A stretch of DNA of 47,047 bases from a bacterium endosymbiont of Bathymodiolus sp. 5 South (GTDB lineage: Bacteria; Pseudomonadota; Gammaproteobacteria; PS1; Pseudothioglobaceae). The notes beneath the pieces were generated by a model. That model saw nothing but the letters and a program-made list of their open reading frames with translations, had not been told where the DNA came from and did not search any database. The DNA lies in NCBI RefSeq assembly GCF_900128535.1, contig NZ_FQTR01000004.1, forward strand, positions 1 to 47,047, in the 5' to 3' direction. How positions within the stretch are numbered: position 1 is the first letter of the stretch; each line of letters opens with the position of its first letter. Shown in pieces: positions 1 to 47,047 of this stretch. Position numbers and translations under genes: made by a program.

Positions 1-126
1 GGTGATAATGTGAAAATGGAAGTAGAGCTTCTGTCTCCAATCGCTATGGAAGAAGGTTTGCGATTTGCTATTAGAGAAGGTGGGCGCACTGTTGGTGCGG
101 GTGTTGTTTCTAAGGTGACGGATTAA
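1..126 (+). CDS. tuf: Elongation factor Tu, C-terminal fragment (partial)
   Basis: The window opens inside an open frame that runs 41 codons to a TAA. The residues ([20 protein letters not shown], then [13 protein letters not shown]) are the conserved end of EF-Tu domain 3, the GTPase that delivers aminoacyl-tRNA to the ribosome. A tuf gene directly before rpsJ is the usual end of the proteobacterial str operon, which supports the call. Only the C-terminus is visible; the GTPase domain lies outside the window. Confidence 0.96.
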
Positions 127-137
127 GGGTAATTTAG

Positions 138-167
138 TTGCAGAAAGACCGAATATTATTGTATAAT
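138..167 (+). promoter_or_regulatory. Sigma-70 promoter for the S10 operon
   Basis: TTGCAG at 138-143 and TATAAT at 162-167 are separated by 18 bases, followed by about 50 bases of leader before rpsJ. The -10 is a consensus match and the -35 matches four of six positions. It lies in the only sizeable gap between tuf and rpsJ, where an S10 operon promoter is expected. The -10 box sits inside the hairpin described in the next entry. Confidence 0.7.
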
Positions 168-178
168 GCTCGGTTTTT
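148..178 (+). terminator. Probable intrinsic terminator of tuf, overlapping the S10 promoter
   Basis: ACCGA (148-152) pairs with TCGGT (170-174), and inside it ATTAT (155-159) pairs with ATAAT (163-167) around a TGT loop. Five Ts follow at 174-178. This has the form of a Rho-independent terminator, with a small internal bulge. The inner stem is also the -10 region of the S10 promoter, so one 31-base stretch appears to end the upstream transcript and start the next. The hairpin is AT-rich, so it may be leaky. Confidence 0.5.
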
Positions 179-220
179 CGCTAAAAGACACAAGTCAATT
201 ATTAATAGGATTTATTAAAG

Positions 221-532
221 ATGAGTAATCAAAACATTAGAATTAAATTAAAGGCATTTGACCATCGTTTAATCGATAAGTCGGCTATTGAAATTGTAGA
301 TACTGCTAAGCGTACCGGTGCAAGTGTTAGAGGTCCAATCCCTTTACCGACAAAGAAAGAGCGTTTTACTGTATTGACTTCTCCGCATGTTAACAAGAAG
401 GCGAGAGACCAGTATGAATTAAGAACATATGTTAGATTAATGGATGTTATTAGCCCAACTGATAAAACAGTTGATGCGTTAATGAAACTAGATTTAGCAG
501 CAGGTGTTGACGTAGCGATTAAGCTTAATTAA
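221..532 (+). CDS. rpsJ: 30S ribosomal protein S10
   Basis: 103 residues, the normal S10 length. The conserved stretches [34 protein letters not shown] and [11 protein letters not shown] are present. S10 is part of the 30S head and also partners NusB in antitermination. It is the first gene of the S10 operon, read from the promoter about 50 bases upstream, with rplC 26 bases further on. An AAAG-type ribosome site precedes the ATG. Confidence 0.98.
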
Positions 533-558
533 CAAATATAAGTAATAGGAATAGAATC

Positions 559-1335
559 ATGGCAATTGGTTTAGTAGGACAAAAATTAGGAATGACGCGT
601 ATCTTGTTTGACGATGGTTCGTCAACTGCGGTAAGCGTTATTAAGATTGAGTCCAATCGTGTTGTTCAAACAAAAACAATGGAAGTAGATGGTTACAGTG
701 CTGTACAAGTGACTACTGGCGCTAAAGTCAATAAGAAAGGCGAAGCAAAATTGCGTCGTGTTTCATCAGCGACTAAAGGTCATTACGCTAAGGCTTCACA
801 AGATATCGGTTTAGGCCTTTGGGAATTTAGCGCAGATGCCGATGAAATTTCTGGCAGCACAAGTTTTGATTTGTCTATTTTTGGTGCAGGTCAATATGTT
901 GATGTTACTGGACAATCTAAAGGTAAAGGTTTTCAAGGTGGTGTAAAGCGTCATAATTTTTCGATGCAAGATGCAACACACGGTAACTCAATTTCTCACA
1001 GAGCAATTGGTTCTACTGGACAGTGTCAAGATCCTGGTCGTGTATTTAAAGGCAAGAAAATGGCGGGTCACATGGGCGATGAGCAAGTGACTGAAGAATG
1101 CCTAGAGATTATTAGAGTGGATAGCAACAGAAATTTATTATTAGTTAAAGGTGCAATTCCTGGTTCTAAGAGTGGCTTTGTTAAAGTAAAGTTGTCTGCC
1201 AAGAAAGACAAAGTGAATGCTGGCATTAGTAAGCAACTCCAAGAGCAAAAAGATGCAGCAGTAGCAGCAAAAGAAGCAGAAAGCATAGCGTCAACTGAAG
1301 ATAACACTGCAGAAGAAACTAAGGCAGAAGAATAA
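559..1335 (+). CDS. rplC: 50S ribosomal protein L3, with an acidic C-terminal extension
   Basis: 258 residues against about 210 in E. coli. The L3 core is complete: [12 protein letters not shown] at the start, [13 protein letters not shown] in the middle, and [19 protein letters not shown], the region whose glutamine is methylated by PrmB in other bacteria. After the usual end (about residue 212) come roughly 45 extra residues rich in Lys, Gln and Ala, then strongly acidic ([12 protein letters not shown]). L3 binds 23S rRNA near the peptidyl-transferase centre and starts 50S assembly. The role of the tail is unknown. Confidence 0.97.
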
Positions 1336-1343
1336 GGTTTAAG

Positions 1344-1958
1344 ATGAAATTACAAGTATTAAACATAAGCACAAACAAATCTAGCGCTACTGAAGTTGCA
1401 GAGTCTGTTTTTGCAAGAGATTATAACCCATCATTGGTTCACCAAGTGACAACAGCCTATATGGCTACTGGTCGTCAAGGCTCTAAAGCGCAAAAAAATC
1501 GCAGCGCTGTTAGCGGTGGCGGTAAGAAACCTTGGGCGCAGAAAGGTACAGGTCGTGCTCGTGCTGGTACTTCTCGTGGACCTATTTGGCGCTCAGGTGG
1601 CGTAACATTTGCTGCGCAACCAAGAAGTTACGCACAGAAAGTTAACAAGAAAATGTACAAAGGTGCCATTAGTGTTATCTTTTCTGAATTAGTGCGCACT
1701 GATCGCTTAAAAGTGGTTGCGGCCTTTGATGTTAAAGATGCAAAAACAAAGAATATAACTGCCTTGCTTAAAGCATTAGATGTAAAGGATGCTTTATTAA
1801 TGACTGATGAGTTAGATGAGAATTTATATCTTTCTTCACGCAATTTATACCATGTTGGTGTTTGTGACACACAGAGCATTGACCCAGTTAGTTTGATTGG
1901 TTATGAGAATGTTGTTATTACTGAAGCAGCATTAAAGAAAGTGGAAGGTATGTTATGA
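1344..1958 (+). CDS. rplD: 50S ribosomal protein L4
   Basis: 204 residues, normal for L4. The signature [20 protein letters not shown], followed by [10 protein letters not shown], marks the internal loop that reaches into the exit tunnel. In E. coli L4 also represses its own S10 operon; I could not establish an equivalent leader structure here. The gene overlaps rplW by four bases (stop and start share ATGA), so the two are probably translationally coupled. Confidence 0.98.
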
Positions 1959-2245
1959 ATCAAGAAAAAATATTAAAAACCTTATTGGCGCCAATTGTCT
2001 CTGAAAAGGCATCGATATTGTCAGCACAAAATCAATATGCATTTAAAGTGCGTGTTGATAGTAATAAGAAAGAAATTAAAGCAGCTATTGAGTCACTATT
2101 TGGTGTGACGGTAGAAAATGTAACAACTTCTATTGTGAAAGGCAAGAAGAAAGTATTTAAAGGTAAGATTGGTCGTCGTGTCAATTGGAAGAAGGCAATG
2201 GTAAAAGTGTCTGAAGGTCAAATGATTGATGTGACGGCATCTTAA
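1955..2245 (+). CDS. rplW: 50S ribosomal protein L23
   Basis: 96 residues. The opening [11 protein letters not shown], then [19 protein letters not shown] and a basic loop ([20 protein letters not shown]) are typical of L23. It sits at the tunnel exit, where trigger factor (encoded at about 23,057) and SRP dock. The start overlaps the end of rplD, and rplB follows after 11 bases. Confidence 0.98.
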
Positions 2246-2256
2246 AGAGAGAGATT

Positions 2257-3084
2257 ATGGCACAAGTAATTAAAAGAAAACCAACCTCACCTGGCAGAAG
2301 ATTTGTTGTTAGTGTTGTTGATAAAGACTTACACAATGGCGCACCTTATGCACCATTGACACAAAGCAAGAACAGAATTAGCGGTCGCAATAACCGAGGT
2401 AAGATTACAGTTCGCCATAAAGGTGGTGGACACAAGCGTCGTTACCGCATTATTGATTTTAGACGCAACAAAGATGATATTACTGCAAAGGTTGAGCGCC
2501 TAGAATACGATCCAAATCGTAGTGCTAATATTGCTTTGGTTTTGTATGCAGATGGTGAGCGCAAATATATTATTGCACCAAACGGTTTGAAAGTAGGTGA
2601 TGAGATTATTTCAGGCAGTAGCGTTGCTATTAAAGCAGGCAATGTAATGCCTTGTGCAAACATCCCGTTAGGTAGTGTTATTCACTGTATTGAGCTTAAG
2701 CCAGGTAAGGGTGCACAAATGGCACGCAGTGCCGGCACCTCAGCGCAATTAATTGCAAAAGAAGGTATGTATGTCACTTTAAGATTGCGTTCTGGTGAAG
2801 TGCGTAAAGTTTTGGCAGAATGTCGCGCAACGATTGGCGAAGTGTCTAAGAAAGAACACAGTTTAAGAAAATTAGGTAAAGCGGGTGCAACACGCTGGAG
2901 AGGTGTTAGACCTACTGTTCGTGGTGTTGTTATGAATCCAGTTGATCACCCACATGGTGGTGGTGAAGGTAAAACCAGTGGTGGTCGTCATCCAGTTTCT
3001 CCTTGGGGTACACCAACTAAGGGTTATAAAACACGCAGTAATAAACGCACTGATAAGCTTATCGTGCGTCGTAGAAATAAATAA
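2257..3084 (+). CDS. rplB: 50S ribosomal protein L2
   Basis: 275 residues, full length. It carries the conserved [19 protein letters not shown] segment near the C-terminus, which holds the histidine important for peptidyl-transferase centre assembly, and [19 protein letters not shown] in the N-terminal RNA-binding part. It is flanked by rplW and rpsS at the standard positions. Nothing about it is unusual. Confidence 0.99.
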
Positions 3085-3092
3085 GGGTAATT

Positions 3093-3362
3093 ATGGCTAG
3101 ATCATTAAGAAAGGGTCCATTTGTTGACGAGCATTTAATCAAGAAAGTATTAACAGCTCAAGAAAATAAAGATAGAAAACCAATTAAAACTTGGTCTAGG
3201 CGTTCGGTAATTGTGCCTGAAATGATTGGGTTAACAATCGCAGTACACAATGGCAGAGCACATGTGCCAGTGTCAATTAACGAACAAATGATTGGTCATA
3301 AATTAGGTGAGTTTGCAGCAACCAGAACATTTGTTGCACATTCAGGCGACCGTAAAGCATAA
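3093..3362 (+). CDS. rpsS: 30S ribosomal protein S19
   Basis: 89 residues beginning [19 protein letters not shown], with [15 protein letters not shown] and [21 protein letters not shown]19 binds 16S rRNA in the 30S head with S13. A GGGTAAT ribosome site lies just before the ATG, and the gap from rplB is eight bases. Confidence 0.98.
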
Positions 3363-3381
3363 TACAAGGGTGATTGAGAAA

Positions 3382-3717
3382 ATGAAAGAAGTTAAAGCAG
3401 TGCATAAATATGCAAAAACCTCGGCTTTTAAAGCACGATTGGTAGCGGATCAAATTCGTTCAAAGTCGGTAGAAGAGGCACTCAACATTTTATCGTTTAG
3501 TAACAAGAAAGCGTCAGTACTTGTTAAGAAAGTATTAAATTCAGCGATTTCAAATGCTGAGAACAACGATGGTTTAGATATCGATGAATTAAAAGTGAGT
3601 AGTGTTTATATTGATGAAGGCTCAACAATGAAAAGAATTCGCCCTAGAGCAAAAGGTAGAGCGAATCGTATTTTAAAAAGAACAAGCCATATTACAGTTG
3701 GCGTAAGTGCAGGATAG
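3382..3717 (+). CDS. rplV: 50S ribosomal protein L22
   Basis: 111 residues from the ATG at 3382 ([20 protein letters not shown]). An open frame extends 25 codons upstream into rpsS, but that part does not resemble L22, and the normal family length of about 110 supports the later start. [20 protein letters not shown] is the conserved C-terminal hairpin that lines the nascent-chain tunnel and carries macrolide-resistance positions in other bacteria. Confidence 0.97.
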
Positions 3718-3727
3718 GGTATAAATT

Positions 3728-4420
3728 ATGGGTCAAAAAGTAAATCCAAAAGGTATTAGATTAGGCATCGTTAAAGATTGGGATTCTAAGTGGTATGCGA
3801 ATTCTCAAGATTATTCTAAGTACTTGTTATCTGATATTGAAGTGAGAGATTTCTTATTTGAGAAGCTAAAATCTGCTTCTGTTAGTCGCGTTCAAATTGA
3901 GCGTCTAGCCAACAACGCTAAGATAACTATCCACACTGCCCGCCCAGGTATTGTGATTGGTAAAAAAGGGGCTGATATTGAAGCGTTGAAATCTATTGTT
4001 ACTAAAATGATGGGTATGTCAGCACATATTAATATTGAAGAAATTAAAAAGCCAGAGTTAGATTCACGTCTAGTGGCAGAAAATATTGCACAACAGTTAG
4101 AAAAGCGTGTAATGTATCGTCGTGCAGTTAAGCGTGTATTGGGTAATGCAACGCGTTTGGGTGCACAGGGTATTAAGATTATGGTTAGTGGTCGCTTAAA
4201 TGGTGCGGAAATTGCACGCTCTGAATGGTATCGTGAAGGTCGTGTGCCATTACATACATTTAGAGCAGATATTGATTATGCACATTATGGTGCAAACACA
4301 CAATATGGTGTGATTGGTATCAAAGTTTGGATTTTCAAAGGTGAAATTCTAGACCATAAGAAAGGCACATTAGATGAGGTTGCTCGTCGTGGTGCTACTA
4401 ACCAAATCGCTAAGAAATAA
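3728..4420 (+). CDS. rpsC: 30S ribosomal protein S3
   Basis: 230 residues. The start [14 protein letters not shown], the KH-domain loop [16 protein letters not shown] (about residues 73-88) and the C-terminal motif [14 protein letters not shown] all match S3. It forms part of the mRNA entry channel together with S4 and S5. Stop and next start are 11 bases apart. Confidence 0.98.
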
Positions 4421-4431
4421 AGGATTGACAA

Positions 4432-4842
4432 ATGTTACAACCTAAACGTACAAAATTTAGAAAAATGATGAAAGGTCGCAACCGTGGTTTAGCAACGGGT
4501 CATAAGGTGAGCTTTGGTGAAATTGGCTTGCAAGCTGTCGGCAGATGTCGCATGACTGCAAGACAAATTGAATCTGCTCGTAGAGCGATGACGCGTCATG
4601 TAAAGCGTCAGGGTAAGATTTGGATTCGTGTATTTCCAGACAAACCTATTACTAAGAAGCCACTAGAAGTGCGTATGGGTAAAGGTAAAGGTAGTGTTGA
4701 ATATTGGGTTGCACAAATCAAGCCGGGTCAAATGTTGTTTGAAATGCAAGGGGTTGATGAGACCATTGCAAGAGAAGCATTCCAACTTGCCGCAGCGAAA
4801 TTACCAGTAAAGACAAAAGTTATTAAAAGGATGGCAATGTAA
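4432..4842 (+). CDS. rplP: 50S ribosomal protein L16
   Basis: 136 residues starting [19 protein letters not shown], with the conserved [21 protein letters not shown] and [13 protein letters not shown]16 organises the A-site tRNA region and joins late in 50S assembly. The arginine in the RVFP segment is hydroxylated in some bacteria. The stop TAA overlaps the ATG of rpmC (TAATG). Confidence 0.98.
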
Positions 4843-5030
4843 TGGATGTAAAAGAATTAAGAGGGCAAGACGCCCCTGCGCTTAACGACACTTTAATGCG
4901 TCTTCTAAAAGAGCACTTTGAGTTGCGTATGCAGCATAAAAGTGCACAGTTAGAGGACGGTTCAAAGTTGAGAAAAGTTAAAAAATCAATTGCACAAGTT
5001 AAAACTATTATTAAAGAGAAACAAGCATGA
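4842..5030 (+). CDS. rpmC: 50S ribosomal protein L29
   Basis: 62 residues, a typical two-helix L29: [20 protein letters not shown], then [20 protein letters not shown] and a [13 protein letters not shown] helix. It sits beside L23 at the tunnel exit. The gene overlaps both neighbours by one and four bases, so rplP, rpmC and rpsQ are probably coupled. Confidence 0.97.
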
Positions 5031-5302
5031 GCGAGAATAAAGTAGAACGCGTATTGACAGGCAAAGTTGTTAGCAACAGTCGTAACAAAACCATTGCCGT
5101 TATGATTGAGCGTAAAGTTCGTCATCCCATTTACAAGAAATATATTAAGCGTAGCACTAAGGTTCATGCGCATGATGAAAAGAATGAATGTAGTGTAGGC
5201 GACACAGTAAGAGTCGTAGAAGCGAAGCCGTTTTCTAAGACTAAGTGTTGGGCATTGCTAGAAGTCCTTGAGAAATCAGCGGCTGTTGATTCCATAGCAT
5301 AA
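5027..5302 (+). CDS. rpsQ: 30S ribosomal protein S17
   Basis: 91 residues with the S17 OB-fold segments [21 protein letters not shown] and the basic loop [17 protein letters not shown], then [18 protein letters not shown]. It binds 16S rRNA early in assembly. The start lies in the ATGA shared with the end of rpmC. It is slightly longer at the C-terminus ([10 protein letters not shown]) than E. coli S17 (84 residues). Confidence 0.97.
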
Positions 5303-5319
5303 TTAAAAGAGAATAAGAT

Positions 5320-5688
5320 ATGATTCAAATGCAAACAAAACTTCATATTGCTGACAACAGTGGTGGTGTCAAAGCAATGTGTATTAAAGTATTAGGTGGT
5401 TCTAAGCGTCGCTATGCAAACATTGGCGATGTGATTAAAGTCAGCATCAAAGAAGCTGCACCGCGTGCTAAAGTAAAAAAAGGTGATGTATATGACGCTG
5501 TTGTTGTTCGCACAGCACAAGGCGTTCGTCGTGCTGATGGTTCGCGTATTCGTTTTGATGGCAATGCCGTTGTATTATTAAATACAAAGCTTGAGCCAGT
5601 AGGCACACGCATCTTCGGACCTGTGACTCGTGAATTACGCAGCGCACAATTTATGAAGATTGTTTCACTAGCCCCAGAGGTGTTATGA
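5320..5688 (+). CDS. rplN: 50S ribosomal protein L14
   Basis: 122 residues, normal length. [20 protein letters not shown] and the C-terminal [11 protein letters not shown] are diagnostic. L14 contacts 16S rRNA in an intersubunit bridge and is the docking site of the RsfS silencing factor. It is the first gene of the spc block, but only 17 bases separate it from rpsQ and I see no promoter there, so S10 and spc are probably one transcript. Confidence 0.98.
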
Positions 5689-5999
5689 TGAATAAAATCA
5701 AAGTAAAAGATGAAGTCATTTTGATTGCTGGCAAGGATAAAGGATCTATAGGTACAGTAACGAAAATCACTAATAATAAAGTTGTAGTTGAGGGTTTAAA
5801 TATTGCTAAGAAGCATGTTAAGCCAAACCCAAATGCTGGCGTAACAGGCGGTATTATTGATACAGAAATGCCAGTGGCAATTTCAAATGTAGCAATCTAC
5901 AATGCAAAAACAAAAAAAGCAGACAGAGTTGGACTGCGCAGTGACAAAGAAGGCAACAAAGAAAGATTTTTTAAATCAAACGGCGATTCAATCGTTTGA
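5685..5999 (+). CDS. rplX: 50S ribosomal protein L24
   Basis: 104 residues with the KOW motif at [18 protein letters not shown] and [32 protein letters not shown] further on. Two consecutive ATGs (5685 and 5688) could start it; either gives a normal protein. It overlaps the end of rplN by four bases. L24 helps start 50S folding. Confidence 0.97.
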
Positions 6000-6020
6000 G
6001 ACAGTTAAAGGAAAAGAACC

Positions 6021-6572
6021 GTGGCTAGATTACAAGAACAATATAGAAAAGAAATTTTACCCGCTCTACAAAAAGCGTTAAATCAGAAAAATCCAATGGC
6101 AGTGCCTAAGATTGAAAAGATTACTATTAATATGGGTTTGGGTAGTGCATTAGGTGATAAGAAAATTTTGCAAAGTGCTCTAGAAGAGATGAGTTTAATT
6201 GCGGGTCAAAAACCAATGACATGTATGGCGCGTAAATCGGTGGCGAGTTTCAAATTAAGAGAGGGCAGTGCAATTGGTTGCAAAGTAACACTTCGCAAGG
6301 AAAAGATGTATGAATTTTTAGACCGTTTGGTTAATATTGCAATCCCCCGTATTCGTGATTTCCGTGGTTTAAACCCGAAGTCATTTGATGGTCGTGGTAA
6401 CTATAATATGGGTTTAACCGAGCAAATCGTATTCCCTGAAATTGATTTTGAAAAGGTAACAAGAGTGCGTGGTATGGATATTGCTATCACGACCACCGCA
6501 CAAAATAATGAAGACGCTAAGAAACTATTGGCAATGTTTAATTTCCCATTTAAGGATAAAGAAAATGGCTAA
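6021..6572 (+). CDS. rplE: 50S ribosomal protein L5 (GTG start)
   Basis: 183 residues. The start is GTG at 6021, with AAAGGAAAAG upstream as ribosome site, giving [16 protein letters not shown] as expected for L5. The conserved [32 protein letters not shown] and [15 protein letters not shown] are all present. L5 belongs to the 5S rRNA complex with L18. The last eight bases overlap rpsN. Confidence 0.97.
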
Positions 6573-6870
6573 AAAGTCTATGATAAATAGAGACATCAAG
6601 CGCACTAAGGTGGTTGAAAAATACCGCACTAAACGCCTTGAGTTAAAGAAAATTATTAAGAGTGTAAACTCTTCTGATGAAGAGCGCTTCCAAGCAACGA
6701 TTAAGTTGCAAGCGTTACCGCGTGATGCTTCACCGACAAGACAACGTTCTCGTTGTGGTTTGACGGGTCGTCCACATGGTTTTTACCGTAAGTTTGGTTT
6801 GTCTAGAATCAAATTGAGAGAGCGCACCATGAACGGCGAAGTTCCTGGTTTATCTAAAGCAAGTTGGTAG
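6565..6870 (+). CDS. rpsN: 30S ribosomal protein S14 (zinc-free form)
   Basis: 101 residues from the ATG at 6565 ([20 protein letters not shown]). An open frame continues 32 codons upstream inside rplE, but the family length and the AAGGATAAAGAAA ribosome site favour 6565. The C-terminal [20 protein letters not shown] is the long, cysteine-poor S14 class that does not bind zinc. It overlaps rplE by eight bases. Confidence 0.97.
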
Positions 6871-6883
6871 GAGGTAGTAGATT

Positions 6884-7279
6884 ATGAGTATGTCTGATCC
6901 AGTGGCTGATATGTTAACCCGCATTCGTAATGCACACATGGTTGAAAAGAAAGAAGTTAACATTCCAGCGTCAAATTTAAAATCTGCTATTGCAAGCGTG
7001 ATGCAGCAAGAAGGTTATATTGAATCATTTAGTGTGGCAGGCGAAAAAGCTACTAAAACTTTAACACTTAAGCTGAAGTATTATGATGACAAACCTGTGA
7101 TTGATTCATTAAAAAGAATTTCAAAACCAAGTTTGCGTGTGTATGTCAAAAGTACTGAAATGCCAAGTATCATGAATGGTTTAGGTATCGTTATTGTTTC
7201 AACACCCAAAGGTGTCATGACTGGACAAAATGCAGCCACCCAAAATGTGGGTGGTGAAGTTTTGTGTAGCATTTCTTAA
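6884..7279 (+). CDS. rpsH: 30S ribosomal protein S8
   Basis: 131 residues with MSDPVADMLTRIRNA near the start and GVMTGQNAATQNVGGEVLCSIS at the end. A strong GGAGG lies nine bases before the first ATG at 6884; a second ATG two codons later (6890) would give the commoner N-terminus. S8 binds the central domain of 16S rRNA and represses the spc operon in E. coli. Confidence 0.98.
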   Translation: MSMSDPVADMLTRIRNAHMVEKKEVNIPASNLKSAIASVMQQEGYIESFSVAGEKATKTLTLKLKYYDDKPVIDSLKRISKPSLRVYVKSTEMPSIMNGLGIVIVSTPKGVMTGQNAATQNVGGEVLCSIS

Positions 7280-7291
7280 AGGAGTTATAAG

Positions 7292-7837
7292 ATGTCTAGA
7301 GTTGCAAAAGCACCAATCGAAATTCCAGCTGGCGTTGAAGTCTCAATAAATGATTCCACAATGGCAGTTAAAGGTAAATTAGGTCAAATGGAAATGGAAA
7401 TCCACCCCTCAGTTGTTATCGCTAATACAGAAAATGTTTTGACATTTGATGTTATTAAAGTTAATAAAAAAGAGGAAAAGAAAGCCTGGGCACAAGCAGG
7501 TACTGCAAGAGCAAATACCGCTAATTTGATTAAAGGTGTGGCAGAGGGTTGGGAGAAAAAATTAACCCTTATCGGTGTTGGTTATCGTGCAAAAGCAATG
7601 GGCAAAGCCCTAGATTTAACACTGGGTTTTTCTCATCCAGTTAAGTATAACTTGCCAGAGGGTGTTAGCGCTGAGACGCCATCACAAACTGAGATTGTTG
7701 TCAAAGGCATGGATAAGCAAAAAGTAGGTCAAGTGGCCGCTGAGATTCGTGCTTATCGTCCGCCAGAGCCTTATAAAGGCAAAGGTGTGCGTTACACTGA
7801 TGAATATGTGGTTCGCAAAGAAGCGAAAAAGAAATAG
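7292..7837 (+). CDS. rplF: 50S ribosomal protein L6
   Basis: 181 residues: [19 protein letters not shown], then [21 protein letters not shown] and the C-terminal [20 protein letters not shown]. These mark the two tandem L6 domains. It binds near the sarcin-ricin loop and factor-binding site. An AAAGGAG ribosome site precedes the ATG. Confidence 0.98.
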
Positions 7838-7860
7838 AGCGAAATAATTAAGGTAATAGT

Positions 7861-8202
7861 ATGAAACTTTCAAAAAAACAAGCTCGTTTAAGAAGAGCAA
7901 CTAAATTTAGAGCTAAGCATGCAGAGAAAGGCGTTGAGCGTTTATGTGTTCATAAGACATCTCAGCATATCTATGCACAAATCATTAGTGCCTGTGGCAC
8001 CAAGACTTTGGTCAGCGCATCCAGCTTAAAAGAAAAGAATGGCGGTAATATAGCAGCAGCAACTAAGATTGGTGCTGAGATTGCCAAAGCAGCAAAGAAA
8101 GCAAAAGTAACAAAAATTGCTTTTGATCGTTCTGGTTTTAAATACCATGGTCGTGTGAAAGCATTAGCTGAAGCAGCACGAGATGGTGGTTTAGACTTTT
8201 AA
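7861..8202 (+). CDS. rplR: 50S ribosomal protein L18
   Basis: 113 residues with [35 protein letters not shown] and the terminal [24 protein letters not shown]-type ending of L18. It carries 5S rRNA into the central protuberance with L5. The gaps on both sides are short (23 and 29 bases). Confidence 0.97.
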
Positions 8203-8231
8203 TAAAAAAATTATAAAAATAGGCGTAGAAA

Positions 8232-8750
8232 ATGGCAGATTTTAGAAAAAATAATAAAGACGATGATGACGGCTTCATTGAAAAGTTGGTTAATATTCGT
8301 CGTGTTGTAAAAGTAGTTAAAGGGGGTCGTATTTTTGGTTTCTCTGCATTGGTTGTTGTCGGTGACGGCAATGGCAAAGTGGGTTACGGTACGGGTAAAG
8401 CGCGTGAGGTGCCTGCTGCTATTCAAAAAGCAATGGACAAAGCAAGAAAAGCAATGAAAAGTGTTCCATTAAAAGACGGTACACTTTATTATCCTATCAC
8501 TTCAAGTGTGGGTGCTGCTAAAGTTTATATGCAACCTGCATCAGAAGGTACAGGTGTGATTGCTGGTGGTCCAATGCGTAGTGTATTAGAAGCGGTTGGT
8601 GTGCATAATATCTTGGCGAAATGTAACGGTACGCGTAATCCTATTAGTGTTGTTCGCGCAACAATTGAAGGCTTGACATCAATGTCATCTCCACAATTAG
8701 TGGCTAGTAAGCGTGGCAAAACTGTTGAAGAGATTACTGGAGAAGTATAA
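8232..8750 (+). CDS. rpsE: 30S ribosomal protein S5
   Basis: 172 residues. [20 protein letters not shown] and [19 protein letters not shown] form the conserved dsRNA-binding region, and [19 protein letters not shown]-like sequence closes the second domain. S5 shapes the mRNA entry channel and affects decoding accuracy. Its stop overlaps the rpmD start by one base. Confidence 0.97.
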
Positions 8751-9076
8751 TGGCTGAAGAGAGAAAAGTGGCATCTGAAAAGCCTGTGGCAAAAAAGACG
8801 CCTGTTAAGAAGGGAGCAGTTAAAAAATCACCGACTAAAGTGACAGCTACAAAAGTAGCATCTGCTAAAAAGCCTGCTGCTAAGAAAGTAGCAGCAAAGA
8901 AAAACACGGTAAGTGTGACATTGGTTAAGAGTTTTTATGGTCGTCTTCCATCACATCGTGCAACGATAACAGGCCTTGGTTTAAAGCGTATTAATCACAC
9001 AGTAGAGTTACTTGATACACCTGAAGTGAGGGGTATGATTAATAAGGTTTCTTACCTACTTAAAGTAGAGGGTTAA
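8750..9076 (+). CDS. rpmD: 50S ribosomal protein L30 with a basic N-terminal extension
   Basis: 108 residues against about 60 in other bacteria. The last 58 or so ([20 protein letters not shown], then [16 protein letters not shown] and a [10 protein letters not shown] end) are an ordinary L30. The first 50 are almost only Lys, Ala, Val, Thr and Pro in repeats such as [12 protein letters not shown] and [13 protein letters not shown], resembling the tails of histone H1 or HU-like proteins. The ATG at 8750 is coupled to the rpsE stop (TAATGG). There is no other ATG or GTG before the L30 core with a better position, so the extension is likely translated. Confidence 0.93.
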
Positions 9077-9080
9077 GATT

Positions 9081-9524
9081 ATGAATATTATGCAATTAAA
9101 TACATTAGCACCTGCAGAAGGTGAAAAAAGAACCAGAAGACGCGTTGGTCGTGGTATCGGTAGTGGTTTTGGTAAAACTTGTGGTCGTGGTCATAAGGGC
9201 CAGAAAGCTCGTTCAGGTGGTTTTACTAAAATCGGTTTTGAAGGTGGTCAAATGCCCCTTCAGCGTCGCCTGCCCAAGGTTGGTTTTTCATCGCGTGTTT
9301 CGATTATTACTTCTCAAGTAACTTTATCTGAGATTGATAAGTTAGAAGAAAAAGAAATCACGCTTGAGGTGTTAAAGCAACACAACTTGGTGACAAAAAA
9401 TATTAAGCGCGTTAAGGTAATGCTTTCTGGTGAGATTAATAGAGCAGTAACATTAACAGGTATCAAGGCAACTAAAGGCGCAAAAGTAGCCATTGAAGCT
9501 GCCAAAGGAACCATTAACGAGTAA
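9081..9524 (+). CDS. rplO: 50S ribosomal protein L15
   Basis: 147 residues with [20 protein letters not shown] and [20 protein letters not shown], the glycine- and arginine-rich N-terminal arm of L15. It follows rpmD and precedes secY as in most bacteria. The start could be MNIMQLNT at 9081 or MQLNT at 9090; both fit. Confidence 0.98.
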
Positions 9525-9528
9525 TAAG

Positions 9529-10833
9529 ATGAGTCAAACACCCTCCCTAGGCCTTTCTCAAGATTTATTAAAGCGTATCCTTTTTTTATTGGGGGCGTTG
9601 ATTGTTTTTAGAATGGGTACACATATTACCATTCCATTTATTTCGCCAACTGCACTGGCTTCATTAGTGCAAGACCAGCAGGGTACGATTTTGGATATGT
9701 TTAATATGTTTTCTGGTGGCGCACTAGAGAGGTTGTCTATTTTTACTTTGGGCATTATGCCTTATATTTCGGCATCAATTATCGTACAGTTGATGACATC
9801 AATAGTACCAAAGTTTGAACAACTTAAGAAAGAAGGTGAGAGTGGTAAGCGCAAGATTACACAATACACGCGTTTGGGTACTGTCGTTTTGGCAGTGTTT
9901 CAATCTTACGGTATTTCAATTGCCTTACAATCACAAAATGCTGGCGGTGTGGCATTGGTAACAAACGCTGGCTTCACTTTTAGTTTGGTAACGGTAATAA
10001 CATTAACCACAGGCACATTGTTTTTGATGTGGTTGGGTGAGCAAATTACAGAAAAAGGTATTGGTAATGGTATCTCGATGATTATTTTTGCTGGTATTGT
10101 TTCAGGTTTGCCATCGGCAGTAGGTTCAACATTATCGTTAGTCTCCACGGGTGAATTGGCGGTTATTTTGCTTGTCATATTGTTGGCAATGACTTTGTTA
10201 GTGACTGCTTTTGTGGTGTTTATGGAGCGTGGACAACGCCGTATTACGGTGAATTACGCCAAGCGTCAGCAAGGTCGTAAGATGGTTGGCGGTCAGAGTT
10301 CATACTTGCCACTTAAAATTAATATGGCAGGTGTGATTCCACCAATTTTTGCCTCTTCGATTATTTTATTTCCAGCAACATTAGGTGGCTGGTTTTCACA
10401 ATCAGAAGGCATGGGTTGGTTGGCTGATTTGACTGCGGGTATTTCTCCAGGTCAGCCATTATATGTATTGTTTTATGGTTTGGCGATTGTATTTTTTACA
10501 TTTTTCTATACAGCACTCACTTTTGATTCAAAAGACACAGCAGATAAGCTGCGTAAGTCTGGTGGTTTTATTCCGGGTATTCGTCCAGGTAAGAACTCAG
10601 CAGATTATATTGACTCTGTTGTGTCGCGTTTGACAGCCTCAGGTGCGCTTTATATTACCGCAGTTTGTTTGTTGCCAGAGTTTTTGATTTTGTATTGGAA
10701 TGTGCCATTTTATTTTGGCGGTACCAGTTTATTAATTATCGTTGTTGTGGTGATGGACTTCATTGCACAAGCGCAATCACATTTAATGTCTAATCAGTAT
10801 GAGTCATTAATGAAAAAATCAGGTTTAAATTAG
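9529..10833 (+). CDS. secY: Protein translocase subunit SecY
   Basis: 434 residues from the ATG at 9529, immediately after the rplO stop; an open frame extends 12 codons further into rplO but lacks SecY character. About ten hydrophobic membrane segments follow the pattern of SecY. Recognisable parts are [26 protein letters not shown], the [13 protein letters not shown] segment, the [15 protein letters not shown] cytoplasmic loop and [15 protein letters not shown]. SecY is the channel of the SecYEG complex in the inner membrane and is the usual penultimate gene of the spc operon. Confidence 0.98.
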
Positions 10834-10845
10834 AAGGGTAGTATT

Positions 10846-10959
10846 ATGAAAGTAAGAGCATCAGTTAAAAAGATTTGTAACAATTGTAAAATTATTAAGC
10901 GCCATGGTGTGGTGCGTGTAATTTGTAAAGAGCCTAGACATAAACAAAGACAAGGTTAA
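10846..10959 (+). CDS. rpmJ: 50S ribosomal protein L36 (zinc-ribbon form)
   Basis: 37 residues starting [21 protein letters not shown]11, C14, C27 and H32 form the CCCH zinc site of the classic L36, and the tail RHKQRQG is typical. A GAAGGG ribosome site lies just before the ATG. L36 is inserted late into the 50S subunit. It closes the spc operon; the next gene has its own promoter. Confidence 0.96.
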
Positions 10960-10965
10960 TTGACA

Positions 10966-10994
10966 TTGACATTGCACGACCAGCAAAGTATAAT
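10966..10994 (+). promoter_or_regulatory. Consensus sigma-70 promoter of the alpha operon
   Basis: TTGACA (10966-10971), 17 bases, then TATAAT (10989-10994): a perfect match in both boxes and spacing. A second TTGACA directly precedes it (10960-10965), starting just after the rpmJ stop. The predicted start near 11,001 leaves a leader of about 80 bases before rpsM, where S4 autoregulation acts in E. coli. I could not show such a pseudoknot here. Confidence 0.85.
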
Positions 10995-11083
10995 TGCTCG
11001 TTTTGCAAATTTTAAAGTTGTGAATTTAAGTAAGAGAAAGACAAACATTCATGATTGATTTTATAGAAATAAAGGATATATAG

Positions 11084-11437
11084 ATGGCTAGAATAGCGGG
11101 AATAAATATTCCAACACATAAACATATTGTTATTGGCTTGCAGTCAATTTTTGGTATTGGCGATACGCGCGCAAAAGCAATTTGCAACGAGCTTAAATTA
11201 GATCCAGCAACAAAAGTATCAGATTTAGCTGAAGACCAGTTAGAGTTAATTCGTAGTGCGATTGCTCAGTTTGAAGTTGAAGGTGACCTTCGTCGTCAAA
11301 TCGCAATGGATATTAAACGCTTGAGGGATTTAGGTTGTTATCGTGGTATCCGTCATAGAAAATCATTACCACTTCGTGGTCAAAGAACCAAAACAAATGC
11401 TAGAACTCGCAAGGGTCCTCGTCGTTTAATTAAATAA
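11084..11437 (+). CDS. rpsM: 30S ribosomal protein S13
   Basis: 117 residues: [19 protein letters not shown] at the start, the helix-two-turn-helix region with [12 protein letters not shown], and the basic tail [18 protein letters not shown]13 contacts L5 in an intersubunit bridge and P-site tRNA. It is the first gene after the alpha promoter, with AAAGGATAT before the ATG. Confidence 0.98.
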
Positions 11438-11452
11438 TCATAGGTAGATATT

Positions 11453-11836
11453 ATGGCTCAAGCACCAACAAAGAAAAAATCAAAAAAAGTCGTTACTGAC
11501 GGTATTGCGCATATTCATGCAACATTTAACAATACCATAGTGATGATTACAGACCGTCATGGCAATGCAGTTTGCTGGGCCACTTCAGGCGGCTCTGGTT
11601 TTAGAGGTTCAAGAAAATCTACCCCATTTGCAGCACAAGTAGCAGCAGGAAATTGTGGTGAAAAAGCATTGGCTTTTGGCATGAAGAATTTAGAAGTTCG
11701 TGTTAAAGGTCCCGGTCCCGGTAGAGATTCAGCCATTCGTGGTTTAAATGCACAGGGCTTAAAAATTCAATCAATCACAGATGTAACGCCAATCCCTCAC
11801 AATGGTTGTCGTCCTTCTAAAAAACGCAGAGTATAA
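11453..11836 (+). CDS. rpsK: 30S ribosomal protein S11
   Basis: 127 residues with [41 protein letters not shown] and the end [18 protein letters not shown]11 lies on the 30S platform near the Shine-Dalgarno helix. It is 15 bases behind rpsM and nine before rpsD. Confidence 0.98.
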
Positions 11837-11845
11837 GGATAAATT

Positions 11846-12472
11846 ATGGCTAGATATACTGGACCTACTTGTAAATTAGCCCGTCGCGAAGGCACGGACC
11901 TATTTCTAAAAAGTGGCATTAGATCATTAGATTCTAAATGTAAAGTGTCGCAACTACCAGGTATGCACGGTGCAACTGCCCGTCAACAGAAAGGTACTGA
12001 ATATGGCTTACAATTGCGTGAAAAGCAAAAAGTTAGGCGTATTTACGGTATTTTAGAAAAGCAATTCCGCTCATATTATAAAAAAGCCTCTCAAAAGAAA
12101 GGTTCAACAGGTGAAAACCTATTGTCTTTATTGGAGTGTCGTCTTGATAATGTTGTTTACCGTATGGGTTTTGGTTCTACGCGCGCTGAAGCGAGACAAT
12201 TGGTTTCTCACAAGGCTATCTTGGTGAATGGTTCGGCGGTTAATATCCCTTCTTACCAGGTTGGCGCTAATGATGAAATTTCTATTAGAGAAAAAGCAAA
12301 AAAACAAAGCCGCATTCAATTAGCAATGGAATTAGCTGAGCAAGGCAACTTGCCAGAGTGGGTTGAAGTTGATAGTAAAGCACTAAAAGGTGTATTTAAG
12401 AATGTTCCTGCACGCGATGACTTGTCATCTGATATTGCAGAGCATTTAATTGTTGAATTGTATTCAAAATAA
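11846..12472 (+). CDS. rpsD: 30S ribosomal protein S4
   Basis: 208 residues starting [20 protein letters not shown], with the S4 RNA-binding domain at [20 protein letters not shown] and [13 protein letters not shown] (about residues 93-130). S4 nucleates 30S assembly and represses the alpha operon in E. coli. Two cysteines near the N-terminus (C9, C31) are too few for the four-Cys zinc form. Confidence 0.98.
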
Positions 12473-12482
12473 AGGACATATT

Positions 12483-13463
12483 ATGCAAGGAAATGCAAGA
12501 GATTTTTTAAAGCCAAAGTTGGTTGAATCAAAAGAAACAGCGAATAATGAGTATAGAGTTATTCTTGAGCCTTTAGAAAAAGGCTTTGGACATACACTGG
12601 GTAATGCCTTAAGAAGAACATTGTTGTCTTCTGTTTCAGGATCTGCAATTACAGAAGTAGCAATTGACGGTGTGATGCACGAGTTTTCAACGATTGAAGG
12701 CGTTCAGGAAGATGTACTAGACATCTTGTTAAACCTTAAAGAAGTTTCAGTTGCGCTAAATACTTCTGATTCAGCAGAAGTTGTTATTGACAAGAAAGGC
12801 CCTTGTGAAATCACAGTCGCTGATATTGAAGCAAATGCAACAGATGTGTCAGTATTCAACAAAGATAAAGTGATTGCAACGGTAAATGCCGGTGGTCATA
12901 TGCGACTAACGCTTAAGATCAGCACAGGTATTGGTTATGATGCAGCAGTTGCACGCGACGATGAAGCAACAACAATTGGCGGTATGCAACTAGATGCAAG
13001 TTTCTCACCTATTAGGCGTGTGAGCTTCACAGTTGATGCAGCGCGTGTTAATCAAAAAGTGAACCTTGATAAATTAAACATTGTCATGGAGACAAATGGC
13101 TCGGTTAATGCTGAAGAAGCGATTAAGCGTGCAGCAACAATCTTACAAGACCAATTGTCTTCATTTGTTGAATTAGAGTTGGTTGAAGAAGAAGAGGCTT
13201 TGCCAACTTCAGATGATTTTGACCCGCAATTATTAACAGCAGTAGATGAGTTGGAATTAACGGTTCGTAGTGCAAACTGCTTGAAAGCTGAACAAATCTA
13301 CTACATTGGTGATTTAATTGGGAAGTCTGAGCAAGACTTGTTGAGAACACCTAATTTAGGTCGTAAGTCGTTGAACGAAATTAAAGAAGCATTAACTGAG
13401 AAGGGTCTAGATTTAGGCACAGCCATTGAGAACTGGCCACCAGTTGATTTAATGAGTGAATAA
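12483..13463 (+). CDS. rpoA: RNA polymerase subunit alpha
   Basis: 326 residues from the ATG at 12483, preceded by AAAGGACATATT; the open frame runs 11 codons further upstream but the family start fits here. The N-terminal dimerisation domain holds [20 protein letters not shown] and [20 protein letters not shown]. The C-terminal domain (about residues 245-320) holds the DNA and activator contact region [16 protein letters not shown], then [12 protein letters not shown]. This domain would contact an FNR-type activator at the nos promoters further along. Confidence 0.98.
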
Positions 13464-13472
13464 GGAAATATC

Positions 13473-13862
13473 ATGAGACATAGAAAGTCAGGTAGACAAC
13501 TAAACCGTAATTCTTCTCATCGTAAGGCGATGTTTAAGAACATGGCAAATTCATTGTTTGAGCACGAGACAATCAGAACCACTTTACCAAAAGCAAAAGA
13601 GCTTCGTCGTGTTGTTGAGCCATTAATTACTAAAGCCAAAACAGACAGCGTTGCTAATCGTCGTAATGCATTTTCAAAATTACGCGATGATGCATCAGTG
13701 GCTAAATTATTCACTCAGTTAGGTCCCTTCTACAAAGACCGCCCTGGTGGTTACATTCGTATTCTTAAAGCTGGTTTTCGTACTGGTGATAAAGCGCCAA
13801 TGGCGATTGTTCAATTGGTTGATTTCGATAGCACACCCGCTGACGATTCTACAGATTCATAA
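13473..13862 (+). CDS. rplQ: 50S ribosomal protein L17
   Basis: 129 residues with [40 protein letters not shown] and the terminal [20 protein letters not shown] segment. It sits at the tunnel exit region. It normally ends the alpha operon, but here rpsU follows 12 bases later on the same strand. Confidence 0.98.
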
Positions 13863-13874
13863 AGGAAAAAAACT

Positions 13875-14090
13875 ATGCCTTCAATTAAAGTAAGAGAGAA
13901 TGAACCCTTTGATATTGCACTTAGACGCTTTCGTCGTACTTGTGACAGAGCGGGTGTTATTACCGATGTTCGCAAGAAAGAATTTTACGAGAAGCCAACA
14001 TGGGTTAACAAGCGCATGAAAGCAGCAGCCGTCAAACGCACCCATAAGGAAATGGCTAAGAATCGTATTCATCGCAAGAGAATGTATTAA
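13875..14090 (+). CDS. rpsU: 30S ribosomal protein S21
   Basis: 71 residues: [20 protein letters not shown] and the basic tail with [21 protein letters not shown]21 acts in initiation near the 3' end of 16S rRNA. An AAAGGAAAAAA ribosome site precedes it. In E. coli rpsU heads the rpsU-dnaG-rpoD operon; here it is attached to the alpha operon and neither dnaG nor rpoD is near. A 161-bp palindromic element separates it from the terminator at 14,291. Confidence 0.97.
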
Positions 14091-14094
14091 AGTA

Positions 14095-14125
14095 GTCTCA
14101 TTTGATCATTCATATACAATGAGAC
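14095..14125. repeat. Short inverted repeat straddling the left end of the mobile element
   Basis: GTCTCATT (14095-14102) is complementary to AATGAGAC (14118-14125), with 15 bases between. The right arm is half host DNA and half element end (GAGAC). It may be chance, or a trace of an older element end. There is no T run, so it is not a convincing terminator. Confidence 0.35.
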
Positions 14126-14281
14126 CTTTGCATAAATAGGAATAATCATCAAAAACCCACTTTTCACCCACTTGGCGATTTTTTAAACCCAGCCTTAGCC
14201 CTGCCAGGACAAGGTTTAAAGAAATCACCAATTGGGCAAAAATTGGATTTTGTTAATCATCCCTATTTATGCAAAGGTCTC
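14121..14281. mobile_element. 161-bp palindromic MITE-like element, copy 1
   Basis: The ends are perfect inverted repeats of at least 20 bases, GAGACCTTTGCATAAATAGG on the left and its complement on the right. The interior is also a long imperfect palindrome, so the transcript could fold end to end. ACAAT flanks both sides (14116-14120 and 14282-14286), consistent with a 5-bp target duplication. There is no open frame of note. A second copy lies inverted at 46868-47028 with six differences in 161 positions. The GAGACC end resembles IS5-superfamily ends from memory, so a non-autonomous derivative is the best guess; a matching transposase is not in the window. Confidence 0.85.
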
Positions 14282-14290
14282 ACAATAATA

Positions 14291-14317
14291 AAATCTCAGT
14301 TTTTACTGAGATTTTTT
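14291..14317 (+). terminator. Intrinsic terminator of the alpha operon/rpsU
   Basis: AAATCTCAGT (14291-14300) pairs fully with ACTGAGATTT (14305-14314) around a TTTT loop, with the T run continuing to 14317. It probably belonged directly to rpsU before the mobile element inserted between them. The yqeY ATG follows 20 bases later, so yqeY may depend on read-through or on a promoter I cannot identify. Confidence 0.85.
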
Positions 14318-14337
14318 AATTTAGGAGTAGCTTAACA

Positions 14338-14784
14338 ATGTCAAAACTAAAACAACGCATTATCGAAGATATGAAATCGGCAATGAAAGCCAAAGATAAA
14401 GAGGGGTTAAAAGCCATTCGTATGATTTTAGGCGCTATCAAGCAAAGAGAAGTTGATGAGCGTATTGAGCTTGTTGATGAGCAAGTATTAGCCGTCATCC
14501 AGAAGATGGTTAAGCAACGCAAAGACTCTATTTCACAATTCAAAGACGCAGGTCGCACTGACCTTATCGAAATTGAAGAAGCAGAGTTGGTGGTCATCAA
14601 CAACTATATGCCTGCACAACTTTCAGAAAATGATATAACCAAAGTTGTTGATAAAGCAATTGCTGAGTCTGGCGCATCTTCTATGCAAGATATGGGCAAG
14701 TTAATGGGGTTACTCAAGGCTCAACTTGAAGGTAAGGCTGATATGGGTGTTGTCTCTACTATTATCCGCTCTAGACTTTCTTAA
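14338..14784 (+). CDS. yqeY: GatB/YqeY domain protein
   Basis: 148 residues, the usual size of stand-alone YqeY. It begins MSKLKQRIIEDMKSAMKAKD, with LKAIRMILGAIKQREVDERI, and ends with MGKLMGLLKAQLEGKADMGV, matching the tail domain shared with GatB and GatE. The domain may bind tRNA, but the free protein has no settled function. TTTAGGAGTAGC supplies the ribosome site. It commonly lies between rpsU and dnaG; here the rpsU neighbour is kept and dnaG is gone. Confidence 0.93.
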   Translation: MSKLKQRIIEDMKSAMKAKDKEGLKAIRMILGAIKQREVDERIELVDEQVLAVIQKMVKQRKDSISQFKDAGRTDLIEIEEAELVVINNYMPAQLSENDITKVVDKAIAESGASSMQDMGKLMGLLKAQLEGKADMGVVSTIIRSRLS

Positions 14785-14796
14785 AAAGAAGTTTAC

Positions 14797-15522
14797 ATGA
14801 AGCTCGCATTAATTTTATTACTGATCAGTAATTTTGCATTTGCACAGGTTGTGCTAAATTACGCTAAAGAAAAACGCTGGGCAGCACAAGTTGAAGATGG
14901 CTTAATGGATGGTGAGGTAGTTTGGTTAAGTGCTAATAAACAACAGTTTATGTCGCTTTATACACCTAGTGAAACCAACACCAAGCGTGTAGCGGTGATT
15001 GTTCATGGTTTAGGGCTACACCCTGATTGGGCGCAAGTTATTCAACCTTTGCGCGTTGCACTTAGTGAAAAAGGCTGGCATACTTTATCCATTCAAATGC
15101 CAGTATTGGCAAATGATAAAGATGCAGTTCAATACATGTCTTTACTGGCTCAAGCTGATAATCGTATTAAAGCTGCAATTAATTATTTACAGCAACAAGG
15201 ATTAAGTGCAGATGCCATTGTATCTCATAGTTTAGGTAGTGTGATGAGTGCGCATTATTTAGACAATCAGCAGCACCCATTCAAATATTTTGTTGCGGTT
15301 GGAATGCCAGATTTGGCGGTTAAATACTTGGGTAAAATTCGTATCCCAATACTGGATTTGTATGGTGTGGATGATATTGAACCCGTGCTTAAATCCGTTA
15401 AAGAGCGAGCACAAGCCGCTAAAGAAAATATACATTACACACAAAAAAAAGTGAATGCCGATCATTTTTTTAATGACAAGGATGCCTTGTTAATCAATGA
15501 GGTCGGCAGCTGGTTGAAATAG
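14797..15522 (+). CDS. Secreted alpha/beta-hydrolase-like protein, DUF3530 type
   Basis: 241 residues. A signal peptide (MKLALILLLISNFAFA, cut before QVV) points to the periplasm. VAVIVHGLGLHPDWAQVIQP is the oxyanion-loop strand of an alpha/beta hydrolase, and VSHSLGSVMSAHYL holds the probable nucleophile serine; HFFNDKD near the C-terminus may supply the histidine. The layout agrees with DUF3530 from memory. The substrate is unknown. It lies 12 bases after yqeY and its end overlaps the likely start of the TauE-family gene. Confidence 0.75.
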   Translation: MKLALILLLISNFAFAQVVLNYAKEKRWAAQVEDGLMDGEVVWLSANKQQFMSLYTPSETNTKRVAVIVHGLGLHPDWAQVIQPLRVALSEKGWHTLSIQMPVLANDKDAVQYMSLLAQADNRIKAAINYLQQQGLSADAIVSHSLGSVMSAHYLDNQQHPFKYFVAVGMPDLAVKYLGKIRIPILDLYGVDDIEPVLKSVKERAQAAKENIHYTQKKVNADHFFNDKDALLINEVGSWLK

Positions 15523-16292
15523 CGCCCTTATTATTACTCGGTGCATTTTCTGGCTTTATTGCTGGATTACTGGGTGTAGGCGGCGGTTTGATTATTGTGC
15601 CAGTATTGTTGTATATATTGGCATTTGAGGTTCAGGAAGCGGTGTTAATGCATACAGCAATTGGCACTGCACTTGCAGTGATTGTTTTTACCTCTATATC
15701 CAGTGTTTGGGCACATCACCATCATGGTGCCATTCAATGGCAATATTTTACAAAACTCACCCCGACTATTTTATTAGGTGCTTTTAGCGGAGCGATTATT
15801 ACCCAATATTTGAGTTTTGATTTCTTGCGAATTTTATTTGCAATCTTTGAAATAATGGTGGCAATGATTATCTGGTTTGGCATCAGTGCTTCTGGACATG
15901 CAGATAATTTAAACAAAGGGGTTTGGTTAATAGCAGGCTATATTATTGGATTGGTTTCAGCCATAGTTGGTATTGGTGGTGGCACAATGACCACACCATT
16001 TCTAACTTACAATAAGGTTGATATTAAAAACGCTATTGCCACTTCAGCGGCTGTGGGTATGCCGATTGCGATTGCAGGCAGTGTGGGTTTTATTATGATT
16101 GGCACTGAGATTGAAGGCGCTACTAGTGGGTTAGGCTTTATCCATATAAAGGCATTACTCAGTATTGTTATGACCAGTATTTTTTTTGCACCACTCGGTG
16201 CTAAGGTTGCGCATAATATTAATGGCAAGAGATTAAAAAAAGGCTTTGCTTTATTTTTGCTTTTATTAGGTGCGTTTGTTTTAAGTTTCTAG
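15510..16292 (+). CDS. TauE/SafE family sulfite/anion exporter, probable CTG start
   Basis: From TTG at 15588 only 234 residues are obtained, and that start falls after the conserved first segment. Reading upstream in the same frame gives LLLLGAFSGFIAGLLGVGGG, the first TauE membrane helix with its glycine motif, until a TGA at 15498. No ATG, GTG or TTG occurs there. The best candidate is CTG at 15510, seven bases after GAGG (15499-15502), giving 260 residues and a 13-base overlap with the upstream gene. The second glycine repeat (SAIVGIGGGTMTTPFL) and about eight membrane segments fit TauE/SafE. Export of sulfite or organosulfur anions is plausible in a sulfur oxidiser but is inference. Confidence 0.82.
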   Translation: MVEIAPLLLLGAFSGFIAGLLGVGGGLIIVPVLLYILAFEVQEAVLMHTAIGTALAVIVFTSISSVWAHHHHGAIQWQYFTKLTPTILLGAFSGAIITQYLSFDFLRILFAIFEIMVAMIIWFGISASGHADNLNKGVWLIAGYIIGLVSAIVGIGGGTMTTPFLTYNKVDIKNAIATSAAVGMPIAIAGSVGFIMIGTEIEGATSGLGFIHIKALLSIVMTSIFFAPLGAKVAHNINGKRLKKGFALFLLLLGAFVLSF

Positions 16293-16294
16293 TG

Positions 16295-17593
16295 TTATAA
16301 TTTGGCGATGATTTTGTTAAAAATATCATCAAAATCAGCGTTGGACATGACGACAAAATGCCCTTGTTGGATGCGGCTGAGCTCGGCAACAATGTCCTCA
16401 ACACAGACAAATAAACTATCCTTGCTAAACAAGGTGTCAATATCCCAATCTTGATTTTCTGGTTTTAGAATTAATATTTGGTTGGCCTCACTTAGCGCAT
16501 CAACCAAACTTTGTTGATGTACGCCAGATTTCATCGTGTTAGAACGCAGTTCTAAAATTGCAACGATATTTTTATTGCCGACTTTAGCACGCAAACCACA
16601 AAGTGTGGTCTGAATGGCGGTTGGATGATGAGCAAAATCATCATATAGCGTGATATTATTGGTTTGGTACTTGATCTCTAAACGACGCTTCACCCCTTGA
16701 AATGTATTAAGCGCCTCGCAAGCAGTTTTAATTTCTACGCCAATATGGTGTGCAGCATAAATGGCACAAAGTCCATTTTGCATATTGTGCTCACCCAATA
16801 GATTCCAATTAACGGTATTATCTTCAACATCAAAGGTAGTGCCAATATCACTGATTTCCAATTTGGAAGTAGGTAAGGTTTGTTGTTGTGAGTATAACCC
16901 CATCTCAATGACTTGTTCAATCGCTGCTACATTTTGTGGATGGATAATAAGCCCATCATTTGGCAGAGTGCGAAGTAAATAATGGAATTGTTTTTGAATG
17001 TCTTTGAGAGAGTCAAAGATATCAGCATGGTCAAACTCAAGATTATTAATCACCAAAGTTTTAGGGTGGTAATGCACAAATTTTGAGCGTTTGTCAAAAA
17101 AGGCAGTGTCATATTCATCGGCTTCAATCACAAAGAAGTTAGAGTCAGTTAGACGCGATGATACGCCAAAGCCTTCAACCACACCACCAATTAAGAAACT
17201 TGGGTTATAGCCTGCAACTTCTAAAATCCAAGCTAACATACTTGCAGTGGTCGTTTTCCCATGCGTGCCACTAATAGCAAGCACCCATTTGTCGTGTAAT
17301 ACATTTTCACTGAGCCACTGTGCCCCTGAAGTGTAGGCGTATTGTTTGTTTAAAATTTCTTCCACACATTCATTACCACGCGGTAAGGCATTGCCAATAA
17401 TATAAACATCAGCCTTAGGTAAGTCTTTAGCGTGATAGCCCTGTGTATAACTGATACTTTGCTTATCAAGCTGGGTGCTCATGGGTGGATAAACGCCTTG
17501 GTCTTGCCCAGTAACGCTGTGTCCAAGTTGTTTGGCGATTAAGGCGAGTGAGCCCATAAAAGTGCCAGCGATACCTAAAATATGAATGTGCAT
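16295..17593 (-). CDS. mpl: UDP-N-acetylmuramate:L-alanyl-gamma-D-glutamyl-meso-diaminopimelate ligase
   Basis: 432 residues. MHIHILGIAGTFMGSLALIA is the nucleotide-fold start of the Mur ligase family, and SGTHGKTTTASMLAWIL is its ATP loop. EADEYDTAFFDKRSKFVHY and DDFAHHPTAIQTTL are typical of Mpl rather than MurC. The enzyme attaches recycled murein tripeptide to UDP-MurNAc in the cytoplasm. It ends two bases from the convergent TauE-family gene and diverges from cca over a 76-base gap. Confidence 0.94.
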   Translation of the reverse strand: MHIHILGIAGTFMGSLALIAKQLGHSVTGQDQGVYPPMSTQLDKQSISYTQGYHAKDLPKADVYIIGNALPRGNECVEEILNKQYAYTSGAQWLSENVLHDKWVLAISGTHGKTTTASMLAWILEVAGYNPSFLIGGVVEGFGVSSRLTDSNFFVIEADEYDTAFFDKRSKFVHYHPKTLVINNLEFDHADIFDSLKDIQKQFHYLLRTLPNDGLIIHPQNVAAIEQVIEMGLYSQQQTLPTSKLEISDIGTTFDVEDNTVNWNLLGEHNMQNGLCAIYAAHHIGVEIKTACEALNTFQGVKRRLEIKYQTNNITLYDDFAHHPTAIQTTLCGLRAKVGNKNIVAILELRSNTMKSGVHQQSLVDALSEANQILILKPENQDWDIDTLFSKDSLFVCVEDIVAELSRIQQGHFVVMSNADFDDIFNKIIAKL

Positions 17594-17669
17594 TTACTTA
17601 GTGAGAGCTGTTATTTTAAATAAGGTCATTCGTGTATTATAGATTTATTTATTCTAGTTTGTAACGACT

Positions 17670-18755
17670 ATGAAAATATACTTGGTTGGTGGTGCTGTTC
17701 GAGACCAATTATTGGGCATTGCTGATGAAAACACCGAAAGAGATTGGGTGGTCGTTGATTCATCGCCTGATGAAATGTTGGATTTGGGTTATCGTCAAGT
17801 AGGGCAATCCTTTCCTGTGTTTCTACACCCTGGCACACAAGAGGAATATGCGCTTGCTAGGGTTGAGCGAAAAATTAGCAAAGGCTATAAAGGTTTTGAA
17901 TTTGATACGGCTAACACGGTTACCCTTGAGCAAGATTTGTCTCGTCGAGATTTAACCATTAATGCTATTGCGCAAACAAAAGACGGTGATTTGGTTGACC
18001 CGTTCAATGGACAACAAGATTTAGACAATGGATTACTTAGACATGTATCTGATGCGTTTAGCGAAGACCCTGTGCGTGTATTGCGTGTGGCGCGTTTTGC
18101 TGCACGGTTTAAGCCCTTTGGCTTTAAGGTGGCACATACAACGCATCAGTTAATGAAACAAATGGTGATCTCTGGCGAGGTAGATGCGCTCATCTCTGAA
18201 CGAGTTTTTAAAGAATTAGAACAATCCCTATCTTACGAAATGCCGTCAGCATTTTTTAAAGTATTGTTGGCTTGTGGTGCTTATGACAGAGTTTTTGCTG
18301 GGCTTAAAACTGGTGACAAGCAAAGCCACAAAACTACATTTGAGATTTTAGATAATTTAAAAACCGATGCGATGCCTATCAAGTTTGCCATATGGTTAAA
18401 AGACGAAAAGGCAGAGGCAATCATTGAGTTATGCAATCGTATTAAGTGTCCAAAAAAATACGAACAATTGGCAAAACTGGTGAACAAAACTTATCAGTTT
18501 GCCACAAACTTTGATACCCAGTCTAGCGATGCAGTGTTTAACTTTTTTGCTAAAACTGATGCGCTTAGACGACAAGAGCGATTTGCAGAGTTACTGATGA
18601 CTTTTGAGTTATTGGGTATTGATGTGAGTCGCATCATTGAACTTAGAGACCTACTAGATATGATGGATATCTCTAGGTTGAATAAAGAGAATATTGGTGC
18701 TGAGATTCAAATTGAGAAACAACGCATTATCGAGTCATTTCTCAACGCGACATAG
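17670..18755 (+). CDS. cca: CCA-adding tRNA nucleotidyltransferase, degenerate HD domain
   Basis: 361 residues, shorter than E. coli Cca (412). The N-terminal class II nucleotidyltransferase is intact: [25 protein letters not shown] (metal-binding DxD region), [14 protein letters not shown] and [12 protein letters not shown]. The region where E. coli has its HD phosphohydrolase (HPEIDTGIHT and HDLGKG) reads [11 protein letters not shown] and FAIWLKDEK, so the HD metal residues look lost. The enzyme adds or repairs the tRNA CCA end. The last 21 bases overlap the convergent nuclease gene. Confidence 0.95.
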
Positions 18756-21209
18756 CGAATCAAATTCGCAATATTGACAAGCGGTTTTATTTGGCAAAAC
18801 TTGAGCCTTGCCCTGCTGAAAATCCTGACTGGCAGTGTTTAGTATTTTCTCCCAACTGATAATTTGTTCATCCCATTCCTTGCAGAAACTTCTAGCAGAT
18901 TGCTTGGGTAATGACGCTTTGTTTTTTGATAAGCCTTTAATGCTAACTTTATTGGCGTTTAGTTGGATGAATGCTGTGCCTTGAGCAGTATTGCTGATAG
19001 CGTAGATAGGCAGTTGCGGCTCTTTAATTGCTTCGCTACACCAATCGTTAATAGAAGGGTTTCCAATTTTATAATCAAAAATAATCTGATCACCCCCTAC
19101 TGTCTCATCAAGTCTATCTAGACGGGTATTGAATTTAAGCCCAGCAATATTAACATCAACACTTTGTTCGGTTGATAATACGGTGAATGGCTGTCTTTGT
19201 TTTTCGATTTCAACCAACGAACGAATAATTCTTGAAATTCTTTTTTTCTCATTTTTTGTAAAGCCAGTATCGGCGTAATATTTGATGGCAGTATTTATAT
19301 TTTTTTCAATTAGAGACGCTAATTTTTCTTTGCTAAGAGACAATAGTTTGTCTTGTGAGGTGATTTCTTGGTAGAAGTATTGTAAGGTGGTGTGAATAAT
19401 AGTGCCCTGCTCCATTCTGTCTAAACCGATATGTGGGCCATTAAATGATTGAATGTTTAATCGGCGTGCAAAACCACTAAAGGCACATGCCATTTGATTT
19501 TTCAAGATACCTACACCACCATGCACTTGTGTGTGTTTTAATGGATTGGCTTTTGCGTCATCCACAGTTTCTAATGCTGTGTTTTGATAGCTATGTGTGA
19601 GTGTGGGTGTTTTGTGATTAAATGTCAGTAAAGGAGAGGGTCGCTGTTCGCTACTCAAATGTACTTTGGCGTAGGAGAAAACAACCTCAGTAGATAGATT
19701 AACAAGGTTGTTGAGCGTGTCTTGCGCATCTGTGGCAATTAATTCAAAACTTGTTCGTGGAATTTGGTGTGTTATAGCGATATCATGAGGAATAAAGCGC
19801 GGCACATTGAGCATGGCAGGTAAGAATCCATCCGTCATCCCCAATACCCAGGCGGCATCAAAGTACAAGCCCTCTGCTTCTAAGCTACCCAATATTTGAA
19901 TTGGGGTTTTGGCAGATTGTGCTTGAAAAACAACTTGCGAGAGCCAATCTTGCAAATCCTTGGCGGCACGAGTGGCACTCACTTGAGTATTTATTTGTGC
20001 CAGTTGATTAAGTCCAGCAGCAGCACTTTGATATTTGTTGAACAATTGATATTCGGTGCTGGATAATGTTCTGTCAGTAGCGAAACCCCAAATTTGTAAG
20101 TAGGCATTGAAATCTAATAACCATGCATCGTGTGTTTGTTGTCTTTTTGTTGCCTGTGCTATGGTTGTTTCAAGCAGTGTTTTTATCTGCAGTGTGTTGT
20201 TGAGGTGTTTCTCTAAATGGGAAAATTTAAAATGTGTTTTTGAAAAATCTAAGGTGCGGTTAACTAGCAAAGCACGAGCCGATTGTTCTTTTTGTGCATG
20301 GGCAATATAAGGCGAAGTGATAACAGTGTTAAAGGTTTCAGTCTTGATGCGATTGCTTTTTAGTTGTTGACAGAGATCCAATAGTGTAATAATATGGCGA
20401 ATCAACGGATACTCAGTTAATGAAAAACCCAAGGAAATATTATAAGATTTTTGCCCAGTTTCCATGAGTGTATCGGCAAATACTTGGTCAAAAACAGATT
20501 GAATTTGATAATGCTCATTATTCAATGTTGGACAGATAATGGCAATGTGTTTATTGGGATGTTGCGCATTCAAATCCTTTGCCCAATGGGCAGCAGACAA
20601 GAGTTCATTTTGAGTAGTTTGAAAAACTTGATTGTTGCTTTGTGTATTTTCTTGTTCAGACTCCAGTACTTGATACCCAGTCTTATCAAATAATGACGAT
20701 TGCACGGGTGTGAGTGTTTTAAAGCCATAAATATAAGGTTTTGCTAGCTTAGTAGAGTGTGCAATAATTAACCCAGATAAGTCATTGGCGTCCAATAAGT
20801 TGTAGGCTGATTTGGTCTTTTGATAATCTTTCAGCCAAGTGGCAAATAGCCTGTAATTTTCAACACCTGATTTTGATAATTGCGTGTACTTAATGAGATG
20901 GGCGCAACAATAATCGTTATTTTTTATGACTTCATCTAGCAAGCGATTATCAACTTTTTGCCCTGATTTCTGTATTGATTGCTTAATCAATGTGCGAGAT
21001 TCAATATTTGAAATTAAGCGTTTTTCTGTATTGGCTTCAAGCGATTGCCAAGTTTCTTGTAAATATTGATCCCAAGATAGGATTTTTGGTAGCGCAGCAT
21101 TGCCTTTTTGTACGCCCCAAGTTTTTTTAAATGCTAATACTTGACGATTGTTTGCCAAGATAATTGAGTCATCTTTAGTAATTGTCTTTAATTGGGCATT
21201 AATCCACAT
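18735..21209 (-). CDS. PD-(D/E)XK nuclease with Fe-S cluster, probable DNA repair protein (AddB-like family)
   Basis: About 824 residues from [14 protein letters not shown] at 21209, which overlaps the engB stop by 11 bases; an ATG at 21227 would add six residues. The N-terminal two thirds look like an inactivated UvrD/AddB helicase fold. The C-terminal nuclease shows [19 protein letters not shown], the D...DxK catalytic pattern. An early Cys ([13 protein letters not shown]) plus [10 protein letters not shown] near the end match the split four-cysteine cluster of AddB-type nucleases. It fits the proteobacterial family called probable DNA repair protein of about 900 residues. No AddA partner is in the window. 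The 3' end overlaps cca. Confidence 0.82.
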
Positions 21210-21798
21210 AACCAAAAAAAGTATCAAGTCTTGAACCTAATGCCTCTAAGCCTTGTTTTTTTAAACTGGAAAATAATTGCACATCAACATAAGGATATTG
21301 CCCAACTTCGCGTTTGACTTTAAGTAATGCATTGCTGGCAGCGCCTTTTTTGAGTTTGTCAGATTTGGTTAGGATGATTTGCGTGGGTAAGTTTGCACCC
21401 ACACACCAATCTAACATCATTTGATCAAACTTGGTTAGTGGACGACGCGTATCCATGACCAATACTGCACCTGCTAAGCATCGGCGTTGTGCGAAGTATT
21501 CACCCATATCTTTTTGCCATTGTTGTTTGATGTGCTCAGGAACTTTGGCATAACCATAGCCAGGCAGGTCCACCAAACGACGATTTTCATCTAATTCAAA
21601 GAATACCAAATGTTGCGTTCTGCCTGGTGTGCGAGATACTTTTGCCAATTTTTTTTGCAAGGTAATGGTGTTGATCGCACTTGACTTACCCGCATTAGAG
21701 CGTCCAGCAAAAACCACTTCATAGCCTTGGTCTTCTGGGCACCCTTTGAGTGATGGACAAGAGAGTAAAAATTTTGCTTGATGATAAATATTGCTCAT
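21199..21798 (-). CDS. engB: Ribosome biogenesis GTPase EngB (YihA/YsxC)
   Basis: 199 residues. G1 is GRSNAGKS (32-39), G3 DLPGYG (77-82) and G4 TKSD (144-147), all conserved; [14 protein letters not shown] covers switch I. EngB acts in late 50S assembly and is usually essential. It overlaps the downstream nuclease gene by 11 bases, so the two are probably co-transcribed. The divergent cytochrome promoter overlaps its start codon region. Confidence 0.95.
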
Positions 21799-21820
21799 TT
21801 AGTTCAAAAAAAGGTATAAT
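21791..21820 (+). promoter_or_regulatory. Likely promoter of the small cytochrome c gene
   Basis: TTGCTC (21791-21796), 18 bases, TATAAT (21815-21820). The -10 is consensus and the -35 matches four of six. It overlaps the first codons of divergent engB and leaves a leader of about 52 bases before the cytochrome ATG at 21879. Confidence 0.55.
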
Positions 21821-21878
21821 TCCAACCCATGGTTAAAGTGACCATTATATATTTTTTTAAAAATTTAAGGAGCAGAGT

Positions 21879-22178
21879 ATGTTTTCAACAGGAAAAAAAG
21901 TTTTAGTAGTAGCGGCAGCAGTAATGTCATTGAGTTCTTTGGTTCAAGCAGACGGTAAGGCGGCTTTTACTGCTGGTGGTTGTGGTGGGTGTCATGGTGC
22001 TAATGGTAAATCAGCCATTCCAACTTACCCTCACCTTGCTGGACAACAAGCCGCTTATATTGTTAAACAATTGAAAGACTTCCAATCTGGTGCACGCAAA
22101 GACCCAACAATGAGTGCAATGGCTGCTTTGGCTGCTGGTAAAGAGCAAGCAATTGCTGACTGGTTAGCTAAGCAGTAA
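21879..22178 (+). CDS. Periplasmic monohaem cytochrome c (c5/c553-like)
   Basis: 99 residues with a signal peptide (cut after VQA, about residue 24). The haem site is CGGCH at 35-39, followed by GANGKSAIPTYPHLAGQ; M78 or M81 is the probable sixth ligand. After cleavage only about 75 residues remain, so it is a small soluble electron carrier in the periplasm. The segment from GANG to KDFQSGAR closely matches the N-terminal half of the dihaem cytochrome 120 bases downstream, suggesting common origin. TTAAGGAGCAG is a strong ribosome site. Confidence 0.92.
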   Translation: MFSTGKKVLVVAAAVMSLSSLVQADGKAAFTAGGCGGCHGANGKSAIPTYPHLAGQQAAYIVKQLKDFQSGARKDPTMSAMAALAAGKEQAIADWLAKQ

Positions 22179-22198
22179 AGCTGGCATCTGCCATTTCA

Positions 22199-22227
22199 AT
22201 ATAGAATTTAATGTTTAAATTCTATAT
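22199..22227. repeat. AT-rich perfect hairpin
   Basis: ATATAGAATTTAA (22199-22211) pairs with TTAAATTCTATAT (22215-22227) around a three-base loop. No T run follows, so it is not itself a standard terminator. It may protect the 3' end of the cytochrome message ahead of the terminator at 22,232. Confidence 0.6.
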
Positions 22228-22231
22228 GATG

Positions 22232-22283
22232 ATAAGCCAATATTAAACCTATTTATTTAGGTATAATATTGGCTTATTTTTTT
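22232..22283 (+). terminator. Intrinsic terminator between the two cytochrome genes
   Basis: ATAAGCCAATATTA (22232-22245) pairs with TAATATTGGCTTAT (22264-22277), and ACCTA/TAGGT pair inside it. Seven Ts run from 22277. The right arm also contains TATAAT (22262-22267), so a promoter for the next gene may be nested in it, although no good -35 is visible. Confidence 0.8.
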
Positions 22284-22301
22284 GTAAAAAAGGAAAACCT
22301 T

Positions 22302-22940
22302 ATGAATAAATTAGTGCTAATCTTTGCCACAGTATTAACTTTAATCTCAACCCATACTTTGGCTACAGGCGATGCAGCAAAAGGCAAAATTAAAGCAGCA
22401 ACTTGTATAGGCTGTCATGGTGCTAATGGTAATTCAATGGTACCTACTTTTCCAAAATTAGCCGGACAAGATGAAGGTTACTTATTAAAACAACTTAAAG
22501 ACTTTAAATCAGGTGCTCGTGTTGATGGCATAATGAAAGGCTTGGTTGCATCATTAACAGAAAAAGAGATGGCTAATTTAGCGGCATATTATGCGACTCA
22601 AAAAGTTTCTAAAGGCGTGGCTGTGCAAGGCGCTAATCTAGCACTGGGTGAAAAAATCTATCGTGGTGGCAAGAAAGAAACAGGCGTTACTGCCTGTATT
22701 GCCTGCCATGGTCCAACAGGTCAAGGCATCCCATCAGCAGGCTTCCCAGCATTAGCATCACAGCATTCAATGTATACTGTTAAGCAGCTTAAAGCTTTCC
22801 GCCAGCATTCAATCAATGCACAAACGGGTGCAGTTAAGCCTAGTAGAACAAACGATTATGAAGGCATGATGATTAACTTTACTAAGAGCCTAACTAACCC
22901 AGAGATTGACGCAGTTTCCGCTTATATTTCTACCTTATAA
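22302..22940 (+). CDS. Dihaem cytochrome c4
   Basis: 212 residues from the ATG at 22302 (AAAGGAAAACCTT upstream); an open frame extends 11 codons more but would spoil the signal peptide. MNKLVLIFATVLTLISTHTLA is the signal. Two haem sites lie in two similar halves: CIGCH (35-39) and CIACH (132-136). Length and layout match cytochrome c4, a periplasmic carrier that feeds electrons to terminal oxidases in proteobacteria. Delivery to NosZ is possible but unproven. Confidence 0.92.
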   Translation: MNKLVLIFATVLTLISTHTLATGDAAKGKIKAATCIGCHGANGNSMVPTFPKLAGQDEGYLLKQLKDFKSGARVDGIMKGLVASLTEKEMANLAAYYATQKVSKGVAVQGANLALGEKIYRGGKKETGVTACIACHGPTGQGIPSAGFPALASQHSMYTVKQLKAFRQHSINAQTGAVKPSRTNDYEGMMINFTKSLTNPEIDAVSAYISTL

Positions 22941-22957
22941 AACTTAAATATTTATGC

Positions 22958-22983
22958 AAAAGGCAGTGTTTACTGCCTTTTTT
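22958..22983 (+). terminator. Intrinsic terminator of the cytochrome c4 gene
   Basis: AAAAGGCAGT (22958-22967), loop GTTT, ACTGCCTTTT (22972-22981), then further Ts to 22983. A perfect ten-base stem ending in a T run. Confidence 0.88.
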
Positions 22984-23012
22984 ATTGCCTATTAAAATGC
23001 CACCCTATCAGG

Positions 23013-23018
23013 TATAAT
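23013..23018 (+). promoter_or_regulatory. Likely -10 element of the tig-clpP-clpX-hflX-lon run
   Basis: TATAAT about 39 bases before the tig ATG, in the only gap before this run of genes. I see no good -35 at 16-18 bases; heat-shock control is possible but not demonstrable from the bases. Confidence 0.4.
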
Positions 23019-23056
23019 TTACTCCTTTTTAAAGTATAGAATCGGATTTACAAACA

Positions 23057-24355
23057 ATGAAAACTTCACTAGAAAAATTAGACGGTCTAAAAAGAGCACT
23101 AGCAGTTGACTTATCTATTGACATATTTAGACAAAAAACAGACAAAATCCTGAGGGGTATGGCGTCTAAGGTAACCGTTGATGGTTTTAGAAAAGGCAAG
23201 GTGCCTTTATCTATTATGCGTAAACAGTTTGGCGATCGGGCTAGCTCAGAGGCAGTCAATGAAATTGTCAATGATACTTTGGTTGAAGCATTAGCAGATG
23301 CGAAAGCAACACCCGCCTCACGACCAGCGATTACCAAGATTGACTCACAAGACAAAGATACTTTCTCATATACGGTAACATTTGAAGTTTTTCCAGACGT
23401 TAAAGTTGAGGACTTTTCTAAGTTAAAAGTTGAACAAATAGAAGCTAAAATTACCCAGGAAGATGAAGAAAAAACTTTGGAGGGGTTGATCAATCAGGCA
23501 ACTGAATATAAAGCAGTTGAACGCAAGTCTAAAGCAGGCGATCAAGTTACCATTGATTTTAAAGGTATGCTGAATGGCGAAGTCTTTGAAGGTGGTATTG
23601 CTAGTGATTTTAAGATGGTATTGGGTAAAGGCTCAATGATTGCTGGTTTTGAGGATGGGCTTTTGGATATTGCTGCTGGAAAGTCCGTCACTTTGAATTT
23701 GACTTTCCCGAAAGAATACCATGCGCCTCAACTGGCAGGCAAAGATGTGGTGTTTGAAGTTGAGATGAAGGAAGTAGCAGCTCCTCAATCACCAAAATTA
23801 GATGATGAGTTTGCAAAGAAATTTGGTGAAAAAGATATAGATAGTTTGAAGAAGAGCATGAAGGTACGAATGCAAGTTGAACTTGATAATCGTTTGGCTA
23901 ATCAAAATAAAGACGATTTATTTGGTGCATTATTAGCAGCGAATAACTTTGAAGTACCACAAGCAAGTATTGATGACGAAGCACAAAGTTTAAAACAAGA
24001 AATGGAGCAGCGCTTACAACAACAAGGCATGCCTGCTCAAGGCAATATGCCTGCCGCTACTTTTAATCCTGAAGCGCAGCGTCGTGTTAAATTAGGTCTA
24101 TTGGTTGATCAAATTTCTAGTGATCATAAATTTAACGCTAGCAAAGAACAGATTGATATAAAGCTTAATGAAATGGCAGCAACTTATGGCGAGGAAGCGC
24201 AACAGCTGTTAGATTACTATAAGGCTGATCCTTCTAGATTGGCAGCGATTGAGTTGATGGTGGTGGAACAAATGGTACAGGATTTGATTTTAGCAAGTGC
24301 CAAAGTTACCATCAAGAAAAAGACATTCGAAGAAATCACTCAACAGCAATCATGA
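23057..24355 (+). CDS. tig: Trigger factor, ribosome-bound chaperone
   Basis: 432 residues. The ribosome-binding signature [17 protein letters not shown] is at about residues 43-60 (binding L23). The FKBP-type domain includes [17 protein letters not shown] and [16 protein letters not shown], followed by the long helical C-terminal domain. It folds nascent chains and acts as a prolyl isomerase. A Gln/Met-rich stretch ([15 protein letters not shown]) near residue 320 is a little unusual. It overlaps clpP by four bases. Confidence 0.97.
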
Positions 24356-24945
24356 TAGAAAATCTAAATCAAATACCAATGGTCATTGAGCAATCTGCTC
24401 GGGGCGAGCGTGCTTATGATATTTATTCGCGCCTTTTAAAAGAACGGGTTATTTTTATGGTGGGTCCAGTTGAAGATTATATGGCCAATGTCATTGTTGC
24501 ACAAATGCTATTCTTAGAATCTGAAAATCCTGATAAAGACATTCACTTATATATCAACTCCCCAGGGGGGTCAGTTTCTGCAGGTTTGGCAATTTATGAC
24601 ACCATGCAGTTTATCAAGCCTGATGTTTCAACATTGTGTATTGGTCAAGCAGCAAGCATGGGTGCTTTGTTATTGACTGCTGGTGCTAAGGATAAGCGTT
24701 ATGCATTGCCAAACGCCAGATGTATGATTCATCAGCCATTGGGTGGTTTTTCTGGTCAGGCAAGTGATATTGATATTCATGCGCAAGAAATCCTTAAAGT
24801 TAGGGAAAAACTTAACACTATTCTTAAATCACACACAGGTCAATCTATTAAAACCATTCAAAAAGATACCGATAGAGATAACTTTATGTCGGCGGATGAA
24901 GCCGCTAAATATGGTTTGATTGATAAAGTTTTAAAACAACGCTAG
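24352..24945 (+). CDS. clpP: ATP-dependent Clp protease, proteolytic subunit
   Basis: 197 residues. Catalytic Ser102 ([11 protein letters not shown]), His127 (MIHQPLGG) and Asp176 (DTDRDNFMS) are all in place, and [20 protein letters not shown] is the family signature. The 14-mer degrades substrates supplied by ClpX. The start overlaps the end of tig (ATGA) and clpX follows after 14 bases. Confidence 0.97.
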
Positions 24946-24959
24946 AAATTAGACTTATT

Positions 24960-26234
24960 ATGGCAAAAAATCCAGAAGAGCTCCACTGTTCATTTTGCGG
25001 CAAAGCAAAATCTGAAGTTGATCGCCTTATTGCAGGTCCTGGCGTCTATATCTGTAACGAGTGTATTGAATCGTGTTATGGTTTGCTTGAAGAACAAGCG
25101 CTAAAAGAAATTGACGATACTTATCAAGATTGGGACTACACGCCTAAGCAATTGCGTGATTTTTTAAATGAGTATGTGATTGGTCAGGAGCATGCAAAGA
25201 AAGTTTTATCGGTTGCTGTTTATAACCACTACAAGCGTTTGCAGAGTGGATACATATCAAATAATGTAGAATTGGATAAATCCAATATTCTCATGATTGG
25301 ACCCACAGGTTCGGGAAAAACCTTATTAGCACAAACCTTAGCACGACTTTTGGATGTGCCATTTACCGTAGCAGACGCAACCACTTTGACTGAGGCAGGT
25401 TATGTCGGTGATGATGTTGAGAATGTGATTAAGAGTTTGTTGTCAAAATGTGATTTTGATGCGGATCGTGCAGAGCGAGGCATTATCTTTATTGATGAAA
25501 TTGATAAAATTTCTAGGCGTTCAGACTCCCCTTCAATTACTCGCGATGTGTCTGGCGAAGGTGTGCAACAAGCCATGTTGAAATTGATTGAAGGTACCAT
25601 CGCATCAGTGCCACCACAAGGCGGACGCAAGCACCCTAATCAAGAAACCATTGATGTGGACACTTCAAAAATTTTATTCATTTGTGGCGGTGCATTTGAT
25701 GGTTTGGATAAAGTCATTGGTAGGCGTGTTGAAAAAGCCACAGGTATTGGCTTTAGTGCCGATGTTAAAGATTTAAGCGAAGAGAAAAATCTAACAGAGT
25801 TATTCAACCTTATTGAGCCGGAAGACTTGATTGGATATGGTCTAATCCCAGAATTAGTGGGTCGTTTGCCAGTACAAACTGCACTGAGTGAGTTAGATGA
25901 AGAGGCGCTTATTCAAATTTTAACCAAGCCAAAAAATTCAGTGGTTAAACAATTTCAAGAAATTTTTGCAATGGAGGGTGTTAAATTAAGTTTTAGAAAA
26001 CCTGCCTTATCAGCGATTGCTAAGTTGGCCATTAAGCGCAAAACAGGCGCCAGAGGATTACGCTCTATCTTGGAAGATATGTTATTAGATACCATGTTTG
26101 AGTTGCCATCGCTTAGCGATATCAAAGAAGTTGTGATTGATAAGTCCGTCGTTGAAAAGAAGAAATCACCATTAATGGTGTATAAAACAACTCAGAAACA
26201 AAAAACGATTAACAAAAGTAAAAAAGCCTCTTAG
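24960..26234 (+). CDS. clpX: ATP-dependent Clp protease ATP-binding subunit ClpX
   Basis: 424 residues. The zinc-binding domain has C10, C13, C32 and C35. Walker A is GPTGSGKT, Walker [10 protein letters not shown], with [19 protein letters not shown] and the IGF-type loop ([11 protein letters not shown]) that contacts ClpP. It unfolds tagged proteins for ClpP. The C-terminal basic tail ([12 protein letters not shown]) is not conserved. Confidence 0.97.
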
Positions 26235-26249
26235 TCACCATGCAAGCCC

Positions 26250-27566
26250 TTGGAATTATTTGACCGTCAAAAAGCTGCAGTTGGGCAAGGCGAGCGAACA
26301 CTATTAGTCTATATAGACCTCCCCACCAATCGACACATCCAAAACGGCGCAGATGAATTTGGCGAATTGGCAAAATCCTCTGGACTAAATGTTGTACAGA
26401 ATCTAAGAGTTTCTCGCAATAATGTGAATGCCAAATATTTTATTGGCTCGGGCAAGGTGGAGGAAATAGTAGCGCTGGTTAAAGAGACGAATTTAGAGTT
26501 GGTTATTTTTTCCTCGGAGTTGTCGCCTTCGCAAGAACGCAATCTAGAGCAACAATTGGAATGCCAAGTGATGGACCGCACTGGCTTGATTTTGGATATT
26601 TTTTCACTTAGGGCACGCTCATTTGAGGGTAAGTTACAAGTAGAATTGGCACAACTTAGACATTTATCTACACGATTAGTAAGAGGCTGGACGCACCTTG
26701 AGCGCCAAAAAGGTGGTATTGGTCTTCGAGGTCCAGGTGAAACGCAATTAGAAACGGATAAACGCTTGATTGCCATACGCATTAAAAACATTAGTAAGCG
26801 TTTAGAAAAAGTCCATAAACAACGCGATTTGGGCAGAAAATCACGCCTTAAAAATGAGCTGCCAATGATTGCTTTGGCAGGCTATACCAATGCTGGTAAA
26901 TCCACACTGTTTAACACTTTAACACAGGCAGAAGTGTTTGCCGATGAGCAATTATTTGCCACGCTTGATGCGACCATTAGGCGGGTGATATTGCCTGCCT
27001 CTGGAGAGGCAGTCATTGCCGATACAGTGGGTTTCATTCAAGACCTACCCCATGATTTGGTGGCTGCCTTTAAATCAACTTTGGAAGAAACTCGACGCGC
27101 TAATGTATTGCTACATATTGTTGATGCAGCTGATGAATACAATCTAGAAAAAATTGAGCAAGTACAAGATATTATTTTTGATATTGAGGCTCACCAAGTC
27201 CCGAGTATTTTGGTCATGAACAAAATTGATTGTTTGGCAGATTTCAAACCAAGATTTGACAGGGATAAAGAGGGTAGAATTTTCCGTGTATGGATTTCAG
27301 CACAATCGGGTGATGGCATTGATTTTCTTTATCAGGCATTAGCAGAGCAACTCAGTGGTATGATGACGCGTGCTAAAATACAACTGGATGTGACCAGTGC
27401 CTATATTCGCAGTGAAATTCATAATATTGGCTACATTCACAATGAAAAAGTGAATGATTTTGGACAATGGGTACTTGAAATTAATGTAACTCATCACTAT
27501 CTATCTAAATTACTAAGTTTAAAAGGTGTAACACTATTATGGGAACAGAAGTCACAGCAGAAGTAA
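26250..27566 (+). CDS. hflX: GTPase HflX, ribosome-splitting factor (TTG start)
   Basis: 438 residues. The start is TTG at 26250 (MELFDRQKAAVGQGERTLLV); an ATG ten bases earlier is out of frame and stops after seven codons. HERQKGGIGLRGPGETQLET-like sequence (HLERQKGGIGLRGPGETQLE) is the HflX signature, and G1 is GYTNAGKS. HflX splits stalled or stress-hibernating ribosomes. In E. coli it lies beside hfq; here it stands between clpX and lon. Its last 28 bases overlap lon. Confidence 0.95.
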   Translation: MELFDRQKAAVGQGERTLLVYIDLPTNRHIQNGADEFGELAKSSGLNVVQNLRVSRNNVNAKYFIGSGKVEEIVALVKETNLELVIFSSELSPSQERNLEQQLECQVMDRTGLILDIFSLRARSFEGKLQVELAQLRHLSTRLVRGWTHLERQKGGIGLRGPGETQLETDKRLIAIRIKNISKRLEKVHKQRDLGRKSRLKNELPMIALAGYTNAGKSTLFNTLTQAEVFADEQLFATLDATIRRVILPASGEAVIADTVGFIQDLPHDLVAAFKSTLEETRRANVLLHIVDAADEYNLEKIEQVQDIIFDIEAHQVPSILVMNKIDCLADFKPRFDRDKEGRIFRVWISAQSGDGIDFLYQALAEQLSGMMTRAKIQLDVTSAYIRSEIHNIGYIHNEKVNDFGQWVLEINVTHHYLSKLLSLKGVTLLWEQKSQQK

Positions 27567-29875
27567 TTGATCTTGAGCGGGAATTAGTGCCGTTATTGCC
27601 ACTACGAGATGTGGTGGTTTTTCCACATACAGTGATGCCACTTTTTATCGGTAGAAAAAGTTCTGTTAATGCAATTACTCAAGCGATGGGTACGAATAAA
27701 TATATATTCTTAGTGGCACAAAAAGATGAAAAAACCGAAGACCCAAAGAACGAAGACTTACATAGTATTGGTACTTTAGCGACGATTTTGCAAATGCTTA
27801 AATTACCTGATGGCACTATCAAGGTGTTGGTTGAGGGAGTGAAGCGTGCCAAGATTGAAGAATTTTTTCAGGCAGATGACTATACCGAAGTTAAAGTTAG
27901 CGAGTTTGTACTAGAATCGGGTCAAGACACTGAGATTAAAGCAATGATGCGCTTAGCATTAGAAAGCTTTGAATCCTATATCAAGCTCAATAAAAAAATT
28001 CCTGAAGAGGTGCTTGGTATATTGAAAGAGGTGAGTGATGTTGAGCGTTTTAGTGATATTATTATTGCTAACCTATCGCTTAAAACCGCTGAAAAACAAG
28101 AGCTTCTAGGGGGTATTAATGCACAAACGCGACTGGATAAAATTCTATCAGTGATTCAAGGTGAGATTGATGTTTTAGGCACTGAGAGAAAAATCCAATC
28201 ACGCGTACGCAAGCAAATGGAATCCAATCAAAGAGATTATTATTTGAACGAGCAAATGAAATCCATTCAAAAAGAATTGGGTCAGGCAGAAGACGAAGAT
28301 GAAATTGAAGATTTACAGGCAAGCATTAAAAAAGCAAAAATGCCAAAAGCCGCTAAGGAAAAAGCCGAGTCTGAACTAAAAAAACTCTCGCGTATGTCAT
28401 CACAATCTTCCGATGCATCAATTATTCGTACTTATATTGAAAATCTATGCGATGTACCATGGAAAAAACAAACACATATCAATAAGGATTTAGCAAAAGC
28501 ACAGCAGATCTTAGATGATGACCATTATGGTTTAAATAAGGTGAAAGAGCGTATTTTAGAGCATCTTGCAGTGCAAACACGCGTTACCCATAATAAGGCT
28601 AATATTTTGTGTTTGGTGGGGCCTCCAGGTGTGGGTAAAACCTCGCTTGGCGAGTCAATTGCCAAAGCGGTTAATCGTAAGTATGTGCGTATGGCACTTG
28701 GCGGTGTTAGAGATGAAGCGGAAATTCGTGGGCATAGGCGTACTTATATTGGCGCAATGCCAGGCTCTATTATCCAAAAAATGCAAAAAATTAAGGTTAA
28801 AAATCCACTTTTTTTATTAGATGAAATTGAAAAAATGGCATCTGATTATCGGGGCGATCCTTCTTCGGCAATGTTGGAGGTGTTAGACCCTGAGCAAAAT
28901 CATACCTTTAATGATCACTATTTAGAGGTTGATTACGACCTTTCACAAGTGATGTTTGTAGCAACCGCTAACTCACTAGACTTGCCACAGCCGTTATTAG
29001 ACAGAATGGAAATTATTGAATTGGCTGGTTACACCGAAGATGAAAAGCTGCAGATTGCTAAGCGTCATTTAATTAAAAAAGCAATGGAAAACAACGGCAT
29101 TAAAACCAGTGAAATCTCATTCAAAGACTCAGCTATTCTCGATATTATTCGTTACTATACGCGTGAAGCAGGTGTGCGGGGTTTGAGCAGAACGATCAGC
29201 ACCATTTGCCGTAAAGTGGTCAAAGAAGTGGTATTGAAAAAACGCAAAACCAAAGCTATGATTAGTGATAAAACATTAGAAAAATACCTTGGTGTGCGCA
29301 AACACCGCTTTGGCTTAGCAGAAGAAGAAAACCAAGTTGGCGAAGTAACAGGTTTGGCGTGGACATCAGTAGGCGGTGACTTACTAACGATTGAGGCCAC
29401 TGCTTATAAAGGCAAGGGCAAACTTAACTACACGGGGCAACTTGGCGATGTGATGAAGGAATCTATTCAAGCAGCCATGAGTGTTACTCGCACGCGTGCA
29501 AAGGCGCTTAAAATTGCGAATGATTTTCAAGAAAAATTAGACATCCATATCCATGTTCCTGATGGCTCTACCCCGAAAGACGGACCCAGTGCAGGTGCAG
29601 CAATGTGCACTGCATTAGTGTCAGTACTAACAGGGCGTAAAGTCAAAGCCGATGTAGCCATGACAGGTGAGATCACCCTTCGTGGAGAAATTACCCCAAT
29701 CGGTGGCTTAAAAGAAAAAATGCTTGCCGCATTACGCGGCGGCATCAAAACTGTTATTATTCCTAATGACAACGAACGAGAACTCTCCGAAGTGCCTGAA
29801 ATAATCAAAGGTAAGCTTAATGTGATTAAAGTTAAGTGGATTGATGAAGTATTGGATATCGCCTTAGAAAAGTAA
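27539..29875 (+). CDS. lon: ATP-dependent protease Lon
   Basis: 778 residues, normal for Lon. The N-terminal domain starts at LVPLLPLRDVVVFPHTVMPL, Walker A is GPPGVGKTSLG, and the protease dyad is Ser684 (PKDGPSAGAAM) with Lys727 (GGLKEKMLAALRGG). It degrades misfolded and regulatory proteins in the cytoplasm. The ATG at 27539 lies inside the end of hflX, suggesting coupling. No hupB follows; a terminator does. Confidence 0.97.
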   Translation: MGTEVTAEVIDLERELVPLLPLRDVVVFPHTVMPLFIGRKSSVNAITQAMGTNKYIFLVAQKDEKTEDPKNEDLHSIGTLATILQMLKLPDGTIKVLVEGVKRAKIEEFFQADDYTEVKVSEFVLESGQDTEIKAMMRLALESFESYIKLNKKIPEEVLGILKEVSDVERFSDIIIANLSLKTAEKQELLGGINAQTRLDKILSVIQGEIDVLGTERKIQSRVRKQMESNQRDYYLNEQMKSIQKELGQAEDEDEIEDLQASIKKAKMPKAAKEKAESELKKLSRMSSQSSDASIIRTYIENLCDVPWKKQTHINKDLAKAQQILDDDHYGLNKVKERILEHLAVQTRVTHNKANILCLVGPPGVGKTSLGESIAKAVNRKYVRMALGGVRDEAEIRGHRRTYIGAMPGSIIQKMQKIKVKNPLFLLDEIEKMASDYRGDPSSAMLEVLDPEQNHTFNDHYLEVDYDLSQVMFVATANSLDLPQPLLDRMEIIELAGYTEDEKLQIAKRHLIKKAMENNGIKTSEISFKDSAILDIIRYYTREAGVRGLSRTISTICRKVVKEVVLKKRKTKAMISDKTLEKYLGVRKHRFGLAEEENQVGEVTGLAWTSVGGDLLTIEATAYKGKGKLNYTGQLGDVMKESIQAAMSVTRTRAKALKIANDFQEKLDIHIHVPDGSTPKDGPSAGAAMCTALVSVLTGRKVKADVAMTGEITLRGEITPIGGLKEKMLAALRGGIKTVIIPNDNERELSEVPEIIKGKLNVIKVKWIDEVLDIALEK

Positions 29876-29894
29876 AAAAAATAATCACTCACTC

Positions 29895-29927
29895 AATAAA
29901 ATAGGCACTTTAAGCGCCTATTTTATT
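29895..29927. terminator. Bidirectional intrinsic terminator between lon and the DsrE-like gene
   Basis: AATAAAATAGGC (29895-29906) pairs fully with GCCTATTTTATT (29916-29927). The arms carry A and T tracts on both sides, so the structure can stop lon (plus strand) and the convergent gene ending at 29,945 (minus strand). Confidence 0.82.
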
Positions 29928-29944
29928 GGACAGTTTACTATTTT

Positions 29945-30361
29945 TTAAGGTCGGATATATGCATAACCTTGTTGTTGTAATTCGCCAATTCGAACGACGC
30001 CAGCAGGTGTTTTATCAACACCATCAGTTAATGTTGGGAAATGACCCGTCCTTTTCTTAAAACCACGCATGGTATTTTGACAAGCGCTAAATTTAATATT
30101 ATTTAACGCCATTTCCTCTACGCGACTGGAATTTTTATTGCCTGTTGTTAAGATGCCCAAACCTGGACCAAAAGCAACAATTTCAATATCTACCTTGTCT
30201 GCACCACCATAGTACTTTTGTAAGTTAGCTGCATTATTAAGTGCAATTTTTTGTGTTCTGGCATTATCCGTGCTGATTTGAATGACATATTTTGGATTAG
30301 CCGCTTCGACATTGAGTGTTAGTAATATTAAGGTAGTAATACTTAGTAGTATTTTTTTCAT
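29945..30361 (-). CDS. Periplasmic DsrE/DsrF-like protein
   Basis: 138 residues with a signal peptide (MKKILLSITTLILLTLNVEA). The mature part (KYVIQISTDNARTQKIALNN, then VDIEIVAFGPGLGIL and KFSACQNTMRGF) follows the DsrE fold, with one conserved cysteine in the ACQNTM loop where sulfur-carrier relatives hold their active Cys. Cytoplasmic DsrE handles persulfide sulfur; secreted single-gene versions are common in sulfur oxidisers but their role is not established. It appears to be transcribed alone between two terminators. Confidence 0.8.
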   Translation of the reverse strand: MKKILLSITTLILLTLNVEAANPKYVIQISTDNARTQKIALNNAANLQKYYGGADKVDIEIVAFGPGLGILTTGNKNSSRVEEMALNNIKFSACQNTMRGFKKRTGHFPTLTDGVDKTPAGVVRIGELQQQGYAYIRP

Positions 30362-30382
30362 TTTCTTCCCCGAGAGTTATAT

Positions 30383-30409
30383 AAAAATACCCTTCAAATA
30401 AAAGGTATT
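30383..30409 (-). terminator. Probable terminator of the dsbC-rsmB pair
   Basis: On the minus strand AATACC, a 12-base loop and GGTATT are followed by TTTAT. The stem is only six to seven pairs, so strength is uncertain. It lies between the rsmB stop and the DsrE-like gene start. Confidence 0.5.
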
Positions 30410-30417
30410 GAGTTATT

Positions 30418-31653
30418 CTACATCAATTTTTTGAGTGTAGCATAATAAAAGCCATCAAATTCATAACAAGGTATTTGCTGTTTGCCATGAGTGGCATCAA
30501 GCCCCCAATCAAGCGTGATTTTCTCTTCTATTGCATCTAAGTGGTTGTGTAAAAACTGCGCAATTTGGTCTTCATTTTCATTTTTTAGGATGGAGCAGGT
30601 GGCGTAGAGCAATGTGCCACCTGGTTTAAGCATTGTCCATAAATTATTTAAAATGTCTTTTTGTAGGGCAACTAAAGCACTAATATCTTTGGGCTTGCGT
30701 AGTAATTTGATATCAGGATGACGACGAATAACGCCAGTGGCTGAACAAGGTGCATCCAGCAAAATTTTGTCAAAATGTTGACCACCCCACCAATCTTGTG
30801 TTTGTGCTTTGCCCTGAAAAAGCGTGATATTCTTAATGTTAAATCGTTCAATATTTTCTTGCACGCGTTTGAGTCTATCAGCGTCACTGTCTAATGCAAC
30901 AATCTTAGATAAAGGCGCTAACTCACTTAGGTGTGTGGTCTTTCCACCTGGCGCACAGCAGGCATCTAAAATTAAGTCGGTGTTTTTTGGATTGAGTAGT
31001 GGTGCGGCTAATTGCGCTGAGCCATCTTGTACAAAACACGAGCCTTTATCAAAATCTTGAATGTGATAAACATCAATGGCTTGATTTAACACTCGCGCCT
31101 GTGGTGCAACTTTAAGGTTAGTGGCATCTAGGTATGTATCAATATTATGCTGTGGATGCAAGCGAAGTGTCATGGGTGCTTGGGTGTTATTTTGGGTAAA
31201 TATTTGCTCAAAATTATCAGGGTAAGTTTGCTTGATTTTTTTGAGTAGCCAAGTTGGGTGTGAATAATGTGTTTGCGTTAATATTGTATCTTTATCACGC
31301 TGGATTTGTCGAAGGACGGCGTTGACTAATTTTTTTGCCCAAGGCTTGTCAAGCCCATCAGCAATATTAACAGTTTCATAAATGCTGGCGTGCTGCGCAA
31401 TATTAGAATGAAGTATTTGGTAAGCACCAAGTAACATTAGACAATGGATATCTAAGTCTTGTTTTTCAAGTGAATGTTTTAATAATCCAGAGACAACATC
31501 GTTAAGTTGATGATAAAAACGAATGGTGCCAAAAACCAAAGACTTGGTTAGTGCACTAACCTCTTGCGGATAAGCAAAAGCAGAGAGTGATTTTTTTTCT
31601 AAAACAACCCAAATAATCGCCTTTAAAGCGAGTACTCGGGTGTTATTTTCCAA
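30418..31653 (-). CDS. rsmB: 16S rRNA m5C967 methyltransferase RsmB
   Basis: 411 residues. A NusB-like N-terminal RNA-binding domain (about 1-135, ending KPWAKKLVNAVLRQIQ) precedes the Rossmann methyltransferase. SAM site: DACCAPGGKTTHLSEL. Catalytic cysteines lie in DAPCSATGVIRRHPDIK and YATCSILKNENED. It methylates C967 of 16S rRNA. The usual partners def and fmt are absent; dsbC lies upstream and overlaps by 11 bases. Confidence 0.94.
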   Translation of the reverse strand: MENNTRVLALKAIIWVVLEKKSLSAFAYPQEVSALTKSLVFGTIRFYHQLNDVVSGLLKHSLEKQDLDIHCLMLLGAYQILHSNIAQHASIYETVNIADGLDKPWAKKLVNAVLRQIQRDKDTILTQTHYSHPTWLLKKIKQTYPDNFEQIFTQNNTQAPMTLRLHPQHNIDTYLDATNLKVAPQARVLNQAIDVYHIQDFDKGSCFVQDGSAQLAAPLLNPKNTDLILDACCAPGGKTTHLSELAPLSKIVALDSDADRLKRVQENIERFNIKNITLFQGKAQTQDWWGGQHFDKILLDAPCSATGVIRRHPDIKLLRKPKDISALVALQKDILNNLWTMLKPGGTLLYATCSILKNENEDQIAQFLHNHLDAIEEKITLDWGLDATHGKQQIPCYEFDGFYYATLKKLM

Positions 31654-32362
31654 GTCTTTGTTTGATTGTTTTTAAGAGTTTAGTGGCGGATAAATAGCCT
31701 GGCAGATGCGTGCCGTCAGACAAAAAGATAGCGGGCGTGCCTCGGACACCTAATTGCTGTGATAATTTCAATTGCTGTTTAATAGGATTGGCGCAGTCGC
31801 TTGAATTAGGCACAATATTCTTGGCTTGGTAGTCATCCATTGCCTTGACTTTGTCTTTTGCACACCAGATTTTTTCCATTTTTCCTTGCGCTTTTGGGTG
31901 TAGCGACGCTATTGGTGAAGCAAGATATTTGACCGTAATACCCAGTTCGTTCATTTTTGGGACTTGTGCGTGGAGTCTTTTACAAAATGGACAATCTACA
32001 TCGGTAAATACATGTACCACATATTTTTCCTTGTTTGCTGGGTAGATAATCTTATCTTTGTCAGCAATAGCGTTAATTAAAGATTGTTTGAGCGTATTAA
32101 CGCGAGTGCTAGGCTTTAAGAGAGCAAGTGTCTCTAAGTTAAGAACATCACCTTTAATTAAGTATTTTCCGTCAGCTGAAACAAACAGTGAATCAATAGG
32201 GTTATGGAGGATTACCTCATATACGCCATTAAAAGGTGTTTTCACAATGTCTTCGTGTTTGACCTCTCCAAAAAAACGCTTGAGTCCATCTGCGATATCA
32301 GCCTTATTAGCAAAAGAAGTGTTGGTAATTAGGAGTGAAACAATGAATAATAATTTAAACAT
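31643..32362 (-). CDS. dsbC: Periplasmic disulfide isomerase, DsbC family
   Basis: 239 residues. Signal peptide MFKLLFIVSLLITNTSFA, then a dimerisation domain (about 20-95) and a thioredoxin-fold domain with CPFC at 124-127 and the cis-proline loop GTPAIF. A second Cys pair (WCAKD and SSDCANP) matches the structural disulfide of DsbC. It shuffles wrong disulfides and could assist the Cys-bearing periplasmic proteins in this window. GGAGG lies near the start on the opposite strand only, so the ribosome site is weak. Confidence 0.9.
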   Translation of the reverse strand: MFKLLFIVSLLITNTSFANKADIADGLKRFFGEVKHEDIVKTPFNGVYEVILHNPIDSLFVSADGKYLIKGDVLNLETLALLKPSTRVNTLKQSLINAIADKDKIIYPANKEKYVVHVFTDVDCPFCKRLHAQVPKMNELGITVKYLASPIASLHPKAQGKMEKIWCAKDKVKAMDDYQAKNIVPNSSDCANPIKQQLKLSQQLGVRGTPAIFLSDGTHLPGYLSATKLLKTIKQRLGK

Positions 32363-32426
32363 ACAATTAAGGAGGGTGTGAAAATGATAAAATTATACGC
32401 ACTTTATAAAACGGATTACAATAATA

Positions 32427-33776
32427 ATGAAATTTAATATTAATAAATTGACGACAAACACACAAACACAAGTTATCTTTGACAAGATGCTGACATTAAA
32501 CAAAGTAGAATTTGAGAGTGCCAATCAACTAAAAATTGGACTAGGGGAGCAGACGCTTAACGGAAAAATGGTGCAAAAGTTGGCAACAACTTTGGCAAAT
32601 ACTGCCAATCAATTTAATTTAAAAGCGTTATTTTTACCTGTGCTTATCTCTGAAATTGAAGTTGATGATTTTGTTTATATCGTCACGCAAGCAATCGCGA
32701 ATAATGATTATCAAGTACAAAAAATTGAGATAGAGGCACCTGAGGAAAACGCACTGCAAAGCGTAACCTTTGAGCGTGGCGCGCAAAGTAGTATTGATAA
32801 GGCGTTGGCAGTGGTCAATGGGACAGCACTTGCTCGTACATTGGGTGATATGCCTTCTAATATTTGTACCCCAACTTATTTAGCACAAACAGCGCAGGCA
32901 TTGGCAAAAGAATTTAGGCTTGACTGTGTGGTTTTGGAAGAATCTGATATGTCAGCATTTGGCATGGGTTCGTTGTTGTCAGTTTCTAAGGGTTCAATTG
33001 AACCGCCAAAATTGATTAGTTTGAGTTATCAAGCTAACGGTAATGCTAAGCCAATTGTTTTGGTGGGTAAGGGGGTAACTTTTGACAGTGGCGGCATTTC
33101 TTTAAAACCTGGCACAGGTATGGACGAGATGAAATACGATATGTGTGGTGCAGCTTCTGTACTTGGGGCGATGCGTGCGGTGGCTGAGATGAAACTTCAA
33201 GTTAATTTAACCATCGTGGTGCCAGCGGTTGAGAATATGCCAGCGCACAATGCATCAAAACCAGGGGATGTGGTTAAAAGTATGTCAGGGCAAACCATTG
33301 AAATTCTCAATACCGATGCCGAAGGGCGTTTAATCTTGTGTGATGCGCTCACTTACGCACAAAAATTTGACCCAGCAGTGGTGATTGATGTTGCAACTTT
33401 AACAGGGGCAGTCATTATGGCACTAGGTAAGCATCACTCAGGTGTGATGGCGAATGACCAGAGCTTGGCTGATGATTTGATTGCAGCAGGTGAGAGTGCG
33501 ATGGACACCGCGTGGCAGTTGCCCCTTGATGATGAGTATGATGAATTATTAAAATCTAACTTTGCTGATATGGCAAATATCGGCGGGCGTGAAGCAGGCA
33601 GTGTGACCGCTGCTTGTTTCTTGTCTAGATTTACCAAAGATTATCGTTGGGCACACTTAGATATTGCAGGCACTGCATGGGTGAGCGGCGCTAAAAAAGG
33701 CGCAACAGGCAGACCCGTTGCTTTATTAACGCAATTTGTTTTAGATTATGTTTGGCAGGCAGGTGTCAAAAAATGA
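32427..33776 (+). CDS. pepA: Leucyl aminopeptidase (M17)
   Basis: 449 residues, somewhat shorter at the N-terminus than E. coli PepA (503). [17 protein letters not shown] and [17 protein letters not shown] carry the two-metal ligands and signature, and [16 protein letters not shown] completes the site. It removes N-terminal residues in peptide turnover; E. coli PepA also binds DNA through its N-terminal domain. The usual neighbours holC and valS are missing; the nos island begins instead. Confidence 0.95.
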
Positions 33777-34064
33777 GATGGCTTGAGCGGCGGCGTAAGC
33801 TCGGATAAAAATTATTTCAACTTGTTGAAAATCGCAATAAAGGGAAGCCGATGAGTAAAAAAACCATGGTTAAGATGGTTAAGGATGCCCTGCTTTTTTT
33901 GGTGTTAAATTGTATAAAAGTTGTTTGAGATTTTTTTGGTAATGTAGTGTGTTATTAAGAAGTGTTTGGTAATAACGGTGTTTTACAAAAAAAATGTCGA
34001 AAAAGTGCATTAAGTCTGTTTTGAAAATAATTTTGATTGGTAATTGTATATAATTAAGAATTGC
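33777..34064. other. Intergenic region with a short coding remnant, left flank of the nos island
   Basis: 288 bases without a convincing gene. At 33807-33854 an open frame reads KNYFNLLKIAIKGSR and stops, overlapping an ATGAGTAAA that begins a 25-codon frame (33851-33928). A similar arrangement, KKYLTLLKIAIKGDL then TTGAGTAAA, occurs at 41955-42007 on the other side of the nos genes. By hand 34 of 48 bases match, mostly differing at third codon positions. I do not recognise the family. The rest is AT-rich with no clear signal. Confidence 0.4.
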
Positions 34065-36206
34065 CTAAGTTTTTTGTTTTTTTTGTTTCTTGTTTTCACG
34101 CATCTCCTTATGGCGTAAGTCACGCTTTACTTCTTTTACTTTAGCTGGACATTTATGCTGATCTTTGTATAATACTTGGCAATGCAAACATTGCATACAT
34201 TCATTGTCATTAATATTGCCTTCAGGGTGAATGGCGTCTACCATACATTCATTGGCACAAGTTTGACAAGGTGTGCCGCAATCTTTTGGGTATCTTTTTA
34301 GCCAATCAAATATTCTTAATTTAGCGGGAATTGCTAATGCTACACCAAGTGGACATAAGTATCGACAGTAGAAACGCTCAATAAATAGCCCAATAAATAA
34401 TAGAATTAAAGCGTAGACAACAAATGGCCATGTGCGATTAAAATTTAAAATAACAACTGTTTTAAATGGTTCAATTTCACTAAAGTGTTCTGCCAATTCA
34501 AGAGAATAAAAAGAAATGCCAAGCAATCCTAAGAATACTAAATATTTAATCGCCCATGACCTTTCATGTAATCCCCAAGGGAGTTTAACTTGTGGTACTT
34601 TGAAATATTTTGCAACCTTATTTAAAAGTTCTTGTAGTGCACCAAAAGGACATAGCCAGCCACAATATACACCTCGTCCCCACAATAGTACAATAGCAGC
34701 AACGGATGCCCATGAAATAAATATTAACGGATCAAGTAAAAAGAAATCCCAATTAAATTTATGCATAAGCACATTGATAAAAGTTAAAACATTAACAACT
34801 GATAACTGATCATTTGATATAAAACCAATCCATATCAATGTAAATACAAGAAATGAATTGCGAACAATAGAGGTTGCTCTAGCAGATGAGGTTAATCTAT
34901 CTTGTTCAAAAAATATAACTGTCAGCGCTAATAAGGCGATAAATAAGATGATGATGTCCACTTTTCTATCTTTCCATATGTCTTTAATTAAACTATTTTT
35001 ATTGGATTTTATGTCGTTTCTAGTTTTCTGAATATTGGTTTTTTCATAGTAATATTCAGGCAGCTGATATTTGACAATATGATTGTAGAATTTCTTTTCA
35101 TCAACATTGATTGCACGATTAATCAATAAGTTGAATTTCCAAGATGCACTCGGATCAAAATTAGATTTTTTAGGAAATCTGAATAACCCAATTTCAGTAA
35201 ATTTTGGCGATCCATCGGCATAGGATTTGGCTAGTCGTTTATATTGCATATCTCTAAATCTAAAGATATTTGTACCTTGTTCAACTGCAAACCTATCAAA
35301 CAGACCACCACGAACAAACCCTGTTCCTCTAAATGAGTATAAACCACTTGCCATAACTAAAATGGCATGCTGATCTTTTGATAGCTTACTAATTAAATTT
35401 TTATATTCTGCCTTACCTAAAATATTTTGACCAATTTCTTTTATACTAACCAATGCAAGGTTGAGATCAATAAAGGTATCTTTTAAATTATTTGATTCTG
35501 TAATATTTGCTGCAATATTGTAATTATTTTTTAAATATTGTGCATTAACATCTCCAACACTAATTGCGCTATGGGAAATAGCGCCAGAAGATAGCAGTTG
35601 CTGCCAACTTTTTTTCTGGATAGGTAAATTTTTATTAATTGTTCCAACCTTGCTATTAGAAAAATTATTTGCAAAACCAGATAAATTAATTTTCTTTGCA
35701 AATTTTAATACCGTGTGTAAAACACTGTCGTCAATTATTCGATCAGTTACTGTTGCTCCACTAACAGCATCAATTTTCCGATTATCAAATTGATCTTTGA
35801 GCCAAGTTTTAATTACATTAAAATTTTTATATCGAATGAATTTATCTGTTAATCTTTTTTCTGGAATGCCAGTTAGAACAATAGGCTCTGAATGTTTTAA
35901 AATTTGAACACCTTGGATTTGACCATTATTATCAATGCCAATAGCGATATGAATGGGTTTGCCAGAATAACCAATTGTTTCGTTAAAATCAGTGTTGATA
36001 ATTATATAACCAATAGGTTTCTGACCTTGAAAGATACGCAATGCAGGAACATTGCTCATTTTTTGAGTAGTTATCAAACCTGAATAGAAAATAGATAAGT
36101 CAATTTTATTTCTAAATTTATCTAGTTGAACATCTCCATGAACAATAAAAGATAGCGACATGAATAATGTAAGAAATAATTTTTTTATTGTATTTTCTAT
36201 TAACAT
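34065..36206 (-). CDS. nosR: NosR, flavoprotein/ferredoxin regulator of nitrous-oxide reduction
   Basis: 713 residues. A signal-like N-terminus is followed by a periplasmic FMN-binding domain with SGATVT (149-154), where FMN is linked to Thr. Several membrane helices follow, with the Cys motifs CGWLCPFGALQ (about 515) and CRYLCPLGVAL (about 614), then a ferredoxin-like region (from 643) with CGTPCQTCANEC and CMQCLHC. NosR passes electrons to NosZ and is needed for its activity and expression. It diverges from nosZ across a shared FNR-type site. The tail is unusually Lys-rich. Confidence 0.95.
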   Translation of the reverse strand: MLIENTIKKLFLTLFMSLSFIVHGDVQLDKFRNKIDLSIFYSGLITTQKMSNVPALRIFQGQKPIGYIIINTDFNETIGYSGKPIHIAIGIDNNGQIQGVQILKHSEPIVLTGIPEKRLTDKFIRYKNFNVIKTWLKDQFDNRKIDAVSGATVTDRIIDDSVLHTVLKFAKKINLSGFANNFSNSKVGTINKNLPIQKKSWQQLLSSGAISHSAISVGDVNAQYLKNNYNIAANITESNNLKDTFIDLNLALVSIKEIGQNILGKAEYKNLISKLSKDQHAILVMASGLYSFRGTGFVRGGLFDRFAVEQGTNIFRFRDMQYKRLAKSYADGSPKFTEIGLFRFPKKSNFDPSASWKFNLLINRAINVDEKKFYNHIVKYQLPEYYYEKTNIQKTRNDIKSNKNSLIKDIWKDRKVDIIILFIALLALTVIFFEQDRLTSSARATSIVRNSFLVFTLIWIGFISNDQLSVVNVLTFINVLMHKFNWDFFLLDPLIFISWASVAAIVLLWGRGVYCGWLCPFGALQELLNKVAKYFKVPQVKLPWGLHERSWAIKYLVFLGLLGISFYSLELAEHFSEIEPFKTVVILNFNRTWPFVVYALILLFIGLFIERFYCRYLCPLGVALAIPAKLRIFDWLKRYPKDCGTPCQTCANECMVDAIHPEGNINDNECMQCLHCQVLYKDQHKCPAKVKEVKRDLRHKEMRENKKQKKQKT

Positions 36207-36239
36207 GTATTTGTATTAAAAAAATTTAAATATGACACA

Positions 36240-36245
36240 ATTTTA
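36240..36245 (-). promoter_or_regulatory. -10 hexamer of nosR
   Basis: Read on the minus strand this is TAAAAT. Its upstream edge lies 28.5 bases from the centre of the FNR-type palindrome, close to the 29.5 of a class-II FNR promoter, giving a start near 36,233 and a leader of about 27 bases before the nosR ATG. Confidence 0.6.
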
Positions 36246-36266
36246 TATTAACCTGTGTATATTTAA

Positions 36267-36280
36267 TTGACCTATGTCAA
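36267..36280. promoter_or_regulatory. FNR/DNR-type operator shared by nosR and nosZ
   Basis: TTGACCTATGTCAA is a perfect TTGAC-N4-GTCAA palindrome, the form bound by the CRP/FNR superfamily (FNR prefers TTGAT, DNR/NnrR types accept TTGAC). It is centred at 36,273.5 between the divergent genes, and TAAAAT -10 boxes lie at class-II spacing in both directions. Low-oxygen or NO activation of both arms is inferred. The regulator gene is not in the window. Confidence 0.8.
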
Positions 36281-36302
36281 TGATTATTGTGATTAATCCA
36301 TT

Positions 36303-36308
36303 TAAAAT
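36303..36308 (+). promoter_or_regulatory. -10 hexamer of nosZ
   Basis: TAAAAT begins 29.5 bases after the operator centre, exactly the class-II geometry (activator at -41.5). The predicted start is near 36,315, leaving about 28 bases with the ribosome site AAGAGGGCGG before the ATG at 36,343. Confidence 0.65.
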
Positions 36309-36342
36309 TGGCATTTCTTTATAACTTAAGAGGGCGGGAACA

Positions 36343-38262
36343 ATGAAAAAAACAGAAAAAACAGAGGGTTGCGTTCAAACTAGCGTTAGTCGCCGTAATT
36401 TTTTAAAAGGTGGTGCTGTGATTGGTGCCAGTGCTGCGGTCGTTCCTGTAGTTGGTGGATTGAGCATGCTAGGTTCAACTAGCACGCAAGCCTCCTCAGG
36501 TAAAGGTTCTGTTGCACCAGGCGAATTAGATGATTATTATGGTTTTTGGAGTAGTGGTCAAGCGGGTGAAATTCGTATTATTGGCGTCCCCTCTATGCGC
36601 GAACTTTCGCGTATTCCTGTATTTAACAGATGCAGTGCAACGGGTTGGGGGCAAACCAACGAAAGTTTAAAAATTCTAACAGAAGGGTTGACAGAAAAAA
36701 GTAAAAAAATGCTTAAAAAGCGAGGTGTGAAATCTTGGGATAATGGCGATCTTCATCATCCCCATATGTCTTTTACTGACGGCACTTATGATGGCAGGTA
36801 TATTTTTGCTAATGATAAATTAAATTCAAGAGTTGCTAGAATTCGTTGTGATATTATGAAAACTGATAAGATTATTGAGATTCCTAATGCCGCTGATATT
36901 CATGGACTTAGACCACAAAAATATCCTAGAACAGGTTATGTGTTCGCTAATGGCGAGCACAGGGTTCCACTGCCTAATGATGGGTCAATCCTAGATGAGC
37001 CAGAAAAATATCATGCCATTTTTACTGGCATTGATGGTGACACTATGAAGATTGAATGGCAAGTTATTGTTGATGGAAACTTAGATAATAATGATGCTGA
37101 TTACCAGGGTTTGTATGCCTTTTCAACCAGTTACAACTCTGAAGAAGGTGTTACATTAGCTGAAATGACATCAGGTGAGCAAGATCATGTTGTTGTATTT
37201 GACATTAAAGCCATTGAAAAGGGTGTAAAGAATGGCGACTATAAAATTATGAATGGCGTTAAAGTATTGGACGGCAGAAAGGGATCTAAATATACGCGTT
37301 ATATTCCTATTTCTAAATCACCACACGGCATTAACACGGCGCCAGATAAGAAACATGTTGTAATTAATGGTAAATTGTCTCCTACAGTGTCAGTAATGGA
37401 TGTAAGAAAACTACCCGATTTGTTTAAAGACAATATCAAGCCAAGAGATGTTATTGTTGCAGAACCAAAATTAGGTCTAGGTCCATTACATACTTCATTT
37501 GATAACCGTGGTAATGCATATACAACGTTGTTTCTTGATAGTCAAGCGTGTAAATGGAATATTAAAAAGGCAATTAGACAATATAATGGTGAAAATGTTA
37601 ATCCCATTATTCACAAGATTGATACAGCTTATCAGCCAGGACACAACCATACTTCCATGGGGGAGACGGTAAATGCTGATGGAAAGTGGCTGGTGTCTCT
37701 TAACAAATTCTCTAAAGATCGATTTATTAATGTTGGACCACTAAAACCTGAAAATGATCAATTAATTGATATTTCAGGTCCAAAAATGAAACTTGTACAC
37801 GATGGTCCTACTTTTGCTGAGCCACACGATTGTATTATGGTAGACACTTCAATTGTCAACCCTTCAAATATTTATAAGCGCGACGATCCAATGTTTGCTG
37901 ATGCAGTGGCACAGGCGAAAAAAGATGGCGTTAAATTAGAAGGGGACAGTAAAATTATTCGTGATGGGAACAAGGTTCGTGTTTATATGTGGTCTGTTGC
38001 TCCCACTTATAGTATGAATAAATTTACTGTTAATGAAGGCGATGAAGTGACAATCTATGTGACAAATTTAGACAAAGTTGACGACCTAACACATGGTTTT
38101 GCAATGGGTAAATATGGTATTGCTATGGAGGTAGCGGCACAAGCAACTTCATCAGTCACTTTCATTGCTGATGACCCAGGTGTGCATTGGTGGTATTGCC
38201 AATGGTTTTGCCATGCACTGCATATGGAAATGCGTGGTAGAATGTTAGTGAAACCGGCATAA
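36343..38262 (+). CDS. nosZ: Nitrous-oxide reductase, Tat-exported (clade I)
   Basis: 639 residues. The Tat signal SRRNFLKGG places it in clade I. The seven CuZ histidines are recognisable: H138 and H139 (LHHPHMSF), H187 (ADIHGL), H328 (SPHGIN), H383 (GPLHTSF), H436 (GHNHTS) and H495 (EPHDC). The C-terminal cupredoxin domain has the CuA ligands H584, C619, C623, H627 and M630 ([12 protein letters not shown]). It reduces N2O to N2 in the periplasm. All ligands are intact, so an active enzyme is expected if copper assembly works. Confidence 0.97.
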
Positions 38263-38329
38263 TAAATACTGCATATGTTATTTTCAGGAATAATCACATT
38301 AACCAAGTGTTCATCTTTATGATATTTTG

Positions 38330-38357
38330 ACTGATAAAAAGTATCCGTTTTATCGGT
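38330..38357. repeat. Hairpin between nosZ and nosD
   Basis: ACTGATAAAA (38330-38339) pairs with TTTTATCGGT (38348-38357), one G-T pair, eight-base loop. No T run follows. It may stabilise the nosZ message or limit read-through to nosDFY. Confidence 0.45.
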
Positions 38358-38398
38358 TAATAAAGTTAAATTTTTTACCAACTGATTGTTCGTTGAAA

Positions 38399-39673
38399 AT
38401 GGTTTTAATTAGAATGGCATTAAGATTATCGGTGTGTGCTTATAGTAGTTTTTTATATGCACAGCCTATTATTATCACGCCAGATAAAAATCTATCCAGT
38501 ATTATTACCAGTGCTTCTGATGGTGATGTCTATCTATTAAAACCTGGTGAGTATCTAGGTAATTTTGTTGTGAACAAGGAAATTACCATTAGAGGTGAAG
38601 ATAGTGTAAAAATAATAGGATCTAAAAAAGGCAGTGTTATTACGGTTAACGCCTCTAATGTTACGATAGAAAATCTTATTATCGTTAATTCAGGTATAAA
38701 TTTAGCCTCCCAAGACAGCGCTATTTTTGTAAACAAAAATGTAAACAATACTTTAATTCAAAACAATACTCTAATAAACAATTTGATTGGCGTATATCTT
38801 TGGGGCTCAACAAACTCAAGTGTTATTAATAATAAAATTGTTGGCAAGAAAGATTTGCGTGAAAATGAGCGTGGGAACGGTATACAACTTTGGAATTCCC
38901 CTGGTTCAAAGGTAAGTTTTAACGATATTAGTTATGGAAGGGATGGAATTTTTGTAACGACTAGTAAAGACAATATTTTTAATAATAATATTTTTCACAA
39001 TTTGCGTTACAGTATCCATTATATGTACACCAATAATAGTAGTGTAAAAAATAATGTCTCTATTGGTAACGATATAGGGTATGCATTAATGAGTTCCAAT
39101 AAGCTTAATATTAATAACAATATATCTATCAACGACAAAGAACACGGTCTATTTTTTAATTATTTGAACGACTCCAAAATCAATGGCAATGTGGTAATTA
39201 ACGGAAAACATAAATGCTTATTTGTCTATAATTCTAACTTCAATATTATTATTAATAATTATTTTCGAGGGTGCTTAATTGGTGTCAATTGGACTGCAGG
39301 ATCTGATGAAAATGAGTTTTATGATAATGCCTTTATTGGTAACTACAAGCAAGTTAAGTATATCAGCACAAAGAATATAGAATGGTCGTATAAGGGGAAG
39401 GGCAATTATTGGAGTAATCACCATTCTTATGACATGAATAATAATGGCATTGCCGATAGCGCTTATAAACCTAATGATATTACTGATAAAATTTTATGGA
39501 ATTACCCAAATGCAGCTATTTTATTAAATAGCCCTATTATGCAATTACTTAAATATTCTAGTCGACATTTTCCATCGTTATTACCAGGAGGAATTCTTGA
39601 CTCATACCCATTGATGAGCGCATCTAAAATCGCAATAGGAACATTAAAAAATGCCAAAAAATATATTGATTAA
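38399..39673 (+). CDS. nosD: NosD, periplasmic beta-helix protein for CuZ assembly
   Basis: About 424 residues from ATG 38399; ATG 38414 (MALRLSVCAYSSFLYA) gives a cleaner signal peptide, and an in-frame ATG exists at 38327, so the start is uncertain and no clear ribosome site decides it. Repeats of the type ITVNASNVTIENLIIVNSG and NNTLINNLIGVYLWGS, rich in Asn, form the parallel beta-helix (CASH domain). NosD works with NosFY in maturing the CuZ centre. Base composition is very AT-rich: a sampled 60-base line (38941-39000) has 13 G or C. It overlaps nosF by 23 bases. Confidence 0.92.
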   Translation: MVLIRMALRLSVCAYSSFLYAQPIIITPDKNLSSIITSASDGDVYLLKPGEYLGNFVVNKEITIRGEDSVKIIGSKKGSVITVNASNVTIENLIIVNSGINLASQDSAIFVNKNVNNTLIQNNTLINNLIGVYLWGSTNSSVINNKIVGKKDLRENERGNGIQLWNSPGSKVSFNDISYGRDGIFVTTSKDNIFNNNIFHNLRYSIHYMYTNNSSVKNNVSIGNDIGYALMSSNKLNINNNISINDKEHGLFFNYLNDSKINGNVVINGKHKCLFVYNSNFNIIINNYFRGCLIGVNWTAGSDENEFYDNAFIGNYKQVKYISTKNIEWSYKGKGNYWSNHHSYDMNNNGIADSAYKPNDITDKILWNYPNAAILLNSPIMQLLKYSSRHFPSLLPGGILDSYPLMSASKIAIGTLKNAKKYID

Positions 39674-40544
39674 CTATAAAAATATAAATTTTTCCTATAA
39701 GGATGTGCAAATACTTTTTGATATTAATATAACCATCAAAAAAGGAGAAAGTGTTGCTATTGTTGGGCATAATGGTGCGGGTAAAACCACATTAATTAAA
39801 CTACTGATTGGTGTATTAGAGCCAAACTCAGGCACGATTAATTCAACACACTATATTCAGACTAATAAACTGAGTTTTATGCCAGAACATAGTGCGTTGT
39901 ATGGTCATTTAAGTGGTATTGAATTAATGCATTATTTTGCAGAACTTAAAGGCGTTGGCTTTAAGGATATTGATAAAATACTTAAATTAGTGAAAATAGA
40001 TTTTGCCATGTATAAAAAAATATCGCAATATTCAAAGGGCATGAAACAACGATTAATGCTTGCGCAGGCGTTATTGTCCGACCCTGAAATACTGATTCTT
40101 GATGAGCCTTATTCTGGACTTGATCCTAGTAGCAGACGCTTATTTAGTTATATTTTGCAAGACTTGAGTGCCAAAGGTAAGAGTATTATTTTATCTTCAC
40201 ATACATTAGAAGGCTTGACAGATATTGTTGATAATGTTATTTTTATGAAAAAAGGCAGAGTTGCTCTTTCGGGTAAAATTAAGACAGTTATTGATAATTT
40301 AGATCTGAATGATAAAATAAAACTAACTCTCGATAAAGAATCTTCAGCAGATAAAATTATAAAATCTATACAGCATTTAATTACATCGCACATGCTATCT
40401 CACAATAAGCTAACTCTATTTTACAAAACAACCAACAATATAGAAATATTGAGAACCATTGTTAATATTGCATCTATTCAAGATATTGATATTAATAAAG
40501 CAAATGTCAATGATGCTTATTATCTTATATACGATAAATTATAA
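39651..40544 (+). CDS. nosF: NosF, ABC transporter ATPase
   Basis: 297 residues. Walker A GHNGAGKT (39-46), signature YSKGMKQRL, Walker B ILILDEPYSGLD and the H-loop SSHTLEG are all intact. With NosY it forms the inner-membrane ABC complex that works with periplasmic NosD. It starts inside nosD and its last base is the first of nosY, so the three are coupled. Confidence 0.94.
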   Translation: MPKNILINYKNINFSYKDVQILFDINITIKKGESVAIVGHNGAGKTTLIKLLIGVLEPNSGTINSTHYIQTNKLSFMPEHSALYGHLSGIELMHYFAELKGVGFKDIDKILKLVKIDFAMYKKISQYSKGMKQRLMLAQALLSDPEILILDEPYSGLDPSSRRLFSYILQDLSAKGKSIILSSHTLEGLTDIVDNVIFMKKGRVALSGKIKTVIDNLDLNDKIKLTLDKESSADKIIKSIQHLITSHMLSHNKLTLFYKTTNNIEILRTIVNIASIQDIDINKANVNDAYYLIYDKL

Positions 40545-41368
40545 TGTCTAATCCAATTTTAACTATCTGCGTAAGAGAAATAAAAAATACGATAAATAAT
40601 CACTACCTACTTGGTATGACGCTACTATTGGCTACTTTGTCATTATTTCTTGTATTGCTCAGCGATACATCCTTTAGTGGTTCAGGTGTTAACAACCTTA
40701 GTATGCAAATTACCAGTTTGTCTAGCTTAAGCATTTTTTTTATTCCGCTTATGGCACTATTTTTAAGTTACGACTCAATTGTTGGAGAGAGTGAACAGGG
40801 GAGCTTGTTGTTAATGTTGTCTTATCCAATCAAGCGTCATCAGTTTATTCTTGGAAAATTTTTTGCTAATTGGATAAGTCTATCTATTGCTATTGTATTA
40901 GGGTACTGTTCTATTCTCTTGCTATTGTCATTTGGTAGCAATTTAACAATAAAGTTCACTTATGCATCATTTGGTTTGATTTATACTTCTATTTTATTAG
41001 GCGGTATATTCACAGCAATGGCACTATTGGTTAGTGTGGTTGTGGTGCAACGAAGTACAGCAATTATATACTGTATTGCAATTTGGCTATTTTTTGTAAT
41101 ATTCTTTGATATGCTGTTATTAATTGTTTTAACAAGTGAATACGGTTATATTATTAGTGCTGATATGCTGAGTAATATACTGCTATTTAATCCAATTGAT
41201 ATGTTTAGAATTATTAGTGTTGGCGATCAAGGTAATAATCTTTTACCTTTGCATTCCCTGTCTAATGTAGTTGTATTTTCTCAGTTCATACTCACATTAT
41301 CAATGCTGATTTGGATAATTGCACCACTAATATATGCTATTTATTTACTGAGGGGGAAAAATTTGTAA
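40544..41368 (+). CDS. nosY: NosY, ABC transporter permease
   Basis: 274 residues, six membrane segments of the ABC-2 type. The first cytoplasmic part (ILTICVREIKNTINNHYLLG) and ESEQGSLLLMLSYPIKRHQF are typical of NosY. It follows nosF with a one-base overlap. Its 3' end overlaps by 32 bases the convergent gene on the other strand. nosL, which normally follows as the copper chaperone, is not here. Confidence 0.93.
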   Translation: MSNPILTICVREIKNTINNHYLLGMTLLLATLSLFLVLLSDTSFSGSGVNNLSMQITSLSSLSIFFIPLMALFLSYDSIVGESEQGSLLLMLSYPIKRHQFILGKFFANWISLSIAIVLGYCSILLLLSFGSNLTIKFTYASFGLIYTSILLGGIFTAMALLVSVVVVQRSTAIIYCIAIWLFFVIFFDMLLLIVLTSEYGYIISADMLSNILLFNPIDMFRIISVGDQGNNLLPLHSLSNVVVFSQFILTLSMLIWIIAPLIYAIYLLRGKNL

Positions 41369-41837
41369 TATTGTATCTATCTCCAGAATGGATAAATGGA
41401 AAAATAATTTTCCAAATACCCGCATCAGTATGGATCATGAAATTGGCAGTCCATTTTGTTTTTTGCAGCGTGCATAATGACAAAAATATTTTTCCATTAA
41501 ATTTTTTATCGCTAATTCTGCTCAAATGAATCTTTGGTGGGCTGTAATCTAGGTCTGTCGCTATAAAGGTTGCTTCAATTTTTTTTACTTGTGTGTTACT
41601 TAACTTGACTGTGATTGTTGCCTCTTTAGTTGGAGGTAAGCCCTTGGGGTTAATATCAAAAGAAAGGTTAAATAAATCGTCAATTTGAACATTACAAGCG
41701 CTCAACATTATAGAACAATCGTCAACAATGATCACTCCTTTTTTTATCGGATCATCCTTGTTAAGGAAAATAAAAAATAGAGTTGCGAGCACAACTAAAA
41801 GTGTGATTATCTTTTTCAAAGCTTTTTTATTATACAT
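41337..41837 (-). CDS. Membrane-anchored small protein with conserved cysteines, possibly copper-related
   Basis: 166 residues. One N-terminal membrane helix (about 10-25) precedes a periplasmic domain with VDDCSIMLSACNVQID and, later, FLSLCTLQKTKWTANFMIH and a beta-rich end. This resembles, from memory, gammaproteobacterial proteins of about 180 residues with a CDL...C...LPVCS...M.W pattern found near SCO1/SenC genes. Metal binding or a disulfide is inference. It converges on nosY, so it is not simply part of that transcript. Function unknown. Confidence 0.7.
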   Translation of the reverse strand: MYNKKALKKIITLLVVLATLFFIFLNKDDPIKKGVIIVDDCSIMLSACNVQIDDLFNLSFDINPKGLPPTKEATITVKLSNTQVKKIEATFIATDLDYSPPKIHLSRISDKKFNGKIFLSLCTLQKTKWTANFMIHTDAGIWKIIFPFIHSGDRYNITNFSPSVNK

Positions 41838-42064
41838 CGTCCTAAAACCTCAAATAACTTTTAAAAATTTCTTATAGCAAACCTCAAGAAGCCCTTGCTG
41901 GTGTATTGGCAAGAGAATAGGGTTGCTTTAGTGACAGAGTATTTAAGTTTAAATAAAAAATATCTGACCTTGTTAAAGATAGCAATCAAGGGTGATCTTT
42001 GAGTAAACAAGTTGCCAATCAGAGTGTCTTGCTTTTGAAGGCGTTTGATTGACACGCTGCATTT
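41838..42064. other. Intergenic region with a coding remnant, right flank of the nos island
   Basis: 227 bases. On the plus strand an open frame can be read from about 41,868 to the stop at 42,000-42,002, with the segments LLVYWQENRVALVTEYLSLN and KKYLTLLKIAIKGDL, but it has no start codon with a ribosome site. It ends overlapping TTGAGTAAA. The last part resembles the remnant at 33807-33859. I read both as pieces of one unrecognised gene pair. A 64-codon frame on the minus strand here does not look real. Confidence 0.35.
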
Positions 42065-43006
42065 TTAATCTGTATCTAACCAAACACCCAAGCCTTGGGC
42101 ACAGATTTCTAAATCACCTTTAAAAATCTTAATTTTCTGTGTTTTGTCTAAAGTAACACCATGTTGCCCCGCAATCTCTAATAAGTAATCAAGCAAAGCT
42201 TCTTTAATGGCTTTATGGCGACTGACATGGCCTTGCATTTGTTTGGCAATGTTAGTAAAGCCATCAATATGTGTTGCCAACATAGCAGCAGATTTTTGCG
42301 TGAATTCAATGCGGTTAAAATGCGTTAAGTAAGCGTATTTTGGTTGTAATGTCATCAGTTGTTGAATAGTATTTTTCCAAGCATCAGGGTCAAATTGAAT
42401 CGGTGTGGTAGGCGGGAAAATCAACACACCTTGCTCAGTGTCAAACTCTCTGTAACTCACGCCCAAGGTATCACCACTAAAAATACCGCGCGATTTTTCA
42501 TCCCAAATGCACACATGATGGCGAGCGTGCCCAGGGGTGTCAATAAATTTTAAGACTCGGCTTCCCAGTGTGATTTCATCTTTGTCTTTAGCGATGATAA
42601 TTTTATCTTTAGCGATTGGGATTAAATCGCCTAAAAATTGCTTAAAAAACAATTCGCCATATACGCCAATCACACCAGCACGCAGTTTAGAGGGATCAAT
42701 TAAGTGATTTGCTCCATATTCATGCACATAAACTTTAGCATTGGGCAGGTGTTTAATAAGCGCACCCGCACCTCCTGCGTGGTCTAGGTGAATATGTGTC
42801 AAAATAATATAATCTACTTGTTCTCGTTTAATATTCTTTTCATCAAGCGTTGCAAGTAGCGTTGGCACAGATAAATAACAGCCAGTATCAACAAAGGCGA
42901 CACATCCGTTGTCTTCAATTAAATAAGCAGCAACAAAATCATCACGCATATGCCGTGTGTCAATGCAAGTAATGCCAAAATCAAGGTCGAAGTAAATAGG
43001 TTTCAT
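42065..43006 (-). CDS. MBL-fold metallo-hydrolase
   Basis: 313 residues. THIHLDHAGG carries the HxHxDH metal motif (71-76); the other ligands are in DTPGHARHHVCIW and FSGDTLG, and a late histidine is in LTHFNRIEF. The C-terminal 90 residues are helical. Glyoxalase-II-like and other thioesterase or persulfide activities share this fold, so the substrate cannot be named. The terminator just upstream separates it from the DUF302 gene. Confidence 0.85.
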   Translation of the reverse strand: MKPIYFDLDFGITCIDTRHMRDDFVAAYLIEDNGCVAFVDTGCYLSVPTLLATLDEKNIKREQVDYIILTHIHLDHAGGAGALIKHLPNAKVYVHEYGANHLIDPSKLRAGVIGVYGELFFKQFLGDLIPIAKDKIIIAKDKDEITLGSRVLKFIDTPGHARHHVCIWDEKSRGIFSGDTLGVSYREFDTEQGVLIFPPTTPIQFDPDAWKNTIQQLMTLQPKYAYLTHFNRIEFTQKSAAMLATHIDGFTNIAKQMQGHVSRHKAIKEALLDYLLEIAGQHGVTLDKTQKIKIFKGDLEICAQGLGVWLDTD

Positions 43007-43025
43007 AAGCGACTCCTTAAGCGAT

Positions 43026-43053
43026 AAAAAACCACTCAGAAGAGTGGTTTTTT
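43026..43053 (-). terminator. Intrinsic terminator of the DUF302 gene
   Basis: AAAAAACCACTC (43026-43037), a four-base loop, GAGTGGTTTTTT (43042-43053). Symmetric A and T tracts would let it act on either strand; by position it ends the minus-strand gene that stops at 43,076. Confidence 0.88.
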
Positions 43054-43075
43054 GTATAACACGGTGAGAATAAAT

Positions 43076-43690
43076 TTATTCGTCATCCACCTCTTTGCCC
43101 GCGCCTGCTTTTTGGATGGCAGTCATGGTTGATTTTACCTCTAATGCTAATTTAAGTAACTCTGGTGGGAGTGGTGCGCCACCGTAAATCATCATATCCA
43201 TATTTAAAGAATACAGCCATTTTTCACCTTTTTGGTCTTCAATCAAAGCGATGCGACAAGGCAAGTAAGCAGAAAATGCATCTGAATGATCAACCATTAC
43301 CATTGCAGTTGTTGGTTTGCAGTATTGGTAAATCTTGAGGAACCGTTGTTTTTTGTCAAGTTGCAGTTCAACCTGTTCAGAAAGAGGCAATTGACCTACA
43401 TCTTTAATATTTCTTTCAATAGCAACTTCTGCCATTGCCTCTTCAATATCTTCAATGGACATTTCAGGATCAACTTTATCACGCACAATAGATGCCATGG
43501 TAATATCATGTGTATCAAGCAGTATGTTGGTCATTGGCATATAGACTTTTTCCATTGCTTCTGGATGCAGCTTCGGAGAAATCATTTCACTGATAACCTT
43601 GGTGGTTACGCCGTATTGCACTTGCAATGACACCATATAATAAGCTGCGATTGCACCGATAATTATTAGTATGTTTTTAATTATTTTCAT
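43076..43690 (-). CDS. Membrane-anchored DUF302 domain protein
   Basis: 204 residues from MKIIKNILIIIGAIAAYYMV at 43690; an open frame extends 24 codons upstream but GAGG just before 43,690 and the membrane helix support the later start. After one N-terminal helix comes a domain with YCKPTTAMVMVDHSDAFSAY and LPCRIALIEDQKGEKWLYSL, the DUF302 core, ending in NMDMMIYGG. Such proteins are common in sulfur-oxidising bacteria. Function unknown; two cysteines could be redox-active. Confidence 0.8.
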   Translation of the reverse strand: MKIIKNILIIIGAIAAYYMVSLQVQYGVTTKVISEMISPKLHPEAMEKVYMPMTNILLDTHDITMASIVRDKVDPEMSIEDIEEAMAEVAIERNIKDVGQLPLSEQVELQLDKKQRFLKIYQYCKPTTAMVMVDHSDAFSAYLPCRIALIEDQKGEKWLYSLNMDMMIYGGAPLPPELLKLALEVKSTMTAIQKAGAGKEVDDE

Positions 43691-43742
43691 CTTATTTCCT
43701 CTCGTTAAAGTTAAAACAGTGGTAAATTTTAACAGTTTGCCT

Positions 43743-43767
43743 ATATAGTGCAAATGTATCACTATAT
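43743..43767. promoter_or_regulatory. Inverted repeat upstream of the DUF302 gene, possible operator
   Basis: ATATAGTG (43743-43750), nine bases, CACTATAT (43760-43767). The centre is about 65 bases before the DUF302 ATG, a plausible operator position. No known regulator consensus is recognised. Confidence 0.35.
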
Positions 43768-43780
43768 GATAATTCTCTTA

Positions 43781-43812
43781 TATTAACTCGGTATTTTAAT
43801 GCCGAGTTAATA
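43781..43812. terminator. Long hairpin after the DUF1538-PII-CBS operon
   Basis: TATTAACTCGGTATT (43781-43795) pairs with AATGCCGAGTTAATA (43798-43812), one G-T pair, two-base gap. It lies 16 bases beyond the CBS gene stop. There is no clear T run, so termination may be factor-dependent, or the stem may protect the message. Confidence 0.55.
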
Positions 43813-43827
43813 CAGATAACCTTAAAA

Positions 43828-44232
43828 CTATACTATATGCAAGCCATTTAGCACAATATTAGTCAAACTCACCACCCCAACTATTTTCCCGTTGTCTAAC
43901 ACTGGACAACGCGATAATCCAAGGCGAGTCAACAGTCTTGCACAATAACGAATATCCATATCAGGATGGACAGAAATAATAGGTTTGGTCATAATTTCAT
44001 AGACATTAACACGCTCAAGCGCTCGGTCTTTAGCAATAACTTTAGAGGCAATGTCAGCAATTAAGACGACACCATATTCATCGTAATCATGAGATTTATC
44101 AACTAAAAGCATTTTGGTTTTTTTGTGTTGCATATCATTTAGTGCATTTTGTACACTACATTTTGAATCAACAATATCGACTTGCGTCCACATAATATCT
44201 TTGACTAAGGTGGGTGTTGTATTATTCATCAT
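43828..44232 (-). CDS. CBS-domain protein
   Basis: 134 residues made almost wholly of two CBS repeats: VKDIMWTQVDIVDSKCSVQN and later YEIMTKPIISVHPDMDIRYC, each followed by the expected LLVDK and CPVLDNGKIVGVVS strand. Paired CBS domains bind adenine nucleotides or SAM in other proteins. With no enzyme domain of its own it probably acts on a partner. Its ATG shares a base with the stop of the PII-like gene, so it belongs to the DUF1538 operon. Confidence 0.88.
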   Translation of the reverse strand: MMNNTTPTLVKDIMWTQVDIVDSKCSVQNALNDMQHKKTKMLLVDKSHDYDEYGVVLIADIASKVIAKDRALERVNVYEIMTKPIISVHPDMDIRYCARLLTRLGLSRCPVLDNGKIVGVVSLTNIVLNGLHIV

Positions 44233-44582
44233 TATATTTTCTCCTTTACTGTGTGTGTTAGTGCTTGAATTTGATGCGCCACGCCAAGTGCATCCTCTAC
44301 ATCAATTTGAAAGGCAATGCCTTCTTGAGCATTACGCTCAAAATCTCCCGCTTGTGCAATAGTCTCTAAAATATCTCTGGCGAGATGTTGCTCAACCAAT
44401 AGCAATAAAACATCTCTTGGCGTTTCTAGGCTTAAGCCTAGAAATGTTTTATTATGTTTTAAGCCCTCACCTCGCGCTTGAGAAATGATGGTTGACCCTG
44501 TGGCGCCCTTGTCTCTCGCTGATTCAAGGATCAAGTCAGTTTTGTTGCTATCAACAAAGGCAATAATCAGTTTAAAGTGCAT
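44232..44582 (-). CDS. PII-like signalling protein
   Basis: 116 residues with the PII-type fold pattern: [20 protein letters not shown], a variable T-loop region with ATGSTIISQARGEGL, and ARDILETIAQAGDFER. It lacks the uridylylated Tyr segment of GlnB/GlnK, so it is a PII-like relative. Such proteins bind nucleotides or bicarbonate and often control a transporter encoded beside them. Stop and start overlap by one base with both neighbours. Confidence 0.82.
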   Translation of the reverse strand: MHFKLIIAFVDSNKTDLILESARDKGATGSTIISQARGEGLKHNKTFLGLSLETPRDVLLLLVEQHLARDILETIAQAGDFERNAQEGIAFQIDVEDALGVAHQIQALTHTVKEKI

Positions 44583-45322
44583 TATTTTTTCCTCCTAGTT
44601 AAAAAATCTGTTATTTGTGCATATGCCAGCACGCTCATAATCGGGAACAATGAAGCAAAGGCAATCAGTCCAAAGCCATCAATAATTGGGTTTCTCCCCT
44701 CAATTGTACTCGCCAAACCCAAACCTAGGGCGGCAACCAAAGGTACAGTAACGGTAGAGGTGGTAACGCCTCCTGAGTCATACGCTAAGGCAATAATACT
44801 TTTTGGTGCAAAATAAGTTTGTATTAGCACAACAGCGTAGCCGGTGATAATAAAATAGTGGATGGGTATGCCAGTTACAATGCGATAGCTACCTAGAGAA
44901 ATACCAACAGCCACACCGACAGCCACGGTAATACGCAACGACCAAGTCTTGATAGAGCCACCTGATACTTGGTGCGCCTTGATTGCCACTGCTAACAACG
45001 AAGGCTCGGCAATGGTGGTGGAGAATCCAACAGCAAAGGCGAAAATATACACCCAATAGTAATCTTCCCAACTGGCATTACTACCGATAAAATCAGGACT
45101 GGTAAGCTGGTTTGCCATGAGTTTTCCTAGTGGAAAAAGTGCTTTTTCTAATCCAGCAATAAATAAAGTCAGCCCAATCCATACCAAAACAAAGCCAATA
45201 ATAACCTGCTTCAAATGCGGAATTTTCTGTTTAAGGATAAGCAGTTGAAAGCCAAATAATACCGAAGCAATGGGCGCTACATCCCAAAGCATATCAACAA
45301 AGGGTTGAAATAAATCTACCAC
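44582..45322 (-). CDS. DUF1538 membrane protein, second paralogue
   Basis: 246 residues, about seven membrane segments. [40 protein letters not shown] and [20 protein letters not shown] are shared, nearly residue for residue, with the upstream paralogue. Re-entrant-looking GTTIAEP and [11 protein letters not shown] segments suggest an ion or solute pathway. The pair likely assembles into one transporter. The substrate is unknown. It overlaps the upstream gene by seven bases. Confidence 0.88.
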
Positions 45323-46044
45323 AACATTCCAAAAATCATCACAGCAACAATCGGTAATAATGAGGCAATGGCAATCATACCAAAGCCATCAGTCATTGGA
45401 TTTCTGCCACGAATTGAGCTTGCCAAACCCACGCCCAATGCAGTAACGAGTGGCACGGTAATGGTGCTAGTGGTAACACCGCCAGAATCATAAGCGATAC
45501 CAATAATATTGTCAGGTGCAAAAGCGGTGGTAATAATAACCAGCAAATAGCCGCCAATAATTAAAGTGGTTAGTGGCCACCCCTTGATGATGCGTAGCAC
45601 CCCTAATAATACCGAGAGTCCAACGGATATTGCCACTGTGTAACGAAGTATTTGTGCATAAGGTTGTAATTCTATTTCTTGTATTAAGCCACCGAGTTGT
45701 GCAACACTGGCAGCTTCATTGGCAACGGCAATGAGTGCGGGCTCTGCTATCGTGGTACCAAAGCCTAGGGCAAAGGAAAATATCAGTAACCATATTATTG
45801 AGCCTTTTTTAACCAATGCAAATGCCAAGACCTCACCCATTGGAAAGAGTCCTAAATTCAAACCATAAACAAACAGGGTTAAGCCAAGTAGCACAAAGCC
45901 TGTGCCAAGGACGATGTCAAACAGGTTAGGAATGCTTTGTTGTAGCACAATGAGTTGAAAAAAACCAATAACCAACACAATCGGTGCTAAATCTTTAGCA
46001 CTGTCCAGCAAGTTGTGACCAAACACTTTGAGTATTTTTTTCAT
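45316..46044 (-). CDS. DUF1538 membrane protein, first paralogue
   Basis: 242 residues from [20 protein letters not shown] at 46044 (an ATG at 46065 adds seven residues). [40 protein letters not shown] and [20 protein letters not shown] mirror the downstream paralogue. It is the first gene of the DUF1538-DUF1538-PII-CBS operon and diverges from pabC with only 24 bases between the start codons. Confidence 0.88.
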
Positions 46045-46053
46045 GAAGGTCTC

Positions 46054-46061
46054 ATTATAAT
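46054..46061. promoter_or_regulatory. Self-complementary -10-like box between the DUF1538 operon and pabC
   Basis: ATTATAAT reads as a -10 on both strands and lies about 8-10 bases from each start codon. Neither gene has a good -35 at 16-18 bases or a well-spaced ribosome site, so leaderless or near-leaderless transcripts are possible. This is weak evidence. Confidence 0.3.
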
Positions 46062-46068
46062 ACAAGGT

Positions 46069-46869
46069 ATGAAAGAAGTCGTTTTAATTAATGGAAAGCA
46101 ACAATCTACGCTGAGCGTTTTTAATCGCCTGACCCAGTTCGGTGATGGTTTGTTTGAAACCTGTCTCGCTGAAAATACCCACTTATTATTTTGGTCACAA
46201 CATTTTGAGCGATTAGAAAAAGGGCGCATGCAGCTAAAAATCAATCCCGTGAGTGAAAAAGTATGGCTAGAAGATGTTAGTACAGCACTGAGAATTGCCA
46301 AGATGACCCATGCAGTGGTAAAAATCATCCTGTCTCGTGGTGAAAGCATGAGGGGTTATGGATTTGAAAACAATATTGAGCCAACACGACTTGTTATGGT
46401 CTCTATGATGCCAAAAATACCGAGTGAATATACACTGAGTATTTGTCACAGTGGTTATGCCAACAATCAATTATTGGCTAATATCAAGCATTGTAATCGT
46501 CTTGAGCAAATATTGGCGCGCAGTGAATTGCACTGTGATGAGTGCATTATGTTAGATGATAATGATTGTGTTATTTCAGTGACGCAAGGCAATATTTTTG
46601 CCGTGAAGCATCGTGTATTATTAACACCGAATTTAGACAAATGTGGTATTGCAGGTACGCGTCGTGCTAGGGTGTTAAAAATTGCCAAGGAAATAGGTTT
46701 GCAGGTGAGAGTAGAGACATTAATGTTGCAAAAATTACTAGAATGTGACGAGGTGTTTATTACCAATAGCGTGATTGGCATTCAACCAGTTATCTCTATT
46801 GGTGAAAAGATTTTTACACAACAAGTCATCACGCAAAAATTAAGACAAACTTTTAAAAAAGTCAGGTGA
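46069..46869 (+). CDS. pabC: Aminodeoxychorismate lyase (class IV PLP enzyme)
   Basis: 266 residues from ATG 46069 ([20 protein letters not shown]); the frame is open 18 codons further up but family members start here. [36 protein letters not shown] (probable PLP lysine) and the phosphate-binding [10 protein letters not shown] then [11 protein letters not shown] match PabC. It makes 4-aminobenzoate for folate. A branched-chain aminotransferase is a less likely alternative given the length. The stop TGA is completed by the first two bases of the mobile element at 46,868. Confidence 0.88.
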
Positions 46870-47028
46870 GACCTTTGCATAAATAGGGATGATTAGCAAA
46901 ATCCAATTTTTGCCCAATGGGTGATTTTTTTAAACCTTGTCCTAGCAGGGCTAAGGCTGGGTTTAAAAAATCGCCAAGTGGGTGAAAAGTGGGTTTCTGA
47001 TGATTGTTCCTATTTATGCAAAGGTCTC
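46868..47028. mobile_element. 161-bp palindromic MITE-like element, copy 2 (inverted)
   Basis: Same length and ends as the copy at 14121-14281, in reverse orientation, with 155 of 161 positions equal by hand alignment. The left end overlaps the pabC stop codon. The flanks CAGGT and TATTA do not match, so no target duplication is seen; the right flank carries a partial duplication of the end instead. The fold could act as a transcript end for pabC. Confidence 0.85.
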
Positions 47029-47047
47029 TATTAAAAGGTCTCTATTA
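47021..47047. repeat. Tandem repeat of the element end
   Basis: AAGGTCTCTATTA occurs at 47021-47033 and again at 47035-47047, period 14. The first unit holds the last bases of the mobile element. It may reflect slippage, an imprecise insertion, or a second element starting beyond the window. Confidence 0.8.

Follow-up and report, generated by a model that had tools for sequence, protein, structure and literature searches.

One predicted class-II CRP/FNR-family site shared by the divergent nosR and nosZ promoters of a Bathymodiolus symbiont

The region between the divergent nosR and nosZ genes of a thiotrophic symbiont of Bathymodiolus type contains a palindrome, TTGACCTATGTCAA (TTGAC-N4-GTCAA; positions 36267-36280, centre 36273.5), which probably acts as one class-II CRP/FNR-family site common to two divergent sigma70 promoters, with a DNR-type protein as its likely activator. 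This reading predicts that, in a deep-sea mussel symbiont, removal of the greenhouse gas N2O is coupled to NO production through a single site. All positions refer to the window, i.e. the whole 47,047-nucleotide stretch analysed here, which forms contig 4 in an assembly of 2.43 Mb.

nosR (34065-36206, minus strand, 713 aa) and nosZ (36343-38262, plus strand, 639 aa) lie head-to-head, separated by 136 bp of 24% G+C. nosZ encodes a TAT-dependent nitrous-oxide reductase (TIGR04244, E 0, 1107 bits against a cut-off of 625), while nosR matches the NCBIfam model TransRegNosR at E 1.5e-226 with 754 bits, a score under the curated cut-off of 1000. nosZ heads nosZDFY, in which nosD (38327-39673, plus strand) has a TIGR04247 match exceeding the cut-off, and the nosF-type ATPase (39651-40544, plus strand) and nosY-type permease (40544-41368, plus strand) match ABC ATPase and ABC2 permease models, respectively, and take their names from gene order. 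These three genes (38327-41368) are presumably co-transcribed with nosZ. No nosL was seen near the cluster. A 166-aa protein encoded convergently with nosY (41337-41837, minus strand) carries a CSIM-x-x-TC motif, has no match in Pfam or NCBIfam, and is found at the same position in the other three nos clusters.

The palindrome fits the FNR/DNR-type site pattern, TTGAY-N4-RTCAA, with zero mismatches and is the sole such match within the window. On the nosZ side, a predicted -10 hexamer, TAAAAT (36303-36308, plus strand), has its first base 29.5 from the palindrome centre, placing the predicted start at about 36315; on the nosR side, another TAAAAT (36245-36240, minus strand) begins 28.5 from the centre, giving a predicted start at about 36233. 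A class-II site is centred at -41.5, so that the -10 hexamer, starting near -12, lies about 29.5 from the site centre, and the -35 element is poor. At the level of sequence, then, a single site has class-II spacing to each of the two divergent genes, here (29.5 for nosZ and 28.5 for nosR, with the -35 region judged by eye) and in the symbiont of B. brooksi. The initial annotation had described the perfect palindrome between divergent genes and the TAAAAT hexamers at 28.5 and 29.5, and had read them as class-II activator geometry; the coordinates confirm every element of this description, the distances having been correctly measured to the hexamer edge nearer the palindrome. TTGAC was also considered as a sigma70 -35 element and was ruled out, as it lies about 30 from either hexamer and not 16-18. 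Judged by eye, the predicted 27-nt nosR leader (36207-36233) lacks a Shine-Dalgarno-like sequence ahead of the ATG at 36206, unlike nosZ, which carries GAGGG; translation of nosR may be weak, or its start may differ.

We then compared these features with chance expectation. When two mismatches are allowed, the motif occurs 28 times in the window against 26.9 expected, i.e. at chance level, and the weight therefore falls on the absence of any mismatch and on where the palindrome lies. None of 20000 dinucleotide shuffles of the 136-bp intergenic region contained the perfect palindrome, and the looser TTGAY-N4-RTCAA appeared in 0.17% of 20000 such shuffles. With the palindrome held fixed, a hexamer with at least 5/6 matches to TATAAT inside 28.5-30.5 is expected by chance in 5.5% of cases on the nosZ side, 15% on the nosR side and 0.9% on both. 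At 15%, the nosR-side hexamer is weak evidence by itself; what makes it convincing is its conservation in relatives. Genome-wide, the box plus -10 pattern gives 17 matches against 1 for the reversed control, but most of these lie within ORFs, and no regulon was drawn up from them.

Thiotrophic symbionts from the gills of Bathymodiolus mussels, together with one Thioglobus MAG, are the nearest relatives bearing nosRZ. The B. brooksi symbiont (L015) has the same divergent nosR/nosZ arrangement with a common site, TTGACTTATATCAA, aligned to that of the window, and with TATAAT (nosR) and TAAAAT (nosZ) both at 29.5. The nosZ -10 segment, TTTAAAATT, is identical in the two genomes and equally distant from the centre; both the half-sites and the hexamers can be aligned, in contrast to much of the remaining sequence, which differs. 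The B. heckerae symbiont retains the box and TAAAAT at 29.5 on the nosR side; a 161-bp MITE-like insert with 44-nt inverted repeats sits in the nosR leader (L146 2862-3022), and the nosZ side has been severed by an apparent insertion-sequence end. The Thioglobus MAG (L016) carries nosZDFY followed by nosR in the same direction, with a separate box for each gene, TATACT at 29.5 for nosR and CATAAT at 28.5 for nosZ. Since the nosR -10 hexamers of the B. brooksi, B. heckerae and Thioglobus genomes are all at 29.5, control of nosR by such a site appears to be the conserved state. Averaged over 12 promoters of nosR, nosZ and nirK, agreement with TATAAT reaches 4.42/6 at 29.5 and no more than 3.1 at the other tabulated offsets between 19.5 and 42.5; this peak was equalled in 0 of 20000 mononucleotide shuffles, a figure that is not a strict probability because the promoter rows are related and not independent. 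Loss of the palindrome among close relatives that keep nosRZ had been named in the initial annotation as grounds for rejecting the site, and the comparison finds both palindrome and class-II spacing retained. In the B. heckerae symbiont, the same ~30-bp insertion-sequence-like end is found beside the nosR box (L146 3078-3130) and beside nosZ (L017 180-215), where it adjoins a TATAAT with TTGTTA 17 bp upstream; a new constitutive nosZ promoter at this end is possible.

Among the 76 fetched loci containing both nosR and nosZ, 74 are tandem nosR-nosZ, one is divergent (B. brooksi symbiont) and one is nosZ-first (Thioglobus). The NosZ proteins of four Thioglobaceae form a single clade within an alphaproteobacterial-type group whose loci are tandem nosR-nosZ. 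The divergent layout, found among the fetched loci only in these symbionts, is therefore most simply read as a derived rearrangement, through which, again most simply, the FNR/DNR-type box would have been retained or regained at both genes. Control site and spacing would thus have survived the rearrangement of the genes they serve.

Which protein reads the site? A search of the symbiont's own assembly with HTH_Crp_2 returned three CRP/FNR members: a 224-aa DNR-type regulator (G000:C93) encoded upstream of nirK-norB, with recognition helix PETLSR; a 512-aa NIT-cNMP-HTH fusion, hereafter the NIT-CRP fusion (L143, G000:C36, 3806-5344, minus strand), with REVFSR and a C-terminal Cys cluster, encoded divergently from narK; and a 205-aa protein bearing AHETFYR. 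None of the three carries an FNR-type Cys cluster at its N-terminus. The best solved relative of the first is P. aeruginosa DNR (3dkw; E 1.5e-32, residues 5-214), whose helix reads PETFSR, and the protein has the sequence hallmarks of a DNR: full-length similarity, E181, a residue other than Arg at 180 and no N-terminal Cys cluster. In the alignment, the His residues of the LAAHAP and AGHLS stretches of P. aeruginosa DNR, which we take to be its heme ligands, are not conserved in the symbiont protein. The outer contacted base varies with the residue at position 180, being G for Arg and T for Ser or Pro (PMC1274295); by this rule, the DNR-type regulator fits TTGA and the NIT-CRP fusion fits GTGA. 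A second copy of the palindrome lies just 3' of dnr and 5' of nirK-norB, with TATGAT starting exactly 29.5 away, and the order dnr-box-nirK recurs across the genus and family. Thus, the search for a CRP/FNR-family regulator suggested in the initial annotation turns up one with suitable recognition residues, encoded beside this nirK box. Because the assembly consists of 427 contigs with 4.2% contamination, this regulator and the window possibly come from different strains. No dnr turned up in the B. brooksi symbiont, in which the nirK contig ends exactly at the 5' end of nirK, the expected place of dnr; its absence was therefore dropped as a refutation. No close DNR was found in the Thioglobus MAG, which has TTGA-type boxes; the only regulator found there with suitable recognition residues is a protein with a C-terminal Cys cluster and PESFSR, and it is presumably this protein that reads them.

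In the mechanism we propose, a dimer bound at 36267-36280 would compensate for the poor -35 elements and recruit polymerase either to the TAAAAT at 36303, for nosZDFY, or to the TAAAAT at 36245 on the other strand, for nosR. The likely activator is the DNR-type regulator whose gene neighbours nirK-norB in this assembly; NO arising from nitrite reduction would then induce nirK-norB together with nosR/nosZ, as a single regulon. That the protein binds and activates, that NO is the signal, that both promoters fire and that the genes are co-expressed are all steps that we infer from the arrangement of sites and genes. With the predicted starts about 82 bp apart, polymerases on the two sides would have overlapping footprints, which makes alternate rather than simultaneous occupancy plausible; mutual exclusion of the two polymerases is our guess from this geometry. 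That a single site could serve both nosR and nosZ, as previously suggested, gains support from the spacing, the conservation and the regulator gene. The accompanying suggestion of "low-oxygen or NO" control fares unevenly: the NO part is favoured, the best candidate being DNR-type with P. aeruginosa DNR as its closest solved relative, and direct oxygen control is less likely, no FNR with N-terminal Cys having been found. NO is thus the likelier signal.

We weighed three other explanations. The reader of the site might be not DNR but an oxygen-sensing FNR or some other CRP/FNR member, giving low-oxygen (or nitrate) control. The sequence of the box permits this, since the Dnr box is described as indistinguishable from that of Anr/FNR (PMC5398030), and the PESFSR Cys-cluster protein, the only suitable regulator found in the Thioglobus MAG, might hold an Fe-S cluster. 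We nevertheless consider such a reader unlikely, as all three HTH_Crp_2 members of the symbiont's own genome are without an N-terminal Cys cluster and as the NIT-CRP fusion, with Arg 180 and GTGAY-N4-RTCAC at its own promoter and narK, should favour GTGA over TTGA. It is quite unlikely, too, that the site activates one gene only, probably nosZDFY, with the nosR-side hexamer an AT-rich coincidence and the nosR promoter elsewhere: the low G+C content of the region, the 15% chance expectation, the displacement of this hexamer by one base from the optimum and the leader without Shine-Dalgarno-like sequence would all be in keeping with it, but the nosR -10 is exactly at 29.5 in the symbionts of B. 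brooksi (TATAAT) and B. heckerae (TAAAAT), and Thioglobus nosR has a box of its own with TATACT at 29.5.

Finally, the palindrome could be a chance inverted repeat without regulatory role. Genome-wide counts would agree with this, since the perfect palindrome occurs 7 times against 4 for the reversed control, so that enrichment is not clear, and 5 of the 7 lie within ORFs. The two intergenic copies, though, are precisely those at nosR/nosZ and at dnr-nirK-norB, where nirK shows the same arrangement, and this genomic context is decisive. Together with the location in a 136-bp divergent region (0/20000 shuffles) and the retention of half-sites and spacing in relatives whose flanking sequence has diverged, it makes a chance origin very improbable.

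One site shared by two divergent denitrification genes has a precedent. In Dinoroseobacter shibae, nirS and nosR2 share one bidirectional FnrL/Dnr site, TTAAC-N4-GTCAA, at 39.5 and 41.5 from the starts, and lacZ fusions depend mainly on DnrD in both directions; mutation of the palindrome was tested for nirS, and regulator-mutant data cover both directions (PMC5398030). The symbiont region resembles it in having one FNR/DNR palindrome at class-II distance in a divergent denitrification region, predicted here from the sequence, and differs in its gene pair, nosR with nosZ instead of nirS with nosR2, and in that no FnrL-type co-regulator was found. The principle of one shared site is therefore already demonstrated in D. 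shibae; what is new here is nosR and nosZ as the pair. The symbiont also resembles the DNR regulon of Pseudomonas and beta-proteobacteria, in which a DNR-type regulator goes with FNR-like boxes 5' of nirK, norB and nosZ (PMC1274295), but nosR there stands in front of nosZ and not divergent from it; the published DNR consensus is CTTGATnnnnATCAAG (PMC1274295), whereas the inner base here is mostly C/G (TTGAC). In Bradyrhizobium diazoefficiens, a FixK2 box lies 40.5 bp from the mapped nosR transcript start (PMC5582078), likewise a CRP/FNR-type box at nosR, but the genes are tandem (nosRZDFYLX), the box is at nosR only and activation is by low oxygen via FixK2 (PMC5582078). The literature searched for Bathymodiolus nos regulation and for divergent nosR/nosZ yielded no direct study.

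In the NIT-CRP fusion, a CRP-type regulator that ends in a C-terminal C-x2-C-x7-C-x7-C cluster is joined to a NIT domain of the nitrate-sensing kind; the fusion is apparently not described in the literature searched. A GTGAY-N4-RTCAC palindrome between its gene and narK (named by its transporter-like sequence) is conserved in 4 genomes. On account of its E-x-x-S-R, the fusion was considered as reader of the nos site, and it was set aside in view of Arg 180 and its own conserved GTGA palindrome. We tentatively suggest, as an idea somewhat more likely to be wrong than right, that these symbionts run two insulated one-component circuits, which would be set apart by a single recognition residue and a single base: a DNR-type circuit (Pro 180, TTGA) responding to NO and controlling nirK-norB and nosR/nosZ, and a circuit of the soluble NIT-CRP fusion (Arg 180, GTGA) responding to nitrate, perhaps to redox state, and controlling narK and nearby nitrate genes. 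The fusion or its C-terminal part is present in six members of the genus; in 274 genomes of the class, at E 1e-20, matches extending beyond the regulator half occur only in the symbiont's own genome. Relatives in the family (L228, L191, L186, L189) encode a regulator of 241 aa that shares the C-terminal Cys cluster but lacks the NIT domain. These non-fused proteins have PESFSR instead of REVFSR, and the palindromes near their own gene or narK are of TTGA type and not GTGA type, so that REVFSR/GTGA versus PESFSR/TTGA possibly represents a natural specificity switch.
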